Source: Methyloversatilis sp. (GTDB lineage: Bacteria; Pseudomonadota; Gammaproteobacteria; Burkholderiales; Rhodocyclaceae). Taken from it: DNA of 64,000 nucleotides. This document shows positions 1 through 64,000 of this stretch, piece by piece (the stretch's first letter is position 1; each line of letters begins with the position of its first letter). The position numbers and the translations under genes were made by a program. The stretch is from assembly GCF_030698125.1 (NCBI RefSeq), contig NZ_JAUYNV010000025.1, positions 62,001 to 126,000 on the forward strand. Reading direction: 5' to 3'. The notes beneath the pieces were generated by a model. It saw nothing but the letters and a program-made list of their open reading frames with translations. It was not told the DNA's origin and searched no databases.

Positions 1-1163
1 ACACGCCGTTGTTCAAGCGCGCGATCGGCGAAGTGACCGACATCGTCGAGAAGGAAATGTATTCATTCGAAGACGCGCTCAATGGCGAAAACCTGACGCT
101 GCGCCCGGAAGGTACGGCGTCCTGCGTGCGCGCCGTGACCGAACACAACCTGCTGTACGACAGCCCGCGCAAGCTCTGGTACATGGGCCCGATGTTCCGC
201 CACGAACGGCCACAGAAGGGGCGCTACCGCCAGTTCCATCAAGTCGGCGTGGAAGCGCTCGGCTATGCCGGACCCGATGTCGACGCCGAACTGATCATGA
301 TGTGCCAGCGCCTGTGGGACGACCTTGACCTGATGGGTATCCGGCTGGAAATCAATTCGCTCGGCTCACCCGAGGAGCGCCTGCTGCATCGCGCCGAACT
401 CATCGCCTACTTCGAGGCGCACCAGGAACAACTGGACGAGGACGCGAAGCGCCGCCTGCACAGCAATCCGCTGCGCATCCTCGACACCAAGAACCCGGCC
501 ATGCAGGCGCTGGTCGAGGCGGCGCCGAAGCTTTCCGACTATCTGGGCAAGGAATCGCTGGCGCATTTCACCGCCATCCAGGACACGCTGCGCGCCGCCA
601 ATATCCCGTTCCGCATCAATCCGAGGCTGGTGCGCGGCCTGGATTACTACAACCTCACGGTATTCGAGTGGGTGACCGACCAGCTTGGCGCCCAGGGAAC
701 GGTGTGTGCCGGCGGCCGCTACGACGGACTGGTTTCGCAGCTCGGCGGCAAGCCTGCCCCGGCAGCCGGCTTTGCAATGGGCATCGAACGTCTGCTGTCG
801 CTGTGGAATCCGGTACAGGCCGACGCGCTGATCGAACGTCCGGAAGCGTATGTCGTCCACTCGGGAGAAGGCGTCCAGGCGGAGGCATTCGCGCTGTCGG
901 AGCAGCTGCGCGACGCGGGCTTCGCCACGCTGATGCATTGCGGCGGTGGCAGCTTCAAGTCGCAGATGAAGCGCGCGGATGCATCCGGCGCTGCGGTCGC
1001 GCTGATACTCGGCGAAGACGAAGTGGCATCGGGCGATGTCACCTTCAAGCCCCTGCGCGGGGGTGACCAGATGCGCATCAGCCGTGACGACGTGGCCGAA
1101 CATCTGGCCATGCTGCTGCTCGGTGGCGACGACACCGACGACGAAGAACCGTTGTTGCACTGA
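1..1163 (+). CDS. hisS: Histidine--tRNA ligase, 5' end cut by window
   Basis: Class II aminoacyl-tRNA synthetase that charges tRNA-His in the cytoplasm. The reading frame is already open at base 3 and starts in the conserved [15 protein letters not shown] stretch, so only the first tens of residues are missing. Visible motifs are motif 2 ([16 protein letters not shown]), the histidine-binding [12 protein letters not shown] and GGRYDGL segments, and motif 3 ([10 protein letters not shown]), followed by the C-terminal anticodon-binding domain. It is the first gene seen of a + strand run with yfgM, bamB and der. HisZ, a paralogue of its catalytic domain, lies about 7 kb downstream. Confidence 0.97.
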
Positions 1164-1205
1164 AAATCAATCTACAACCGGAATAACCGGACAGGAGTCC
1201 AGGAC

Positions 1206-1880
1206 ATGGCAGCACTCGATCTTGAAGAACAGGAACAGCTTTCGACCATCAAGGCCTGGTGGGCGGCGTGGGGCAACCTGATCACCTGGACGGTGATCGC
1301 GGTTTCAGCGTCGCTGATCGGCTATCAGGCGTGGAACTGGTACAGCCGTGACCAGTCGGTGAAGGCCAGTGTCGTGTTCGACGCGCTGCAGGATGCCGCA
1401 CTTGCCGGTGACCTGAAGAAAACCCGCGAAGCCTCCGGGCAGCTGACCGAAAATTTCGGCGGCAGCGCATACGCGAGTCTGGGCGCGCTGCTGTCGGCCA
1501 AGCTGCATGTCGACAACGGTGACACCAAGACCGCCCGCGCACAGCTGGAATGGGTGAAGGCGAATGCGCCGGAAAACATGCTGCGCGACCTCGGCCGCCT
1601 GCGTCTGGCGTATGTGCTGATCGAGGAACAGGCGTTTGACGACGCAAACAAACAGCTCGACGGCAAGGTCGATCCCACGCTTGAAGCGCGCTTTCTCGAA
1701 GCGCGCGGCGATGTGCTGCTGATGCAGGACAAACGGGACGAAGCCCGCACCGCCTATCAGTCCGCACTGACGAAGATCGACGAAAACGCCAAGGCAGGCG
1801 GCGCGCTGTCCGGCGCTGCACCGCAAGGCTATCGCAATGTGGTCGAGATCAAGCTCGATGCGGTCGGTGGCGCCCGGTGA
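1206..1880 (+). CDS. yfgM: YfgM-like membrane-anchored tetratricopeptide protein
   Basis: A 224-residue protein of the YfgM family, an ancillary partner of the SecYEG translocon and periplasmic chaperones. It has a short cytoplasmic N-terminus, one membrane segment at about residues 24-46, and a periplasmic helical-repeat domain with paired alanine-rich helices typical of TPR folds. An AGGAG-type ribosome site sits upstream of the ATG. It lies between hisS and bamB, the usual position in beta- and gammaproteobacteria, and its stop overlaps the bamB start by four bases, suggesting translational coupling. Function is assigned from family and context. Confidence 0.9.
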   Translation: MAALDLEEQEQLSTIKAWWAAWGNLITWTVIAVSASLIGYQAWNWYSRDQSVKASVVFDALQDAALAGDLKKTREASGQLTENFGGSAYASLGALLSAKLHVDNGDTKTARAQLEWVKANAPENMLRDLGRLRLAYVLIEEQAFDDANKQLDGKVDPTLEARFLEARGDVLLMQDKRDEARTAYQSALTKIDENAKAGGALSGAAPQGYRNVVEIKLDAVGGAR

Positions 1881-3028
1881 CGCGACTGACCGTTTTACTG
1901 GTGGCCAGCGCCCTGCTTGCGGGGTGCGGCTCAACGCTCGACAGCCTCGACAGCCTCAATCCGTTCAGCGGCCCGCCCAAGCCCAAGATGCCGGTACTCG
2001 AGCCGCTTGAAGCCAGTGTTCCGGTGACCGAACTGTGGCGCTATGACGTCGGTCAGTCCGGCAATTCGGTTTTCGAACCTGCGGTGATCGGCAAAAGTAT
2101 TTTTGTCGCTGCGCGTGATGGCACGATCGCCCGACTGGACGACGGCAGGCAGGTCTGGAAGATCAACGCCGGCAAGCCCTTGTCGGGTGGCATCGGCGCC
2201 AATGAGCGGCAACTGGTCGTGGGCACTGAAAAGGGCGATGTGCTGGTGTTCGACCTTGATGGCAAGCCGCTTTGGGAAGGCCTCGTGAGCTCCGAAGTAC
2301 TCAGTGCGCCGCTGGTGACCGATGACATGGTGTTCGTGCGCAGCGCCGACAGCCGCGTTCAGGCGTTCACGGCGATCGATGGCACGCGCCAGTGGAATTA
2401 CCAGCGACCGAATCCGTCGCTTACGCTGCGCACCCACGCCGGTGTGATCAGCACGCCGTCGCTGTTGATTGCAGGGTTCCCGGGCGGCAAGCTCGTTGCC
2501 ATCAACCGAAGCACAGGTGTAGCGGTGTGGGAATCCAATGTGGCACTGTCGCGCGGCGCGACGGAACTGGAACGCATCGCGGACGTATCCAGCCTGCCGG
2601 TCATCGTCGGCCGCGATGTGTGCGCCTCGGCCTTTCAGGGGCGTGTGGCATGCTTCGAACTGAGCACCGGCAAATCGATCTGGACACGCGACATATCGAG
2701 TGCCGCCGGCATCGATATCGACGCCCAGAACCTGTACGTCAGTGACGACAATGGCGCCATTCACGCGCTGGATCGCTCGACCGGCGCCAGCGTGTGGAAG
2801 CAGGACAAGCTCAAGCGCCGCTATCCAGGACGACCGTTGGCGCTCGAAGGCGCTGTAGCCGTCGCCGATGGCGAGGGGCTGCTGCATCTGCTGAGCACCG
2901 AGAATGGCGCCTTCATCGCCCGGGCCAAGGGTGACGGCAGCACGGTCAATGCGTCGCTGCGCCCCTACGGCACCGCTTTCGTGGCGCAGAGCCGCGCCGG
3001 CATCGTGCGGGCCCTGTCGGCCCGCTGA
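1877..3028 (+). CDS. bamB: Outer membrane protein assembly factor BamB
   Basis: Lipoprotein subunit of the BAM complex, which inserts beta-barrel proteins into the outer membrane. The start is GTG, overlapping the yfgM stop in a GTGA junction. The N-terminus is a lipoprotein signal with lipobox LLAGC (Cys17), so the mature protein is lipid-anchored. The rest consists of repeated beta-propeller blades with PQQ-like motifs (for example DGRQVWKINAG, STGVAVWES, STGASVWKQ). Its 383 residues match the family. It precedes der closely, as in many proteobacteria. Confidence 0.95.
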   Translation: MTRLTVLLVASALLAGCGSTLDSLDSLNPFSGPPKPKMPVLEPLEASVPVTELWRYDVGQSGNSVFEPAVIGKSIFVAARDGTIARLDDGRQVWKINAGKPLSGGIGANERQLVVGTEKGDVLVFDLDGKPLWEGLVSSEVLSAPLVTDDMVFVRSADSRVQAFTAIDGTRQWNYQRPNPSLTLRTHAGVISTPSLLIAGFPGGKLVAINRSTGVAVWESNVALSRGATELERIADVSSLPVIVGRDVCASAFQGRVACFELSTGKSIWTRDISSAAGIDIDAQNLYVSDDNGAIHALDRSTGASVWKQDKLKRRYPGRPLALEGAVAVADGEGLLHLLSTENGAFIARAKGDGSTVNASLRPYGTAFVAQSRAGIVRALSAR

Positions 3029-3037
3029 GGATCTAGC

Positions 3038-4366
3038 TTGAAACCCGTACTGGTACTCGTAGGTCGCCCCAACGTCGGTAAATCGACGCTGTTCAACCGG
3101 CTGACCAAAACCCGAGACGCCCTCGTCGCCGATTTCCCCGGTCTGACGCGCGACCGTCATTACGGCACCGGCCGCCTCGGCGACCGGCCGTTTCTCGTGG
3201 TGGACACCGGTGGTTTCGAGCCGACCGCCCGCGACGGCATCATGGTCGAAATGGCGGCACAGGCTGAACAGGCCATTGCCGAAGCGGATGTACTCATATT
3301 CCTCGTCGATGGCCGGGCCGGCCTGACTGCGCACGACCGGGAGATTGCGGCCCGGCTGCGCCGTGTCGGCAAGCCGCTTGTGGTTGCGGTGAACAAGGCG
3401 GAAGGCATGCGGCAGGAAATCGTCGCCGCCGAGTTTCACGAGCTCGGCCTGGGTGAGCTGCACGTGATTTCCTCGGCCCACGGCGAAGGTGTGCGCAGCC
3501 TGCTGGACCACTGCCTGAGCGGGTTTGCCGACGACGACGAGGTGGAACCGGATGACCGGGTACCGAAGATTGCCGTGGCCGGTCGCCCGAACGTCGGAAA
3601 ATCGACGTTGATCAATGCGTTGCTGGGGGAAGAGCGTGTCATCGCGTTCGACCAGGCCGGTACGACGCGCGACGCGATCAGCATCCCGTTCGAACGCAAC
3701 GGCAAGCGCTACACGCTGATCGATACGGCCGGTCTGCGCCGCAAGGGACGGGTATTCGAAACGATCGAGAAGTTTTCGGTCATCAAGACGGTGCAGGCGA
3801 TCGAACAGGCCAATGTTTGTGTGCTGGTGCTCGATGCAACGCAGGAAGTGTCCGATCAGGACGCCCATATCGGCGGTTTCATCGTCGAAAGTGGCCGTGC
3901 GCTGGTGCTTGCCGTCAACAAGTGGGACGCCGTAGACAGCTACCGGCGCGAAATCTTCAAGCGTGAAATTGCACGCAAGCTGGGCTTTCTGGGCTTTGCG
4001 CGCCATCTGTACATTTCTGCGCTCGAAGGCCTCGGGGTCAGTGGCCTGTTCGGCGCTGTGGACGCCGCTTACGCAGCTGCGATGACCAAACTTCCCACGC
4101 CGAGGCTGACGCGCGCGCTGCAGGCGGCGGTCGAGAAACAGTCGCCCCCGAAGCACGGCCTGTTCCGGCCCAAGATGCGCTATGCCCACCAGGGCGGAAT
4201 GAATCCGCCGGTCATCGTCATCCACGGCGCCGCACTCGAACATATTGCTGAAAGTTACCGGCGCTATCTCGAACACTATTTTCTGGAAATATTCCGGCTT
4301 CAGGGCACGCCGCTGAGGGTCGAATTCCGCACCGCGCACAATCCGTTCGTCGCATCGAAGAAATGA
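3038..4366 (+). CDS. der: Ribosome biogenesis GTPase Der (EngA)
   Basis: Double-domain GTPase needed for maturation of the 50S subunit. Two complete G domains are visible: the first P-loop GRPNVGKS at about residues 9-16 and the second at about residues 182-189, followed by a KH-like C-terminal domain containing [11 protein letters not shown]. The 442-residue length is normal. The likely start is TTG, nine bases after the bamB stop; no better-placed ATG precedes the first P-loop. Likely cotranscribed with hisS-yfgM-bamB. Confidence 0.97.
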
Positions 4367-4466
4367 TGACGAGATCGGGAATCAAAATGCGCAGCGCGGG
4401 GTCTGAAGCTGCGGTGCATCAAAAAATCCAGTAGAGTCCTATTTCAAATAAACAAGAGGTGTCCAC

Positions 4467-4706
4467 ATGAGCAACAAAGGGCAAATGCTACAAGACCCCT
4501 TCCTCAACACCCTGCGCCGCGAGCACGTGCCGGTCGCGATCTACCTTGTGAATGGCATCAAGCTCCAGGGTCAGATCGAGTCGTTCGACCAGTACGTTGT
4601 ACTGCTCAAGAACACGGTGACGCAGATGGTCTACAAGCACGCAATTTCGACTGTCGTGCCCGCGCGCCCGGTCAATATCCAGCACGATCAGGGCGACAGC
4701 GCTTGA
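4467..4706 (+). CDS. hfq: RNA chaperone Hfq
   Basis: Hexameric Sm-like protein that pairs small RNAs with mRNAs. The 79-residue protein contains the Sm1 region ([21 protein letters not shown]) and the Sm2 motif YKHAIST, with [15 protein letters not shown] forming the proximal-face helix. A GAGGTG ribosome site precedes the ATG. The 100-base gap after der probably holds its promoter, but no clear consensus was found. It starts the hfq-hflX-hflK-hflC block. Confidence 0.98.
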
Positions 4707-4742
4707 CCGGCGAAAACGGTCACCTGCAGGCACTTCGTTCGC

Positions 4743-6041
4743 ATGATTGAGCGGCCGGAGACCGGCGAGCGCGCGGTCATTGTCCAGCTCGATCTCGGCA
4801 AAGGCGACTACGAAGACCGGCTGGACGAATTCACGCTGCTCGCACTGAGTGCTGGTGCGGTGCCGGTGGCTCGCGCCGGTGGCAAGCGGCAGGCTCCCGA
4901 TCCGGCGACCTTTGCCGGCAAGGGCAAGGTGGCCGAGATTCTCGACCTCGCCAATGCCAACGAAGCAGATATCGTCCTGTTCAACCACGAGTTGTCGGCC
5001 AGCCAGCAGCGCAATCTCGAGCGCGCGCTTTCGCGACGCGTCATTGATCGCAATGCGCTCATCCTCGACATCTTTGCGCTGCGCGCACGCAGTCATGAGG
5101 GCAAGCTGCAGGTCGAACTTGCCCAGCTCGAACACTTGTCGACCCGCCTGGTTCGCGGCTGGACCCATCTGGAGCGGCAGAAGGGCGGCATCGGCTTGCG
5201 TGGTCCGGGTGAAACGCAGCTTGAAACCGATCGCCGTCTGCTCGGCCACCGGGTGAAGGCGCTGAAAGAGCGGCTTGAAAAGGTCGAGCGCCAACGCGGC
5301 GTGCGCCGAAAGTCGCGCGAGCGGCATTCCACGCCCGTGGTTGCGCTGGTCGGCTATACGAACGCCGGCAAGTCCACGCTGTTCAATGCGCTGACGAAAG
5401 CGGGCAGTTACGCCGCCGATCAGTTGTTTGCCACACTGGACACGACTTCGCGTCAGCTCTATCTCGGTGAGTTCGGACAGGTGGTGTTGTCAGACACGGT
5501 CGGCTTCATACGCGACCTGCCGCATACGCTGGTTGCCGCTTTTCACGCGACGCTTGAAGAAACGGCCGGCGCCGACCTGTTGCTGCATGTCATCGACTCG
5601 TCGGCGCCGGATCGCGATGCGCAGATCGAGGCGGTCGATCGTGTGCTGGCCGAAATTGGCGCCGATGCGGTGCCGCAGATACGGGTGCTCAACAAGGTGG
5701 ACCTGATGCCCGCGCTGCAGCCGGGAGCCGACCCGGCTGGCTGTGATAACATTTGCAAAGTGCGCGTGAGTGCCCGCACCGGTGCGGGTCTGGCTGATTT
5801 GCGGTCAGTCATCGCGGCGCGATTGCAGGCTGAAAAGATTGCCGCCGCGCAGCGTGTGCAACCAAATGACGATCCCCGGGGCCTGAACCTGGAACCGCGG
5901 ACGAATTCCGCACTCCGAGTGATCAGCTCAGCAGAGAGCGGTGATACGTCTTCCACGGAAGACGACAAACGCTCCCCTCAACTTTCATCCTTACCTGTCC
6001 AATCCGAACGTGCTGAATGCGATCTTGATGTCGCTGAATGA
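4743..6041 (+). CDS. hflX: Ribosome-associated GTPase HflX
   Basis: GTPase that binds the large ribosomal subunit and can split stalled ribosomes. The N-terminal HflX domain includes the Gly-rich GGIGLRGPGETQLETDRR linker; the G domain starts with GYTNAGKST at about residue 204 and contains DTVGFI and NKVD. It has 432 residues, with about 70 poorly conserved residues after the G domain. This low-complexity tail runs into the hflK start and overlaps it by 14 bases. The family is certain; the functional value of the tail is not. Confidence 0.95.
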   Translation: MIERPETGERAVIVQLDLGKGDYEDRLDEFTLLALSAGAVPVARAGGKRQAPDPATFAGKGKVAEILDLANANEADIVLFNHELSASQQRNLERALSRRVIDRNALILDIFALRARSHEGKLQVELAQLEHLSTRLVRGWTHLERQKGGIGLRGPGETQLETDRRLLGHRVKALKERLEKVERQRGVRRKSRERHSTPVVALVGYTNAGKSTLFNALTKAGSYAADQLFATLDTTSRQLYLGEFGQVVLSDTVGFIRDLPHTLVAAFHATLEETAGADLLLHVIDSSAPDRDAQIEAVDRVLAEIGADAVPQIRVLNKVDLMPALQPGADPAGCDNICKVRVSARTGAGLADLRSVIAARLQAEKIAAAQRVQPNDDPRGLNLEPRTNSALRVISSAESGDTSSTEDDKRSPQLSSLPVQSERAECDLDVAE

Positions 6042-7239
6042 CCCCCGCTGGGGCAATCAGGGCGGCAATGGCAACAAAGGCGGCAACCAGGGTCCCCCCG
6101 ATCTGGAGGACCTGTGGCGCGATTTCAACAAGCGCCTGGCCGGGCTTTTCGGCGGCAAGTCGAACAACGGCGGTGGCGAAAGCCGTCCGCCGGTGACGCC
6201 GCGTCAGTTTGGCAGTGGCATCGGCGTGGTGCTCGGCCTGATCGTCATCGTCTGGCTGGCGAGCGGGCTTTACATCGTCGACGCAAGCCAGCGCGGCGTC
6301 GTGCTGCGTTTCGGCAAACTTGTCGAAACGACCGATCCGGGGCTGCAGTGGCGCTTGCCGTATCCGATCGATTCGCACGAACTGGTCAATCTGACAGGCG
6401 TGCGCACGGTCGAGGTTGGTTACCGCGGCGCCGAACGCAACAAGGTGCTCAAGGAAGCACTGATGCTCACCGACGACGAGAACATCATCAACATCCAGTT
6501 CGCGGTGCAGTACATCCTGAAGGATCCGGTGGCCTATCTGTTCCAGAACCGCCTGCCCGAGGAATCGGTTGTACATGCAGCGGAAACCGCGATGCGTGAG
6601 GTGGTCGGCAAAAGCAAGATGGACTTCGTACTTTACGAAGGACGTGAACAGATCGCCGTAGACGCGCAGCGCATCATGCAGCAGATACTCGACCGTTATC
6701 AGACCGGCATCCAGATCAGTCGCCTGACGCTGCAGAACGCCCAGCCGCCCGAGCAGGTGCAGGCCGCCTTTGACGACGCCGTCAAGGCCGGGCAGGATCT
6801 GGAGCGGCAGAAGAACGAAGGTCAGGCCTACGCCAATGACGTCATTCCGAAGGCACGCGGTACCGCATCGCGACTGCTCGAAGAGGCCAACGGCTACAAG
6901 GAACGGATCATCGCGACTTCGCAGGGTGACGCAAGCCGCTTCAAGCAGATTCTTGCCGAATACGTGAAAGCGCCTGAAGTGACGCGCCAGCGTATGTATA
7001 TCGATACGGTGCAACAGGTCATGATGAATACGAGCAAGGTACTGCTCGACGCGAAGGGCGGCAATAACCTGCTGTATCTCCCGCTCGACAAGCTGATGCA
7101 GCAGGCGGGCGCAGCGGCCGTTGATGTCGCTGCGGGTAGTCGCAGCAACGATTCGCTTCCATCAATGTCCGGTGACGCCGCGGCGGCTGACATGCGATCG
7201 CGCGATGCCCTGCGTGCCCGTGAGCGAGGAGAGCGTTGA
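6028..7239 (+). CDS. hflK: FtsH protease modulator HflK
   Basis: Inner-membrane SPFH/prohibitin-family protein that with HflC forms a large periplasmic cage around the FtsH protease. The N-terminus is rich in Gly and Asn (GNQGGNGNKGGNQG), followed by one membrane segment at about residues 62-85 and the SPFH domain with a long coiled coil. I chose the ATG giving MSLNDPRWGNQ because this matches the family's N-terminus; an upstream in-frame GTG at 5941 would add 29 atypical residues. It overlaps hflX by 14 bases and shares a TGATG junction with hflC. Confidence 0.95.
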   Translation: MSLNDPRWGNQGGNGNKGGNQGPPDLEDLWRDFNKRLAGLFGGKSNNGGGESRPPVTPRQFGSGIGVVLGLIVIVWLASGLYIVDASQRGVVLRFGKLVETTDPGLQWRLPYPIDSHELVNLTGVRTVEVGYRGAERNKVLKEALMLTDDENIINIQFAVQYILKDPVAYLFQNRLPEESVVHAAETAMREVVGKSKMDFVLYEGREQIAVDAQRIMQQILDRYQTGIQISRLTLQNAQPPEQVQAAFDDAVKAGQDLERQKNEGQAYANDVIPKARGTASRLLEEANGYKERIIATSQGDASRFKQILAEYVKAPEVTRQRMYIDTVQQVMMNTSKVLLDAKGGNNLLYLPLDKLMQQAGAAAVDVAAGSRSNDSLPSMSGDAAAADMRSRDALRARERGER

Positions 7240-8120
7240 TGCGCGAAAAGCTCCCCCTTTTCTTCGGCGGAATCATCGTCGCCCTGATCGTGCTGTCCAG
7301 CTCACTGTTCACGGTCGATCAGCGCCAGTACGCCATCGTGTTCCAGCTCGGTGAAGTGCGCACCGTGATCGAGCAGCCCGGCCTGCATTTCAAATGGCCG
7401 CTGGTGCAGAACGTGCGCCTTTTTGATCGCCGCATCCTGACGCTCGACAGCGCCGATCCCGAGCGCTACATCACGTCGGAAAAGAAGAATGTGCTGGTTG
7501 ATCTGTTCATCAAGTGGCGCATCACCGACGTCAAGCAGTACTACATCTCGGTCGGCGGCAACGAGCGACTGGCTGAAACACGTCTGCTGCAGACGGTGAA
7601 CGCCGGCCTGCGCGAGGAATTCGGGCGTCGAACGGTCAATGAGGTCGTGTCGGGCGAGCGCGACAGAATCATGGAAGACATGCGCAGCAAGGCCAACGTC
7701 GACGCGGTCAAGATCGGCGTGGAAATCGTCGATGTGCGGCTCAAGCGCGTCGATCTGCCGACCGAGGTGTCGGAATCGGTGTATCGACGGATGGAAGCGG
7801 AGCGCAAGCGGGTTGCCAACGAGCTGCGCTCACTGGGTTCTGCCGAAGCCGAGAAAATTCGTGCCGACGCCGACCGTCAGCGTGAAATCATCGTTGCCGA
7901 AGCGTACCGCGAGTCGCAGAAGATCAAGGGTGACGGTGACGCCCAGGCGGCGGCCATCTACGCTGACGCGTTTGGCTCCAATCCGGAGTTCTATGCGTTC
8001 TACCGCAGCATGGATGCCTATCAGAAGAGCTTCCGGAACAAGAGCGACCTGATGGTCATCGAGCCGACGTCCGACTTCTTCCGCTATCTCAACAATAGCG
8101 GCAGGCAGTCCGTGAAATAG
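7239..8120 (+). CDS. hflC: FtsH protease modulator HflC
   Basis: Partner of HflK in the membrane complex that regulates FtsH. The 293-residue protein has a membrane segment at about residues 5-24, the SPFH domain (DQRQYAIVFQLGEVRTVIEQPG) and a helical C-terminal half rich in AEA heptads. The start ATG overlaps the hflK stop. A hairpin followed by a T run lies about 80 bases downstream. Confidence 0.96.
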   Translation: MREKLPLFFGGIIVALIVLSSSLFTVDQRQYAIVFQLGEVRTVIEQPGLHFKWPLVQNVRLFDRRILTLDSADPERYITSEKKNVLVDLFIKWRITDVKQYYISVGGNERLAETRLLQTVNAGLREEFGRRTVNEVVSGERDRIMEDMRSKANVDAVKIGVEIVDVRLKRVDLPTEVSESVYRRMEAERKRVANELRSLGSAEAEKIRADADRQREIIVAEAYRESQKIKGDGDAQAAAIYADAFGSNPEFYAFYRSMDAYQKSFRNKSDLMVIEPTSDFFRYLNNSGRQSVK

Positions 8121-8196
8121 GCGCCGGAACCCCAGGCGTCCGAGCTGCTGTATAGTCCACCGGTTATTTATTCGCCGTACGGAATGAAAAGTCACC

Positions 8197-8223
8197 AGCC
8201 CGCAATGCGGGCTGTGCTTTTTT
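8197..8223 (+). terminator. Rho-independent terminator after hflC
   Basis: Perfect seven-pair stem AGCCCGC/GCGGGCT with a three-base AAT loop, followed by a T-rich run (TGCTTTTTT). It probably ends the hfq-hflC transcript. It lies only four bases before the next start codon, so it could also attenuate transcription entering the DUF2065-hisZ-purA genes from the TATAGT-like sequence at about 8150. Confidence 0.8.
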
Positions 8224-8227
8224 CGTG

Positions 8228-8413
8228 ATGGATTCAATTCTTCTCATCGCCTTGGGTTTGATGCTCGTCATTGAAGGCGTTCTGCCTTTCGTGGCGCCGC
8301 GCCTTTGGCGTGAAACCTTTCGCAGAGCGACCGAACTGGCCGACGGCCAGCTTCGTTTCGTCGGTCTGACCTCAATGATTATCGGTATTGCGCTGATTGC
8401 GCTATTCAAGTGA
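8228..8413 (+). CDS. DUF2065 family small membrane protein
   Basis: A 61-residue hydrophobic protein of the DUF2065 (YjeT-like) family, with two predicted membrane helices (LLIALGLMLVIEGVLPFV and LTSMIIGIALIALF). No biochemical role is established. Genes of this family often lie between hflC and purA or hisZ, as here. ATG is preferred over the GTG one codon upstream. The stop overlaps the hisZ ATG. Confidence 0.85.
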   Translation: MDSILLIALGLMLVIEGVLPFVAPRLWRETFRRATELADGQLRFVGLTSMIIGIALIALFK

Positions 8414-9585
8414 TGCGTCGCTGGTTATTGCCCGAATCGATCGAAGACCTGCTGCCCGACGAGGCACGCCAGGTGGAGAATCTGCGTCGGCGCCTGCTCG
8501 ATGAGTGCCTGGCCCAGGGCTACGAGCTGGTCGTCCCGCCCCTGGTCGAATACATCGAATCGTTGTTGACCGGCAGCGGTCGCGACATGGACCTGCGCAC
8601 CTTCAAACTGGTGGATCAGCTGTCGGGCCGGACGATGGGGCTGCGTGCCGACATCACGCCCCAGGTTGCGCGCATCGATTCCCACCTCCTCAATCGCAAC
8701 GGCGTTGTCCGCCTGTGTTATTGCGGCCCGGTCGTGCATGCACTGCCGTCCGGATTCAATGCGACGCGGGAGCCCATACAGCTCGGTGCTGAGCTCTACG
8801 GCCACGCGGGAATCGAAGCCGATGTCGAGGTGGTGAACTTGCTGCTGAGGGCGCTCGATGTTGCGCAGGTTGCGCTGGCACGCATTGATTTCGGCCATGT
8901 CGGCATCTTTCGGGCGCTGGCCGACCGCCTGGAGTCGCCTCGGCTGCGCAGCGATGACGGATTGCAGGACTTGTTCGCTGCGCTTCAGGCCAAGGACATG
9001 CCCTCGCTTCGACAGCTGCTGGTGGATGAACCCGCCACGCTCAAGGCTGCTTTCCTTGCGCTGCCCGATCTATACGGAAAGGCCGACACGCTCGCGCGGG
9101 CACGCGCTGCGCTGCCAGATTGTCCGGAAATCGCGACTGCGCTGGCCGAACTTGAGCGCGTCGGTGCATCGGTCGACACTGATGTGCTGGGTTTCGACCT
9201 GGCGGACCTGCGCGGCTATCACTACCACAGTGGAATCACGTTCGCCGCATACTGTGCCGGGCAGGCGCAGGCGATCGCGCTCGGCGGGCGCTACGATGAA
9301 GTTGGCAGGAGTTTCGGCCGTGCGCGTCCTGCAACCGGATTCAGCCTGGATTTGCGCCAGCTGGCGCGGCAGGCGCCGCAACTTGAACGGCAGCCCGGCA
9401 TCCGTGCGCCGCATGGCCATGATGCCGCGCTCATACAGCGAGTTCGCGCACTGCGTGACGCCGGCGAAATCGTGGTGGTCGACCTGCCGGGTCATTCGGC
9501 CGATGTCACCGAACTCGCGTGTGACCGCCAACTTGAATTCGTTGAAGGTGAGTGGCAAATCGTGTCGCTCGATAGAAAGGTTTAA
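8413..9585 (+). CDS. hisZ: ATP phosphoribosyltransferase regulatory subunit HisZ
   Basis: Histidyl-tRNA synthetase-like protein without charging activity that activates short-form HisG at the first step of histidine synthesis. It keeps the class II core (TFKLVDQLSGRTMGLRADITPQVAR, GGRYDEVG) but lacks the anticodon-binding domain seen in HisS. At 390 residues it fits the family. Its presence predicts a short HisG elsewhere in the genome. The ATG overlaps the DUF2065 stop, and purA follows three bases after its own stop. Confidence 0.95.
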   Translation: MRRWLLPESIEDLLPDEARQVENLRRRLLDECLAQGYELVVPPLVEYIESLLTGSGRDMDLRTFKLVDQLSGRTMGLRADITPQVARIDSHLLNRNGVVRLCYCGPVVHALPSGFNATREPIQLGAELYGHAGIEADVEVVNLLLRALDVAQVALARIDFGHVGIFRALADRLESPRLRSDDGLQDLFAALQAKDMPSLRQLLVDEPATLKAAFLALPDLYGKADTLARARAALPDCPEIATALAELERVGASVDTDVLGFDLADLRGYHYHSGITFAAYCAGQAQAIALGGRYDEVGRSFGRARPATGFSLDLRQLARQAPQLERQPGIRAPHGHDAALIQRVRALRDAGEIVVVDLPGHSADVTELACDRQLEFVEGEWQIVSLDRKV

Positions 9586-10881
<1,296 letters not shown>

Positions 10882-10990
10882 GTGATGGCGGGGCCGGGGG
10901 CCGCATGTCCGTGAAGGCCATGCGGTTCATAATGGGTACAGTGACCGATGCAGTCAGGAACGTCGGCGGGAAGAAAACGGACAGGAAAAG

Positions 10991-11018
10991 AAAAAAGCCG
11001 ACATCGCTGTCGGCTTTC
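10991..11018 (-). terminator. Terminator for tRNA-Leu
   Basis: Perfect eight-pair stem AGCCGACA/TGTCGGCT with a four-base loop. Read on the minus strand it is followed by six T residues, so it best serves as the intrinsic terminator of the minus-strand tRNA-Leu gene. On the plus strand the T run is weak, but it may also help end the purA transcript. Confidence 0.85.
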
Positions 11019-11030
11019 GTCCTTGCTTCT

Positions 11031-11115
11031 TGGTGCCCAGGAGAGGACTCGAACCTCCACACCTTGCGGCACTAGTACCTGAAACTAGCGCGTCTACCAA
11101 TTTCGCCACCTGGGC
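11031..11115 (-). tRNA. tRNA-Leu (CAG anticodon)
   Basis: Reads on the minus strand as an 85-nt type II tRNA with encoded CCA. The acceptor stem GCCCAGG pairs with CCTGGGC, the anticodon loop is TTCAGGT (anticodon CAG) within a CTAGT/ACTAG stem, there is a long variable arm, and the T arm contains GGTTCGAGTCC. CAG reads the CUG codon, the main leucine codon in such a GC-rich genome. It lies opposite to its neighbours, between purA and rnr. Confidence 0.97.
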
Positions 11116-11148
11116 AAGAGGCTGCGCATTCTAAAGAAAGCATTTACG

Positions 11149-13881
11149 TTGTCAAGAGAAACAGAGAAGAAGAATTCACCGAGCAAGATCCGACGCGCCG
11201 ACCCGTTCTTCGAACGCGAGTCGACCCGTTACGACAACCCGCTGCCGAGCCGCGAGTACATCGTGCAGATGCTCGAAGAAGCCGGCATGCCGATGAGCGC
11301 CGACGAGCTTGTGCAGACGCTCGACATCCAGCCGGAGGAGCGCGAACACTTCGTGCGCCGCCTGAGCGCGATGGAGCGCGAGGCGCAACTGATGCGCAAC
11401 CGGCGCGATGCCTACATCATTCCCGACAAGGCTGATCTCGTGGCAGGTCGGGTCGAAGGACACCCGGACGGGTTCGGCTTCGTCATCACCGGTGACGGCA
11501 AGGACAAGAAGGGCGAAAAAGGCGACAAGGGCGACATCTTTCTGAGCGCGCAGGAAATGCGCAGCGTGCTGCATGGCGACCGTGTGCTGGTGCGCGTCAC
11601 CGGCCTTGATCGCCGTGGCCGCCGTGAGGGCAGGGTGGTTGAGGTCACCGAGCGCGGCAATACGCGTCTGGTCGCCCGCGTCGTCGAAGAGCACGGCGTG
11701 CAGTTCTGCATTGCCGAGAACCGCCGCATCCGCCAGCAGATCGTGCTGGCCGCGCCCGAGAAGGGCAAGCGGGCACTGAAGGCCGCCGCTGGCAGCGTGG
11801 TCGAAGTCGAACTGATCGAACAGCCGACCCGCTACACGCCGCCGATCGGCCGTGTCGTCGAGGTCCTGGGCAATTTCGGCGATTCCGGCATGGAAATCGA
11901 AATCGCGCTGCGCAAGCACGACATGCCGCACGAATTTTCCGCCAAGGCACTGGCTGCGGCAAAACGCCTGCCCGACGAAGTTCGACCGGAAGACATCGGC
12001 AAGCGAGAAGATCTGCGCGCGCTGCCGCTGGTCACCATCGACGGTGAAACCGCGCGCGACTTCGACGATGCGGTCTACGCCGAACGGCAGGGCAAGGGCT
12101 TCCGCCTGATCGTCGCCATCGCCGACGTGAGTCACTACGTAAAGCCGGATGCTCCACTCGACATCGATGCCTTCGAACGCGGCAACTCGGTGTATTTCCC
12201 GCGCCGCGTCATTCCGATGCTGCCGGAAAAACTGTCGAACGGCCTGTGCTCCCTGAACCCCGAGGTCGATCGCCTGTGCATGGTGTGCGACATGGACGTG
12301 TCGGCCACCGGCGTCATCCAGCACTACAGCTTTTACGCCGCCGTGATGAATTCCAGGGCACGGCTGACCTACACCGAAGTGGCAGCGGCGATCTACGACA
12401 AGGACCCTGCGACGCGCGAACGCCTGAAGCCGTTGCTGCCACGCCTCGAAGCGCTCGATGCGGTGTTCCGCGTGTTCGAGAAGGCGCGTGCCAAGCGCGG
12501 CGCGATCGACTTTGAAACCGTCGAAACGCTGATGCTGTTCAACGACGAGGGCAAGATCGACCGCATCGTGCCGTACGCCCGCAATGATGCGCACCGGCTG
12601 ATCGAGGAATGCATGCTCGCCGCCAATGTGTGCGCATCGCGCTTTCTCGAAGACAGCAAGCAGCCGACGCTGTATCGCGTGCACGAAGGACCGAGCGAGG
12701 ACCGGTTGCAGAAGCTGCGCGCCTTCCTCGGCGAATTCGGCTTCCAGCTGGGTGGCGGCGACAAGCCGCACGCGAAGGACTACGCCGCACTGCTGACGCA
12801 GATCGGCGACCGCCCGGACCGCCAGCTGCTGCAGACCGTGATGCTGCGTTCGCTGCGCCAGGCGGTGTACAGCCCCGACAACGTCGGCCACTTCGGTCTT
12901 GCCTACGAGGCCTATACCCACTTCACGTCGCCGATCCGTCGTTATCCCGACCTGCTGGTGCATCGCGCGATCAAGGCAGCGCTCGCGAAGAAGCGTTACG
13001 AGCCGGGTGACTGGTCGGACATCGGCCTGCACTGCTCGACCACCGAGCGGCGTGCCGACGAAGCCAGCCGCGACGTCCAGAACTGGCTCAAGTGCTATTT
13101 CATGCAGGATCGCGTCGGCGAGGAGTTCGAAGGCAGCGTATCGGCTGTCGTGCCGTTCGGTCTGTTCGTCGCGCTCGACAATGTCTTCATCGAAGGGCTG
13201 GTGCACATTTCCGAACTGGGCGCTGACTACTTCCACTACGAAGAGGGCAAGCATCGTCTGGTTGGCGAGCGCAGCGGACGCATGTATCGCCTCGCCGACC
13301 GGGTGCGCATTCAGGTGGTGCGGGTCGATCTGGACAACACCCGCATCGAATTCAGGCTGGCGGATGGCGGCGAGGATTTCGGCCGCGTGCCACGCGCATC
13401 GCTGACGCCCAAAGCCGTGCCGACCGGCCCTTCGTCGCGCAAGCGGGTCGCTGTTGAAGCGGTCGAGCCCAGTACGCCACCGAAAGCGGTAAAAACGGGG
13501 CGGGGTCGGGCAGCCAGAAAGGCGGCCCAGGCGTCTGCTGCCGCCGCATCCCCGTACGCTATTCCGGACAAGCCGTCCGTTGGCAAAAAATCGAAAGCAG
13601 CATCGAAGGCAGCGCCTGACGCACCAGCCAAGCCAACCAAGCCAGCCAAAAGCGGCGCGAAAAAGGCTGCGAAGCCCAAGGCTGCAAAGCCGGAGCCCGC
13701 GAAGCGCGAAGCTGCAAAATCGCAGGCCACGAAGCCGGCCGCGAAAGCTGCCGGCAAACCCGCGGCCCTGCTGCTGTCGAAGTCGCCCGCCAGATCATCG
13801 AAGCCGGCCGCAGCAAACGGCGACGGGACGAAAGAGACCCCGCCTGAGCCGGCCGCACCGAAGCGTGGTGGCCGGAAATGA
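11149..13881 (+). CDS. rnr: Ribonuclease R with long basic C-terminal tail
   Basis: Processive 3'-5' exoribonuclease of the RNase II/R family that degrades structured RNA. In order: an N-terminal helix-turn-helix, cold-shock domains, the RNB catalytic domain with its aspartates in ARDFDDAVYAE (about residue 304), and an S1 domain (about 657-735). From about residue 775 to 910 the tail is Lys/Ala/Pro-rich with KPA/KAA-like repeats, making it about 100 residues longer than E. coli RNase R. The TTG start has an AAAGAAAG-type site upstream; no later start preserves the conserved N-terminus. Its stop overlaps rlmB by four bases. Confidence 0.95.
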   Translation: MSRETEKKNSPSKIRRADPFFERESTRYDNPLPSREYIVQMLEEAGMPMSADELVQTLDIQPEEREHFVRRLSAMEREAQLMRNRRDAYIIPDKADLVAGRVEGHPDGFGFVITGDGKDKKGEKGDKGDIFLSAQEMRSVLHGDRVLVRVTGLDRRGRREGRVVEVTERGNTRLVARVVEEHGVQFCIAENRRIRQQIVLAAPEKGKRALKAAAGSVVEVELIEQPTRYTPPIGRVVEVLGNFGDSGMEIEIALRKHDMPHEFSAKALAAAKRLPDEVRPEDIGKREDLRALPLVTIDGETARDFDDAVYAERQGKGFRLIVAIADVSHYVKPDAPLDIDAFERGNSVYFPRRVIPMLPEKLSNGLCSLNPEVDRLCMVCDMDVSATGVIQHYSFYAAVMNSRARLTYTEVAAAIYDKDPATRERLKPLLPRLEALDAVFRVFEKARAKRGAIDFETVETLMLFNDEGKIDRIVPYARNDAHRLIEECMLAANVCASRFLEDSKQPTLYRVHEGPSEDRLQKLRAFLGEFGFQLGGGDKPHAKDYAALLTQIGDRPDRQLLQTVMLRSLRQAVYSPDNVGHFGLAYEAYTHFTSPIRRYPDLLVHRAIKAALAKKRYEPGDWSDIGLHCSTTERRADEASRDVQNWLKCYFMQDRVGEEFEGSVSAVVPFGLFVALDNVFIEGLVHISELGADYFHYEEGKHRLVGERSGRMYRLADRVRIQVVRVDLDNTRIEFRLADGGEDFGRVPRASLTPKAVPTGPSSRKRVAVEAVEPSTPPKAVKTGRGRAARKAAQASAAAASPYAIPDKPSVGKKSKAASKAAPDAPAKPTKPAKSGAKKAAKPKAAKPEPAKREAAKSQATKPAAKAAGKPAALLLSKSPARSSKPAAANGDGTKETPPEPAAPKRGGRK

Positions 13882-14633
13882 GTGGCGATACGCGTTACAT
13901 CTTCGGCTTCCACGCGGTGACGGCAAAAATCCGTCACGCCGCGGACAGTGTGAAGGAGGTGTTCGTCTCCACGGCTCGGACCGATGGCCGCATGCGCGAC
14001 CTCGTCCGCGCGGCCGAGGCGGCTGGTGTGAAGCTGGTGCAGACCGATCCGGCGCGGCTTGACGGGCTGGCAGGTGGGGCGGCCCGCCATCAGGGTGTGG
14101 TGGCGCGCGTGCTGGCGCAGATTCCTTACCGCTCGCTGGATGACGTACTCGATGCGCTGTCCGAACCGCCGCTGCTGCTGGTGCTCGACGGCATCCAGGA
14201 TCCGCACAATCTCGGCGCCTGCCTGCGAGTCGCCGATGCGGCCGGCGCCCACGCCGTGGTCGCGCCGCGCGACCGTGCGGTCGGCCTGAACGCCACCGCG
14301 ATCAAGGTGGCCAGCGGTGCGGCAGATACCGTGCCGTATGTGACGGTGACGAACCTCGCGCGCAGCCTGCGCGAAATGAAGGAGCGCGACATCCTGACCA
14401 TTGGCGCGGCCGGCGAGGCAACGCAGTCGATGTATGCGGTTGACCAGTCGGGCGCGGTGGCCTGGGTGCTCGGCGCGGAGGGCGATGGTCTGCGCCGGCT
14501 GACGCGCGAAACCGCCGACGTGCTGGCGATGATCCCGATGCATGGCACGGTCGAAAGCCTGAATGTATCGGTGGCCAGCGGCATCTGCCTGTTCGAGGCC
14601 AGACGCCAGCGCAGCGCCCGGTCCGGCTTGTGA
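13878..14633 (+). CDS. rlmB: 23S rRNA Gm2251 2'-O-methyltransferase RlmB
   Basis: SpoU/TrmH-family enzyme that methylates the ribose of G2251 in 23S rRNA. It shows an N-terminal substrate-binding domain and the knotted SPOUT motifs: LDGIQDPHNLGACLR (motif 1), VLGAEGDGLRRL (motif 2) and SLNVSVASGICLFE (motif 3). The 251-residue length is standard. Its ATG overlaps the rnr stop, and the rnr-rlmB pairing is common in proteobacteria. Confidence 0.96.
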   Translation: MSGDTRYIFGFHAVTAKIRHAADSVKEVFVSTARTDGRMRDLVRAAEAAGVKLVQTDPARLDGLAGGAARHQGVVARVLAQIPYRSLDDVLDALSEPPLLLVLDGIQDPHNLGACLRVADAAGAHAVVAPRDRAVGLNATAIKVASGAADTVPYVTVTNLARSLREMKERDILTIGAAGEATQSMYAVDQSGAVAWVLGAEGDGLRRLTRETADVLAMIPMHGTVESLNVSVASGICLFEARRQRSARSGL

Positions 14634-14658
14634 GGCCTTGATTTTCCGGGCTATAATG
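14628..14658 (+). promoter_or_regulatory. Candidate sigma-70 promoter of the rpsF operon
   Basis: A perfect -10 hexamer TATAAT lies at 14653-14658, just after the rlmB stop. The -35 match (TTGTGA, 19-base spacer) is poor in sequence and spacing. The position, about 95 bases before rpsF, fits a separate ribosomal-protein promoter with a structured leader. Confidence 0.55.
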
Positions 14659-14752
14659 TTTGGCTTACCTTGCCTCACCGGATTCGCATGCCGGGAGGCT
14701 TAACCGCCAGGTCTGCCGCAGGGCAGGCGGGCAAAAACCGCAAGGAGATTAC

Positions 14753-15172
14753 ATGCGACATTACGAAGTGGTTTTTATCGTCCATCCGGACCAGAGCGAG
14801 CAGGTGCCCGCGATGGTCGAGCGCTACCGCACGCTGGTCACCGGCCGCAGCGGCAGCATTCACCGTCTGGAAGACTGGGGTCGCCGCCAGCTGGCCTACC
14901 CGATCCAGAAGGTGCACAAGGCTCACTACGTGCTGATGAACATCGAGTGCGACAACGAAACGCTGGCCGAACTCGAGCACGCCTTCAAATTCAACGACGC
15001 TGTGTTGCGCCATCTGACGATCAAGATGCGCAAGGCCGTTGTGACGGCCTCGCCGATGATGAAGGAAGAAAAGTCGCGTTCGCTGCTGGCACCGTCCGCT
15101 GACTCGGCACCGTCCGCTGACTCGGCACCGGCTGCGGAAGTCGAGCCGGTCGCCGAACAGCCGGCCGCTTGA
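14753..15172 (+). CDS. rpsF: 30S ribosomal protein S6
   Basis: Small-subunit protein that binds 16S rRNA as a pair with S18. The start follows a strong AAGGAG site and gives [14 protein letters not shown], the family N-terminus. The core ends near residue 100 and is followed by an Ala/Ser/Glu-rich tail (139 residues total) that contains a duplicated six-residue APSADS-like unit encoded by two identical 18-bp repeats. First gene of rpsF-priB-rpsR-rplI. The stop overlaps the priB start. Confidence 0.98.
15089..15124 (+). repeat. Two perfect 18-bp tandem repeats inside rpsF
   Basis: The unit GCACCGTCCGCTGACTCG occurs twice in a row, with a partial third copy after it. It is in frame and lengthens the acidic C-terminal tail of S6 by six residues per copy, so copy number could vary by slippage without a frameshift. 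Confidence 0.9.
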
Positions 15173-15522
15173 TCGAAGGCGGAACGGATACGGAGCGCAA
15201 GGCAAATCCGTCCGGTCAGGCGATCAACAGTTTCACGTTGCACGCCACCCTGATCGAACGTGACGCGCTGAGGCACACACCGGCTGGCGTGCCGATCCTG
15301 CGGGGATGTCTCGAACACCACTCGCAGCAGATCGAAAACGGCGTGCCGCGCGAAGTCAGGCTTGAAACAGACTTCGTGCTGCTCGGAGACCAGGCCGGAT
15401 TGCTCGCCGCCGCACCGCTCGGAACCGCGTTGATCGCACAAGGATTCATGGCTGCCCGCAGCGCACGAAGCAGGCAGGCAGTCATGCACATGAACAGCAT
15501 CGAATTCGTGACGGAACGCTGA
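15169..15522 (+). CDS. priB: Primosomal replication protein N (PriB)
   Basis: Small OB-fold single-strand DNA-binding protein that helps PriA reload the replisome at stalled forks. The 117-residue frame contains the PriB pattern [21 protein letters not shown] and EFVTER. It lies between rpsF and rpsR, the diagnostic place for priB in beta- and gammaproteobacteria. A TTG overlapping the rpsF stop (TTGA) is the likely start, although the conserved domain begins about 20 residues later, so the exact start is uncertain. Confidence 0.9.
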
Positions 15523-15556
15523 CCTGCGAACCGTCGCAAAAATGGAAGGAACCACC

Positions 15557-15829
15557 ATGGCATTCAGACCGAAGACCGCAAAGAAGAAGGACGATCGCGG
15601 ATCACGCAGCATGTTCAAGCGCCGCAAGTTCTGCCGCTTCAGCGCCGAGAAGATCGAAGAAATCGACTACAAGGACGTCGAAATCCTGAAGGATTTCATC
15701 TCCGAGAACGGCAAGATCATGCCGGCCCGACTGACCGGCACCCGTGCCGGCTATCAGCGGCAGCTGTCCACGGCCATCAAGCGCGCCCGCTTCCTTGCGC
15801 TGATGCCTTTCACTGACCTGCACCAGTAA
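15557..15829 (+). CDS. rpsR: 30S ribosomal protein S18
   Basis: Small-subunit protein that pairs with S6 on the platform of the 30S. The 90-residue protein contains [32 protein letters not shown] and [11 protein letters not shown]. The start at [11 protein letters not shown] is supported by a GGAAGGA site 8-14 bases upstream. Third gene of the rpsF operon. Confidence 0.98.
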
Positions 15830-15843
15830 GCGAGGAGACGACC

Positions 15844-16293
15844 ATGCAAGTCATCCTGATGGATAAAGTGGCCAAGCTCGGCGATCTGGGCGATGTGGTA
15901 AAGGTGCGTGACGGTTACGCCCGCAATTTCCTGATTCCGACCGGGCGCGCCAAGCGCGTCACGCCGGAAAACCTGGCGGTGTTCGAGACGCGGCGCGCCG
16001 AACTGGAAAAGGCGGCTGCCGAACGCCTGGCGACAGCGAAGTCCGTCGCCGAAAAGATGGAAGGCGTAACCGTCAAGGTCATGCGCAAGGCCGGTGTCGA
16101 TGGTCGCCTGTTCGGCTCGGTGTCGACATCCGACATCGCCGAAGCACTCGTCGCCCAGTCCTTCCCGGTCGACAAGTCGATGGTGCGCATGCCCGACGGT
16201 CCGCTGAAGACAACCGGCGAAAACCAGTTCGAAATCGCGCTGCACTCGGATGTGCTGGTCAATGTGACGGTGGCAGTGGTCGGCGAAAGCTGA
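15844..16293 (+). CDS. rplI: 50S ribosomal protein L9
   Basis: Large-subunit protein that binds 23S rRNA with its N-terminal domain and extends its C-terminal domain by a long helix. Begins [32 protein letters not shown], the L9 signature; 149 residues as usual. A GAGGAG site precedes it. It ends the rpsF-priB-rpsR-rplI operon, with a terminator 40 bases downstream. Confidence 0.98.
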
Positions 16294-16330
16294 TCGTCAC
16301 GCCCGGCCGGCTGGCCGGATCGCAGCGGGA

Positions 16331-16359
16331 AAGCCACCTCAGGGTGGCTTTTTTGTTTT
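16331..16359 (+). terminator. Rho-independent terminator after rplI
   Basis: Stem AGCCACC/GGTGGCT with a four-base TCAG loop, followed by TTTTTTGTTTT. It ends the ribosomal protein operon before dnaB. Confidence 0.9.
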
Positions 16360-16388
16360 GCGATGCGGCTTCCAGATGTCCTTCCAGA

Positions 16389-16420
16389 ATGTCCACAACA
16401 CTGCCCACAGCTTATCCACA
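16389..16420 (+). promoter_or_regulatory. DnaA-box-like cluster upstream of dnaB
   Basis: A perfect DnaA box TTATCCACA lies at 16412-16420. Two weaker boxes in the same orientation precede it at 16389-16397 (ATGTCCACA, 7 of 9) and 16401-16409 (CTGCCCACA, 6 of 9). The spacing is 12 and 11 bases, about one helical turn. The cluster sits between the rplI terminator and a TAGATT-like sequence near 16453, so it may let DnaA regulate dnaB. Confidence 0.6.
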
Positions 16421-16501
16421 GCTTGTGCCGTTGTGCCGTACGCCCGGCGGGACTAGATTGCCGGATTGACGGCGCAGCTTCCAGGAAATGAAAACAACAC
16501 A

Positions 16502-17917
16502 ATGAGCATCGTGCGCAACGCAGGCAACCCCGACGCGCAGGCGGCGCAGGCTTCGCAGGACAGACAGATCGCTGCCCTCAAGCTGCCGCCGCATTCGATC
16601 GAGGCCGAACAATCGCTGATCGGCGGGCTGCTGCTCGACAACAGTACCTGGGACCGTGTCGGTGATCAGGTCAGCGAATCCGATTTCTACCGCGACGACC
16701 ATCGTCGCATCTTCCGCCACATCGCGAAGCTGATCGAACAGGGCAAGCCGGCCGACGTCGTCACGGTGTACGAGTCGATCGAAAAGTCGGACGAGGGGCA
16801 ACAGACCGGAGGATTGGCGTATCTGGGCGAGATCGCCAACAACACGCCGTCGGCAGCGAACATCCGCCGTTACGCGGAAATCGTCCGCGAGCGCGCCATC
16901 CTGCGCAAACTGGTCAGCGTGGGCGATGAAATCGCAGCGAGCGCGCTGTCGCCCCGCGGGCGCGACGCCAAAACCTTGCTCGACGAAGCGGAATCGAAGA
17001 TCTTCGAGATTGCGGAAGCCGGTGCCAGCAGCGGCTCGGGCTTCGTCGCCATCCAGCCCTTGCTGGTCCAGGTGGTGAACCGTATCCAGGAACTGTACGA
17101 CCGCGATGACCCTTCCGACGTCACCGGTGTTCCGACCGGCTACATCGATCTCGATGCGAAGACGGCAGGCCTGCAACCGGGCGACATGATCATCGTCGCC
17201 GGCCGTCCGGCCATGGGCAAAACCTCGTTCGCGCTGAATATCGCCGAGCACATCGCCGTCGACATGGGACTGCCGGTCGCCATCTTCTCGCTCGAAATGC
17301 CGGGCACCCAGCTGGCCATGCGTTTCGTGTCATCGGTCGCCAAGATCGATCAGGGCCGTCTGCGCACCGGACGGCTGACCGACGATGACTGGGGCCGGCT
17401 GACGATGGCACTGGGCAAGCTGCATGAAGCGCCCATCCACATCGACGAGACGGGCGGCATCAATCCGACCGACCTGCGCGCCCGTGCGCGGCGGCTGTAC
17501 CGGCAATGCGGCAAGCTCGGCCTGATCGTGGTCGATTACCTGCAGCTGATGTCAGGCACGCGCGATGGCGAAAACCGGACAGCGGAAATTTCCGAAATTT
17601 CCCGTTCCATCAAGTCGCTGGCCAAGGAACTGCACGTACCCATCATCGCGCTGTCGCAGCTGAACCGCGCACTGGAACAGCGACCCAACAAGCGGCCGGT
17701 CATGAGCGACTTGCGCGAATCCGGCGCGATCGAACAGGACGCGGACATCATCATGTTCATCTACCGGGACGAGGTCTACAACCCGGACACGCAGGACAAG
17801 GGGCTGGCCGAAATCATCATCGGCAAGCACCGCAACGGCCCGACCGGAACGGTCACGCTCGGCTTCCAGGGGGAACACACCCGCTTCGTCAACGCGGCGC
17901 GGCCGGGTTCCTACTGA
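16502..17917 (+). CDS. dnaB: Replicative DNA helicase DnaB
   Basis: Hexameric 5'-3' helicase that drives the replication fork. The N-terminal domain begins at LKLPPHSIEAEQSLIGG; the RecA-like C-terminal domain has Walker A GRPAMGKTS at about residue 234, Walker B LIVVDYLQLM, and the signature SRSIKSLAKEL. At 471 residues it is normal in length, and no intein is present. The ATG at MSIVRNAGN is chosen over a poorer upstream start that would add 12 residues. Confidence 0.97.
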   Translation: MSIVRNAGNPDAQAAQASQDRQIAALKLPPHSIEAEQSLIGGLLLDNSTWDRVGDQVSESDFYRDDHRRIFRHIAKLIEQGKPADVVTVYESIEKSDEGQQTGGLAYLGEIANNTPSAANIRRYAEIVRERAILRKLVSVGDEIAASALSPRGRDAKTLLDEAESKIFEIAEAGASSGSGFVAIQPLLVQVVNRIQELYDRDDPSDVTGVPTGYIDLDAKTAGLQPGDMIIVAGRPAMGKTSFALNIAEHIAVDMGLPVAIFSLEMPGTQLAMRFVSSVAKIDQGRLRTGRLTDDDWGRLTMALGKLHEAPIHIDETGGINPTDLRARARRLYRQCGKLGLIVVDYLQLMSGTRDGENRTAEISEISRSIKSLAKELHVPIIALSQLNRALEQRPNKRPVMSDLRESGAIEQDADIIMFIYRDEVYNPDTQDKGLAEIIIGKHRNGPTGTVTLGFQGEHTRFVNAARPGSY

Positions 17918-18090
17918 CGCGCCCATGAGTTCCGGCGTTCGAATTCTACGTTGCCAGTGTGTGCCGGACACCGCATCGGCTGACGCTGCAAGCCTTGAAC
18001 ACAGAGATCGGGCCGGTGGATCTTCCTGCACTGGATACCGGCAGCACGCGCAAGCTGTTCCGCGACTGAATGGCGGCCCTGATCGCGGTT

Positions 18091-18546
18091 TCAGCCGGCG
18101 CCGTGTGCCGCCTGGTCTTGCCGCTTCAGGTGCGCGCTCAGCATATGCAGCTCCGTGCGCATCCGGGCAAACACGTCCGGCGGCAGGCCGGACTGTTCGG
18201 CCACCCCGGCATGGACTGGCCGCGCCTGTTCGCGCAGGGCACGTCCGGTATCGGTGAGCCGGATTTCCAGCGCCCGCTCGTCGATCCGGCTGCGCGCCCG
18301 CGTGATGTAGCCGGCGCCTTCAAGCCGCTTGAGCAGCGGCGTCAGCGTGGGCGAATCGAGATCCAGACGTTCGGCAAGCGCCTTCAGCGTCAGCGCGTCT
18401 TCCTGCCACAACACCAGCATCACCAGATATTGCGGATACGTCAGGCCGAGCGCCTTGAGGCCTGGCGAGTAACAACGGGTGATGGCATGCGTGGCGGCAT
18501 AGAGCGCGAAACACAGCTGCTGGTCAAGAAGCATCGGATCGATCAT
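18091..18546 (-). CDS. MarR-family regulator, OhrR-like
   Basis: A 151-residue winged-helix regulator. The segment [13 protein letters not shown] carries the N-terminal cysteine (residue 12) at the place of the peroxide-sensing cysteine of OhrR, followed by [15 protein letters not shown] and a MarR recognition helix region with [12 protein letters not shown] and the [10 protein letters not shown] wing. OhrR proteins normally repress ohr, an organic hydroperoxide reductase gene, but no ohr gene is visible here. It is last in a minus-strand group with the Mth938-like gene, bcp and phoH; the target is inferred. Confidence 0.85.
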
Positions 18547-18571
18547 GGTTGCGGCTCCTTCATCATTTCAC

Positions 18572-20026
18572 TCACAGCACTTCGGCTGCATGATCGGCAA
18601 GGCGCGAGCGCTCGCCACGCTGCAAGGTCACATGACCACTGTGCGGCCAGCCCTTGAAACGGTCAACGACATAGGTCAGGCCCGAGCTGCCTTCGGTCAG
18701 ATAGGGCGTATCGATCTGCGCAATATTGCCCAGGCAAATCACCTTGGTGCCGGGGCCGGCGCGGGTGATCAGCGTTTTCATCTGCTTGGGCGTCAGGTTC
18801 TGCGCCTCGTCGATGATCAGGAACTTGTTCAGGAAGGTGCGCCCGCGCATGAAATTGAGCGACTTGACCTTGATCCTGCTGCGGATCAGGTCGAGCGTGG
18901 CGGCGCGGCCCCACTCGCCGGAGGCATTCGGATCGTCGGTCTTGTTCAGCACGTCGAGGTTGTCTTCGAGCGCACCCATCCATGGCGTCATCTTTTCTTC
19001 TTCGGTGCCCGGCAGGAAGCCGATGTCTTCGCCGACCGGCACGGTCACGCGCGTCATGATGATTTCGCTGTAGAGCTTGCTTTCCAGTACCTGGGTGAGC
19101 CCGGCAGCCAGTGTCAGCAGCGTTTTGCCGGTACCGGCCTGGCCGAGCAGCGTGACGAAATCGATGTCCGGATTCATCAGCAGGTTCAGCGCGAAGTTCT
19201 GTTCGCGGTTGCGCGCCAGAATGCCCCAGACCGAATTCTTGTGGTGCCCGTAATCGACCAGCGTTTCCAGCACCGCGGTCTTGCCGCTGCGTTCGCGCAC
19301 TGCGGCATGGAAGGGCTTGTCCTGCTTCGCACCCGCTTCCCGGTAAACGAATTCATTGATCAGCAGGTCGGGGCACAGCGGGCCCTTGACCCGGTACAGC
19401 GTGCGGCCGTTTTCCTTCCATGACTCAAGGTTGCCGCCGTGCTCGTCCCAGAACTTCTCCGGCAACTCGCGCGTGCCGGTGTAGAGCATGTCGGTGTCTT
19501 CGAGCACCTTGTCGTTGAAGTAATCCTGCGCATGCAGCCCGAGCGCACGGGCCTTGATGCGCATGTTGATGTCCTTCGACACCAGGATGACCTGCCGCGC
19601 CGGGTGGCGTTGAGCCAGATGCATCACGACCGCGATGATCTGGTTGTCTGCCTTGGCGGTGGGCAGACCGGCCGGCAGCACGCCGTCGATCGCTTCGGTC
19701 TGCAGCAGCAGGTGGCCGCTCGCCAGGTCGCTCGACGCCGCCGCCAGCGGAATCCCGAGCGCGATACGGTCTTCCGCACCGCTGACGATCTCGTCCAGCA
19801 GCCGGCTGGCCTGGCGGGCGTTTCGCGCGACCTCGGTCATGCCCTTCTTGTTGTTGTCCAGCTCTTCCAGCGTCATGATCGGCACGAAGATGTCGTGCTC
19901 CTCGAAGCGGAACAGGCTGGTCGGGTCGTGCATCAGCACGTTGGTGTCGAGGATGAAGAGCTTGGTGGCCGGGTCGGATTTGCGTGTGCGCGATGCGGGT
20001 GCTGCAGCGGGGCGTCGGGTGGCCAT
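18572..20026 (-). CDS. PhoH-family ATPase with N-terminal PIN domain
   Basis: A 484-residue PhoH2-type protein. The N-terminal PIN-like nuclease domain starts LFILDTNVLMHDP with further acidic residues, and the C-terminal PhoH ATPase has Walker A GQAGTGKTLL at about residue 295 and the Walker B-like LIIDEAQNL. PhoH2 homologues link RNA helicase and ribonuclease activities; the role in this organism is unknown. It follows bcp by 31 bases and precedes the OhrR-like regulator by 25 bases. Confidence 0.93.
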   Translation of the reverse strand: MATRRPAAAPASRTRKSDPATKLFILDTNVLMHDPTSLFRFEEHDIFVPIMTLEELDNNKKGMTEVARNARQASRLLDEIVSGAEDRIALGIPLAAASSDLASGHLLLQTEAIDGVLPAGLPTAKADNQIIAVVMHLAQRHPARQVILVSKDINMRIKARALGLHAQDYFNDKVLEDTDMLYTGTRELPEKFWDEHGGNLESWKENGRTLYRVKGPLCPDLLINEFVYREAGAKQDKPFHAAVRERSGKTAVLETLVDYGHHKNSVWGILARNREQNFALNLLMNPDIDFVTLLGQAGTGKTLLTLAAGLTQVLESKLYSEIIMTRVTVPVGEDIGFLPGTEEEKMTPWMGALEDNLDVLNKTDDPNASGEWGRAATLDLIRSRIKVKSLNFMRGRTFLNKFLIIDEAQNLTPKQMKTLITRAGPGTKVICLGNIAQIDTPYLTEGSSGLTYVVDRFKGWPHSGHVTLQRGERSRLADHAAEVL

Positions 20027-20057
20027 TGGATTTTTTCTGCGTCAGTTGCGCCGGGTT

Positions 20058-20510
20058 TCAGAGTGTCTTGACGAAGTCGAGCACCTCGTCTGCGTGGCCC
20101 GGCACTTTCACACCACGCCACTCGCGCAGGATAAGGTCGCCGGTGCCGATTACGAAAGTGCTGCGCTCAACGCCGCGAAGCTGTTTGCCGTACATGTTCT
20201 TCATCTTCATGACGTCGAACAGGGCACAGGCGGTTTCATCCGGGTCGGAAATCAATTCGAACGGGAGCTCAAGCCTGGCCTTGAAATTCTGGTGCGACTT
20301 GATGCTGTCGCGCGAAATGCCGATCACGCCGCAGCCGGCTGCAACGAACTGCGGATACAGGTCACGGAAAGCTGCGCTTTCTGTGGTGCAACCGGGTGTG
20401 CTGTCTTTCGGATAGAAGTAGATGACCAGCGGCTTGGCGGCAGCGGACAGGTTGAAATCCTGTCCCGAGGTGGAAGCGAGTGTGAAGTCGTCGATCGGGG
20501 TGGTGCTCAT
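20058..20510 (-). CDS. bcp: Thioredoxin-dependent peroxiredoxin, Bcp/PrxQ type
   Basis: Reduces hydrogen peroxide and organic peroxides with thiol cofactors. The peroxidatic cysteine is Cys41 in YPKDSTPGCTTE. The second cysteine often found five residues later in PrxQ proteins is absent, so this may be the 1-Cys variant or use Cys in VAAGCGV or ETACALF. 150 residues from the ATG giving MSTTPIDDF. It is placed between the Mth938-like gene and phoH, with OhrR downstream, consistent with a peroxide-stress theme. Confidence 0.93.
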   Translation of the reverse strand: MSTTPIDDFTLASTSGQDFNLSAAAKPLVIYFYPKDSTPGCTTESAAFRDLYPQFVAAGCGVIGISRDSIKSHQNFKARLELPFELISDPDETACALFDVMKMKNMYGKQLRGVERSTFVIGTGDLILREWRGVKVPGHADEVLDFVKTL

Positions 20511-20541
20511 CTGAGCCGTCTCTCCTTGAGTGGTTTCGGGG

Positions 20542-20931
20542 TCATGGTGACGGCACTCCCTCCGGCAGGATGAGTGCTGCGGCCACGGCACGACCTTCCG
20601 CGACCAGTATGTTGTAGGTGCGCGCAGCGGCCAGCGTGTCCATGACTTCAACGCCGATGCCCGCTTCGATCAGCGGACGCAGCAGGGAAGGGTGCGGGAA
20701 CTGCTGTTTCGGGCCGGTGCCGAGCAGAAGAATCTGTGCGTCGAGCGTGGTCAGTTGCGCAAAGTCGGCGGCATCGAGCTGGTCGATACTGCCGGCGCCC
20801 CAGTCCTCGCGCAGCAGTCCGGGGCCAAGCACCACGGTACGCGTCAGCTTGCGCTCGCCGATCTGCAGATAGCCATCCCCGAATCCGGTGACAAGGTAGG
20901 TGGTCGGGCGCGGGTTCTGGTGCAGCTTCAC
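20542..20931 (-). CDS. Mth938-like domain protein
   Basis: A small protein (130 codons) of the Mth938/Xcc1710-like family of unknown function. It contains GYLQIGERKLTRTVVLGPGLL and ILLLGTGPKQQFPHPSLLRPLIEAGIGVEVMDT, the conserved core. I chose the GTG giving VKLHQNPRP because homologues begin at that point; an ATG at 21018 would add 29 residues that cross the promoter region of the divergent alaA gene. It is probably first in the operon with bcp. Confidence 0.8.
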   Translation of the reverse strand: MKLHQNPRPTTYLVTGFGDGYLQIGERKLTRTVVLGPGLLREDWGAGSIDQLDAADFAQLTTLDAQILLLGTGPKQQFPHPSLLRPLIEAGIGVEVMDTLAAARTYNILVAEGRAVAAALILPEGVPSP

Positions 20932-21089
20932 GGTAGTTCGGTCGGGGAATATCCAGTGGTCACTGTGCGCAGCCGGCAACCGGCTTTTGCCCTGCCTTGC
21001 GGGCTCGCATACAATCATATCTTTTTTCGTCGGCGGACAATGAAGTCCGCGCGATGGCGGTCATCCCGGTGACTGCCGCAACCTGCCCC

Positions 21090-22361
21090 ATGCCCAGTCA
21101 TCCAATCATCGCCTCTCCAGATCGCCCCATCGTGCATCCTCCGGTTTCGAAGTCTTCAAAGCTCGCCAACGTCTGTTACGACATCCGCGGCCCCGTGCTC
21201 GCCCGGGCCCGCCAGATGGAGGAAGAGGGCCAGCGCGTCATCAAGCTCAATATCGGCAACCTCGCGCCCTTCGGTTTCGAAGCGCCCGAGGAAATCGTGC
21301 AGGACGTGATCCGCAACCTGCCCGACGCATCCGGCTACACCGATTCGCGCGGCCTGTTCGCGCCGCGCAAGGCCATCATGCAGTACAGCCAGGAAAAGCG
21401 GATTCCGGGCGTTGGCGTGGACGACATCTTCATCGGAAACGGCGCGTCCGAGCTCATCGTGATGGCCATGCAGGGCCTGCTCAACAGCGGCGACGAAGTG
21501 TTGGTGCCGGCGCCCGACTACCCGCTGTGGACCGCAGCGGTGACGCTGGCCGGCGGCACGGCGCGCCACTACATCTGCGATGAAGGCGCCGACTGGATGC
21601 CCGATCTGGCCGACATCCGCGCCAAGATCACGGCCAATACGCGCGCCATCGTCATCATCAACCCGAACAATCCGACCGGCGCGCTGTACTCCGACGCGCT
21701 GCTTCAGGATCTGGTGGAGATCGCGCGCCAGAACAATCTGATCGTGTTTGCCGACGAAATCTACGACAAGACGCTGTACGACGGCGCCACCCACACCTCG
21801 ATCGCCTCGCTGGCCGACGACCTGCTGTTCGTCACCTTCAACGGCCTTTCGAAGAACTACCGCGCCTGCGGCTACCGCGCCGGCTGGATGGTCGTGTCGG
21901 GCGACAAGCGTCATGCGCGCGACTACATCGACGGCCTGAACATGCTGGCGTCGATGCGCCTGTGCTCGAACGTACCGGGGCAGTTCGCGATCCAGACTGC
22001 ACTCGGCGGCTATCAGACGATCAACGATCTGGTCGCACCGGGCGGGCGGCTGGCGCGGCAGCGCGACACCGCGTGGGAACTGCTGACGCAGATCCCGGGC
22101 GTCAGTTGCGTCAAACCGCGCGCTTCGCTCTACCTGTTCCCGCGGCTTGACCCCAAGCTCTACCCGATCGAGGACGATCAGCGCTTCATTCTCGAACTGC
22201 TGGAAGAGCAGCGCGTGCTGCTGGTGCAGGGTACCGGCTTCAACTGGCCGCGGCCTGACCACTTCCGCGTCGTCTTCCTGCCGCACGAGGACGATCTGCG
22301 CGAAGCCATCGGACGCATCGCCCGCTTCCTCGACGGCTTCCGAAAGCGTCATGGCCGCTGA
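21090..22361 (+). CDS. alaA: Alanine-synthesising aminotransferase, AlaA-like
   Basis: Pyridoxal-phosphate aminotransferase of fold type I, of the AlaA/YfbQ group that makes alanine from pyruvate and glutamate. Visible are NIGNLAPFGFEAPEEI, the PNNPTGALYS motif, the cofactor-contacting ADEIYDKTLYD, and the catalytic lysine in NGLSKNYRACGYRAGW. The ATG at MPSHPIIASP is preferred; in-frame starts at 21054 and 20997 are possible. It overlaps the GNAT gene by 11 bases, and hom follows, matching the usual aminotransferase-hom linkage in Betaproteobacteria. Confidence 0.9.
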   Translation: MPSHPIIASPDRPIVHPPVSKSSKLANVCYDIRGPVLARARQMEEEGQRVIKLNIGNLAPFGFEAPEEIVQDVIRNLPDASGYTDSRGLFAPRKAIMQYSQEKRIPGVGVDDIFIGNGASELIVMAMQGLLNSGDEVLVPAPDYPLWTAAVTLAGGTARHYICDEGADWMPDLADIRAKITANTRAIVIINPNNPTGALYSDALLQDLVEIARQNNLIVFADEIYDKTLYDGATHTSIASLADDLLFVTFNGLSKNYRACGYRAGWMVVSGDKRHARDYIDGLNMLASMRLCSNVPGQFAIQTALGGYQTINDLVAPGGRLARQRDTAWELLTQIPGVSCVKPRASLYLFPRLDPKLYPIEDDQRFILELLEEQRVLLVQGTGFNWPRPDHFRVVFLPHEDDLREAIGRIARFLDGFRKRHGR

Positions 22362-22836
22362 GGTCACCGTCGTGCGGGTGGCCGGCAAGCGGGCCGTGCT
22401 GGAACCTTCGTGGCTGGCACGCGCCGAATCGGTACATCGAGCACTCCGGCCCGATCTGCCGGCGGATTACGCCGGCACCTTGCAGGGCATTTTCGGCGAC
22501 GGCGGCGAAATGGCGGTCGCCGTCCGCGACGACCAGGTTGTCGGCGTGGCGGTCTTCCGCTGCCACCGCAACACGTCGAGCGGTGTGCACTTCTATATAG
22601 ATGACCTGGTCACCGCACCGGTCGCTCGCTCGCAGGGGGTCGGCAAGACGCTTCTCGACTGGCTGGCGAACGAGGCGACAGCACGCGGGGCCACGCGACT
22701 CAGGCTTGATTCCGGCACCCAGCGCGTCGATGCGCACCGCTTCTACCATCGCGAAGGCATGCACATCGCCTGTTTCCTATTTTCGCGGGATCTGGACACC
22801 GTCCCGCAACGACATTCCACACGAGGCAAGGCATGA
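22351..22836 (+). CDS. GNAT-family N-acetyltransferase
   Basis: A 161-residue acetyltransferase with the acetyl-CoA motif RSQGVGKTLLDWL and the C-terminal pattern VDAHRFYHREGM. Substrate unknown. It overlaps alaA at its start and hom by four bases at its end, so it is translated from the same mRNA as the alanine and threonine genes. It could act on a small molecule or a protein; nothing in the sequence decides. Confidence 0.85.
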   Translation: MAAEVTVVRVAGKRAVLEPSWLARAESVHRALRPDLPADYAGTLQGIFGDGGEMAVAVRDDQVVGVAVFRCHRNTSSGVHFYIDDLVTAPVARSQGVGKTLLDWLANEATARGATRLRLDSGTQRVDAHRFYHREGMHIACFLFSRDLDTVPQRHSTRGKA

Positions 22837-24146
22837 AACCCATCAATGTAGGTCTGCTCGGCATCGGCACCGTCGGCGGCGGAACCTGGACGGTCCTGAC
22901 CCGCAACCAGGAAGAAATCACCCGCCGCGCCGGCCGGCCGATCCAGATCACCGCAGTCGCCGATCGCGACACCGCCCGCGCGCAGCAACTGACCGACGGC
23001 AAGGTGAAGGTGACCGGCGATGCCTTCGAAGTCGTGCGCGACCCCGACATCGACATCGTGGTCGAACTGATCGGCGGCTACACCATCGCAAAGGAACTGG
23101 TGCTCGAAGCGATCGCCCATGGCAAGCACGTGGTGACCGCCAACAAGGCGCTGCTGGCTACGCATGGGCAGGAGATCTTCGCCGCGGCGCAGGCCAAGGG
23201 CGTCATGGTGGCGTTCGAGGCGGCGGTGGCCGGCGGCATTCCCATCATCAAGGCGGTGCGCGAAGGGCTCACCGCCAACCGCATCGAGTGGGTGGCCGGC
23301 ATCATCAACGGAACCACCAACTACATCCTGTCGGAAATGCGCGACAAGGGTCTGACCTTCGCCGACGCGCTGGCCGATGCGCAACGGCTGGGCTATGCCG
23401 AAGCCGATCCGACGTTCGACATCGAGGGCGTCGATGCCGCGCACAAGATCACCTTGCTGTCGTCGATCGCGTTCGGCATCCCGGTCCAGTTCGAGCGCGC
23501 GCACATCGAAGGCATCACGAAACTGACCGCCGACGACATCCGCTACGCCGAAGAGCTGGGCTATCGCATCAAGCTGCTGGGCATCACCAAGCGCAAGGCC
23601 GACGGTTTCGAACTGCGCGTGCACCCGACGCTGATCCCGTCGAAGCGCCTGATCGCCAATGTCGAGGGCGTGATGAATGCGGTGCTGGTGAAAGGCGACG
23701 CGGTCGGCGCCACGCTGTATTACGGCCGCGGTGCCGGCGCCGAGCCGACGGCCAGCTCCGTCATTGCCGACCTGGTCGACGTGACCCGCCTGCACACGGC
23801 CGACCCGGAACATCGCGTGCCGCATCTGGCATTCCGCGCCGATCAGCTGTCCGACATCCCCATCCTGCCGATCAGCGAAGTCGAAAGCGCCTACTACCTG
23901 CGCCTGCGCGTGCAGGACAGGCCGGGGGTGCTGGCCGACATCACGCGCATCCTGGCCGACCAGGAAATCAGCATCGACGCCATGCTGCAGAAAGAGCCGT
24001 CGGAAGGCGAACAGCAGGCGAACATCATCATGCTGACACATGTGACGCGCGAGAAAAAGGTCGATGCCGCCATCGCGCGCATCGAAGCACTCGACAGCAC
24101 GGTGGGCAGCGTGACGCGTCTGCGTCTCGAAGAGCTGAACGGCTGA
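22833..24146 (+). CDS. hom: Homoserine dehydrogenase
   Basis: Reduces aspartate semialdehyde to homoserine with NAD(P)H, the branch point to threonine and methionine. Nucleotide-binding GLLGIGTVGGG is at the N-terminus, then the catalytic stretch AGIINGTTNYIL and EADPTFDIEGVDAAHK; a C-terminal ACT domain (YYLRLRVQDRPGVLADI) gives likely threonine feedback control. 437 residues. The ATGA overlap with the GNAT gene indicates coupling. Confidence 0.97.
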   Translation: MKPINVGLLGIGTVGGGTWTVLTRNQEEITRRAGRPIQITAVADRDTARAQQLTDGKVKVTGDAFEVVRDPDIDIVVELIGGYTIAKELVLEAIAHGKHVVTANKALLATHGQEIFAAAQAKGVMVAFEAAVAGGIPIIKAVREGLTANRIEWVAGIINGTTNYILSEMRDKGLTFADALADAQRLGYAEADPTFDIEGVDAAHKITLLSSIAFGIPVQFERAHIEGITKLTADDIRYAEELGYRIKLLGITKRKADGFELRVHPTLIPSKRLIANVEGVMNAVLVKGDAVGATLYYGRGAGAEPTASSVIADLVDVTRLHTADPEHRVPHLAFRADQLSDIPILPISEVESAYYLRLRVQDRPGVLADITRILADQEISIDAMLQKEPSEGEQQANIIMLTHVTREKKVDAAIARIEALDSTVGSVTRLRLEELNG

Positions 24147-24147
24147 A

Positions 24148-24182
24148 CCGGCGCAGGCCGGTGTTCAGCCGGCCTGCGCCGG
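24148..24182. terminator. 14-bp perfect hairpin between convergent hom and HPP genes
   Basis: CCGGCGCAGGCCGG is repeated inverted after a seven-base loop, starting one base after the hom stop. The HPP gene's stop codon lies in the loop. There is no T run on either side, so termination would depend on the very stable stem, possibly with Rho. Confidence 0.5.
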
Positions 24183-25379
24183 CGCGGCATCCGGTTCGAC
24201 GTTCGACACTTCGCTTTTTGCGTCGATCAGCGCCATCCGGTGATACAGCGCCGCGACCAGATCGGTGCGGTCCAGCAGCCCGACCAGGCGGTCGGCACCG
24301 TTGATCACCGGCACCGCAGTCTGGCGGCCGGCAGCAATCGCCTCGGCAGCCGCGGCCACACTGTCGTGCTGGCGCAACACCAGCACGCCATCGCGCACGT
24401 CGCGCATCATCTGTCCGGCGACCTCCGCCTTGTCGGAATGCATCTGCGGCGAACGCGCGAGCAGGTGGCGTACCGCGTCGCCCATCGTGCGATTCCCCTC
24501 AGGCGACACTTCGCGCAGGAAGTCTTCAAACGCCAGCAGACCGATCACGCGCCGGCTGCGGTCGACCACCGGCAGGGTGTCGACGCGCAGCGTACGCATC
24601 AATTGCCAGGCGTCGGCGAGCGGGGTGGCGAACTCCAGCGCCGGCGCGGCCCTGTCCGAACGCTCGATCAGGTCGCTGCAGCGCATTTGATGGACGCGCA
24701 TGAAGGCGTGTCTGAGCGTGCGCTCGTACAGGTCGACGAGGTCGTCGTCACGCACGTCGAGGAAACCGTCGATTTCGCCCAGCGCCGCCTCGAGATCGCG
24801 GTGCGCGATGACCGGCGGCGCCCGGTGCATCCGCTGCTGCGCGGCGGGTGGCGTACCCTGCGGATAGTGGCGGCCGGGAATCAGGTTATTCACCACCATG
24901 ACCGCCACCATGATGGCAATCGTGTTCGCGGCGGTCGCCATCAGCGCCGGCTCGATCGCAGCGCCCTGGGCGGCGGCCATCGCCATGGTCAGCGCCATCG
25001 CGCCGGCCGGCGGATGGATGCAGCGCGCCCATGCGGTCAGCCAGATCGATGCGGCCAGTGCCACCGCCATCACCCACGGCCCGCCCGGCAGCCAGTAACC
25101 GCAGGCGTAACCGAGCGGCGCGGATATCAGCAGACCGCCGATGACCGACCATGGCTGCGCCAGCGGACTGTGCGGCAGCGCGAACAGGATGACGGACGTC
25201 GCGCCCAGCGGCGCCAGAACGCGCTTCTCGTCCGCGCCGAGCGGCAGCACATGGAGCACGCCCTCGAACAGCAGCAGGCCGACAAGACCGGCCAGCGTGC
25301 TGCGCCACCGTTCGGCGGGCGACAGCGGCGGGGCGTCGGATACCAGATATCGGCGCAGCAGTTCGGACAGGCCGATCAT
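24165..25379 (-). CDS. HPP-family membrane protein with two CBS domains
   Basis: A 404-residue protein with an N-terminal HPP membrane domain (several helices, signature CIHPPAGAMALTM) and a cytosolic C-terminus with paired CBS domains (TLPVVDRSRRVIGLLAFEDFL and TAVPVINGADRLVGLLDRTDLV). HPP proteins have been linked to nitrite transport in plastids and cyanobacteria, and CBS pairs usually bind adenine nucleotides, so a nucleotide-gated transporter is an inference. ATG at MIGLSELLRR is preferred over a start 15 codons upstream. It lies antisense between hom and thrC. Confidence 0.88.
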   Translation of the reverse strand: MIGLSELLRRYLVSDAPPLSPAERWRSTLAGLVGLLLFEGVLHVLPLGADEKRVLAPLGATSVILFALPHSPLAQPWSVIGGLLISAPLGYACGYWLPGGPWVMAVALAASIWLTAWARCIHPPAGAMALTMAMAAAQGAAIEPALMATAANTIAIMVAVMVVNNLIPGRHYPQGTPPAAQQRMHRAPPVIAHRDLEAALGEIDGFLDVRDDDLVDLYERTLRHAFMRVHQMRCSDLIERSDRAAPALEFATPLADAWQLMRTLRVDTLPVVDRSRRVIGLLAFEDFLREVSPEGNRTMGDAVRHLLARSPQMHSDKAEVAGQMMRDVRDGVLVLRQHDSVAAAAEAIAAGRQTAVPVINGADRLVGLLDRTDLVAALYHRMALIDAKSEVSNVEPDAAPAQAG

Positions 25380-25569
25380 GGCAAGCTTCCAGTCGAAACG
25401 CTGCAGTGTAGCCGCACGCCCCAACTTGGTGCATTCATGTCGCCATAACCCGCGGGGTGTCGGCGCGGGAGGGGAGGGCGTGCTGTGCTAGATTAATGCG
25501 CCTTGTATTGACGCTGTCGAGCGCGCTGCGCTTGAACGCCTCCCGACCACGACTCCGATGCACGACGCG

Positions 25570-27003
25570 ATGTATTACGTATCCACCCGCGGCCTCGCGC
25601 CGCAGAAGCACTTCACCGACATCCTGCTGGGCGGCCTGATGGAGGATGGCGGCCTCGCCATGCCTGTGCAGTACCCGAAATTCACGCCGGTCGAACTCGG
25701 TTCGATGCGCGGCATGGATTACCGTCAGCTTGCCTATGCCGTGCTGTCGCGCTTCGCCGACGACCTGCCGTCAGACGACCTGCATGCGCTGATCGACCGC
25801 ACCTATCGGCCCGAGGTTTACTGCAACACGGTGTCCGGCTCAGACGCGCACGACATCACGCCGCTCTACACGCTGGAGCCCGACCTGCACCTGCTCGAAC
25901 TGTCGAACGGACCGACGCTGGCGTTCAAGGACATGGCGATGCAGCTGCTCGGCAACCTGTTCGAGTACGCGCTGGCGAAGAGCGGGGCGCATCTGAACAT
26001 TTTCGGCGCCACCTCCGGCGACACCGGTTCGAGCGCCGAATACGCGATGCGCGGCAAGCGCGGCATCCGCGTGTTCATGCTCAGTCCGCACGGCAAGATG
26101 AGCCGCTTCCAGAGCGCCCAGATGTTCAGCCTGCAGGACCCGAACATTTTCAACATTGCGGTGCGCGGCGTGTTCGACGACTGCCAGGACATGGTGAAGG
26201 CGGTGTCCAACGACCTCGAATTCAAGATGAAGTACCGCATCGGCACCGTCAATTCGATCAACTGGGCGCGCGTGTCGGCCCAGATCGTCTATTACTTCAA
26301 GGGTTACTTCGCCGCGACGACGCGCGATGACCAGCAGGTGAGCTTTACCGTACCGTCGGGCAACTTCGGCAATGTGTGCGCCGGTCACATCGCCCGCATG
26401 ATGGGCCTGCCGATCCGTCATCTGGTGGTGGCCACCAACGAAAACGATGTGCTCGACGAATTTTTCCGCACCGGCGTCTATCGGCCGCGCGGCAATGCGG
26501 AAACGCTGCACACCACCAGCCCGTCGATGGATATTTCCAAGGCGAGCAATTTCGAACGCTTCATCTTCGACCTGACCGGTCGCGACACGGAGCGGGTGAG
26601 GGCGCTGTGGAGCGAAGTCGATCGCGGCCGCCCGTTCGATCTGTCGGGTACCGGGCTGTTCGGCAAGGTCGCATCCGAGTACGGCTTCCAGTCCGGCGCC
26701 AGCAACCATGCCCATCGTCTGGCCACGATGCGGCTGGCCCATGCGCGCTGGGGGCGCGCCATCGACACCCATACCGCCGACGGCCTCAAGGTGGCGCTGG
26801 AGCGACGCGAAGCCGGTGTGCCGATGGTGGTGCTCGAAACCGCACTGCCGGCCAAGTTTTCGGAAACCGTGGTCGAGGCGCTGGGCTGCGAGCCCGTTCG
26901 CCCGCACGGCATGGAGCACCTCGAATCGCTGCCGCAGCGTTACGAGGTGATGGGTACCGACGTGGCCGCCATGAAGGCCTTCATAGCCCGCAACGCCGGT
27001 TGA
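25570..27003 (+). CDS. thrC: Threonine synthase
   Basis: Pyridoxal-phosphate enzyme converting O-phosphohomoserine to threonine. It starts MYYVSTRGLAPQKHF, the family N-terminus (an ATG four codons earlier is possible). The cofactor lysine is in NGPTLAFKDMAMQLLG, and FGATSGDTGSSAEYA is the phosphate-binding region. 477 residues. The antisense HPP gene separates it from hom, so it needs its own promoter; a TAGATT -10-like site at 25489-25494 is a candidate. Confidence 0.96.
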   Translation: MYYVSTRGLAPQKHFTDILLGGLMEDGGLAMPVQYPKFTPVELGSMRGMDYRQLAYAVLSRFADDLPSDDLHALIDRTYRPEVYCNTVSGSDAHDITPLYTLEPDLHLLELSNGPTLAFKDMAMQLLGNLFEYALAKSGAHLNIFGATSGDTGSSAEYAMRGKRGIRVFMLSPHGKMSRFQSAQMFSLQDPNIFNIAVRGVFDDCQDMVKAVSNDLEFKMKYRIGTVNSINWARVSAQIVYYFKGYFAATTRDDQQVSFTVPSGNFGNVCAGHIARMMGLPIRHLVVATNENDVLDEFFRTGVYRPRGNAETLHTTSPSMDISKASNFERFIFDLTGRDTERVRALWSEVDRGRPFDLSGTGLFGKVASEYGFQSGASNHAHRLATMRLAHARWGRAIDTHTADGLKVALERREAGVPMVVLETALPAKFSETVVEALGCEPVRPHGMEHLESLPQRYEVMGTDVAAMKAFIARNAG

Positions 27004-27120
27004 TCTGCAGGAAGGCGGCCTGGGCGCGCGCTGAATCGGGGATCAAGTCCGGTCCGCACGCTGCCGTATACACTGACATCGAATCACATGCGCACCGCGG
27101 TGCGTCACGGAGAACATGTC

Positions 27121-27978
27121 ATGGGTGAGCCGGTGAATTCATCGCTTGAGGCACTGCAGCGGCTGTCAGCGGAACTTGAATCGGGCGACATCGTCTTCCC
27201 GACCAGCATTGACGTGTCGCTGCGCATCCGGCAGGCGCTCGAGAACCCCGATATCAATGTCAATGAGGTCTGCCGGCTGGTTGGCGCCGAGCCGGTGCTC
27301 AGCGCGAAAGCCCTGCGCCTGGCGAACTCGGTGGCCTACAACCGCAGCGGCAACGAAATCACCGACGTCCGCACCGCGGTGACGCGCGTCGGAACCGAGC
27401 CGATCCGCATGCTCACGATGTCGCTCATCGTCCGCCAGATGGTGGACGCGCGCGCCGACGAACGTCTGCGCGTCCTGACGCATGACCTGTGGCGGCACAC
27501 CATTCACGTTTCGGCACTGAGCTACGTCATCGCACGTCGCCTTTCGCGGCTCAACGCCGACACGGCCATGTTCGCCGGTCTGGTCCATGAGATCGGCCAG
27601 TTCTACCTGCTGGCCCGCGCATCGGCCTTTCCTGCGCTGCTGCAGCGCGAAGCCGAACTGGGCGGGCTGATGTTCAGTTTCAGCCAGAGCGTCGGCCGCG
27701 CCGTGCTCGAATCGCTCAAGGTACCGGAACAGGTCATCGCTGCCGTCGATGCACCGATGTTCGAGGGCGCGGTCGTGCCGCCCCGATCGCTGGGCGATGT
27801 ACTGTTCCTCGCCGAAAGCATGGCGGCATTCCCGAATCCGTTCACCACGCTGTCGCCGGAAGAGGATGGTCTGCTTGCCGACGCGGCGACCTCGGACATC
27901 GACAATGAAACGCTGGAAGCGGTGGTCGCTGAATCGAAGGAAGAAATCGATTCCATCATCGCCACACTGCAGATATAA
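27121..27978 (+). CDS. HDOD domain signalling protein
   Basis: A 285-residue protein with an HDOD domain: VFPTSIDVSLRIRQALENPDINVNEVCRLVGAEPVLSAKALRLANS is cut here into its recognisable parts, FPTSIDV, ISLRIRQ-like helix and LRLANSVAYN, followed by AGLVHEIGQFYLLARA. HDOD proteins resemble HD phosphohydrolases without the full catalytic set and often act in stress, motility or cyclic-di-GMP signalling; the specific role here is unknown. ATG at MGEPVNSS is chosen over a start 11 codons earlier because a GGAG site lies close upstream. Confidence 0.88.
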   Translation: MGEPVNSSLEALQRLSAELESGDIVFPTSIDVSLRIRQALENPDINVNEVCRLVGAEPVLSAKALRLANSVAYNRSGNEITDVRTAVTRVGTEPIRMLTMSLIVRQMVDARADERLRVLTHDLWRHTIHVSALSYVIARRLSRLNADTAMFAGLVHEIGQFYLLARASAFPALLQREAELGGLMFSFSQSVGRAVLESLKVPEQVIAAVDAPMFEGAVVPPRSLGDVLFLAESMAAFPNPFTTLSPEEDGLLADAATSDIDNETLEAVVAESKEEIDSIIATLQI

Positions 27979-27985
27979 GGGCTTG

Positions 27986-28130
27986 GGGTCTGTTCGCACT
28001 TGATTCGTGCGTCACACGTTGCCCTTGGGCAACCCGCAGGGCCTGACGGCCAGGCAGGCGGCGTCGGTGCGCCTCGCCCGGCGACGCGCTGGCCGCACGC
28101 ATGATGTACGATTCAAATGCGAACAGACCC
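27986..28130. mobile_element. 145-bp MITE-like inverted-repeat element
   Basis: Bounded by a perfect 13-bp terminal inverted repeat, GGGTCTGTTCGCA and its complement. The complementarity continues imperfectly inward for about ten more bases. Inside are a perfect hairpin GTTGCCC/GGGCAAC (28018-28033) and a smaller GCCTG/CAGGC stem (28041-28055). It has no coding capacity. A clear target duplication is not seen, but the flanks share an imperfect TAAnGnCTTGGG match (27976 and 28131). This is the form of a non-autonomous transposable element or an extragenic palindromic repeat. Confidence 0.7.
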
Positions 28131-28157
28131 TAAAGTCTTGGGCCGCGCAGTCGTTAA
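28131..28157 (+). promoter_or_regulatory. Candidate sigma-28 (FliA) promoter
   Basis: TAAAGTCT, then 11 bases, then GTCGTTAA. Against the flagellar sigma-28 consensus TAAAGTTT-N11-GCCGATAA this matches 7 of 8 and 6 of 8 with the exact spacing. Transcription would begin near 28165, just before the riboswitch aptamer. The 145-bp element ends at the base immediately before the -35 box. Confidence 0.6.
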
Positions 28158-28177
28158 ATGATGTGACGACATATTGA

Positions 28178-28282
28178 AGCTGAACCAGGGCAAACCCATC
28201 GAAAGGTGGCGACGCAAAGTTTCCGGTCTACCGGGTGCCCAGCGCCCCACGACAGCGGGGCCGCCGTGATGCTGTACCAGGC
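28178..28282 (+). ncRNA. Class I cyclic-di-GMP riboswitch (GEMM-I)
   Basis: The leader carries the GEMM-I signature in order: CAGGGCAAACC (28186-28196), a CCATC-GAAA-GGTGG hairpin with the GNRA loop at 28201-28204, then GACGCAAAG (28211-28219) and CCGG (28223-28226), followed by a second, longer stem. This pattern is well known from the Vibrio Vc2 aptamer. It lies about 75 bases before the DUF1631 gene. The 3' boundary is approximate. The gene control mode is not certain; possible pairings are given in the findings. Confidence 0.88.
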
Positions 28283-28317
28283 CTCGCGTCCGGTCCTGAC
28301 TTTGCGCCCCGTTTCAG

Positions 28318-28349
28318 CCTTTACCGACCGCCGTGCGCGGCCGCAAAGG
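28318..28349 (+). promoter_or_regulatory. Possible Shine-Dalgarno-sequestering hairpin
   Basis: CCTTT at 28318-28322 can pair with the AAAGG ribosome-binding site at 28345-28349, with an inner GCCG-TGCG-CGGC stem at 28330-28341. This would hide the start region of the DUF1631 gene and fits a translational expression platform for the riboswitch. The fold is deduced by eye. Confidence 0.4.
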
Positions 28350-28355
28350 TGAATC

Positions 28356-30722
28356 ATGAGCGCTGTACCCCTGCCGAAAAAGCCTGCCGTACCGCCTGAA
28401 CGAGGGCGGGTGATCAGCGACTGCCGGGATTTCACGATCCGGCGCCTGCGTGATTCGCTGCGCGGCATGCTGGAAAAAATCGAAGAAGATCTGGTTGCCC
28501 GGGCCGAGGCAGAGCTCGACCGTGACCAGCGCAACCTCTACATGTTCACCTGCGGCAAGGCCCGCCAGCAGTGGGCCGGCATCGAACAAACCTTCATCGA
28601 CCACCTGACCCGCTATTTCGACGCGCGTGTACGCGGCGAGCCGGTCGAATCATCGCGATCAGCAGTACCGACGTCGCTCGACGAACTCAGCCTGGTGGGC
28701 GAAGACGACCTGACGCAGGATCTGGCCGTTCATGAACTGACCCGCAAGCTGAAGGAACACTGCGACGAGGAGCTGTTCGGCGTCGAACAGCGTCTGGGCT
28801 CGCTGCTCGGCAAGTCGGATCCGACCGATCAGGACAATCCGCTCGGCACCGAGGGGGTCGCCAAGGCGCTGCGCGCCGCGTGCGAAGAAGTCGATGCCAG
28901 CGTGCAGATGCGATTGGTGCTGCTGCAGTCGCTTGAAACGCAGATTTCAAGCGAACTTTCAAAGCTTTACCAGGACCTGAACATACGGTTGCAGCGGCAG
29001 AACGTACTGCCGGGCCTGCGTCGCGGCTTCCGCCGCAACGTCGGTGCACGTGCCGGCGTTGCGGGCGCAGCGCAGGGACAGGGCGCCGGCGGCGATCAGA
29101 CGGGCATGACCAGCGGTTTTGCGTCTTCAGCCGGTGCGCAGGGCGGCTTTCCTGCGATAGGCGGTGCCCGGGACACGGGTTTCTCCGCATCGATGCCCGG
29201 CTTCGGCATGTCGTCGGTGAATGGCGGCTTCGCAGAACAGGCTGCGTTCAGCGCTGCTGCCGAGGCAGACGGCGACATCTACGCCATGCTGTCGCAACTG
29301 GTCCAGGGGCAGATGGCGGCGCAGGGCATTGCGCTGCCGCCGATCGGCGCTGCCGAAGCGAATCCGGCCGCGCTGGCGTCACCCTTCGTGTTCGAGGCAC
29401 TCAGCGCGCTGCAGTCCGACCCCGACCTTTCGATGCCGGCCGCTGCGTCCTGCAACCTCGGCATACCGCCCAATCTGCTGCGCAATTTCCGCACCTCCGA
29501 GCTGGGCCGCCATCTCGGACAATTCGATGCGATCACGGTCGACATCGTCGCCATGCTGTTCGACCTCATCTTCGACGACGCGGATATCGCCGATCCGATC
29601 AAGGCGCTGGTCGGCCGGCTGCAGATTCCGCTGGTCAAGGTGGCCATGCTGGACCGCAGCTTCTTCTCCAGCAAGGCGCATCCGGCGCGCCGACTGCTCG
29701 ACCTGATTTCCAGTTCGATGATGCGCTGGGGTCGCGACGTCGGACACGAAGACCCGCTGTACATCAAGCTGGCTGAGATCGTCGACCGCATCCTGCGCGA
29801 TTTCGACCGCGATCTGAGCCTGTTCGAGGCCTGCAGCGACGACCTGCGCGCCTTCGTCACCGAACTGGAAGCCGACGAGACGCAGCGTGCCGAAGCGGCG
29901 GCGCTGATCGCCAGCGCGCGCGAGCAGGAACGGCTGCGCCGCGAAGATGCGCGGCGCGCCGCCGACGACGAAATTGATGACCGGCTGCGCAAACCGCTGC
30001 CCGGCGTGGTGCAAAGTCTGCTCGATGGCGTATGGCGCCGGCTGCTGCGCAAGCATGTCGACACCGGTCCGGATGCGGCCGTCGATTACCAGCAGGCGCT
30101 CGCCACCATCGACGAACTGATCTGGAGTGTGCAGGCCAAGGCCGATGCGGACGAACGCCGCGCGCTCGTGGTCGCGCTGCCCGGTCTGCTGCGCCGCCTC
30201 AACCAGGGCTTCGATCTGGCGGGCGCCCATCCGGCCGACAAGCTGATGCTGCTCAACGGCCTGTTCGATCTGCACGCGCAGTGGATCAAGCCCGGTGCGG
30301 CGACGGCGGCACCGGCCGTCGAACAGTGGGTGCCGGACGCGTACTCCGCGAATGACGATGTGCCGGCGCCCGAAGTGGTCAGCGAGCATGTCGAACAGGA
30401 CGGGCTGGAACTCAATGACATTTCGTTGAACCTGCCGTCACCGCTCGACATCCAGGAGCAGGACCGCGTATTCGAACTCAAGCGCGGCGACTGGATCGAG
30501 TTCAGGCAGACCGACGGCAATTTCGCGCGCATGCGCCTGAACTGGGTCAGCCCGCAACGCGGCATCTATCTGTTTACGAATCCCGGTTCGACCCGGGCCA
30601 CCTCGATCGCGCCCGACGCGCTGGCGCTGCAACTGGCCAACGGCGAGGCGCGCGTGGTCAACAACGAGCCGATGTTCGACCGGGCGGTCAGTCAGGCGCT
30701 TGGCCAGCAACGCGTGCGCTGA
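28356..30722 (+). CDS. DUF1631 family protein
   Basis: A 788-residue protein of the DUF1631 family, sometimes mislabelled thymidine phosphorylase. The N-terminal part is helical and acidic; residues about 225-310 form a Gly/Ala/Gln-rich linker; the middle has conserved helices (LDLISSSMMRWGRDVGHEDPLYIKLAEIV) and a charged coiled-coil (ASAREQERLRREDARRAADDE). The last ~100 residues (FELKRGDWIEFRQ, LNWVSPQRGIYLFTN) look beta-rich and PilZ-like, but without an obvious RxxxR motif. The upstream cyclic-di-GMP riboswitch and sigma-28-like promoter suggest a role in motility or attachment; this is inference. Confidence 0.88.
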   Translation: MSAVPLPKKPAVPPERGRVISDCRDFTIRRLRDSLRGMLEKIEEDLVARAEAELDRDQRNLYMFTCGKARQQWAGIEQTFIDHLTRYFDARVRGEPVESSRSAVPTSLDELSLVGEDDLTQDLAVHELTRKLKEHCDEELFGVEQRLGSLLGKSDPTDQDNPLGTEGVAKALRAACEEVDASVQMRLVLLQSLETQISSELSKLYQDLNIRLQRQNVLPGLRRGFRRNVGARAGVAGAAQGQGAGGDQTGMTSGFASSAGAQGGFPAIGGARDTGFSASMPGFGMSSVNGGFAEQAAFSAAAEADGDIYAMLSQLVQGQMAAQGIALPPIGAAEANPAALASPFVFEALSALQSDPDLSMPAAASCNLGIPPNLLRNFRTSELGRHLGQFDAITVDIVAMLFDLIFDDADIADPIKALVGRLQIPLVKVAMLDRSFFSSKAHPARRLLDLISSSMMRWGRDVGHEDPLYIKLAEIVDRILRDFDRDLSLFEACSDDLRAFVTELEADETQRAEAAALIASAREQERLRREDARRAADDEIDDRLRKPLPGVVQSLLDGVWRRLLRKHVDTGPDAAVDYQQALATIDELIWSVQAKADADERRALVVALPGLLRRLNQGFDLAGAHPADKLMLLNGLFDLHAQWIKPGAATAAPAVEQWVPDAYSANDDVPAPEVVSEHVEQDGLELNDISLNLPSPLDIQEQDRVFELKRGDWIEFRQTDGNFARMRLNWVSPQRGIYLFTNPGSTRATSIAPDALALQLANGEARVVNNEPMFDRAVSQALGQQRVR

Positions 30723-30817
30723 GCCGCCGGTCAGATCGGCAACGTCGAACGCCGGCGGCGCAGGCAGCCATCAAGGACTGGTAAGCTCTCGGCCAGTCTG
30801 GACCGACGGAGTGTTCG

Positions 30818-31360
30818 ATGCTTATTGACCGCCACGGATCATCGCTGCTGCTGATCGACATGCAGGAGCGACTGTTGCCCGCAATGGATGACGCCGGGCG
30901 TCTGCTCGACAATGTTGTGTGGATGGTGCGCATCGCCCAGCGCCTGTCGGTGCCGGTTTCGATCTGCGAGCAGAATCCGAAAGGTCTGGGCGCGACGGTG
31001 CAGGCACTGCGCGACCTCGTGCCGGCGCACGCCATTGTGCCCAAGATGAATTTTTCCTGCGTGACCGATGGCTGCCTGAACACGGCGGCCGAGCTGCAGC
31101 GGCCCCAGGTCGTGATCTGCGGCACCGAAGCGCATATCTGCGTACTGCAGAGCGCACTGGACCTGCAGTCCAGCGGCAAGCAGGTGTTTGTTGTCGCCGA
31201 CTGCGTCGCGTCACGCGACCCGTCCAACCGCCTGGTCGCGCTCGATCGCATGCGTCAGCACGGCGTGATCGTGGTGTCGCGCGAGATGGTGGCGTTCGAA
31301 TGGCTGGGCGCGGCAGGGTCGGACGAATTCCGCGAAATCAGCCGGACATTCCTGCGCTAG
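30818..31360 (+). CDS. Isochorismatase-family hydrolase
   Basis: A 180-residue cysteine hydrolase of the isochorismatase superfamily. The catalytic triad is visible: Asp14 in LLIDMQE, Lys76 in VPKMNFSC and Cys108 in GTEAHICVLQ. It resembles the YcaC-like group of uncertain substrate rather than true isochorismatases, since no siderophore synthesis genes adjoin. Its 3' end overlaps the convergent oxidase gene by 23 bases. Confidence 0.9.
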   Translation: MLIDRHGSSLLLIDMQERLLPAMDDAGRLLDNVVWMVRIAQRLSVPVSICEQNPKGLGATVQALRDLVPAHAIVPKMNFSCVTDGCLNTAAELQRPQVVICGTEAHICVLQSALDLQSSGKQVFVVADCVASRDPSNRLVALDRMRQHGVIVVSREMVAFEWLGAAGSDEFREISRTFLR

Positions 31361-32396
31361 CCGCCACGGTGGCATGGCCGCAGAGCGCCATGCTTTGTTC
31401 CAGCTCGTCGCGCAACAGCCGCATGACGTGCGCGACGCCGAGCGCACCGTTGCCGGCCAGCCCCCAGATGCAAGGGCGCCCGATCAGCACTGCTCGTGCA
31501 CCCGCCACCAGTGCGCGATGTACGTCACTGCCGCTGTCGATGCCGCTGTCCAGCAACACCGGCACACCCGGCCCCACGGCCGACACGATGGCCGGCAGCA
31601 TCGACAGACTGGCCGGTGCGCCGGCCAGCACGCGCCCGCCGTGGTTGGACACGACAAGCCCGTCGCAGCCCCGTTGCACCGCACGTACCGCGTCGTCCGG
31701 ATGCAGCACCCCCTTGAGCAGCAAAGGCAGCGACGTCCGGTCGCGCAGCCAGGCCAGGTCGTCCCAGGTCGGTGCCTGCGCCATCCATCCGTCGAACACC
31801 TGACTCTGGCCGTTGCCGATGGCGACCGGACGCACCGGTGCATCGAGATTGACCGCGCCCACCTGTGCCGGCAGCGCCAGCGCCGTCGGCTTGACCGGCG
31901 CATCGACCGTGAACACCAGCGCGCGGACGCCGGCAGCGATCGCGCGATCGAGCAGGCGGTGCGTCGCCTCGCGGCTGCCTTGCCAGTAAAGCTGGAACCA
32001 GGGCGCGCGCTCGGCGGCGCGGACAATGGCGTCGAACGGCTGGCTGGCCAGCGAGCTCATGACCATCTGTCCGTCCTGCGCATTCGCCGCCATCGCGCTC
32101 GCCTGTTCGCCGTCCGGGTGATACAGGCGCTGATAGGCGAGCGGGGCGAGCAGCATCGGATGGCCGAGCACCTCGCCGAACAGTTCGATGCGGGTATGGC
32201 CGCCGCGCACGTCGGTCAGCGGGCGCGGCGTCAGCGGCGCGGCATCGAACGCTGCGCGGTTGGCGCGCCCGCACGGCGTGTCGCGGCCGTCGTCGAGGTA
32301 GTGCCAGAGCTCGGGGTGCAGGCGCGTGCGCGCCAGTTCGCGATAGTCGGCGATGGAACGCGGCGCGGGCAGGGTCACGTTCAGGTGTCGCCCCAT
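31338..32396 (-). CDS. FMN-dependent alpha-hydroxy-acid oxidase
   Basis: A 352-residue member of the lactate/glycolate oxidase family, which oxidises 2-hydroxy acids using FMN. It has LLAPLAYQRLYHPDGE, the FMN-binding TVDAPVKPT and LLLKGVL segments, and the catalytic SNHGGR motif followed by LLDSGIDSGSDV and LIGRP. Length and the lack of a long loop suggest a soluble enzyme. Substrate unknown. It overlaps the PKHD gene by 16 bases; a GTG six codons in would leave no overlap. Confidence 0.88.
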   Translation of the reverse strand: MGRHLNVTLPAPRSIADYRELARTRLHPELWHYLDDGRDTPCGRANRAAFDAAPLTPRPLTDVRGGHTRIELFGEVLGHPMLLAPLAYQRLYHPDGEQASAMAANAQDGQMVMSSLASQPFDAIVRAAERAPWFQLYWQGSREATHRLLDRAIAAGVRALVFTVDAPVKPTALALPAQVGAVNLDAPVRPVAIGNGQSQVFDGWMAQAPTWDDLAWLRDRTSLPLLLKGVLHPDDAVRAVQRGCDGLVVSNHGGRVLAGAPASLSMLPAIVSAVGPGVPVLLDSGIDSGSDVHRALVAGARAVLIGRPCIWGLAGNGALGVAHVMRLLRDELEQSMALCGHATVAASAGMSG

Positions 32397-33064
32397 CGGC
32401 GCAGCAGGTTGTGATACACGCCGGTCAGCCTGACCATGGACGGCGTTTCACCGAGCTGCTGACGCAGCGTCAGCAATTCCATGTCGAGATCGAACAGCAG
32501 GCGCCGCTGTTCGGCGTCGCGCACCAGGCTCTGGATGAACATGAAGCAGCCGATGCGCTCGCCGCGCGTCACCGGCTGCACCTGATGCACCGACGATGAC
32601 GGATAGATGACCAGACTGCCGGCCGGCAGCTTCACTTCATGACGCCCGTAGGTGTCTTCGATCACCAGCTCGCCGCCGTCGTAATCGGCCGGGTCGGACA
32701 GGAACAATGTGGCCGACACGTCGGCACGCACATAGCCACTCCCATCGGGCAGCGCGCGCATCGAATTGTCGATGTGCGCGCCGTAGCGGTCGGCGCCGTC
32801 GGCGTAGCGGTTGAAGCAGGGCGGCACGATGCGGTGCGGCAGCACCGCCGTGAAAAACAGCGGCGAGCGGTTCAGTGCCGTCAGTACGATGCGCCGCAAC
32901 TCCGGCAGCAGCGGCGCATCTTCGGCGATCTGCTGGTTGTTCTTGACGGTGACGGCCTGCGTACCGGCGGTGGCTGCGCCGCTCGACCACCCGGCGCGCG
33001 CGAGCAGGGCGCGCAAGCGGGCGATTTCATCGTCAGGCAGCAGGTTTTCGATGGTCAGCAACAT
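32381..33064 (-). CDS. PKHD-type Fe(II)/2-oxoglutarate hydroxylase, PiuC-like
   Basis: A 227-residue dioxygenase of the PiuC/YbiX family, whose genes accompany TonB-dependent iron receptors. The iron ligands fit the HxD...H pattern: His and Asp in YGAHIDNSM and the distal His in SSSVHQVQPVTRGERIG with the 2-oxoglutarate arginine. The target of hydroxylation is unknown. It lies 87 bases downstream of the FecA-like receptor gene on the same strand, probably in one iron-regulated transcript. Confidence 0.92.
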   Translation of the reverse strand: MLLTIENLLPDDEIARLRALLARAGWSSGAATAGTQAVTVKNNQQIAEDAPLLPELRRIVLTALNRSPLFFTAVLPHRIVPPCFNRYADGADRYGAHIDNSMRALPDGSGYVRADVSATLFLSDPADYDGGELVIEDTYGRHEVKLPAGSLVIYPSSSVHQVQPVTRGERIGCFMFIQSLVRDAEQRRLLFDLDMELLTLRQQLGETPSMVRLTGVYHNLLRRWGDT

Positions 33065-33151
33065 GAATGGGCAAGGGCGGAACGCGTGAGGGCGGATCCA
33101 GTAGGAATGGAACGACGCCCCAGCTTGCAGCCAGCCTGGGACGTCGTGATC

Positions 33152-35236
33152 TCAGAAAGAGTAGCGAATGCCTGCGAACACCAGCCTGGGCATGCCAACC
33201 TGGATGCCGCGGGTACGGTCGACGATATAAGTCTTGTCGCCGAGGTTTTTCGCCGTCAGGAAAACGCTGAAGGCCCGATCGAAGCGGTAGTTGAGGCTGG
33301 CATTCCAGATGGTGTAGGACGAGATTTCGCCACGCTGACCGTCAGCCGTAGGATTGGTCACGTTCGCAAAGTCTGAAAACTGGCTGCCGACGTACTGCGC
33401 TTCGAGCTCTCCGCGGAAAGGCCCCATTTCATAGCCGGCCGCAGCCGTCAGCGTGTTCCGCGGGGTGTAGGGCTGGCGCAGACCGGACTGGCTGCCTGCG
33501 ATGACTGCCTGCGTTGCGACGTTTCTGAAAGGCGTGCTTTGCTCGGCGACCGGCAGCCAGGTATAGGCGACGCGTGTGAATGCACCGCCTGCCAACGCGG
33601 CCTGACCGGAGAATTCGACACCTTCGAACAACGCCTTTCCCTGGGACAGCGGCGTGTTGCCGCCAGCGATCGAACCCACTGCAATCAGATTGTCGAAATC
33701 AGACCTGAAATAGGCAGCCTGCAGCGAAATCTTGTCGGTCGGGCGCACGCGTGCTCCCAATTCGAAGTTGGTCGACTCTTCCGGATCTACCTCGGTCACT
33801 GTACCCGTGCCACCAATCAGATCTTCCACGCGCGGGGGGGCAAAGCCCTTGTGTGCGCCGGCGAAAACCGTAACTGCATCGGAGGGGTTCCAGGTGATGC
33901 CGATGCCCGGTGTCGTTTTGCTGACCCGCGTATCACCCGTGTCACCTGTCAGGCGGTTCCTGCGTTCAGCATCGATGTCCTCATGGCGAATGATGGGCGT
34001 GATGCTGAATTTGCCGATGTCGAAACGGTTCGAGACATAGGCGCTGAACGCTTTGGTTTCGCGCAGATTGTTTTCCGCCACCGTGCCGGTGCGTCCGGTC
34101 GGTGACGTTGCATTGATCTGGACCCTGCGCTGTTCTTCGTAATGCACGCGGACGCCGGCCTGGAATTCACCGAACTGATGCTCTACCGTCAGCCTGGGCT
34201 CGATGCCCCAGGTGTCGTATTCGCGCAGACGTCCCTGGATGGAGTTGCAGTTGTCCGGATTGACTGCGATACCCGCCAGGCGGCTATCGCGGAAACCTGT
34301 CCCACACTGCGCATCGGTGCTGTTGCTCGACTGTCTCCACCAGTCGCGATCGAAATGCGAATAGTACAAATTGGTGGTCAGCACGGCTTTCTCGGTGACG
34401 GCAATGGCATGCGTGGCGGAGAACCCATGCCGCCTGATGTCGAACCTGTCGTTCTTGAACGGGTTGTAGCGCGCGCCGAAGCGATCAAATTCAGCCTGGG
34501 TCAGACCGCTATAGGTCAACGTCGAGTTCTCGGTGTAATAGTTGCCGCGCAGCGTGAGCACCTGATCGCGGGTGAGGCTGATCATGTACTTGACGCTGAG
34601 GTCGTCGAGTTCGTGATCCAGGTTGTCGCGAGCGCCATTGCCCTGCTTGCGCGTGTAGTCAAGCAACAGTCCATGACCACCTATGTTGAACTTCGCATTG
34701 GCGTAGTCCCGATTGCCGATGGCGCCCTGGATGTAACCACGCACCTCTTGCGGCGGGGTGGGAGTGATGTAGTTCACCGTGCCGCCCACCGTCTGCGGAC
34801 CGAACAACAGTGATCCCGGACCTTTCAGCACTTCGATGCGCTCGTAGCGGTCCACCATCGGGTGGTAGTAACTCGCGTTGTCACCGTAAGGCGCATAGGC
34901 CAGCGGCACGCCGTCCTCAAGCAAGGTGACCTTGGTAGAACGGGTCGGGTTGAGGCCCCGGATACCGATGTTCGGGCGCAGTCCGAAACCTTCCTCGTCC
35001 CTCACGTTTATCCCGGTGACGCGCCGCAGCGCTTCGTTCACCGTGAATACGCGGCTGCCTTCAAGTTCCTTGCTGTCGATGATCTGCCCGGTCCCGGCAA
35101 GGTCCGGCAGCCGATTGGCCGCTCCGATCACATCAACGCGAGGCATGAGTATCGTCGGGTTCTCGTTCGCGAAGGCGCAGGACGACAGGGCGGCAACGAG
35201 GGAGGCTGCGAGCGGAATCGGGCGGGGCAGATGCAT
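33152..35236 (-). CDS. TonB-dependent receptor, FecA-like
   Basis: Outer-membrane receptor of 694 residues with a signal peptide (about residues 1-24), a plug domain (TVNEALRRVTGINVRDEEGFGLRPNIGIRGLNPTRSTKV) that closely resembles FecA receptors, and a beta-barrel ending in the aromatic FAGIRYSF. FecA takes up ferric dicitrate; no N-terminal signalling domain or fecIR genes are present here, so the ligand is only inferred as a ferric chelate. ATG at MHLPRPIPLA is preferred over one eight codons earlier. A Fur-like site lies upstream. Confidence 0.9.
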   Translation of the reverse strand: MHLPRPIPLAASLVAALSSCAFANENPTILMPRVDVIGAANRLPDLAGTGQIIDSKELEGSRVFTVNEALRRVTGINVRDEEGFGLRPNIGIRGLNPTRSTKVTLLEDGVPLAYAPYGDNASYYHPMVDRYERIEVLKGPGSLLFGPQTVGGTVNYITPTPPQEVRGYIQGAIGNRDYANAKFNIGGHGLLLDYTRKQGNGARDNLDHELDDLSVKYMISLTRDQVLTLRGNYYTENSTLTYSGLTQAEFDRFGARYNPFKNDRFDIRRHGFSATHAIAVTEKAVLTTNLYYSHFDRDWWRQSSNSTDAQCGTGFRDSRLAGIAVNPDNCNSIQGRLREYDTWGIEPRLTVEHQFGEFQAGVRVHYEEQRRVQINATSPTGRTGTVAENNLRETKAFSAYVSNRFDIGKFSITPIIRHEDIDAERRNRLTGDTGDTRVSKTTPGIGITWNPSDAVTVFAGAHKGFAPPRVEDLIGGTGTVTEVDPEESTNFELGARVRPTDKISLQAAYFRSDFDNLIAVGSIAGGNTPLSQGKALFEGVEFSGQAALAGGAFTRVAYTWLPVAEQSTPFRNVATQAVIAGSQSGLRQPYTPRNTLTAAAGYEMGPFRGELEAQYVGSQFSDFANVTNPTADGQRGEISSYTIWNASLNYRFDRAFSVFLTAKNLGDKTYIVDRTRGIQVGMPRLVFAGIRYSF

Positions 35237-35310
35237 CACGGGTTTGGCTCCATTAGGCAAGTGATGTGGGTCGCTGAACGAACAGCGTCAGGTGCGTAAT
35301 GTAAACGTGT

Positions 35311-35325
35311 TGTAAATGGTTCTCA
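35311..35325 (-). promoter_or_regulatory. Candidate Fur box upstream of the FecA-like gene
   Basis: On the minus strand the site reads TGAGAACCATTTACA, matching the 7-1-7 Fur consensus TGATAATNATTATCA at 11 of 14 defined bases. It lies 75 bases before the receptor start, where a repressor would cover the promoter. Consistent with iron-starvation control of the receptor and the PiuC-like enzyme. Confidence 0.5.
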
Positions 35326-35513
35326 AGTAGATTTAAGGAAGTATTTTCATTTATCCAATGAGTTGAACCGTGTCCTGCACCAGCAGAAAACGCGGATTCA
35401 AGGCACGCGACGGGTGGGAACTGCCGGCCGGATGGCGGGCAATCAGGATTCGCTGCGTAGCGGGTGTCAGGGCCGAGGGAGGCCTGTGCGCTGCACCTGT
35501 ATGGCGCGCAGGC

Positions 35514-35651
35514 TTACAGGTAGAGCACCGCGGGAAACACGGTCACGGCCAGCACGAACACCAGCCATTCGATGTTGTTGCGGGCCAGAAAACCGGTGAA
35601 GTGCAGGATGAGCACAGTGATTGCAACGATGTAATACAGGATGAACCACAT
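35514..35651 (-). CDS. 45-residue membrane protein
   Basis: A short frame starting MWFILYYIVAITVLILH and ending VTVFPAVLYL. It predicts two hydrophobic segments (about residues 3-22 and 29-45) with a short polar loop ARNNIE, so it is likely a two-helix inner-membrane protein. A GGAG site lies about 10 bases before the ATG. It is 42 bases downstream of nadC's end on the other side of no other gene, and could be the last gene of the nadC transcript. Family not recognised. Confidence 0.6.
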   Translation of the reverse strand: MWFILYYIVAITVLILHFTGFLARNNIEWLVFVLAVTVFPAVLYL

Positions 35652-35693
35652 CAGCCCGGGTCTCCGCAGGTGTCTGTCGTGTGGGTCGGACGC

Positions 35694-36542
35694 TCAGCGC
35701 TCGACATGACGAAGGGAAAGGTCGATCGCGCGTACGTTCTTGGTCAGCACGCCGATCGAAATGCGGTCCACACCGGTTTCCGCGATGGCACGCACCCGGT
35801 CCAGATCCACACCGCCGGATGCTTCGAGTTCGGCCCGGTCGTCATTGATCGCCACTGCCTCGCGCATCTGGTCGATGCTCATGTTGTCCAGCAGCACCAT
35901 GGTGGCACCGGCGTCCAGTGCCTCACGCAGCTGCGCCAGTGTTTCCACCTCGATCTGGATGAAGGCGTTCGACGGCGCAATGCCGCGCGCCCGTGCAAGC
36001 ACCGGGCGGATGCCGCCAGCCGCCATGATGTGGTTTTCCTTGATCAGGATGCCGTCATACAGCCCCATGCGGTGGTTCAGCCCGCCGCCGATGCGCACCG
36101 CGTACTTCTGCGCCAGTCGCAGGCCGGGCAGGGTCTTGCGCGTATCGACGATGCGCGCCGACGTACCCGAAATGGCATCGACGAAGCGCCGCGTCATCGT
36201 GGCGGTGGCCGACAGCAGCTGCACGAAATTCAGTGCAGCACGTTCGGCGGTCAGCAGCGCTCGCGTTTCCGACAGGATTTCGCACAGCTTCTGGTCCGGT
36301 GCAACCCATTCGCCTTCCGGTACATGCCAGGCGACGGTGGCTTTCGGATCGAGCGCGCGCAGGCAGGCTTCGAACCAGTCGCGGCCGCACAGCACCGCTT
36401 CCTCGCGCGCCGTCACCAGGCCCTGCGCAGCACGCCCGGGCGGAATCAGGCGCGCCGTCAGATCGCCTGTGCCGACATCCTCGGCGAGCGCCTGCGACAC
36501 ATTGCGCTGGATTTCGATGGACAGCTGTTCATTTTCCCGCAT
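35694..36542 (-). CDS. nadC: Nicotinate-nucleotide pyrophosphorylase (carboxylating)
   Basis: Converts quinolinate and PRPP to nicotinate mononucleotide in de novo NAD synthesis. The 282-residue protein has EDVGTGDLTARL, VDTRKTLPGLR, RIGGGLNHRMGLYDGILIKENH, and the PRPP-binding ASGGVDLDRVR region. The NAD(P)HX repair enzyme is encoded two genes upstream on the same strand. nadA and nadB are not in the window. Confidence 0.97.
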   Translation of the reverse strand: MRENEQLSIEIQRNVSQALAEDVGTGDLTARLIPPGRAAQGLVTAREEAVLCGRDWFEACLRALDPKATVAWHVPEGEWVAPDQKLCEILSETRALLTAERAALNFVQLLSATATMTRRFVDAISGTSARIVDTRKTLPGLRLAQKYAVRIGGGLNHRMGLYDGILIKENHIMAAGGIRPVLARARGIAPSNAFIQIEVETLAQLREALDAGATMVLLDNMSIDQMREAVAINDDRAELEASGGVDLDRVRAIAETGVDRISIGVLTKNVRAIDLSLRHVER

Positions 36543-36623
36543 GGCAGTGACCGGTGGATCGAAGCGGCGGATTCTAGCATCGCGCCCGTGCGCGCCATGC
36601 GGCGGCAGTCACACCGGACACGT

Positions 36624-37460
36624 TCAGCGTCGGTGCGCCAGCCACGCACTCAGCAAGCCGCTCGCCACGATGATGGCCGCACCGCCGATGGCACTTACGC
36701 CCGGCAGGTCACCGAACACCAGCCAGCCCATCAGCGTCGCCCAGACCAGTTGTACATAAATCAGCGGGCTCAGCGTCGACGCCGGCGCGAAGGCCATCGC
36801 GCGGATCAGCAGGAAGTGGCCGGCCATGCCGGACACGCCCAGCGAAAGCACGAGCAGGGTGTCCTGCCAGCTCGGGATGTCACTGTGTGCAGCCGCCGGC
36901 AGCGCAACGGAGGAGATCCCGGCGCCGATCAGCGCGGTGTAGAACAAGGTGGTCAGCGGTCGCTCGGTCGGCGCCAGCGTGCGCGTCGCCAGCTGGTACA
37001 GCGCGTACAGCAGCGAGCCGGCCAGCAGCATCAGCACCGGCCCCAGCGGCAGGTCGCCGTCCGGGCGGGCGATCAGCAGCACGCCGGAAAAGCCGAACAG
37101 CGCAAGCAGCCAGTGCGCCCCGGTCACCCGCTCGCCCAGCACCGGACCGGCCAGCAGCGTGACGATGAGCGGCGTGATGAAGAACAGCGACGTGCCTTCG
37201 GCCATCGGAATCGTGCGCAGGCCACCCATGATCAGGAAAGACACGCCGGCCAGCAGCGCCGCGCGCACGATCTGCAGCCGCCAGCGCGCAGTGACCACGA
37301 GGTCGCGCCCCATGCGCGGGTACAGCACGGCGCCCAGCACGATGGCCGGCACCAGATAGCGCGCCCAGACCAGTACGCCGACCGGATAGCGTTGAGACAG
37401 GTATTTGCCCGTCGTATCCAGTACGGCGAAGCAGAACAGGGCCGCCAGCATCAGCATCAC
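36624..37460 (-). CDS. EamA/DMT-family transporter
   Basis: A 278-residue inner-membrane protein with ten predicted helices in two EamA repeats (for example FFITPLIVTLLAGPVLGERV and YVQLVWATLMGWLVFGDLPG). The EamA family exports or imports small metabolites; substrate unknown. It lies between nadC and the NAD(P)HX repair gene on the same strand, with no overlap. Confidence 0.9.
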   Translation of the reverse strand: MMLMLAALFCFAVLDTTGKYLSQRYPVGVLVWARYLVPAIVLGAVLYPRMGRDLVVTARWRLQIVRAALLAGVSFLIMGGLRTIPMAEGTSLFFITPLIVTLLAGPVLGERVTGAHWLLALFGFSGVLLIARPDGDLPLGPVLMLLAGSLLYALYQLATRTLAPTERPLTTLFYTALIGAGISSVALPAAAHSDIPSWQDTLLVLSLGVSGMAGHFLLIRAMAFAPASTLSPLIYVQLVWATLMGWLVFGDLPGVSAIGGAAIIVASGLLSAWLAHRR

Positions 37461-37482
37461 GCCGATCAGCGGCTGCGAGCGG

Positions 37483-39027
37483 TCAGAGCGGGATATGGCT
37501 GACTTCCTGCAGATCGGTGCCGGCGATCAGCGCATTGAACGCGGCGCGCGCCGATTCGATCACCTCGCCGGCAGTCAGGCCATTCGGCCCCTTGCCAAGT
37601 GCGACCAGCCGGTCGCCTGCCAGACCGTGCAGATGCACACCGCCGATCAGCGCCAGATCGGCCGGCCAGCCCTGCGCCAGCAGACCGGCGATCAGCCCGG
37701 TCAGCACATCGCCCATGCCGGCCGACGCCATGCCCGGATTGCCGGTGGTATTGATGAACCAGCGCCCGTCGGCCAGTGCGATCACGCTGCCGCAGCCCTT
37801 GAGCACGGTGGCGGCACGATAGCGGCGGGCAATCGCGCAGGCCGAGGCGATGCGGTCTTCCTGCACCTGCGGCGTCGTGCTGCCGAGCAGGCGCGCCGCC
37901 TCGGTCGGGTGCGGCGTCAGCAGCGAAGGTGCGCTGCGGTCATGCACCGCCTGCGCAAGATCCGGGTGCTGCGACAGCAGGTTCAGCGCATCGGCATCGA
38001 GCACCAGCGTGGCGGTGGTCGCAATCGCCTCGCGCATCAGTTCAAGCGCCGCCGGGCTCTGACCCAGACCCGGGCCGATGGCAACACAGGTCGCCAGGTC
38101 GCCGGTCAGGATTTCGCCCGGCGAGCGGATCATCAATTCAGGCTGTTCCGGGTCCAGCGGCAGCGCGGCGTGGTCGAGCATGCCGACATAGACGCGGCCG
38201 GCGCCAACCTTCAACGCCGCGCGCCCGGCCAGCAGCGCCGCACCCGCCATGCCGCGCGCACCGCCGATCAGCACGGCATTGCCATTGCTACCCTTGTGGC
38301 TGTTGCGCGCCCGTGGCCGCAACAGGTGGTCGAACAACGCCCGGCCGACCTGCCAGCCGGACGGCCGGGCGACCACTGCGCAATCCAGACCCAGATCGTG
38401 CAGCGACAGCTCACCGCAGTGGTCCGGCCCGTCCAGCGTCAACAGGCCCGGTTTGAGCGCAATCATCGTCGCCGTATGCGAAGCACGGATGGCGCGGCCG
38501 AGCACGCGGCCGGTGTCGGCGTTCAATCCGCTCGGCACGTCGATGGCCAGCACCGGGCAATCCATGTCATTGACCGCGTCGATCCAGGCCGCATGTTCGC
38601 CTTCGACCGGCCGGGTCAGGCCGATGCCGTACAGCGCATCGACCACCAGCGAATACTCGCCCTGTGGCAGGCGCGGCAGCGTGACACCGCCGATGGCGCG
38701 CCAGGACGCCCAGGCTGAAACGGCGTCGGTGGCTTGCGGATGTTCGTCACCGATATAGGCCACGACCACGTCGAAACCGGTCTGGCGCAGCTGGCGGGCG
38801 ATCACGAAGCCGTCGCCGCCGTTGTTGCCCGGCCCGCACATGACCAGTACGCGACCGTGCCGACCACCCATGATTTCCATCGCCTTGGCCGCCCCGGTTG
38901 CGCCGGCGCGCTCCATCAGGCGCGGCGAGCTGCGCGGTGCGTAGTGTCGCTCGATGCGCCGCAGCGCCTCTGCGCTGTAGAGCGCAGGCAGCGAGGCGGT
39001 GTTCAGGGCGTTCGGGCTGGCTGACAT
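37483..39027 (-). CDS. nnr: Bifunctional NAD(P)H-hydrate epimerase / ADP-dependent NAD(P)HX dehydratase
   Basis: Repairs hydrated NAD(P)H. The 514-residue protein has an N-terminal YjeF epimerase domain (VLVMCGPGNNGGDGFVIARQL, then VDALYGIGL) and a C-terminal ribokinase-like dehydratase domain (ALNLLSQHP, LTPHPTEAARLLG, GNPGMASAGMGDVLTG). Fused architecture as in E. coli YjeF/Nnr. Sits near nadC, giving an NAD synthesis and repair neighbourhood. Confidence 0.95.
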   Translation of the reverse strand: MSASPNALNTASLPALYSAEALRRIERHYAPRSSPRLMERAGATGAAKAMEIMGGRHGRVLVMCGPGNNGGDGFVIARQLRQTGFDVVVAYIGDEHPQATDAVSAWASWRAIGGVTLPRLPQGEYSLVVDALYGIGLTRPVEGEHAAWIDAVNDMDCPVLAIDVPSGLNADTGRVLGRAIRASHTATMIALKPGLLTLDGPDHCGELSLHDLGLDCAVVARPSGWQVGRALFDHLLRPRARNSHKGSNGNAVLIGGARGMAGAALLAGRAALKVGAGRVYVGMLDHAALPLDPEQPELMIRSPGEILTGDLATCVAIGPGLGQSPAALELMREAIATTATLVLDADALNLLSQHPDLAQAVHDRSAPSLLTPHPTEAARLLGSTTPQVQEDRIASACAIARRYRAATVLKGCGSVIALADGRWFINTTGNPGMASAGMGDVLTGLIAGLLAQGWPADLALIGGVHLHGLAGDRLVALGKGPNGLTAGEVIESARAAFNALIAGTDLQEVSHIPL

Positions 39028-39081
39028 TGGGGTTCCGGGAAGCGTGTATCGACGCGCGACAGATCGTGCGAGCGCTGCATT

Positions 39082-39747
39082 TTAGGCCCTGCCGCGCCGG
39101 CGTGCCGAGGCATGCGGCACTTCCAGCACGCGGTCGGCGGCGGCGACGAAGCAACGAACACCGGCGGCAGGCTCCAGCGACATGTGTCCGGTGAAGCTGC
39201 CGAACGCCGGCAGCAGCCCGACGTCCGGGCCGAAAACGAAGCAGGGCAGGCGCAGTCGGTCACCGCCCGCCTCGACGCGCAACGCCGGATGGACGTGGCC
39301 AGCCAGCACGTAGTGGCCCGGTCGCGCGTCCGGGTGATGGCACAACGCGAAAGGCGCCATCAGCCACGGTTCGTCGACCACGGTCAGCCCCAGTTCGGCC
39401 GGCACCCCGGCGTGAACATCATGGTTGCCGCGCACCAGCACCCACTCCACCCCGGGCGCGCGCAGCCCGGCCAGCGTCGCCATCAACGCCGGCTGGCGTG
39501 CTTCGCGCGCATGCAGCAGGTCGCCGAGAAACACCACGCGGGCGGCGCCGGTGCGCTCGAGCAGCGCGGCCAGCCGGTCCATCGTATCGTCGCTGGTACC
39601 TGAGGGCACAGCCACGCCGCGCGCCCGGAAGGTGAGGCCCTTGCCGAAATGCGCGTCGGCAATCAGCAGGGTGGACTGCGCCGGCCACCACAGCGCACGT
39701 TCGGCGAGCAACGTCAGCGATTCGCCGGCAATATCGATCTGCAGCAT
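39082..39747 (-). CDS. pdeM: Ligase-associated DNA damage response endonuclease PdeM
   Basis: Calcineurin-like metallophosphoesterase of 221 residues. Metal-binding motifs are clear: LLIADAHFGKG, VVFLGDLLHAR, LVRGNHDVH and GHVHPAL. PdeM proteins usually sit in a cluster with an ATP-dependent DNA ligase, an exonuclease-like protein and an Lhr-type helicase; here only the helicase accompanies it, four bases upstream. The start is ATG at MLQIDIAGES. Confidence 0.92.
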   Translation of the reverse strand: MLQIDIAGESLTLLAERALWWPAQSTLLIADAHFGKGLTFRARGVAVPSGTSDDTMDRLAALLERTGAARVVFLGDLLHAREARQPALMATLAGLRAPGVEWVLVRGNHDVHAGVPAELGLTVVDEPWLMAPFALCHHPDARPGHYVLAGHVHPALRVEAGGDRLRLPCFVFGPDVGLLPAFGSFTGHMSLEPAAGVRCFVAAADRVLEVPHASARRRGRA

Positions 39748-39751
39748 GGCG

Positions 39752-42499
39752 TCAGGGTCCGGCCGCTTTTTCCAGCAACGCCACCATGCGCGCCACACGG
39801 TCCGACAACTGTTCGCTCGACAGCCGCTCGCGCAGTCGCGCCACCAGCAGCGGAAAGGCAAACGGCGTCATCGACGGCGGGCGCGTGATGCAGTGCCGGG
39901 CGGCGCGCATCGAGGCCAGCGTGCCGGCGATGCGTTCGGCATCCAGTTCCTCGCGCTGTGCCTCCTGCCTCGCCTGCTGCAACAGCAGGTTGTCCGGGTC
40001 GTGGCGCGAAAAAACGTCGAACAACAAGTCACTGCTGACCTGCAACTGGCGAGCGCTCTTGCCCTGCCCGGGGTAGCCCTGGAAGGTCAGGCCGGCCACC
40101 CGGGCGACTTCGCGAAAGCGGCGTCGCGCGAGCTGGGCCGCGTTCAGGCAGTGTTCGATGTCGGCATCCAGCGTGTCGCCCGACAGCAGTCCGTCCGCGA
40201 TTTCCTGTGACCAGTCGACCGGCGCGGCTGACATCAGCTCGAAGCCGTAGTCGTTGAACGAGAGCGAAAAGGTGATCGGCCGGTTGCGTGAAATGCGGCC
40301 GGCCAGCAGCGTGGCCAGCCCCGCATGCACCGGCCGGCCGGCAAACGGGAAGAAGAAGGCGTGATGCCCTTCGCGCGACTGCATGACTTCGATCAGCAGG
40401 TCACCCGAGTCCGGCAGCGCCGACCAGCCACGCTGCAGGTCGAGCAGCGGACGCAGCGCCTGCATTTCCGGCTCCGGATAATCACCCCGGGCGGCGAGCG
40501 CGATCAGCGTGCGGATTTCATGCGCCAGTTCGTTGGACAGCGGCATGCGCCCGCCATCCCAGCGCGGCACCGTGCCGCGCGCCGCATTGCCGGCGCGTAC
40601 CAGCGCCTGCATGTCGCGCACCGCCACCAGTTCGAGCACGCGGCCGGCAAACAGGAAACAGTCGCCCGGCTTCAGGCGGCCGATGAAGGGTTCCTCGACC
40701 TGGCCGAGTCGGCCGCCCGCCAGCGCCGCAGCACCGGACGCGGGGACGCTCTGACCGCCGTTTTGTCCGGCGCTTTTTCCTCTGCTCTTTCCACCGCTCT
40801 TTCCACCGCTCTTTCCACCCCTCGCCCAGCGCACCTCCACCGCCGAATCGGCGGTGATGGTGCCGATCTGCATGCGGTGGCGACGGGCAATGTCGGCGCG
40901 CGGCACGCGGTGGCGGCCGTCGGCATCGCGTTCGACCTTGCGGTAATCCGGATAGGCAGCGAGCGAGGCACCGCCGCGGGTGACGAAATCCATCGCCCAG
41001 TCCCAGGTGCGGTCATCCAGTGCACGGTAGGCATGGGTGGTGCGGATTTCCGACTTCAGTGCATCGGCATCGAAACCGCCGGCCAGCGCCAGCGTCACCA
41101 GGTGCTGCACCAGCACGTCGACCGGCGCCTCCGGGCTGTAGCGCGGTTCGATGCGACCGGCCGCGACCGCGCGGCGCGCGGCGGCCGAATCGATCAGTTC
41201 CAGGCCGTGCCCGGGCACGCAGGTCGCGTGCGGCGTGCGCCCCGGCGCGTGACCCGAGCGGCCGGCGCGCTGCATCAGCCGCGCGACACCCTTCGGCGAG
41301 CCCAGCTGCAGCACGCGCTCCACCGGCAGGAAGTCCACCCCCAGATCGAGGCTGGAGGTGCACACCACGGCGCGCAGCGTGCCGTTCTTCAGCCCGGCTT
41401 CGACCCACTCGCGCACGTCGCGCGACAGCGAGCCGTGATGCAGCGCGATCAGTCCCGCCCAGTCCGGGCGCGCTGCCAGCAACGCCTGGTACCACAGCTC
41501 GGCCTGCGACCGCGTGTTTGTGAACAGCAAGGTCGACGGGCTGGCGTCCAGTTCGGTCAACACCGCATCGAGCAGCTTCACGCCCAGATGGCCGGCCCAC
41601 GGAAAGCGTTCGGTGCGCGCCGGAATCAGGCTGTCGAGCTTCACCGGCCGTACGATTTCGCCGGCCACCCGAGCGCCGCCCGGACCGCACAGCACCTGCA
41701 TCGCATGGTCCGGATTACCCAATGTGGCCGACAGGCCCCACACCGGCAGCGCAGGATTCCACTGGCGCAGCCGGGCCAGCGCCAGTTGCGCCTGCACACC
41801 GCGCTTGTTGGCGATCAGTTCATGCCATTCATCGACCACCACGGCGCACAACCCGCCCAGCTGTTCGCGCGCTGCGTCGTGCGACAGCATGAGCGTGAGG
41901 CTTTCAGGCGTGGTGACCAGTGCCTGAGGCAGCGCCTTTGTCTGGCGGGCACGTTCGGCCGAGCCGGTGTCGCCGGTGCGCAGCCCGACGTCCCAGTCCA
42001 GACCGAACACGCGCGCCGACTCGCCCAGCGTCAGCGCGGTGTCCGCGGCCAGTGCGCGCATCGGGGTGATCCACAGCACGCGCAGCCCCGGGGCGGGCTG
42101 GGCCGCGGCCCGCAGCAGCGCCCCGAGCCACACCGCCAGGGTCTTGCCCGATCCGGTGCCGGCATGCAGCAGTCCGCTGCGGCCCTGCTGCAGATGTGCC
42201 CACACCGTGCGCTGGAAATCGAACACGCGCCAGCCGCGTTCGGCGTACAGACCGTCGATGCGCGCCTGCAGCGCGGCGACGTCAGGCAGCGCCCCAGCGG
42301 CGCGGCGGGCGCGCCGGGTCGGTCGTGCCGGTACGGGTTCCGCCTGCTCGCGGAGCTTCTTCGCCCGCGCGGCGCGCAGCTGCCGGCCGAGCGAGGACGA
42401 CGCGACGATGCGCCGGATGTCGGCGCGCGTCGGTTCGTCGGACGCATCGTTGGGCGGAATGCTGGGCAAATCGCCAGGTGAATCGTCGGAGCCGGACAT
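39752..42499 (-). CDS. Ligase-associated DNA damage response DEXH-box helicase (Lhr-like)
   Basis: A 915-residue Lhr-core helicase. It has a Q-motif-like FDFQRTVWAHLQQG, Walker A HAGTGSGKT, the DEXH box VVDEWHEL, SATLGN, and helicase motif VI QRAGRSGHAPG, followed by a winged-helix and the Lhr C-terminal domain. A GGKS tandem repeat insert lies near residue 570. Lhr helicases translocate 3'-5' on single-stranded DNA. ATG at MSGSDDSPG is chosen; a GTG 26 codons earlier is possible. Encoded directly before pdeM. Confidence 0.92.
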   Translation of the reverse strand: MSGSDDSPGDLPSIPPNDASDEPTRADIRRIVASSSLGRQLRAARAKKLREQAEPVPARPTRRARRAAGALPDVAALQARIDGLYAERGWRVFDFQRTVWAHLQQGRSGLLHAGTGSGKTLAVWLGALLRAAAQPAPGLRVLWITPMRALAADTALTLGESARVFGLDWDVGLRTGDTGSAERARQTKALPQALVTTPESLTLMLSHDAAREQLGGLCAVVVDEWHELIANKRGVQAQLALARLRQWNPALPVWGLSATLGNPDHAMQVLCGPGGARVAGEIVRPVKLDSLIPARTERFPWAGHLGVKLLDAVLTELDASPSTLLFTNTRSQAELWYQALLAARPDWAGLIALHHGSLSRDVREWVEAGLKNGTLRAVVCTSSLDLGVDFLPVERVLQLGSPKGVARLMQRAGRSGHAPGRTPHATCVPGHGLELIDSAAARRAVAAGRIEPRYSPEAPVDVLVQHLVTLALAGGFDADALKSEIRTTHAYRALDDRTWDWAMDFVTRGGASLAAYPDYRKVERDADGRHRVPRADIARRHRMQIGTITADSAVEVRWARGGKSGGKSGGKSRGKSAGQNGGQSVPASGAAALAGGRLGQVEEPFIGRLKPGDCFLFAGRVLELVAVRDMQALVRAGNAARGTVPRWDGGRMPLSNELAHEIRTLIALAARGDYPEPEMQALRPLLDLQRGWSALPDSGDLLIEVMQSREGHHAFFFPFAGRPVHAGLATLLAGRISRNRPITFSLSFNDYGFELMSAAPVDWSQEIADGLLSGDTLDADIEHCLNAAQLARRRFREVARVAGLTFQGYPGQGKSARQLQVSSDLLFDVFSRHDPDNLLLQQARQEAQREELDAERIAGTLASMRAARHCITRPPSMTPFAFPLLVARLRERLSSEQLSDRVARMVALLEKAAGP
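40784..40819 (-). repeat. Three perfect 12-bp tandem repeats in the helicase gene
   Basis: GCTCTTTCCACC (plus strand) is repeated three times without change and a degraded fourth copy precedes it. On the coding strand each unit gives Gly-Gly-Lys-Ser. The insert forms a flexible basic loop between the helicase core and the C-terminal domain and may vary by slippage. Confidence 0.9.
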
Positions 42500-42582
42500 C
42501 AGCGGTGCGTGCGCATTGAGGACAGCGCTCAGACTATCGAGCGCCGCGACGGTTCGCCTGCCTATGCGCCCGGACACTCACA

Positions 42583-42608
42583 CCCTCTCCCGCTGAAGCG
42601 GGAGAGGG
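42583..42608. repeat. REP-like palindrome 1
   Basis: Perfect 12-bp inverted repeat CCCTCTCCCGCT/AGCGGGAGAGGG with a two-base loop. No T run follows. This sequence type recurs between genes in many beta- and gammaproteobacteria. Confidence 0.85.
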
Positions 42609-42653
42609 AAAGGCGCATGGCAGGAGCGGTCTGCGTGCGGGTCGTGGTTCATA

Positions 42654-42706
42654 CCCTCTCCCGCCTCAGCGGGAGAGGGTGGCGCGCAGCGCCGGGTGAG
42701 GGGGCA
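42654..42706. repeat. REP-like palindrome 2 with GGCGC arm
   Basis: Stem CCCTCTCCCGC/GCGGGAGAGGG (11 bp, four-base loop) followed by a GGCGC-GCAG-CGCC mini-hairpin and GGGTGAGGGG, the composite form of the common CCCTCTCCC repeat. The tag stop codon lies in the loop of the main stem. Confidence 0.85.
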
Positions 42707-43283
42707 GCGGACGCACCAGTTCGCGATGACGGAAGCAATCGACCATATGGTCGTTCACGACGCCAACCGACTGCATCCAGGCATACACGATGGTGCTGCC
42801 GACGAAGCGGAAGCCACGCTGGGCAAGCCGCTTCGACAGCTGGTCAGACAGGTCGGTCGTGGAAGGGCAGTCGGCCGGACGACGCCAGTGGTTGATCAGC
42901 GGCTGACCGTCCACCTGTTCCCACAGCAAGCCGGCCAGCGTTTCGCCGCGTTCGTGCAGCGCAAGCAGGGCGCGCGCGTTGCCGATGGTGGCGTCGATCT
43001 TCAGCCGGTTGCGCACGATGCCGGCGTCGGCCATCAGACGCGCGCGGTCTTCGTCGCCGTAGCGCGCGATGCGTTCGGCGTCGAAGTTTTCGAAGGCGCG
43101 CCGATAGCCTTCGCGCTTGCGCAGTATCGTGATCCAGGCCAGACCGGCCTGCGCCCCCTCGAGAATGAGCCGTTCGAACAGCGCCGCCTCATCGCGCACC
43201 GGCACGCCCCATTCGGTGTCGTGATAGGCGACGTACAGCGGGTCCTGCCCGCACCAGCTGCAGCGGACGTGCAGCGCGCTCAC
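42666..43283 (-). CDS. tag: DNA-3-methyladenine glycosylase I
   Basis: Base-excision repair enzyme removing 3-methyladenine. It contains the zinc-ribbon start RCSWCGQDPLYVAYHDTEWGVP, the core LILEGAQAGLAWITILRKREGYRRAF and GFRFVGSTIVYAWMQSVGVVNDH. The GTG start overlaps the stop of the upstream acetyltransferase gene in a GTGA junction. At 205 residues it is longer than E. coli Tag (187), because its last ~15 codons (PHPALRATLSR) are read from a REP-like palindrome. Confidence 0.94.
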   Translation of the reverse strand: MSALHVRCSWCGQDPLYVAYHDTEWGVPVRDEAALFERLILEGAQAGLAWITILRKREGYRRAFENFDAERIARYGDEDRARLMADAGIVRNRLKIDATIGNARALLALHERGETLAGLLWEQVDGQPLINHWRRPADCPSTTDLSDQLSKRLAQRGFRFVGSTIVYAWMQSVGVVNDHMVDCFRHRELVRPLPPHPALRATLSR

Positions 43284-45973
43284 GACGGACGCAGATCCAG
43301 TTCGCCGTTGAACAGCGAACTGTCCTCCGGATCGCGGTTGATGTGGAAGCCCAGGCTCTGCACGAAACGCAGCATGCGTTCGTTGTTGGCGAGAAATACG
43401 CCTTCCATGACCTTGAGCCCGCGTTCGCGCGCCGCTTCGATCAGCAGGTTCATCATCGTGCGGGCCAGCCCCTGACGCTGCCAGGCATCGGCGACGACGA
43501 TGGCGAATTCGCACGATTCGCCGTCCGGATTGACCACATAGCGACAGACGCCGATCTGCTCTTCGCTGTCGCCATCACCGGTGATGGCCACCAGCGCCAT
43601 TTCGCGGTCATAGTCGATCTGCGTCAGGCGGGCCAGAAGAGGGCCCGGCAACTCCTTGATCGTGCTCATGAATCTGAGATAGCGGGTTTCCGGCGACAGG
43701 GCGCGCACGAAGTCGGCTTCGCGGTCGGAATCTTCCGGCCGGATCGGACGGATGATGGTGCGTGCGCCGTTGGGCAGGTTCACCACGTGTTCGAGCCGCG
43801 CCGGATACGGATGGATCGCCATGTGCGAGTAGGGCGTCGCGGTCGGCAACACGTCCGCGAGAATGATGCGCGCATCCACCGCCACGCAGCCGCTCTCATC
43901 AACCAGCAGCGGGTTGATGTCCATCTCGCGTATCCACGGTAGCTCGCACACCATTTCGGACACGCGGATCAGCACCCGTTCGAGCGCGTCCATGTCGATC
44001 GCCGGCATGCCGCGGAACTCGCCCAGCATGGCCGACACGCGGGTACGCTGGATGGCATCGCGCGCCAGTTCGACATTGATCGGCGGCAGCGTGACCGCGC
44101 GGTCGCGCAGCACCTCGATGCGGGTGCCGCCGTGGCCGAAGCTGATGACCGGCCCGAACACATCATCGTGCAGTACGCCGACGAACAGCTCGCGTGCATT
44201 GGGCTTGGTCACCATGGGTTCGATCGACACGCCGGTCAGCCGGGCATCGGGCTTGCGCCGGCCGACTTCGGCCATCAGTTCCTGCCAGCAGTCGCGCACT
44301 GCGCGCAGGTTGTCGACATGCAGCCGCACGCCGCCGACATCGCTCTTGTGCGTGATGTCGGGCGAATCGATCTTCATGGCGACCGGCAGGCCCATTTCTT
44401 CGGCGTACACCATGGCTTCGGTTGCGCTGCGCGCGACCACGGTCTGTGCGATCGGAATGCGGAACGCGGCCAGCAGCGCCTTCGATTCCATTTCGGTCAG
44501 CACGGTGCGCCGCTCCGACAGCGCCGTCTCGATCACCAGACGCGCCGATTCGACCGACGGCGGGTCGAGGTCCTGCGCCAGCGAGGCGGGTGCGTGGCGC
44601 AGCAGCTGCTGGTTCTGGTAGTAGGACGATATATGGTGGAACAGTTCGACCGCCGGCTCGGGCGAGCGGAAGGTCGGCAGGCGCGCCGCCTCGAACAGCG
44701 CACGCGCGGCACGCACCTGTTCGCCCCCCATCCAGCAGGTCATCAGCGGCTTTTGCGCGGTGGCAGCGATGGCGATGACGGTTTCCGCCACGGCAGTTGG
44801 CTGCGTCATCGCCTGCGGTGTCAGCAACGTCAGTACGCCATCCACGCCCGGATCCGCCAGCACAGCCTTCAGTGCCGCGCCGTATCGCGCGGCATCGGCA
44901 TCGCCGATCACGTCGATCGGGTTGGCGTGCGACCAGGTCGGGGGCAGTGCACCATTGAGCGCCGCCATCGTTTCAGGCGACAGGGTGGCCAGCTCGATAC
45001 CCAGATCGGCCGCCCGGTCAGCCGCCATGACGCCCGGCCCGCCACCGTTGGTCACCACGGCGAGGCGTTTGCCTGATGGCTTGAAGCCAGTAAACAGTGC
45101 ATTCGCAGCCGAAAACATCTGGCCCATGTTCGCAAGGCGCACCACGCCGGCACGGCACAGTGCCGCGTCGAACACATCGTCCGACCCGACCATGGCACCG
45201 GTGTGCGACGCCACCGCCCTGGTACCCGCCGGATGACGCCCGACCTTGATCGCCAGCACCGGCTTGACCCGCGCAGCGGCGCGTACCGCACTCATGAAGC
45301 GGCGCGCGTCGCGGATGCCTTCGATGTACATGAAGATGCTTTCGGTACGCGGGTCGGCAATCATGTAGTCGAGGATTTCGCCGAAGTCGAGATCGATCGA
45401 CGCACCCAGCGATACCACAGTCGAAAAACCGACACCGTTCGTCTGTGCCCAGTCGAGCAGGGCAGTGCAGATGGCACCGGACTGCGAAATGAGTCCGATG
45501 CTGCCCGGGATGCCTGCGGCGCGAGCAAAGGTGGCATTCAGGCCGATCGCCGGGCGCATCAGGCCGAGGCAATTCGGGCCGATCATGCGCACGCCGCCGC
45601 GCTTGGCCGCGATGCGGGTGCGCCGCTCGAGTTCGGCACCCGCCGGACCGCTTTCGGCGAAGCCGGAACTGATGACGATCGCCGACTTGATGCCGGCCCG
45701 GCCGCATTCATCGATCAAGCCCGGCACCGTGGCAGCCGGCGTGCAGATCACCGCCAGATCGGGCCGCTTGCGCAGGTCATCGAGGCGCGCGACACAAGGC
45801 ACACCCTGGACGGAATCGTGTTTGGGATTGATGGCGTGCAACGCGCCGTTGTAGCGCGCGTCGAGCATGTTGCGGATCAGGACCGCGCCGATCGAATCGT
45901 GCCGCTCGCTGGCGCCGACGATGGCGACCGACTGCGGTTCGAACATGGACTTCAGATAGTGCTCGTACTGCAT
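43280..45973 (-). CDS. Pat-like protein lysine acetyltransferase (acyl-CoA synthetase-like/GNAT fusion)
   Basis: An 897-residue protein of the Pat/YfiQ (PatZ) type, which acetylates acetyl-CoA synthetase and other proteins. In order: a CoA-binding Rossmann domain (FEPQSVAIVGASERHDSIGAVL), succinyl-CoA ligase-like domains (HTGAMVGSDDVFDAAL), an ATP-grasp-like domain (VAMKIDSPDITHKSDVGGV), and a C-terminal GNAT domain with QRQGLARTMMNLL. In Pat proteins the NDP-forming part is regulatory and inactive. Its tail overlaps tag. An AT-rich promoter region with TATACT lies upstream. Confidence 0.92.
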   Translation of the reverse strand: MQYEHYLKSMFEPQSVAIVGASERHDSIGAVLIRNMLDARYNGALHAINPKHDSVQGVPCVARLDDLRKRPDLAVICTPAATVPGLIDECGRAGIKSAIVISSGFAESGPAGAELERRTRIAAKRGGVRMIGPNCLGLMRPAIGLNATFARAAGIPGSIGLISQSGAICTALLDWAQTNGVGFSTVVSLGASIDLDFGEILDYMIADPRTESIFMYIEGIRDARRFMSAVRAAARVKPVLAIKVGRHPAGTRAVASHTGAMVGSDDVFDAALCRAGVVRLANMGQMFSAANALFTGFKPSGKRLAVVTNGGGPGVMAADRAADLGIELATLSPETMAALNGALPPTWSHANPIDVIGDADAARYGAALKAVLADPGVDGVLTLLTPQAMTQPTAVAETVIAIAATAQKPLMTCWMGGEQVRAARALFEAARLPTFRSPEPAVELFHHISSYYQNQQLLRHAPASLAQDLDPPSVESARLVIETALSERRTVLTEMESKALLAAFRIPIAQTVVARSATEAMVYAEEMGLPVAMKIDSPDITHKSDVGGVRLHVDNLRAVRDCWQELMAEVGRRKPDARLTGVSIEPMVTKPNARELFVGVLHDDVFGPVISFGHGGTRIEVLRDRAVTLPPINVELARDAIQRTRVSAMLGEFRGMPAIDMDALERVLIRVSEMVCELPWIREMDINPLLVDESGCVAVDARIILADVLPTATPYSHMAIHPYPARLEHVVNLPNGARTIIRPIRPEDSDREADFVRALSPETRYLRFMSTIKELPGPLLARLTQIDYDREMALVAITGDGDSEEQIGVCRYVVNPDGESCEFAIVVADAWQRQGLARTMMNLLIEAARERGLKVMEGVFLANNERMLRFVQSLGFHINRDPEDSSLFNGELDLRPS

Positions 45974-46069
45974 GGGGACTCCCGTGGCGCTGCGACGTCG
46001 TCAGCGGTGGTGGCGGTGGTTGCCAGCCTTGCTGCTGCCGTACGCGGTGATGCCTGGCACCTTGATCTC

Positions 46070-46075
46070 AGTATA
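46070..46075 (-). promoter_or_regulatory. Candidate -10 box of the Pat-like gene
   Basis: TATACT on the minus strand, about 100 bases before the Pat-like start, inside an AT-rich stretch that reaches to about 46220. No convincing -35 partner was found; a TTGACA lies further upstream at wrong spacing. Confidence 0.35.
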
Positions 46076-46228
46076 TTGCATCGCAACACAAGTTCCGCCC
46101 GTGGAAAACAACAATCTTTGTCAATCAGATATAAACGACAGTTAATTATGGACTTGAGCGGACTTGATAAAGTTAAATCTAGAAAAAAATAAATGTGCAA
46201 TCGCAATATAAACTCAATGACACCCCGC

Positions 46229-47935
46229 TCAGCCAGCCGGATCGGGCAAGGTGAAATAGAAGCTCGCCCCTTTGCCGGGGGTGCCTTCGGCCCAGATGCG
46301 ACCGCCATGGCGGTGCACGATACGCTGCACGGTCGCCAGTCCGATACCGGTGCCACTGTTATCGGCCTGATCGTGCAGCCGGTTGAACGGGCGGAACAAC
46401 TGCGACACGTGGGCCATGTCGAAGCCGGCGCCGTTGTCACGTACGTGGAACACGACTTCGCGATTGCGCAGCCGGGCGTCGAACTCGATCTCGGCCGGCG
46501 CGCACGCGGCGGTGAAGGCCCACGCGTTGCGGAGCAGGTGTTCGAGCATGACGCGCGCGAGCATCGGGTCGACGCGCGCCATCAGGTGCAGGCCGATCGA
46601 CACACGGGCTTCGCGTTCGGGCGCCTCCGCGTGCAGCTCGCGCGCGATGGTGCGAGCAATGGCCGACAGATCGACCACGACCCGGCTGATTGGCGCCCGG
46701 GTCAGGCGACCCAGTTCGATCAGGTCGTCGATCAGGGCGGACAGCTTCTGTGACGCCGCACGGATGCGTCCGAGATGGCTGTGCGCCATCTTGTCGAGCT
46801 GGTCGCCATAGTCCTCGATGATGATCTGCGAAAAGCCGTCGATGGCGCGCAGCGGATTGCGCAGGTCGTGCGACACCGAATACGAGAAGGCTTCCAGTTC
46901 CCGATTCGACGCTTCGAGTTCAGCGGTGCGCCGCTTCACGCGTCGCTCCAGTTCGGCATTCATGTCGTACAGCGTTGATTCGGCTTGCTTGCGCTGCGTG
47001 ATGTCCTCGATGCTGCCGGACAGACTTTCCAGGCCGCCGCTGCCGTCGAAGCGCGCACTGATCGCGATTTCGAGCCAGCGCGCCGGCTGGCCGGCGGTGT
47101 GGGTGCGGACCTCGACCTGCATCGAATCGCGGCGACCGTCGAGCAGCGGTTCCAGCCTGGCCAGCAGATAGCGCGCTTCGTCCTTCGACAGCCAGCGGAG
47201 CACGCGCTGGCCGATGGCCTGCGACACCGGCTGGCCGGTCAGGTCTTCCCAGGCGCGGTTCAGATAGGTGAAACGGCCCCGGGCATCGATGCGGAAAATG
47301 ACTTCGCGCAGGTGATTCACCATTTCGCGATGCCGCGTCTCCAGCTCGCGCAGCGCGCGTGTCGACTGCACGAAGGCACTTTCGTCGCGCCCGGTGCCGC
47401 GGTAGCCGCAGAATTCGCCTTTCGCATCGGTCACCGGCCGGCCGCGCAGGTCGATGTGGCGTACGCTGCTGTCAGAAAGCCGCAGCACCAGATGCAGCTG
47501 CATGGGCTGACGCGACTGGATCATGCGATGGCACTCTTCCCAGTCACCGTGCACCGGCGACAGCGCATCAACCTTCCAGAACTGAAGGCCATTCACCGCG
47601 ACGATGTCCAGTGCATTGCCCAGCACCGGACGGGTCTGGGACACCCGAAGTCTCATTTCGGAATCGGTTTCCCAGTGCCAGTCTGCCGCCAGATCGGCGA
47701 AATCCTGCTGGCGCAGGTTCTCGTTGCCCTGGGCGGCCAGTCGCTCGGCCGCAACGCTCAATTGTCGTGTCGCTGCCGCACCGATGCCACAGGCAATCAG
47801 GAACACGACGAGACCGATCGGCACCGACACGCTGGCCGCAACGGCGCCGGCCAGAAGGGCCAGAGGCAGCGCGCGCCAGAGAAAGAAGCCGCTCGCTGCC
47901 ATCGGAGATGCCGGCATATTCGCAGTGCGAAACAT
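46229..47935 (-). CDS. Membrane-bound PAS-domain sensor histidine kinase, orphan
   Basis: A 568-residue kinase with two adjacent N-terminal membrane helices (about residues 12-50) and almost no periplasmic loop, two PAS domains (the second with RIDARGRFTYLNRAWEDLTG), a dimerisation helix carrying the phospho-acceptor in YSVSHDLRNPLRAIDGF, and an ATPase domain with NAWAF, DNGAGFD and GTGIGLA. It likely senses a cytoplasmic or redox signal through PAS. No response regulator is adjacent. ATG at MFRTANMPAS is preferred. Confidence 0.92.
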   Translation of the reverse strand: MFRTANMPASPMAASGFFLWRALPLALLAGAVAASVSVPIGLVVFLIACGIGAAATRQLSVAAERLAAQGNENLRQQDFADLAADWHWETDSEMRLRVSQTRPVLGNALDIVAVNGLQFWKVDALSPVHGDWEECHRMIQSRQPMQLHLVLRLSDSSVRHIDLRGRPVTDAKGEFCGYRGTGRDESAFVQSTRALRELETRHREMVNHLREVIFRIDARGRFTYLNRAWEDLTGQPVSQAIGQRVLRWLSKDEARYLLARLEPLLDGRRDSMQVEVRTHTAGQPARWLEIAISARFDGSGGLESLSGSIEDITQRKQAESTLYDMNAELERRVKRRTAELEASNRELEAFSYSVSHDLRNPLRAIDGFSQIIIEDYGDQLDKMAHSHLGRIRAASQKLSALIDDLIELGRLTRAPISRVVVDLSAIARTIARELHAEAPEREARVSIGLHLMARVDPMLARVMLEHLLRNAWAFTAACAPAEIEFDARLRNREVVFHVRDNGAGFDMAHVSQLFRPFNRLHDQADNSGTGIGLATVQRIVHRHGGRIWAEGTPGKGASFYFTLPDPAG

Positions 47936-48005
47936 TATTTTCCTTGAAGTGCCTCGGATGATAATGCCGCCCCGACCACCCACAACCTTGAATAAAGGCC
48001 TGCCG

Positions 48006-48557
48006 ATGCCCTCTCATTCCCACTTTTCCAGTCAGACGCCATCGGAATGGGTCACCCGTTTCGCGGCCCTCTGCGCACCTGGCGCGGAAATCCTTGATTT
48101 CGCCAGCGGCGCCGGCCGCCATGCCCGATGGCTCGCAGGTCACGGCTTCAGCGTACTGGCCGCCGATCGTGATGAGTCGGCGCTGGCCGGACTGGCCGGG
48201 GTGGGCGGCGTGCGCACGCTGTGCGCCGATCTTGAGCAGGGCGACTGGCCGTGGGTGGCTGCCAGCTTCGATGCGGTGGTGGTCACGCGCTACCTGTTCC
48301 GGCCGCGACTGGCGGAGCTGGCCGCGCTGCTGCGACCGGGCGGCGTGCTGATCTACGAAACCTTCATGCTGGGCAACGAGCGTTTCGGCAAGCCGTCGAA
48401 TCCGGATTTCCTGCTCCGGCCGGACGAACTGTTCGACTGGGCACGCAGCTGGGGGCGCGTTCTGGCATTCGAACAGGGCGAACTCACCGCGCCTGCGCCA
48501 GCGATGATTCAGCGCATTTGCGCGGTGCGCGCCGACACGTCGTCGAGATTGCCCTGA
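48006..48557 (+). CDS. Class I SAM-dependent methyltransferase
   Basis: A 183-residue methyltransferase with the SAM-binding motif EILDFASGAGRHARWLA, the acidic ADRDE loop, and LLRPGGVLIYETFMLGNERFG. Similar small proteins include tellurite-resistance TehB-like enzymes, but the substrate is not clear. It diverges from the kinase gene, and its 3' end overlaps mnmH by 49 bases in convergent orientation. ATG at MPSHSHFS is preferred to one 14 codons earlier. Confidence 0.85.
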   Translation: MPSHSHFSSQTPSEWVTRFAALCAPGAEILDFASGAGRHARWLAGHGFSVLAADRDESALAGLAGVGGVRTLCADLEQGDWPWVAASFDAVVVTRYLFRPRLAELAALLRPGGVLIYETFMLGNERFGKPSNPDFLLRPDELFDWARSWGRVLAFEQGELTAPAPAMIQRICAVRADTSSRLP

Positions 48558-49627
48558 GCGGTGTACCGGATGATGCGTGCCGCCAGCGCATCGATGCCTG
48601 CTGCGTCGAGCCGGTCTGCCTCGAAAGTGGGCGCATCCGGGTGGCGTGCGAAGTTGTACTGCTGCGAACGCCGATACAGCGGGTCGTAGTGCTGTTCCAG
48701 CAGTGCCGCGACCAGGGTGCGCCAGTCGCCGGCGCGCGCCAGAGACGACCAGGCGCCTATCGTGTCGTGTCCGCGCAGATCGGTCAGCCGTTCGAGCTCG
48801 GCAATCAGCGCCTCGGCATCGCTCGTGAGGTAGTCATAGTCGCGCAGCAGGAAATCCGTTCGGGCGGCAACCGAAGCATCGATGCGCAGGCAGGGTGCCG
48901 CCCGCATGCGTTCGATCAGCTCGTTCGGCAGCGAAACCAGTCCGATGCGCCGGCTTTCCGCTTCGGTGTACACCGGGCGCGTCGGATCGAAGGTCTCCAG
49001 CGCCGCATGCAGCTGTGACTCGAACCAGCGTTGCGGCGGTTGTGGCTGGCCCGGCTGTCGGCCCAGCACCGACCCCTTGTGCGCAGCCAGCGCCTCCAGA
49101 TCCAGCACCTGTTCGCCGCGCGCCGCCAGCCTTTCGAGCACCCGGCTCTTGGCGCTGCCGGTCGGCCCGCTCAGCACGCGCAGATCAAGCCGGGCTGGCG
49201 CAGCGGCAAGCCGGTCGAGCACATCGCGCCGGTAGCGCTTGTAGCCGCCTTCAAGCTGGTGCGCGTCCCAGCCGATCTGGCGGAGCACAGTGACGAAGGC
49301 GCCGCTGCGCTTGCCGCCCCGCCAGCAGTAGATCAGCGGACGCCAGTCCGGCCCCTTGTCGTGGAAGGTTTCCAGCAGGTGGCGGCCGATGTTCAGGGCA
49401 ACCAGCGCCGCACCGCGCCGCTTGGCGACGAAGGGCGACACCTGCTTGTAAAGCGTACCGATCTCGGCGCGCTGCACGTCGTCGAGCGCCGGACAGTTGA
49501 TCGCGCCCGGCACGTGGTCGAGCGCGAATTCAGCCGGCGAACGGGTATCGATGAGGGCGTCGAAGTCGCGCAACTGACTGATCGACGCCATTCCCGCCGG
49601 TCGCCGGGCGAGCGAAGCGTCGCTCAT
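48509..49627 (-). CDS. mnmH: tRNA 2-selenouridine synthase
   Basis: Replaces sulfur by selenium in 2-thiouridine at the wobble position of some tRNAs, using selenophosphate and geranyl chemistry. An N-terminal rhodanese domain has the catalytic cysteine in PLIYCWRGGKRSGA (about residue 97), and a P-loop domain has SGPTGSAKSRVLERL near residue 155. 372 residues. It needs SelD for selenophosphate, but no selD gene is in the window. Confidence 0.95.
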   Translation of the reverse strand: MSDASLARRPAGMASISQLRDFDALIDTRSPAEFALDHVPGAINCPALDDVQRAEIGTLYKQVSPFVAKRRGAALVALNIGRHLLETFHDKGPDWRPLIYCWRGGKRSGAFVTVLRQIGWDAHQLEGGYKRYRRDVLDRLAAAPARLDLRVLSGPTGSAKSRVLERLAARGEQVLDLEALAAHKGSVLGRQPGQPQPPQRWFESQLHAALETFDPTRPVYTEAESRRIGLVSLPNELIERMRAAPCLRIDASVAARTDFLLRDYDYLTSDAEALIAELERLTDLRGHDTIGAWSSLARAGDWRTLVAALLEQHYDPLYRRSQQYNFARHPDAPTFEADRLDAAGIDALAARIIRYTAQGNLDDVSARTAQMR

Positions 49628-49718
49628 TGCTGGGAAATCCTGTGCATGACAGCCTTGTCAGGGAGAACTGAGGCCGGCGATGGTAGCGTGCCGGGCGAAG
49701 GACGACAGATCTGCTGCA

Positions 49719-49760
49719 GCGATACGCCATATATATATGCAGAAGTCCAGCGTATATCGC
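49719..49760. promoter_or_regulatory. AT-rich imperfect inverted repeat upstream of mnmH
   Basis: GCGATACGC at 49719-49727 and GCGTATATCGC at 49750-49760 form an inverted repeat around ATATATATATG. It lies 92 bases upstream of mnmH and after the esterase gene, where an operator or promoter would be expected. No known binding motif recognised. Confidence 0.35.
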
Positions 49761-49775
49761 CCATCCGCACCCCGA

Positions 49776-50417
49776 TCAACGCTGACGCGCGGCCGACGCG
49801 CTGTCTGACGCCTTGCCAAGCAGCGGCTTGAGCGGCGTCCAGATATTGTCGACGATGCGCGACTGCACGCTGGCAACTGGATGCACGCCATCCGGCAGGA
49901 AGCTTCGCGGATCGGCGGCGAAGCCATCAAGCAGGAAAGGCAGCAACGCCGAGCGGGTGGCCGTCGCGACCTCGCTGAAGGTATCCGCGAACTTTTGCGT
50001 GTAGTCGGGGCCGTAGTTCGGCGGCAGCTGCATGCCGGCGATCAGCACCTTGGCACCCGCCGCCTGCGCCTTTCGCGTCATGGATTCGATATTGTCGCGC
50101 ATGCTTCTGACGGGCAGGCCGCGCAGTCCGTCGTTGGCGCCGAGCGCGAGAATGACGATAGCGGGCTTGTGCGCCGCGAGTGCCGCGTCGATGCGCGACA
50201 GACCGTTGGCCGTGGTGTCACCGCTGGTGCTCGCATTGACGACCGAATGGGCGTAACCCGCCTGCGCCAGTTTCTGCCCGAGCAGCACCGGCCAGGCCTC
50301 ATGCTGGCGCAGACCATAACCGGCCGACAGACTGTCGCCGACGACCAGCAATGTCTGCGCCTGCAACGGCAGCGCAGCGAACATCATGAATACCATAGAG
50401 AACAACACTTTTTTCAT
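49776..50417 (-). CDS. SGNH-family esterase/lysophospholipase, TesA-like
   Basis: Periplasmic hydrolase of the TesA/arylesterase group. A signal peptide (about residues 1-20, ending ALPLQA) precedes GDSLSAGYGL with the nucleophile serine, then GANDGLRGLP and the C-terminal DGVHP with Asp and His. 213 residues. Its ATG and the divergent ABC ATPase ATG share the bases CATG. The TesA-YbbA divergent pair is conserved in many proteobacteria. Confidence 0.92.
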   Translation of the reverse strand: MKKVLFSMVFMMFAALPLQAQTLLVVGDSLSAGYGLRQHEAWPVLLGQKLAQAGYAHSVVNASTSGDTTANGLSRIDAALAAHKPAIVILALGANDGLRGLPVRSMRDNIESMTRKAQAAGAKVLIAGMQLPPNYGPDYTQKFADTFSEVATATRSALLPFLLDGFAADPRSFLPDGVHPVASVQSRIVDNIWTPLKPLLGKASDSASAARQR

Positions 50418-51105
50418 GCCTACAGACACTCCGGAAACACGCCCGACCGTTCTTGAAGTCAGCGGGCTGGGCAAGCAGGTGAGCAGCGGGAACGCGCCGC
50501 TGCAGATTCTTCAGGATATCGCCTTCACGGTTCGTGCCGGCGAAGCTTTGGCCATCGTCGGCGCCAGCGGTTCAGGAAAATCGACCTTGCTCGGTCTTCT
50601 GGCCGGGCTCGACCTGCCGTCTGCCGGCTCGGTCAGCATCGCCGGGCAGGACATCTTCGCGCTCGACGAAGACGCCCGGGCGCAGCTGCGCGGCGAAAAG
50701 GTCGGCTTCGTGTTCCAGTCCTTCCAGCTTCTGCCGGCGCTGACCGCGCTCGAAAACGTCATGTTGCCGCTGGAACTGGCTGGCGTCGACCGGGTGCGCG
50801 AGCGCTCGGTGGCGCTGCTGGAGCGGGTCGGACTGGGTGGACGGATGACGCACTACCCGCGCCAGCTGTCCGGCGGCGAGCAGCAGCGGGTCGCGCTGGC
50901 GCGCGCCTTCGCGCCGGAGCCCGGATTGCTGCTGGCCGATGAACCGACCGGCAATCTCGACGCCGCGACCGGCGCGTCGGTCATCGACCTGATGTTCGAC
51001 ATGAATGCCGAACAAGGCACCACACTGATCCTGGTGACGCACGACGAAGCGCTCGCGTCGCGCTGCACACGCCGCATCCGCCTGGCCGCCGGTCGCATGG
51101 TTTGA
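50416..51105 (+). CDS. ABC transporter ATP-binding protein, YbbA-like
   Basis: A 229-residue ATPase of the LolD/MacB-like class. Walker A GASGSGKSTL, the Q-loop FQSFQLLPALTALENV, signature LSGGEQQRVALARAF, Walker B LLLADEPTGN and the switch His in LVTHDEA are all intact. E. coli YbbA works with a large permease, YbbP, encoded next to it; here the next gene is on the other strand, so the permease is missing or elsewhere. A start 10 codons earlier (50386) would lie within the esterase gene. Confidence 0.93.
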   Translation: MPTDTPETRPTVLEVSGLGKQVSSGNAPLQILQDIAFTVRAGEALAIVGASGSGKSTLLGLLAGLDLPSAGSVSIAGQDIFALDEDARAQLRGEKVGFVFQSFQLLPALTALENVMLPLELAGVDRVRERSVALLERVGLGGRMTHYPRQLSGGEQQRVALARAFAPEPGLLLADEPTGNLDAATGASVIDLMFDMNAEQGTTLILVTHDEALASRCTRRIRLAAGRMV

Positions 51106-51152
51106 CAGATTCAAGATACAAGTCGGCAGGGCCTTGAATCCTGCATCTGCCG

Positions 51153-52226
51153 TCAAAGATCGAAGCGGCGCATGAAGGTCTGGTCGATGCGGTCCTTCCA
51201 GCGCCATACCCAGTCTCCCTGTAGTGACCAGCCCCCGCGTGATGCGATGGCGTGGCGGCGGCCGCAGGCGAGCAGCAGCAGAGCGTGCGTCTGCGGTGTC
51301 CAGGGCTGCAGCGTGTCACCCCGCGCGGCGCGCAGCAGGTTGGCGGCCAGAGGCGGCCCGGCGCGCACGGCGAACACGCCGGACTTCGGGCGCGGCGCAT
51401 CGATCATCGTCGCCACGTCACCGGCGGCGAACACTTCGGGGTGTGACGGCGACTGCAGCGTCGGACCGGTTGCGATGAAGCCCCGCTCGTCGAGTGCGAG
51501 ACCGCTGCCGCGCAGCCAGGCTGGCGGGGCGGCTCCAGTGGCCCACACGGTGAACTGGCTCGGAATGCTGCGGCCATCTTCAAGCGTGAGCGTGTCGCAG
51601 TCGAGTCCGGACACACGCGCATCCGTGATCACCTCGATTTTCTGGCGTTCCAGTTCGGCCATCACGCGCCGCTGCAGGCGCACCGGCAGCCCGTCGAGTA
51701 TGCAGGGCGCGCGGTCGATCAGGGTGCAGCGCATCAGCGGCTGCCGATGATGCAGCGCCATGATGATTTCGACGCCGGCCGCCCCGGCGCCGACGACCGC
51801 AGCCGAGCGAGCGGCGCGCGCGACATGCCAGCTGTCGAGCAACTGCCCGATCGGCTTCACCGGATGACCACAGGTGTCGGCGCCGGGCAGGTCGGGAATG
51901 CGCGGCGTTGAACCGGTGTCGATCGACAGCAGGTCGTAGTCGATCACCTCGCCGCTGGCCAGCCGGATCTGCCGCTGCGCAGCATCCAGCGACACCGCGG
52001 CATCCAGCCTGAGCGCGCAGCCCGCCCGCGCGGCCAGTGGGGCGAGATCGATGCAGGCCTGCCGGTAGTCGTAATGGCCGGCGATGACGCCGGGCATCAT
52101 GCCGGAGTACGGCGTCAGCACATCGGGTGTGATCAGGCTGACCATTGCATCGGGCTGTTCGCGCGCAAATGCCTCCAGTACGAAAAGGTGGGCGTGACCG
52201 CCACCGAGCAGAACGAGGCGTTTCAC
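51153..52226 (-). CDS. SelD-associated FAD-dependent oxidoreductase
   Basis: A 357-residue pyridine nucleotide-disulfide oxidoreductase-like protein that starts RLVLLGGGHAHLFVLEAF and has a second nucleotide-binding site AAVVGAGAAGVEIIMAL and VFAAGDVATM. It matches the family that occurs fused to, or next to, selenophosphate synthetase SelD in many genomes. No redox-active CxxxxC is seen. The GTG start overlaps the DUF3047 stop. Last gene of the ArsS operon. Confidence 0.85.
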   Translation of the reverse strand: MKRLVLLGGGHAHLFVLEAFAREQPDAMVSLITPDVLTPYSGMMPGVIAGHYDYRQACIDLAPLAARAGCALRLDAAVSLDAAQRQIRLASGEVIDYDLLSIDTGSTPRIPDLPGADTCGHPVKPIGQLLDSWHVARAARSAAVVGAGAAGVEIIMALHHRQPLMRCTLIDRAPCILDGLPVRLQRRVMAELERQKIEVITDARVSGLDCDTLTLEDGRSIPSQFTVWATGAAPPAWLRGSGLALDERGFIATGPTLQSPSHPEVFAAGDVATMIDAPRPKSGVFAVRAGPPLAANLLRAARGDTLQPWTPQTHALLLLACGRRHAIASRGGWSLQGDWVWRWKDRIDQTFMRRFDL

Positions 52227-52978
52227 GGGGGTGGCTGCAGCGCTGACCGGGCGGTGACTGTCAGGTCGCCGAAATAGCCCAGCGTATGTCCGCCGGTGTT
52301 GTCGCTGTCGCTGGCGACCACGACGCCGGTCACGGCCGGCGGGTCTTCGCCGAAAGCTTCGCGGTAGTCCTCGACCAGATTGCGGCTCGCCTCGCGCCAG
52401 CTTCCGGTCGGCGAGCCGGCACCGTCGACGGCGATCATGCGCACCCGGTCGGTGTAGGCGCTCCATGCGCGTGAGCCCGGCGCCGCATGCGTGTCCCATA
52501 CGTAGCACAGCACGGCGGTCGGAATCTGCTCGCCGTAGAAGGTGCGCGCGAAACGGATCTTCGTGCGGCTGCCGAACGACAGCTTCGACAGATCGAGATC
52601 GAACAGCACATAGATGCGCAGCGCGTAGTCGTCGCCATCGCGCGTCGCGAAGCGACCGCCAGCCGGCAGCACGTCGGCGCGCCAGCGCCAGTTCAGCCAC
52701 GGGGTGGCGAGCGGATCGAAACGGCGGGTGTGGATCAGCGCCGACGCGGCATTCGATGCCTCGACACGCAGCACGGTCAGGCCGTCGAGTTCAGCCAGCC
52801 GGAAGTCGGCCGGCGCCGCCTTGCCGCCCAGCGTGTAGGCGGTCCATCCGCTGACGTCCGGTCCGGCTGACTGGGTGGAAAAGGCGGGCAGCGACACCAC
52901 ATCCGCCACGGCCGCCGACATTTCACAGGTCATCGCCAGCGCGATGGCGAGCAGCAGCGCGCGCAGGCGGGTCAGCAC
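52223..52978 (-). CDS. DUF3047 domain protein, exported
   Basis: A 251-residue protein with a signal peptide (LLLAIALAMTCEMSAAVA) and a DUF3047 domain (WLNWRWRADVLPAGGRFATRDGDDYALRIYVLFD, split here by its conserved ends WRWRADV and DDYALRIYV). Function unknown; the fold is probably a beta sandwich. The GTG start overlaps the TIGR04282 gene by seven bases. A periplasmic location separates it from the two glycosyltransferase-like proteins beside it. Confidence 0.82.
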   Translation of the reverse strand: MLTRLRALLLAIALAMTCEMSAAVADVVSLPAFSTQSAGPDVSGWTAYTLGGKAAPADFRLAELDGLTVLRVEASNAASALIHTRRFDPLATPWLNWRWRADVLPAGGRFATRDGDDYALRIYVLFDLDLSKLSFGSRTKIRFARTFYGEQIPTAVLCYVWDTHAAPGSRAWSAYTDRVRMIAVDGAGSPTGSWREASRNLVEDYREAFGEDPPAVTGVVVASDSDNTGGHTLGYFGDLTVTARSALQPPP

Positions 52979-53604
52979 GGTTCGGGCACCAGCAGGCCTT
53001 CGGCCACGGCGCGCCGGTAGTCGTCCGGACGGTCGAGGTCGTATCCGGTCGCAAGCGTCTGCACGTGCAGGCCGAGCCGGCCAGCCACAGCCTGGGTTTG
53101 CTGCCACACTCCGGCAGAGCCCCATTCAATGCCTTCGAACAGGGCAGGTTGCCGCACGTGCAGCCCCACCAGCATGTAGCCACCATCCTCTGCCGGAGCG
53201 AACACGGCATCGTGGCTGAGCAGCGCCGTGGCCGCAGCACGCAGGTCGGCCGGCTGCAATGACACGGCGTCGGCGCCGGTCAGCACCGCGCCTGCATGAC
53301 GACGAAGCGCATCGTCGAAGGCATGCGCCATGCGCGCGCCGATGTCGCCGCAGGCCTGGGCATGCAGCGAGCAGCCGTACCGGTCGCGACAACTGTTGAA
53401 GAAGTCATGGCTGCAGTCCGGTGCGCACCACAGTTCGACCGGGCCGATGGCCGCATCGACGGCCCTCTGCAGCGCACGTTCGGTCAGCTGTGCGCTGACC
53501 CGCGCTGCGCCGTCGGCGCCCAGCAGCGGCATCAGGCGCGTCTTGCTGCGGCCGGCTTCGGGCGCACGCGCGAACACCAGCACGGCCGTTTGGCGCTCAC
53601 TCAT
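52972..53604 (-). CDS. TIGR04282/DUF2064 nucleotidyl/glycosyltransferase-like protein
   Basis: A 210-residue protein with a GT-A-like fold of the family linked to arsenosugar synthesis. It starts VLVFARAPEAGRSKTRLMPLLG, the phosphate-binding region, and has GYMLVGL. The usual metal-site motif GTDCPSL reads GADAVSL here, losing the cysteine and proline. It is always paired with a TIGR04283 protein in such loci, as here (eight-base overlap). Confidence 0.88.
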   Translation of the reverse strand: MSERQTAVLVFARAPEAGRSKTRLMPLLGADGAARVSAQLTERALQRAVDAAIGPVELWCAPDCSHDFFNSCRDRYGCSLHAQACGDIGARMAHAFDDALRRHAGAVLTGADAVSLQPADLRAAATALLSHDAVFAPAEDGGYMLVGLHVRQPALFEGIEWGSAGVWQQTQAVAGRLGLHVQTLATGYDLDRPDDYRRAVAEGLLVPEPC

Positions 53605-54283
53605 GGTGCGGCCGGTAATCGCGCGCCAGATCGTGCGGGTTGGCGCCGAAGAAAAAGCGCAGGCGCAGGCGCCACATCACCATGATGGTGCGCAGCACGC
53701 CGTGACGCTCCCAGCGGCGGCCCGATGTGGTGACGCGCGCATGCAGGCAGGCCGGTCGAGCCTGCAAACGCGCGCGGCTTGAAAAGTCGATGTCTTCCAT
53801 CAGCGCGATCGGCGCGTAGCCATGCAGTGCGTCGAACAGCGCGCGCGTGCAGAAGATCGCCTGATCGCCGGTGGCGATGCCGGTCACGCGGGAACGCAGG
53901 TTCATCATGGCGGCGACGACCGCGAGCAGTGGGTGCCGACTGTCGATGCGCACATCGAAGCGCCCCCACTGCGCACCGGCTGCAATCGCACGATCGATCA
54001 AACCGAGCGCGTCGGGCGGGAGCCGCGTGTCGGCGTGCAGGAACAGCAGCACGTCGCCGGTCGCCACCTGCGCACCGGCGTTCATCTGCAGCGCACGGCC
54101 TCGCGGGCATCGCACGACGCGGGCACCGCGCGCCTGCGCAATCGCCGCCGTGTCATCCTGGCTGCCGCCGTCGGCGACGATGAATTCGAGTTCGCAGGCG
54201 TCAGTCGCACGCACACGCGACAATGCATCACCGATGGTCGCACCTTCATTCAACACCGGCAGCACGATGGACAGACGCTTCAT
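53597..54283 (-). CDS. TIGR04283 glycosyltransferase-like protein
   Basis: A 228-residue family 2-type glycosyltransferase with LSIVLPVLNEGATIG, the nucleotide-sugar stretch VADGGSQDDT, the DxD-like FLHADTRLPPDAL and ALMEDIDFSSR. Assigned to the arsenosugar-associated group by sequence and by its partner TIGR04282 and ArsS. The actual sugar and acceptor are not known. The ATG overlaps the VTT-reductase stop. Confidence 0.9.
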   Translation of the reverse strand: MKRLSIVLPVLNEGATIGDALSRVRATDACELEFIVADGGSQDDTAAIAQARGARVVRCPRGRALQMNAGAQVATGDVLLFLHADTRLPPDALGLIDRAIAAGAQWGRFDVRIDSRHPLLAVVAAMMNLRSRVTGIATGDQAIFCTRALFDALHGYAPIALMEDIDFSSRARLQARPACLHARVTTSGRRWERHGVLRTIMVMWRLRLRFFFGANPHDLARDYRPHHE

Positions 54284-56430
54284 CCGCGCATCCACGCGTG
54301 GTAGCGCGCAACCCATGCCAGCAAGGTCTGTGGCGCGTGCGCCTTCTTCCACACGCCGGCAGCAAACTTGTTGGCTTCGTTCATCGTCGGGTAGATATGG
54401 ATGGTGCCCAGCAGTTTGTTGAGCCCCAGACCGTGCTTCATCGCCAGCACGTATTCGGCGATCAGTTCGCCCGCGTGCTCACCGACGATGGTCACGCCGA
54501 GGATGCGGTCGCGCCCGGGTACGGTGAGCACCTTGACGAAGCCGTGCGCCACCTCGTCGGTGATCGCGCGATCCAGGTCATCGAGTTCGTAGATCGTCAC
54601 TTCATGCGGAATGCTGCGCGCCTTCGCGTCGGTTTCGTTCAGACCGACGCGCGCCACCTCGGGTTCAGTGAACGTGGCCCATGGAATGACCGAATAATCG
54701 ACCGCAAAGCGTCTGAAGCGGCCGAACAGGGCATTGACCGCGGCGTACCAGGCCTGATGCGCGGCGGTGTGCGTGAACTGGAACGGTCCGGTCACGTCGC
54801 CGCACGCGAAAATGTTCGGGTACAGCGTTTCAAGGTAGTCATTGGTGTCGACGGTCTTGTTGGTGCGCAGCGTGATGCCCAGCTCTTCCAGACCGTAGCC
54901 GCTGACATTGGGCGTGCGTCCGACGGCGCACAGCAGGGTGTCGAATTCGATGCGCACCTCACCTTCAGGGCCTTCGGCGTACAGCACCTTCGCATCGCCC
55001 TCCCGCGCAAAGCGAACCGCCTTGTGGCCGGTCAGCACGCGCACGCCTTCTTCCGCAAAACGTGCTTCGACCAGCGCCGACACATCCGGGTCTTCGCGAC
55101 CCATCAGGCGCGGCGCCATTTCGACCTGGGTCACGTTGGAGCCGAAGCGCGCGAAGGCCTGCGACAGTTCGCAGCCGATCGGGCCGCCACCGAGCACCAG
55201 CAGCCGGCCGGGCAGGGTGCGCAGCGACCACAGCGTGTCCGAGGTGAGCAGATCCATCGCCTCGATGCCGGGTATCGGCGGCACGAAGGGGCGGGCGCCG
55301 GCGGCGATGACGATGTTGCGCGTGCTCAGCGTGCGCGTGCTGCCATCGTGCTGCGTCACCTCGACCGTCCACGGCGAAGTGATGCGCGCCCGCGCGTCGA
55401 AGCAATCGACACCCAGCGCGGTGTAGCGGTCCACCGAATCATGCGGTTCGATGGCGCGCACCACGCGCGCGACACGCTCCATCACATCGGCGAAATCGAA
55501 CTGGGCGCTCGCCTCGCGTACGCCGAGCGACTTCGCATGCGCGATCTGCGACAACAGTCGCGCCGAGCGGATCAGCGCCTTCGACGGCACGCAGCCGGTG
55601 TTCAGGCAGTCGCCGCCCATGCTGTGCTGCTCGACCAGCGCAACCTTTGCCTTCACCGCGGCGCCGATGTAGGCGGTGACCAGACCGGCGCTGCCGCCGC
55701 CGATCACCAGCAGGTTGTAGTCGAAGTGCGCCGGCTTCGGCCAGCGGCGAAACACCGCGCGGCTGCGCACCGCATCGATCACCTTGCGGGCGATCAGCGG
55801 AAACACGCCCAGCAGCACGAAGGCGCCGATCAGCCCGGGCGACAGGATGCCGGACAGTGATTCGATGCGGCCGATCTGGGTGCCCGCATTCACGAACACG
55901 ATGGTGCCGGCCAGCATGCCGAGCTGGCTCACCCAGTAGAAAGTGCGTGCCGGCAGCGCGGTCAGCGCCATCGCCAGATTCACCGCGAAGAACGGAAACG
56001 CGGGCACCAGGCGCAGCGTGAACAGATAGAAGGCGCCGTCCTTCTCGACGCCGCGATTGATCGACTGCAATGCTGTGCCGAAGCGCGCCTGCACCCAGTC
56101 GCGCAGCAGGAAGCGTGCGATCAGGAAGGCGAGCAGGGCGCCCAGGCTGGACGCGAAGGACACGATGACCAGCGCCTTGACGAAACCGAACAGGGCGCCG
56201 CCGGCCAGCGTCATGATCGCCGCACCGGGCAGCGACAGCGCCGTCACGACGACGTAGATCGCGAAGAACACCGCCGCCGAACCCCAGGGCGCGGCATCGA
56301 CCTGGTCGGTCAGCATGCGCTGCTGCGCCTTGAACCAGGCCAGATCGAAGAAGCGGCCGAGATCGAGAATGAAGAAGGCGGCGACCAGCGCCACGACCAC
56401 CCCGAGCAGGGCGAGCTTGCGTGCGTTCAT
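54280..56430 (-). CDS. VTT-domain membrane protein fused to pyridine nucleotide-disulfide oxidoreductase
   Basis: A 716-residue fusion. Residues about 1-220 form a VTT/DedA-type membrane domain (ALSLPGAAIMTLAGGALFGF, TLRLVPAFPFFAVNLAMAL). Residues about 235-716 form a mercuric reductase-like enzyme with the FAD motif LLVIGGGSAGLVTAYIGA, the redox-active pair in GGDCLNTGCVPSKAL, and a dimerisation domain. The N-terminal metal-binding and C-terminal mercury-binding cysteines of MerA are absent, so the substrate is probably another disulfide or oxidised metalloid. Confidence 0.9.
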   Translation of the reverse strand: MNARKLALLGVVVALVAAFFILDLGRFFDLAWFKAQQRMLTDQVDAAPWGSAAVFFAIYVVVTALSLPGAAIMTLAGGALFGFVKALVIVSFASSLGALLAFLIARFLLRDWVQARFGTALQSINRGVEKDGAFYLFTLRLVPAFPFFAVNLAMALTALPARTFYWVSQLGMLAGTIVFVNAGTQIGRIESLSGILSPGLIGAFVLLGVFPLIARKVIDAVRSRAVFRRWPKPAHFDYNLLVIGGGSAGLVTAYIGAAVKAKVALVEQHSMGGDCLNTGCVPSKALIRSARLLSQIAHAKSLGVREASAQFDFADVMERVARVVRAIEPHDSVDRYTALGVDCFDARARITSPWTVEVTQHDGSTRTLSTRNIVIAAGARPFVPPIPGIEAMDLLTSDTLWSLRTLPGRLLVLGGGPIGCELSQAFARFGSNVTQVEMAPRLMGREDPDVSALVEARFAEEGVRVLTGHKAVRFAREGDAKVLYAEGPEGEVRIEFDTLLCAVGRTPNVSGYGLEELGITLRTNKTVDTNDYLETLYPNIFACGDVTGPFQFTHTAAHQAWYAAVNALFGRFRRFAVDYSVIPWATFTEPEVARVGLNETDAKARSIPHEVTIYELDDLDRAITDEVAHGFVKVLTVPGRDRILGVTIVGEHAGELIAEYVLAMKHGLGLNKLLGTIHIYPTMNEANKFAAGVWKKAHAPQTLLAWVARYHAWMRG

Positions 56431-57389
56431 GGTGCTGCCTCTTCAGGTGTCCAGCCCGGACCGTGGTCGATGCGGTCGCGGTAGTTCAGCGCGGCCGCCG
56501 AGCCGTCGGGCCACTGCGCGGTGAATTCGGCCCGCCAGGCGGCCGGGTCGTAGTCGAGCGCCAGCGCATCGACATGCAGGGCGCCGACGCGCGTGCCGTA
56601 CAGCACCGGATGCGGCGACGGCGTCAGTGCGATGCGGCTGATGACGCCGCACAGACGGTCGCGGAAATTGGGCATGCCGGCGGCGCCGTTGTTGATCACC
56701 GCACGGCCGTCGAATCGCTTCAGCACCGGCAGGCAGGTGTGGCTGCTGGCGAATACATCGCAGCGAGCGCGGGCGAACAGCTCCGCGTAGCGGGCGCCGG
56801 ACGCCGCCTGCCGCAACGCACGCGCGTCAAAGGTCCAGCCAGCCAGCGAATCGGCGTCGCCATGCACCACGCCGACACGGGCATCGCCGATGCGCACGGC
56901 GCGCCAGAAATCGAGGGCCGCCAGTTCGCCGCGCCAGTGCGGGTCGTGGCCGGCAGTGCGCGACAGCTGTGCGTGGATGAGGTTGGAGCGGTCGACCAGC
57001 GCCTGCGGCACGTCGTCAGGGTAGCTGCAGCCGCATCCGGCATCGCCCGAGCCATCGGCCAGTTCGGCTTCGACGTTGCCGGCGATCGCATCATGCGCCA
57101 GCACACGCCGCTGCACGTCGCCGAAGCGGGCCGGGTCGATGTCGAACCAGTGGAAGTCGCCGTTGAAAAGCAGGCGTGCGTCGCCCCGCTCGCGGGCGAA
57201 CAGGCGTTCCAGCGCGTCGAGCGCCGGCCGGTTGCCGTACAGCCCGCCGACGACGTACAGCGTGTCCGTCGCCAGATCGGCGCGGGTATCGGCCAGCGCG
57301 GCCGCGCCATAGCGGTAGTGCAGCGGGCAACTGCGGCCGGGGTCGGCGAGGCTGTCGTCGGTCGTGCCGTCAACGAGGAGAGGGTTCAT
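56427..57389 (-). CDS. Metallophosphoesterase-like protein with degenerate first metal motif
   Basis: A 320-residue protein of the calcineurin-like phosphoesterase fold: LFNGDFHWFDID, AGNVEAELA, GVVHGDADSL and SSHTCLPV are recognisable. The first motif, normally D-x-H in a SDIHGN context, reads VVGGLYGNRPAL, so the aspartate and histidine ligands are missing. It could be a mononuclear enzyme or use other ligands. It overlaps its neighbours by four bases on both sides. Confidence 0.78.
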   Translation of the reverse strand: MNPLLVDGTTDDSLADPGRSCPLHYRYGAAALADTRADLATDTLYVVGGLYGNRPALDALERLFARERGDARLLFNGDFHWFDIDPARFGDVQRRVLAHDAIAGNVEAELADGSGDAGCGCSYPDDVPQALVDRSNLIHAQLSRTAGHDPHWRGELAALDFWRAVRIGDARVGVVHGDADSLAGWTFDARALRQAASGARYAELFARARCDVFASSHTCLPVLKRFDGRAVINNGAAGMPNFRDRLCGVISRIALTPSPHPVLYGTRVGALHVDALALDYDPAAWRAEFTAQWPDGSAAALNYRDRIDHGPGWTPEEAAP

Positions 57390-58780
57390 CGCATCCGTCC
57401 CGCGATCAGCGGCGGCAACAGGTAGCCTGCGGTGCATAGCAGCAGTCCATAAAGATTCACGCCGAGCAGTCTGGCGTACTTGCCGTCGCCGATGGCCCAG
57501 CTGTCGGGGATCAATCCCATCGCCAGCAGCACGCCCAGCGCGAGCCCGATCCAGAACGCCAGGTGGAAGGACCACTTCGCGGCGCACGTGCCCGGCTGCG
57601 TGAATCCGGCGAGCAGGAAGATCGGCGCCAGACCGATCACCATGGTGCCGCTGATGGTCGTCGCCTTCAGGATGTCGGTGCCGGCAATCATCGGCAGATT
57701 GCCGATGATCGCGAACAGCGCCATGGCACCCATGCCGAGGGCAATGGCGCGTTGCGGCTCCGGGCGCCCGGCCAGTTGCGGCAGTTCCTGCGCCACATGC
57801 CGGGCCAGCGATGAAAAGGTCGAGTCGAGCGTCGAACCTGCGGCCGCCACCATGACGATGGTCATCAGGAACAGCGCCGCCGGACCCATGCTGCGGGCGA
57901 GCGCTGCCGGCACGTTGTCGCCGCCGGCCAGACCTTCGAGCCGGGCGTGCACGCCGACCAGCGAAAAAAGAAGGATGCACACGAAGCCGAGTGCGCCGGC
58001 CCAGACGAAGGCGCGCAGCATGCGCCTTTCTTCGGTGATGAAGCCGCGGTCGGTCAGCACCGGGTCGTGGAAGGGGTAGGACAGCACCTGCAGCGCGGCG
58101 ACCAGCAGCAGGTCGACGCCGGCATTGAGCCGGAAATCGCCGGTGCTCGCGAGCGCCACCGGGCCGTGCGTCGGCAGCACCAGCAGCAGCACGACGGCGA
58201 AGAACAGCACGAACAGGCCGGTCTGCAGCACGTCGGTGTAGATCGACGAACGCAGGCCACCCTTCAGGCTGTAGAACAGCGTGGCGGCGGTGAACAGCAG
58301 CGCGGCACCGATGAATTCGGTCGAACCGGCCGGTCCGTAGTAGCCGCCGACGACGGCCGTATTGCTCCACACCTCGTTGAACAGTCGCACCAGGATGGCG
58401 ATCGAAAACGCCAGTGCTGCGAGCCGGCCGTGCCGGCCGGTCAGGAAAGACATCAGGCTGGTGGCGCCGTAGCGTCGGCGCAGTCGCAGGATGGCCCAGC
58501 CGGCGAGCGGGATCGACAGCCAGTAGGTCGCGTAGGCCAGACCGCCGACGATGCCGTAGGTCGCGCCAAGATTGGCCGCGTTGGTGATCGACTTGGCGAA
58601 GATCCACGATATGAAGATGCTGGCGCCGAGCGCCCAGGTACCGGCCGGACGACCCGCTTCGTCGTGGCCGTCGAAGAAGCCCGCCCGCCCGACGGCGCGC
58701 GGCGACAGCGCATACATGCCGACGCCGTACAGCACCAGAAAGCCCCAGAAGGCGACACCGAATACCAACGGATCATTCAT
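57386..58780 (-). CDS. Sodium:solute symporter family protein
   Basis: A 464-residue transporter with about 12-13 membrane helices of the SSS family (ASIFISWIFAKSITNAANLG, GGLRSSIYTDVLQTGLFV, AAAGSTLDSTFSSLARH). SSS proteins import solutes such as sugars, amino acids or organic acids with sodium. Substrate unknown; being second in the ArsS operon it may supply a precursor or recover the product. It overlaps the phosphoesterase-like gene by four bases. Confidence 0.9.
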   Translation of the reverse strand: MNDPLVFGVAFWGFLVLYGVGMYALSPRAVGRAGFFDGHDEAGRPAGTWALGASIFISWIFAKSITNAANLGATYGIVGGLAYATYWLSIPLAGWAILRLRRRYGATSLMSFLTGRHGRLAALAFSIAILVRLFNEVWSNTAVVGGYYGPAGSTEFIGAALLFTAATLFYSLKGGLRSSIYTDVLQTGLFVLFFAVVLLLVLPTHGPVALASTGDFRLNAGVDLLLVAALQVLSYPFHDPVLTDRGFITEERRMLRAFVWAGALGFVCILLFSLVGVHARLEGLAGGDNVPAALARSMGPAALFLMTIVMVAAAGSTLDSTFSSLARHVAQELPQLAGRPEPQRAIALGMGAMALFAIIGNLPMIAGTDILKATTISGTMVIGLAPIFLLAGFTQPGTCAAKWSFHLAFWIGLALGVLLAMGLIPDSWAIGDGKYARLLGVNLYGLLLCTAGYLLPPLIAGRMR

Positions 58781-58790
58781 GGTCAGCCCT

Positions 58791-59753
58791 TCAGACCAGC
58801 GCGCCGGCGCATGACGAGCCCTGTCCCGCGGTGCAGCCGTAGCAGTGATCCATGACGACGATGGGCGTGCCCGATACGTCGCGGCCGATCAGTTCGGACA
58901 AGTGCACGCGCGGCCGGCCGTCGATGCGCAGCGGCAGACCCAGCATCTGGTTGAAGTCGCAGTCATATACGTGGCCTTCCCAGTCGACGCTCAGCAGGTT
59001 GCGGCACATCACGCTGTCCAGGTTGTCGTCGCGGTGCGCGGTGCGCAGCGTCTTCATGTAGCTGTTGAACTGCCCCTTCGATACCAGCGTCGAGCCGAAA
59101 CGCTGGATCGGCATGTTGGTCAGCGTGTACAGGCGGGTGAACACGATGCCGAATCCGCTGCCGAGGTGATCGCGATACGACTGCTCCAGCGCCTGCTGCG
59201 GCGGTGGCAACGACGGCCCCTGCGGATTGAACACCAGATTCAGTTCAAGCCCGGAGTCGGGCTGTCCATAGCCGAGCGCGTTGAGCTGCTGCAGCGCGGC
59301 GATGCTGCGCGCGAACACGCCATTGCCGCGCTGGCGATCGACGTTGTCTTCGAGATAGCAGGGCAGCGACGCGGTGACCTGCACCCGATGGTCGGCCAGA
59401 AACTGCGCCGTGCCTTCGTAGCCGGGTTCGGACAGGATGGTCAGGTTGCAGCGGTCGATCACGGCGACGTCGAGCTTGCGGGCTTCGCTGACCAGCCAGC
59501 GGAAGTGCGGATTCATTTCCGGCGCGCCGCCGGTCAGATCGATCAGGCGCACGTCGGACGCGCGGATGAAGTCGAGCACGATCTGCAGTGTCGCCAGACT
59601 CATCTGTTCGGTGCGGGCAGGGCCTGCGTTGACATGGCAATGCAGGCAGCTTTGATTGCAGGTGTAACCCAGATTCAGTTGCAGGATTTCGGTGTGGCGA
59701 CGGGCCAGCGGCGGAAAGTCGGTCGTTCGCAGGAGCGGCAGTGTGGCGTGCAT
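58791..59753 (-). CDS. arsS: Radical SAM protein, ArsS-like
   Basis: A 320-residue radical SAM enzyme with the 4Fe-4S cluster motif CNQSCLHCH (CxxxCxxC) at about residues 32-40, TGGAPEMNPHF, and a C-terminal cysteine-rich region DHCYGCTAGQGSSC. It matches ArsS, which in cyanobacteria couples the adenosyl group of SAM to dimethylarsenite to make arsenosugar precursors. Here no arsM is visible, so a true arsenosugar role is not proven. First gene of the operon; the symporter follows after ten bases. Confidence 0.92.
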   Translation of the reverse strand: MHATLPLLRTTDFPPLARRHTEILQLNLGYTCNQSCLHCHVNAGPARTEQMSLATLQIVLDFIRASDVRLIDLTGGAPEMNPHFRWLVSEARKLDVAVIDRCNLTILSEPGYEGTAQFLADHRVQVTASLPCYLEDNVDRQRGNGVFARSIAALQQLNALGYGQPDSGLELNLVFNPQGPSLPPPQQALEQSYRDHLGSGFGIVFTRLYTLTNMPIQRFGSTLVSKGQFNSYMKTLRTAHRDDNLDSVMCRNLLSVDWEGHVYDCDFNQMLGLPLRIDGRPRVHLSELIGRDVSGTPIVVMDHCYGCTAGQGSSCAGALV

Positions 59754-59886
59754 GCGTGATTGAGCCCTGTGGGTGCGATGGAGTGTGCTGGATGGAAGAC
59801 CGTTGTCGCCGCCGCAACCTTACTGCTTTGCGGAGCACCAAGTATCCTGCGCGTTGCAGACTGTCAAAGACCGGAGGAAACCGAAG
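59754..59886. other. Divergent intergenic region before arsS and the acuI-like gene
   Basis: A 133-base gap that must hold promoters for both strands. A GGAGGAAAC ribosome site precedes the plus-strand gene. No confident -10/-35 pairs or operator repeat were found. Confidence 0.5.
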
Positions 59887-60876
59887 ATGTTCAAGGCCAT
59901 ATTGCTGGAGCAGGGGGCGGACGGCAAGACGATCGCCCGCCTGAGCGATGTCGAGGACACGGCACTGCCCGAAGCCGATGTGCGCGTTGCTGTGCAGTGG
60001 TCCAGCCTGAATTACAAGGATGCGCTGGCGATCACCGGGCGCAGCCCCATCGTGCGCAAGTGGCCGATGGTGCCGGGCATCGATTTCGCGGGCGTGATCG
60101 AACACAGCGACCATCCGCGCTGGAAGGTCGGCGACAAGGTCGTGCTGACCGGCTTCGGTGTGGGCGAGGGCCACTGGGGCGGTCTGGCGCAGCGCGCTGC
60201 GATCAAGGGTGACTGGCTGGTCGCGCTGCCGACCGGCTTCGACGCGAAGCATGCGATGGCAGTCGGTACCGCCGGCTTCACCGCCATGCTGTGTCTGCTG
60301 GCGCTGGAACGTCATGGGCTGAAGCCGGGCGACGGCGAGGTGCTGGTGACCGGCGCCAGCGGCGGCGTGGGTTCGGTCGCCGTGGCACTGCTGGCCAGTC
60401 TGGGTTATCGCGTGGTGGCGAGCACCGGCCGGCTCGACGAAACCGGATATCTGAAGTCGCTCGGCGCCGAATCGGTCATCGATCGCGCGACGCTGTCGGC
60501 GCCAGGCAAGCCGCTGGCGCGTGAGCGCTGGGCCGGTGTGGTCGACAGTGTCGGCTCGCACACGCTGGCCAACGCCTGCGCGGCGACGCGCGAAAACGGC
60601 GCCGTCGCCGCTTGCGGTCTGGCCCAGGGCATGGACTTTCCGGCTACCGTCGCACCGTTCATCCTGCGTGGCGTCACGTTGTACGGCATCAACAGCGTCA
60701 CCGTGGCGCACGGACCGCGCGAAGAAGCGTGGGCGCGCATCGTGCGCGACATGCCGATGGACAAGCTCGACGCCATGACGCAGGTGGTGCGGCTCGATGA
60801 AGTGCTCGATGTCGCACCGCGCTTCCTGGAAGGAAAGGTACGCGGTCGCCTGGTCGTCGATACGGCTGCAGTCTGA
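59887..60876 (+). CDS. acuI: MDR-family NADPH oxidoreductase, acrylyl-CoA reductase-like
   Basis: A 329-residue medium-chain dehydrogenase of the AcuI/YhdH group, which reduces acrylyl-CoA to propionyl-CoA with NADPH. It begins FKAILLEQGADG, with SSLNYKDALAITG, PGIDFAGVIE and the nucleotide motif LVTGASGGVGSVAVALLA, and lacks zinc-binding cysteines. The start is supported by GGAGG 10 bases upstream. The quinone oxidoreductase label is an alternative; the role here is inferred. Confidence 0.88.
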   Translation: MFKAILLEQGADGKTIARLSDVEDTALPEADVRVAVQWSSLNYKDALAITGRSPIVRKWPMVPGIDFAGVIEHSDHPRWKVGDKVVLTGFGVGEGHWGGLAQRAAIKGDWLVALPTGFDAKHAMAVGTAGFTAMLCLLALERHGLKPGDGEVLVTGASGGVGSVAVALLASLGYRVVASTGRLDETGYLKSLGAESVIDRATLSAPGKPLARERWAGVVDSVGSHTLANACAATRENGAVAACGLAQGMDFPATVAPFILRGVTLYGINSVTVAHGPREEAWARIVRDMPMDKLDAMTQVVRLDEVLDVAPRFLEGKVRGRLVVDTAAV

Positions 60877-60983
60877 GTATGCGGGCCACGCGCCGTGCGG
60901 TGGTTTTGACGGTCACTCCGTCCTTCGCTACACTGCGCGGCGATTTTCCGAAATAAGTTCAACCTTCAAAAAAGAGATCATCG

Positions 60984-61301
60984 ATGAGCGCCAGAACCGT
61001 TCTCGCTGTCGCAGCCCTCTGTGTCAGCCCGCTTGCCCTCGCCGTCGAAGGCAATGCAGAAGCCGCCAGGGACAAGGTCGCCATGTGCATCGGTTGCCAC
61101 GGCATTCCGGGTTACCAGACCGTGTTTCCGAAAACCTACAAGGTGCCGCTGATCGGTGGCCAGTACCCCGAATACATCGTCGCCGCGCTGCAGGCCTACA
61201 AGAGCGGTGATCGCAAGCACCCGTCGATGAACGGCATTGCCGCCAGCCTGACCGAACAGGACATGGCCGACATCGCGGCGTATTACGCCGCGCAGAAATG
61301 A
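60984..61301 (+). CDS. Class I cytochrome c
   Basis: A 105-residue periplasmic protein with a signal peptide (VLAVAALCVSPLALA) and one haem site CIGCH, with the axial methionine probably in HPSMNGIA. Similar to small c5/c4-type electron carriers. The next gene encodes a second c-type cytochrome, with a four-base ATGA overlap or a short gap according to its start. Confidence 0.92.
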   Translation: MSARTVLAVAALCVSPLALAVEGNAEAARDKVAMCIGCHGIPGYQTVFPKTYKVPLIGGQYPEYIVAALQAYKSGDRKHPSMNGIAASLTEQDMADIAAYYAAQK

Positions 61302-61312
61302 GGAAGGTCGTG

Positions 61313-61636
61313 ATGATCAAGAAAACGATGGTGGTTGCAGCCGCTGCGCTGCTGGGCAGCAGCTTCGCGTTCGCCGGTGACGTGGCGCGCGGCAAGGAAA
61401 AATCGGCTGCGTGCGCGGCCTGTCATGGTGCCGACGGCAACAGTCCGGCGCCGGCTTTCCCGCGCATCGGCGGGCAGCACGAGGACTATCTGCTGCAGTC
61501 GCTGCTGTCGTACAAGAGCGGTGCGCGCAAGAATGCCATCATGGCCGCCCAGGTCGGTGCGCTGAGCAAGCAGGACATGGCGGATCTGGCGGCCTACTTT
61601 GCGTCGCAGGGCGGACCGCTGGTGTCGCGTCGCTGA
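61313..61636 (+). CDS. Class I cytochrome c
   Basis: A 107-residue exported cytochrome with signal peptide (VVAAAALLGSSFAFA), haem motif CAACH and GADGNSPAPAFPRIGGQ, close to the c553/c4 half-domain type. The ATG at MIKKTMVV is chosen because AGGAAGG lies five to eight bases upstream; an ATG five codons earlier overlaps the previous stop. The pair resembles the two halves of a cytochrome c4 encoded separately. Confidence 0.92.
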   Translation: MIKKTMVVAAAALLGSSFAFAGDVARGKEKSAACAACHGADGNSPAPAFPRIGGQHEDYLLQSLLSYKSGARKNAIMAAQVGALSKQDMADLAAYFASQGGPLVSRR

Positions 61637-61654
61637 ACATCCGCTTCGACGATG

Positions 61655-61684
61655 AAAAAAAGCCGGCAGTGCCGGCTTTTTTGT
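61655..61684. terminator. Bidirectional terminator between cytochrome and spermidine-synthase-like genes
   Basis: Stem AGCCGGC/GCCGGCT with a three-base loop, flanked by six A residues on the left and six T on the right. It can end transcription from both convergent genes. Confidence 0.92.
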
Positions 61685-61736
61685 TTCTGGTGCTTCCTTC
61701 TGTTGCCGCCTTATGGCCGGCGCCGGATCAGATCGT

Positions 61737-62507
61737 TCAGATCACCAGACGGCCCCCTGCACAATACCCCGCCTGTTCGATCCGGCTCAGGCTGGGTGAC
61801 AGATTCAGCCCGGTGTCGGCACGCAGACGTTGCGCCCGCGCGCGTAGCACGTCCATCGACACGCCCGTTCCATGGCCAGTCGACGCGATGCAGATCGCGT
61901 TGCCCTCGTTGAGCGAGGGCAGCACCAGCGCGTGCCCATCGTAGGCGTCCATCACCCGCTGTGCGCTGGCGCGAAAACCGCGCGTGCGACCGAACAGGTT
62001 CAGACAGACCCGTCCGCCCCGCGACAGCTTCGCCCGACAGGCACGATGGAAGGCTTCGGTATCGAGCGAGTTGGCCCGCGCACGGTGATCGTAGCCATCG
62101 ACCAGGATCAGGTCCCACTGCTGGTCGCTGGCCGCGACGAATTTCGCTCCGTCATCGATCACGATGCGCAGCCGCCCGTCTTCCGGCGGCAGGCGGAAGT
62201 AGCTGGCTGCCGCCGCCGGCATGCGCGGATCGATCTCGACCACGGTCAACGCCGACTGCGCGCAGTAGCGGTGCAGGAATTTGGTGACCGATGCGGCGCC
62301 CAGGCCGATGACCAGCACCTGCGCAGGCCAGCTTTCGTCGGCCGCCAGCAGCAGCGGCAGCATCATTTCACGCGTGTATTCCAGTTCAAGCGCGAACGGG
62401 CGCGCGACGCGCATCGCGCCCTGTATCCACTCGGAACCGAAGTGCAGATAGCGCACGCCGGCCCCCTCGGACACGTCGATCGAATGACGCGGTACGGCGA
62501 GGTTCAA
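61737..62507 (-). CDS. Spermidine synthase-like protein
   Basis: A 256-residue SAM-dependent aminopropyltransferase-like protein. It has [15 protein letters not shown], the nucleotide-binding [21 protein letters not shown] and the D-containing [13 protein letters not shown]. The polyamine-binding pattern is incomplete compared with SpeE, so the true reaction is uncertain. Its start overlaps minE by four bases. Confidence 0.83.
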
Positions 62508-62761
62508 TTGCGCTGATCAGGCAGCACGATGTTGACTTCAAGTACTTCGTAGTTGTCCTGCCTTTCGAGCTGGACCTTGATGTCTTCGGGATTGACGCGC
62601 ACATACTTCGAAATGACCGCCACCAGTTCCTGCTGCAGCGCCGGCAGGAAGTCGGCCGACGAATTCGCGCCACGTTCGCGCGCGATGATGAGTTGCAGCC
62701 TTTCCTTCGCGATCGACGCAGTTTTCGGTTTCTGGCCGAAAATCAGTGACAGCAGCGACAT
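62504..62761 (-). CDS. minE: Cell division topological specificity factor MinE
   Basis: An 85-residue protein that stimulates MinD ATPase and places the division site. It has the amphipathic N-terminus MSLLSLIFG, the MinD-binding [11 protein letters not shown] and the C-terminal [23 protein letters not shown], of which the last part forms the dimer interface. Starts one base after the minD stop. Confidence 0.97.
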
Positions 62762-62762
62762 G

Positions 62763-63578
62763 TCACTTCCCTCCGAACAGGCGCTTGAGCAGGCCGGGCT
62801 TTTCGTATTCGACGAAGCGCAGCGGGCGCTCTTCGCCCAGGAAGCGGGCCACCACGTCGGCGTAGGCCTGCGCGACATCGCTGCCTTCCATGTGGATGGC
62901 CGGCGTCCCCTGGTTCGACGCCTGCAGCACGATTTCAGACTCCGGGATGACACCCAGCACCGGAATGCGCAGGATTTCCTGCACGTCGCCGTAGCTGAGC
63001 ATTTCGCCGTCGTTGGCACGTTTGGGCGAATAACGGGTGATGACCAGATGCTCCTTCACCGGCTCGCGACCTTCCTTGGCGCGGCGCGATTTCGACTGCA
63101 GGATGCCGAGAATGCGGTCCGAGTCGCGCACCGAACTGACTTCCGGATTGGTGACGATGATGGCTTCGTCGGCGAAGGTGAGTGCCATGACCGCGCCGTG
63201 TTCGATGCCCGCCGGCGAATCGCACACAATGTAGTCGAAGCCCATGCCCACGAGGTCGTTCAGGATCTTCTCGACGCCGTCTTCGGTCAGCGCATCCTTG
63301 TCGCGGGTCTGCGACGCAGGCAGCACGAAGAGGTTGTCGCAGTGCTTGTCCTTGATCAGCGCCTGGGTCAGGTTGGCTTCGCCGTGCAGCACATTCACGA
63401 AGTCATACACGACGCGCCGCTCGCAACCCATGATGAGGTCGAGGTTGCGCAGGCCGACGTCGAAGTCGATGACGGCTGTCTTCTTGCCGCTCATGGCAAG
63501 GCCGGACGAAAAAGCGGCGCTGGTGGTGGTCTTGCCCACGCCGCCCTTGCCGGATGTGACGACTACGATACGGGTCAC
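62763..63578 (-). CDS. minD: Septum site-determining ATPase MinD
   Basis: Membrane-cycling ATPase that recruits MinC and is released by MinE. Deviant Walker [11 protein letters not shown] near residue 9, switch region VCDSPAGIE and a C-terminal amphipathic helix ([11 protein letters not shown]) that binds the membrane. 271 residues. It forms minC-minD-minE in the usual order. Confidence 0.98.
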
Positions 63579-63599
63579 TCTTGTTCTCCCTCTGATGTT

Positions 63600-64000
63600 T
63601 CAGGTGGTCGCCAGTGCGGCGACATCAAGTACCTGTTTGTCTTCATGTTCCTGCAGACGCACATGCGCCGGCTTGCGCAGCAGCTCGCTGTGCGCGGTGT
63701 GTTCGAAGGTGCGGTAAACGCCGGCGATCGACACCAGTTCGGCTTCGAAGCAGGTGGTGAAGATGCGCGCCTGCACATCGCCCGCCGCACCCGCCAGCGC
63801 TCGTCCGCGCAGCGGTGCGTAGATGTGGATGTTGCCGTCGGCAATCACCTCGGCGCCGGCGCTGACCATGGCCAGCACGATCAGGTCGCAGCCGCGGGCA
63901 TACACGCGCTGGCCGGAACGCAACGGCTTGTCGATGATTTCGGTACGCCGGGCCGGCGCCGGTGGGACGACCGGTTCGGTCGCCTGCGCGACGACGGGTT
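63600..64000 (-). CDS. minC: Septum site-determining protein MinC, N-terminal part outside window
   Basis: C-terminal beta-helix domain of the FtsZ assembly inhibitor. Reading from the window edge gives a proline-rich linker, then [50 protein letters not shown], of which [10 protein letters not shown] and [14 protein letters not shown] are the signature. The start lies beyond base 64000. It precedes minD by 21 bases. Confidence 0.96.

Follow-up and report, generated by a model that had tools for sequence, protein, structure and literature searches.

When, and at which level of c-di-GMP, does a Methyloversatilis cell make its DUF1631 protein? The question is raised by a locus in the window (the whole stretch of 64,000 nucleotides of DNA analysed here), for which a preliminary description had proposed a sigma-28-like promoter, a cyclic-di-GMP riboswitch and a DUF1631 gene in one chain of control. 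Computation places on the plus strand, in this order, a FliA (sigma-28) promoter box (28131-28157), a c-di-GMP-I (GEMM-I) aptamer (28179-28268, RF01051) and a DUF1631 gene encoding 788 aa (28356-30722, PF07793). The box consists of the -35 box TAAAGTCT (28131-28138), an 11-nt gap and the -10 box GTCGTTAA (28150-28157), and its letters, TAAAGTCT-N11-GTCGTTAA, are exactly those that had been described. The gap from the -10 box to the first aptamer base is 21 nt, with a predicted transcription start on the plus strand at about 28164-28166 (∼7 nt 3' of the -10 box). The leader of the DUF1631 gene is ∼190 nt long, and includes an 87-nt linker between aptamer and gene, in which an AAAGG box (28345-28349) lies 6 nt 5' of the ATG.

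The promoter was scored with a FliA matrix trained on 22 flagellin promoters from the genome's own GTDB family (a clear site was seen in 23 of 30 flagellin upstream regions and not in the other 7, and L167, with a mis-registered gap, was dropped). The window box scores 24.9, inside the range of the training promoters (19.6-30.7), and is the top matrix site of the 64-kb window on both strands, the next independent site scoring 14.0. A set of 40 first-order Markov sequences, each also 64 kb long, contains 9 sites scoring at least 15 and none scoring at least 20 (best 17.4). The genome encodes a fliA gene (TIGR02479, 273.6 bits vs a curated cut-off of 189.6), and a genome search with a sigma-28 consensus, allowing up to 3 mismatches, gave 20 matches vs 7 for the reversed pattern. 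Some of the consensus matches precede a flagellin gene (identified by Pfam) and MotA-like and chemoreceptor-like genes (named from their translations), and many others precede genes without an evident tie to motility. The segment 28131-28157 is a predicted FliA promoter, and the gene behind it would be expected to depend on FliA.

The covariance search bears out the proposed GEMM-I aptamer, with an RF01051 match at 28179-28268 on the plus strand (57.2 bits vs a gathering cut-off of 35, E 1.5e-8, model positions 1-87 of 87), and no second match was found in the genome. The window aptamer has a G at position 11, which is invariant in 39 of 39 aligned aptamers and which we take to be G20 of Vc2, in the column that sets c-di-GMP over cGAMP. 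The Vc2 G20A mutant is bound to 3',3'-cGAMP in the available text of PMC6274999. Judged from its letters, the window aptamer is predicted to bind c-di-GMP.

The product is indeed a DUF1631 protein (PF07793, 519.4 bits vs a gathering cut-off of 33.7, residues 14-783), and this is the only such match in the genome. The structure model (mean pLDDT 80.5) contains long helical regions, a low-confidence and probably disordered linker (residues 225-305), and a small C-terminal beta domain that looks Tudor/SH3-like. The C-terminus had been described as PilZ-like, and this part of the reading is not supported. PilZ domains carry the motif RxxxR followed by [DN]xSxxG, and the pair in this order occurs in 0 of 40 DUF1631 C-termini (RxxxR alone in 25, [DN]xSxxG in 1). 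The Pfam PilZ model gives no match up to E 10 in five C-termini (that of the window and those of 4 of the 39 relatives), which matched just DUF1631 and one weak PilY2 row. The window protein also matches the PacR family (NCBIfam NF058594) over residues 18-778, at 219.9 bits, far under the curated cut-off of 1200. In the literature searched, no paper evidently about PacR was found, and DUF1631 is named in just three open-access papers, in whose available text it figures as an entry in gene or protein lists.

The arrangement is kept throughout the genus. The order of promoter, aptamer and DUF1631 gene recurs in 13 of the 13 Methyloversatilis genomes examined, with similar spacing between aptamer and gene, and the window protein shares up to 97% identity (718 columns) with those of named Methyloversatilis loci. 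The FliA matrix score is 19.1-25.3 with an 11-nt gap in 12 of the 13 genomes; the remaining one has a 12-nt gap and scores 21.9 (8.0 with a forced gap of 11). Between the -10 box and the aptamer lie 21 nt in 11 genomes; of the other two, one has 23 nt and one, which carries an insertion, has 40. An alignment of all 13 shows both promoter cores (-35 and -10) conserved, in contrast to the diverged spacer and 5' flank.

The surroundings of the locus include several further features. The gene for an HDOD protein (27088-27978) ends just 5' of the locus, and like DNA lies upstream of most leaders in the genus. A 145-bp insert (27986-28130) abuts the -35 box; it is MITE- or REP-like, with imperfect terminal inverted repeats (GGGTCTGTTCGCA...TGCGAACAGACCC), and has five other partial matches in the genome. 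G156 (L103) and G153 (L092) have insert-like DNA in the corresponding position, and the other aligned genus leaders contain at most short pieces of it. One or two extra c-di-GMP-I riboswitches are present in 9 of the 13 genus genomes, the window's own not among them (L018, L082-L087, L089, L094), and in 8 of these 9 one extra riboswitch leads the gene of a large protein that, judged from its translation, appears to be secreted. A FliA-like box before those eight starts 36-38 nt 5' of the aptamer and scores 6.3-16.0.

Beyond the genus, 150 genomes of the GTDB family were sampled, with RF01051 matches in 75 and DUF1631 matches in 74. The pairing compared 142 riboswitch places with 85 of 110 DUF1631 rows; the 25 rows left out are mostly second fragments, and the rest come from four genomes that have no riboswitch row, namely G057 and G143 (second genes) and G033 and G092 (their only rows). 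The 85 rows correspond to 82 scored loci, two tandem pairs being counted once and one short fragment omitted. In 21 genomes the start of a DUF1631 match is preceded, at 125-398 nt and on its own strand, by an aptamer, and 8 of these 21 aptamer-led loci contain a FliA site scoring at least 15 that starts 44-86 nt 5' of the aptamer. Among the 61 family DUF1631 loci that have no aptamer, 3 contain such a site in the 400 nt before the profile start. In G053 (L165) and G106 (L166), tandem DUF1631 matches lie behind a single riboswitch.

A comparison of the leaders before DUF1631 genes in related genomes covered the best 80 of 505 DUF1631 relatives (genome contigs). Here 51 of the 80 loci have an aptamer on the strand of the gene, a fraction that describes the nearest relatives and should not be extended to the family at large; the only remaining aptamer match among the 80 is a single 14.9-bit minus-strand one (E 0.94). 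All 17 of the 51 aptamers that were given to Rfam's own model pass its cut-off. A FliA site scoring at least 15 precedes 22 of the 51 aptamer-led loci (13 of the 42 outside the genus), starting 44-69 nt 5' of the aptamer, whereas 60 rounds of dinucleotide shuffling of the 51 leaders gave a mean of 0.4 and a maximum of 3 FliA-positive leaders. The proposed reading of promoter, riboswitch and DUF1631 gene as one unit is thus supported beyond a single genome, minus its PilZ component. The other 29 of the 51 aptamer-led loci have no FliA match scoring at least 15, so FliA control is not general. Among the 29 loci of the set that lack a detected aptamer (they include L207 and L254, with hardly any sequence upstream, and L266, with 95 nt of it), 4 have a FliA site. 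FliA-like sites scoring 19.3-21.1 lie upstream of L255, L262, L238 and L239, which are without a detected aptamer, a hint of flagellar control there.

The aptamer precedes DUF1631 in genomes labelled Rhodocyclales, Thiobacillaceae, Gallionellaceae and Hydrogenophilales. On a rough tree of 80 rows (79 of the 80 loci plus the window), the aptamer requires at least 12 changes and the FliA site at least 8; these counts are rough, and the long branches of L219, L248, L262 and L211 may reflect a wrong reading frame. As far as sequence comparison can tell, the link between aptamer and DUF1631 is the wider feature, and the putative FliA site occurs in several lineages. As controls, 28 of the 121 family aptamers that do not lead DUF1631 were scanned, and 2 have a FliA site scoring at least 15 in the 200 nt upstream (L005, 19.2; L009, 15.0). 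In the genus, such a site (15.7-16.0) lies before 3 of 10 additional aptamers, and weaker matches recur at 36-38 nt. The pairing of FliA and GEMM-I is thus not exclusive to DUF1631. The family c-di-GMP-I riboswitches L003, L005 and L006 lead subtilase-like secreted proteins (named from translation), and the FliA-like site of L005 (19.2) starts 125 nt 5' of its aptamer.

The leader between aptamer and start codon contains competing pairings, for which fold statistics were computed on 11 distinct genus leaders. In the consensus minimum-energy fold, the aptamer 5' strand (GCUGAACCAGGGC, 28179-28191) pairs with a strand just 5' of the ribosome-binding-site hairpin; judged from this fold and from pair counts, it could pair with the anti-aptamer strand (UUUGCGCCCCGUUUCAGC, 28301-28318) in place of the aptamer core. 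The hairpin itself (28318-28349, plus strand) joins CCUUU (28318-28322) to AAAGG (28345-28349), with an inner stem between them. Its cells are paired in 89.3% of cases vs 27-58% when the strands are slid, and two pairs are changed on both sides. Of 500 column shuffles, 4 attain its covariation score and 185 its number of both-side-changed pairs; in 5 of the 11 leaders one inner pair is not formed. The long-range helix is paired in 88.3% of cells vs 30-51% when slid, with one pair changed on both sides, and its covariation is matched by 139 of 500 column shuffles, little covariation being expected because the 5' side is fixed by the aptamer. The whole window leader is no more stable than its shuffles (z 0.26). 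Across leaders inside and outside the genus, the long-range helix has z < -2 against mononucleotide shuffles in 11 of 51 (5/11 in the genus), and this patchiness outside the genus suggests that the expression platform probably differs among clades.

When the aptamer fold is imposed, the accessibility of the SD (AAAGG) in the window leader goes from 0.47 to 0.06. Among the 11 leaders it goes down in 7 (in one by 0.02), up by 0.01-0.03 in 3, and is equal in 1, in which the SD was guessed. The two states do not wholly exclude each other, since in some imposed folds (G150, G154) the outer part of the long-range helix persists around the aptamer. No U-tract (intrinsic) terminator was found on the plus strand of 27000-31500, and terminator-like signals by a simple criterion of our own occur in 3 of the 51 relatives' leaders, which points to translational control. 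On these fold models the switch would be translational and probably OFF at high c-di-GMP, the direction being weakly supported.

The reading that we favour, with modest confidence, is that DUF1631 is a late flagellar (FliA-class) gene with a c-di-GMP-I riboswitch leader that acts on translation and is OFF at high c-di-GMP. FliA would make the DUF1631 transcript just while the flagellar cascade is active. When c-di-GMP is low, the leader's 5' strand and the anti-aptamer strand would pair beside the ribosome-binding-site hairpin, weakening sequestration; at high c-di-GMP, the aptamer would fold, the anti-aptamer strand would be freed, and the hairpin would cover AAAGG. The DUF1631 protein would be produced in swimming cells and shut off with rising c-di-GMP, a motility-phase role that would tie the locus to the swim/attach switch, as the preliminary description had suggested.

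The same FliA transcript could serve an ON switch, in which c-di-GMP raises translation and DUF1631 appears at the onset of settling as a flagellar brake or an adhesion factor. This we hold to be unlikely, with a real share of the probability nonetheless: E. coli ycgR, a FliA-class gene for a flagellar brake at high c-di-GMP, is a logical precedent, and the 4 of 11 leaders in which SD accessibility does not fall are compatible with it. A GEMM-I-like aptamer of pilM that senses cGAMP is likewise an ON switch in the available text of PMC9262584. The loss of SD accessibility when the aptamer is imposed, steep in the window leader and present in 7 of 11, argues for the opposite direction. The leader could also act mainly by Rho-dependent premature termination and not by ribosome access. 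The absence of an intrinsic terminator-like site on the plus strand of 27000-31500 and the ∼190-nt length of the leader would suit this mechanism, and the ribosome-binding-site hairpin kept in the genus speaks against it; on balance it is improbable.

The promoter may also be questioned, since the aptamer-led loci that have no FliA match are probably served by other promoters. The riboswitch would then be real, while a sigma-70 or other promoter would work here and the FliA matches would be relics or would serve just some members of the clade. The FliA box is nevertheless kept in all 13 genus genomes amid diverged flanks, its frequency before aptamer-led loci far exceeds that in shuffled leaders, and no sigma-70-like site was found by a simple consensus scan of 27000-31500; we hold this explanation to be improbable.

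The main interest of the locus lies in the protein. Pfam assigns no function to DUF1631, and a recurring leader with a sigma-28 promoter and a c-di-GMP riboswitch supplies strong functional context. The leader predicts the timing of DUF1631 production, which is testable in cultured methylotrophs, and marks the protein as a candidate, open to experiment, for a part in the choice between swimming and settling. It is possible, though we would stop short of calling it probable, that DUF1631 proteins form an unrecognised family of effectors which, in Betaproteobacteria, serve the switch from motile to sessile life, behind a two-input gate (the late flagellar program and the c-di-GMP level), with the Tudor/SH3-like domain contacting an RNA or protein partner. 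The aptamer, the promoter and DUF1631 are each of known kinds, and the novelty lies in the placing of a GEMM-I riboswitch between a late flagellar promoter and DUF1631 as its recurring client, a combination for which no report was found in the literature searched (open-access, mostly without subscription papers). This arrangement places c-di-GMP sensing downstream of the late flagellar promoter, not at the master regulator.

Three known systems are close to this locus in different respects. E. coli ycgR is, like the window gene, FliA-class and connected to c-di-GMP, but YcgR itself binds c-di-GMP as a PilZ protein, whereas at the window locus sensing is predicted for the RNA, and the protein has no PilZ motif pair. 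Cd1 of Clostridioides difficile, a c-di-GMP-I riboswitch located before the flgB operon, is likewise linked to motility. The available text of PMC9262584 describes it as a transcriptional OFF switch. Cd1 acts on an early flagellar operon via a terminator, whereas here the aptamer lies behind a late FliA-type promoter and a terminator was not seen. Vc2 of Vibrio cholerae, called a translational OFF switch in the same available text (PMC9262584), has the same aptamer by covariance model (GEMM-I, RF01051), and control at the window locus is likely translational as well. Unlike Vc2, the Methyloversatilis leader has a DUF1631 client, a FliA-type promoter, and an anti-aptamer strand and ribosome-binding-site hairpin of the genus's own.
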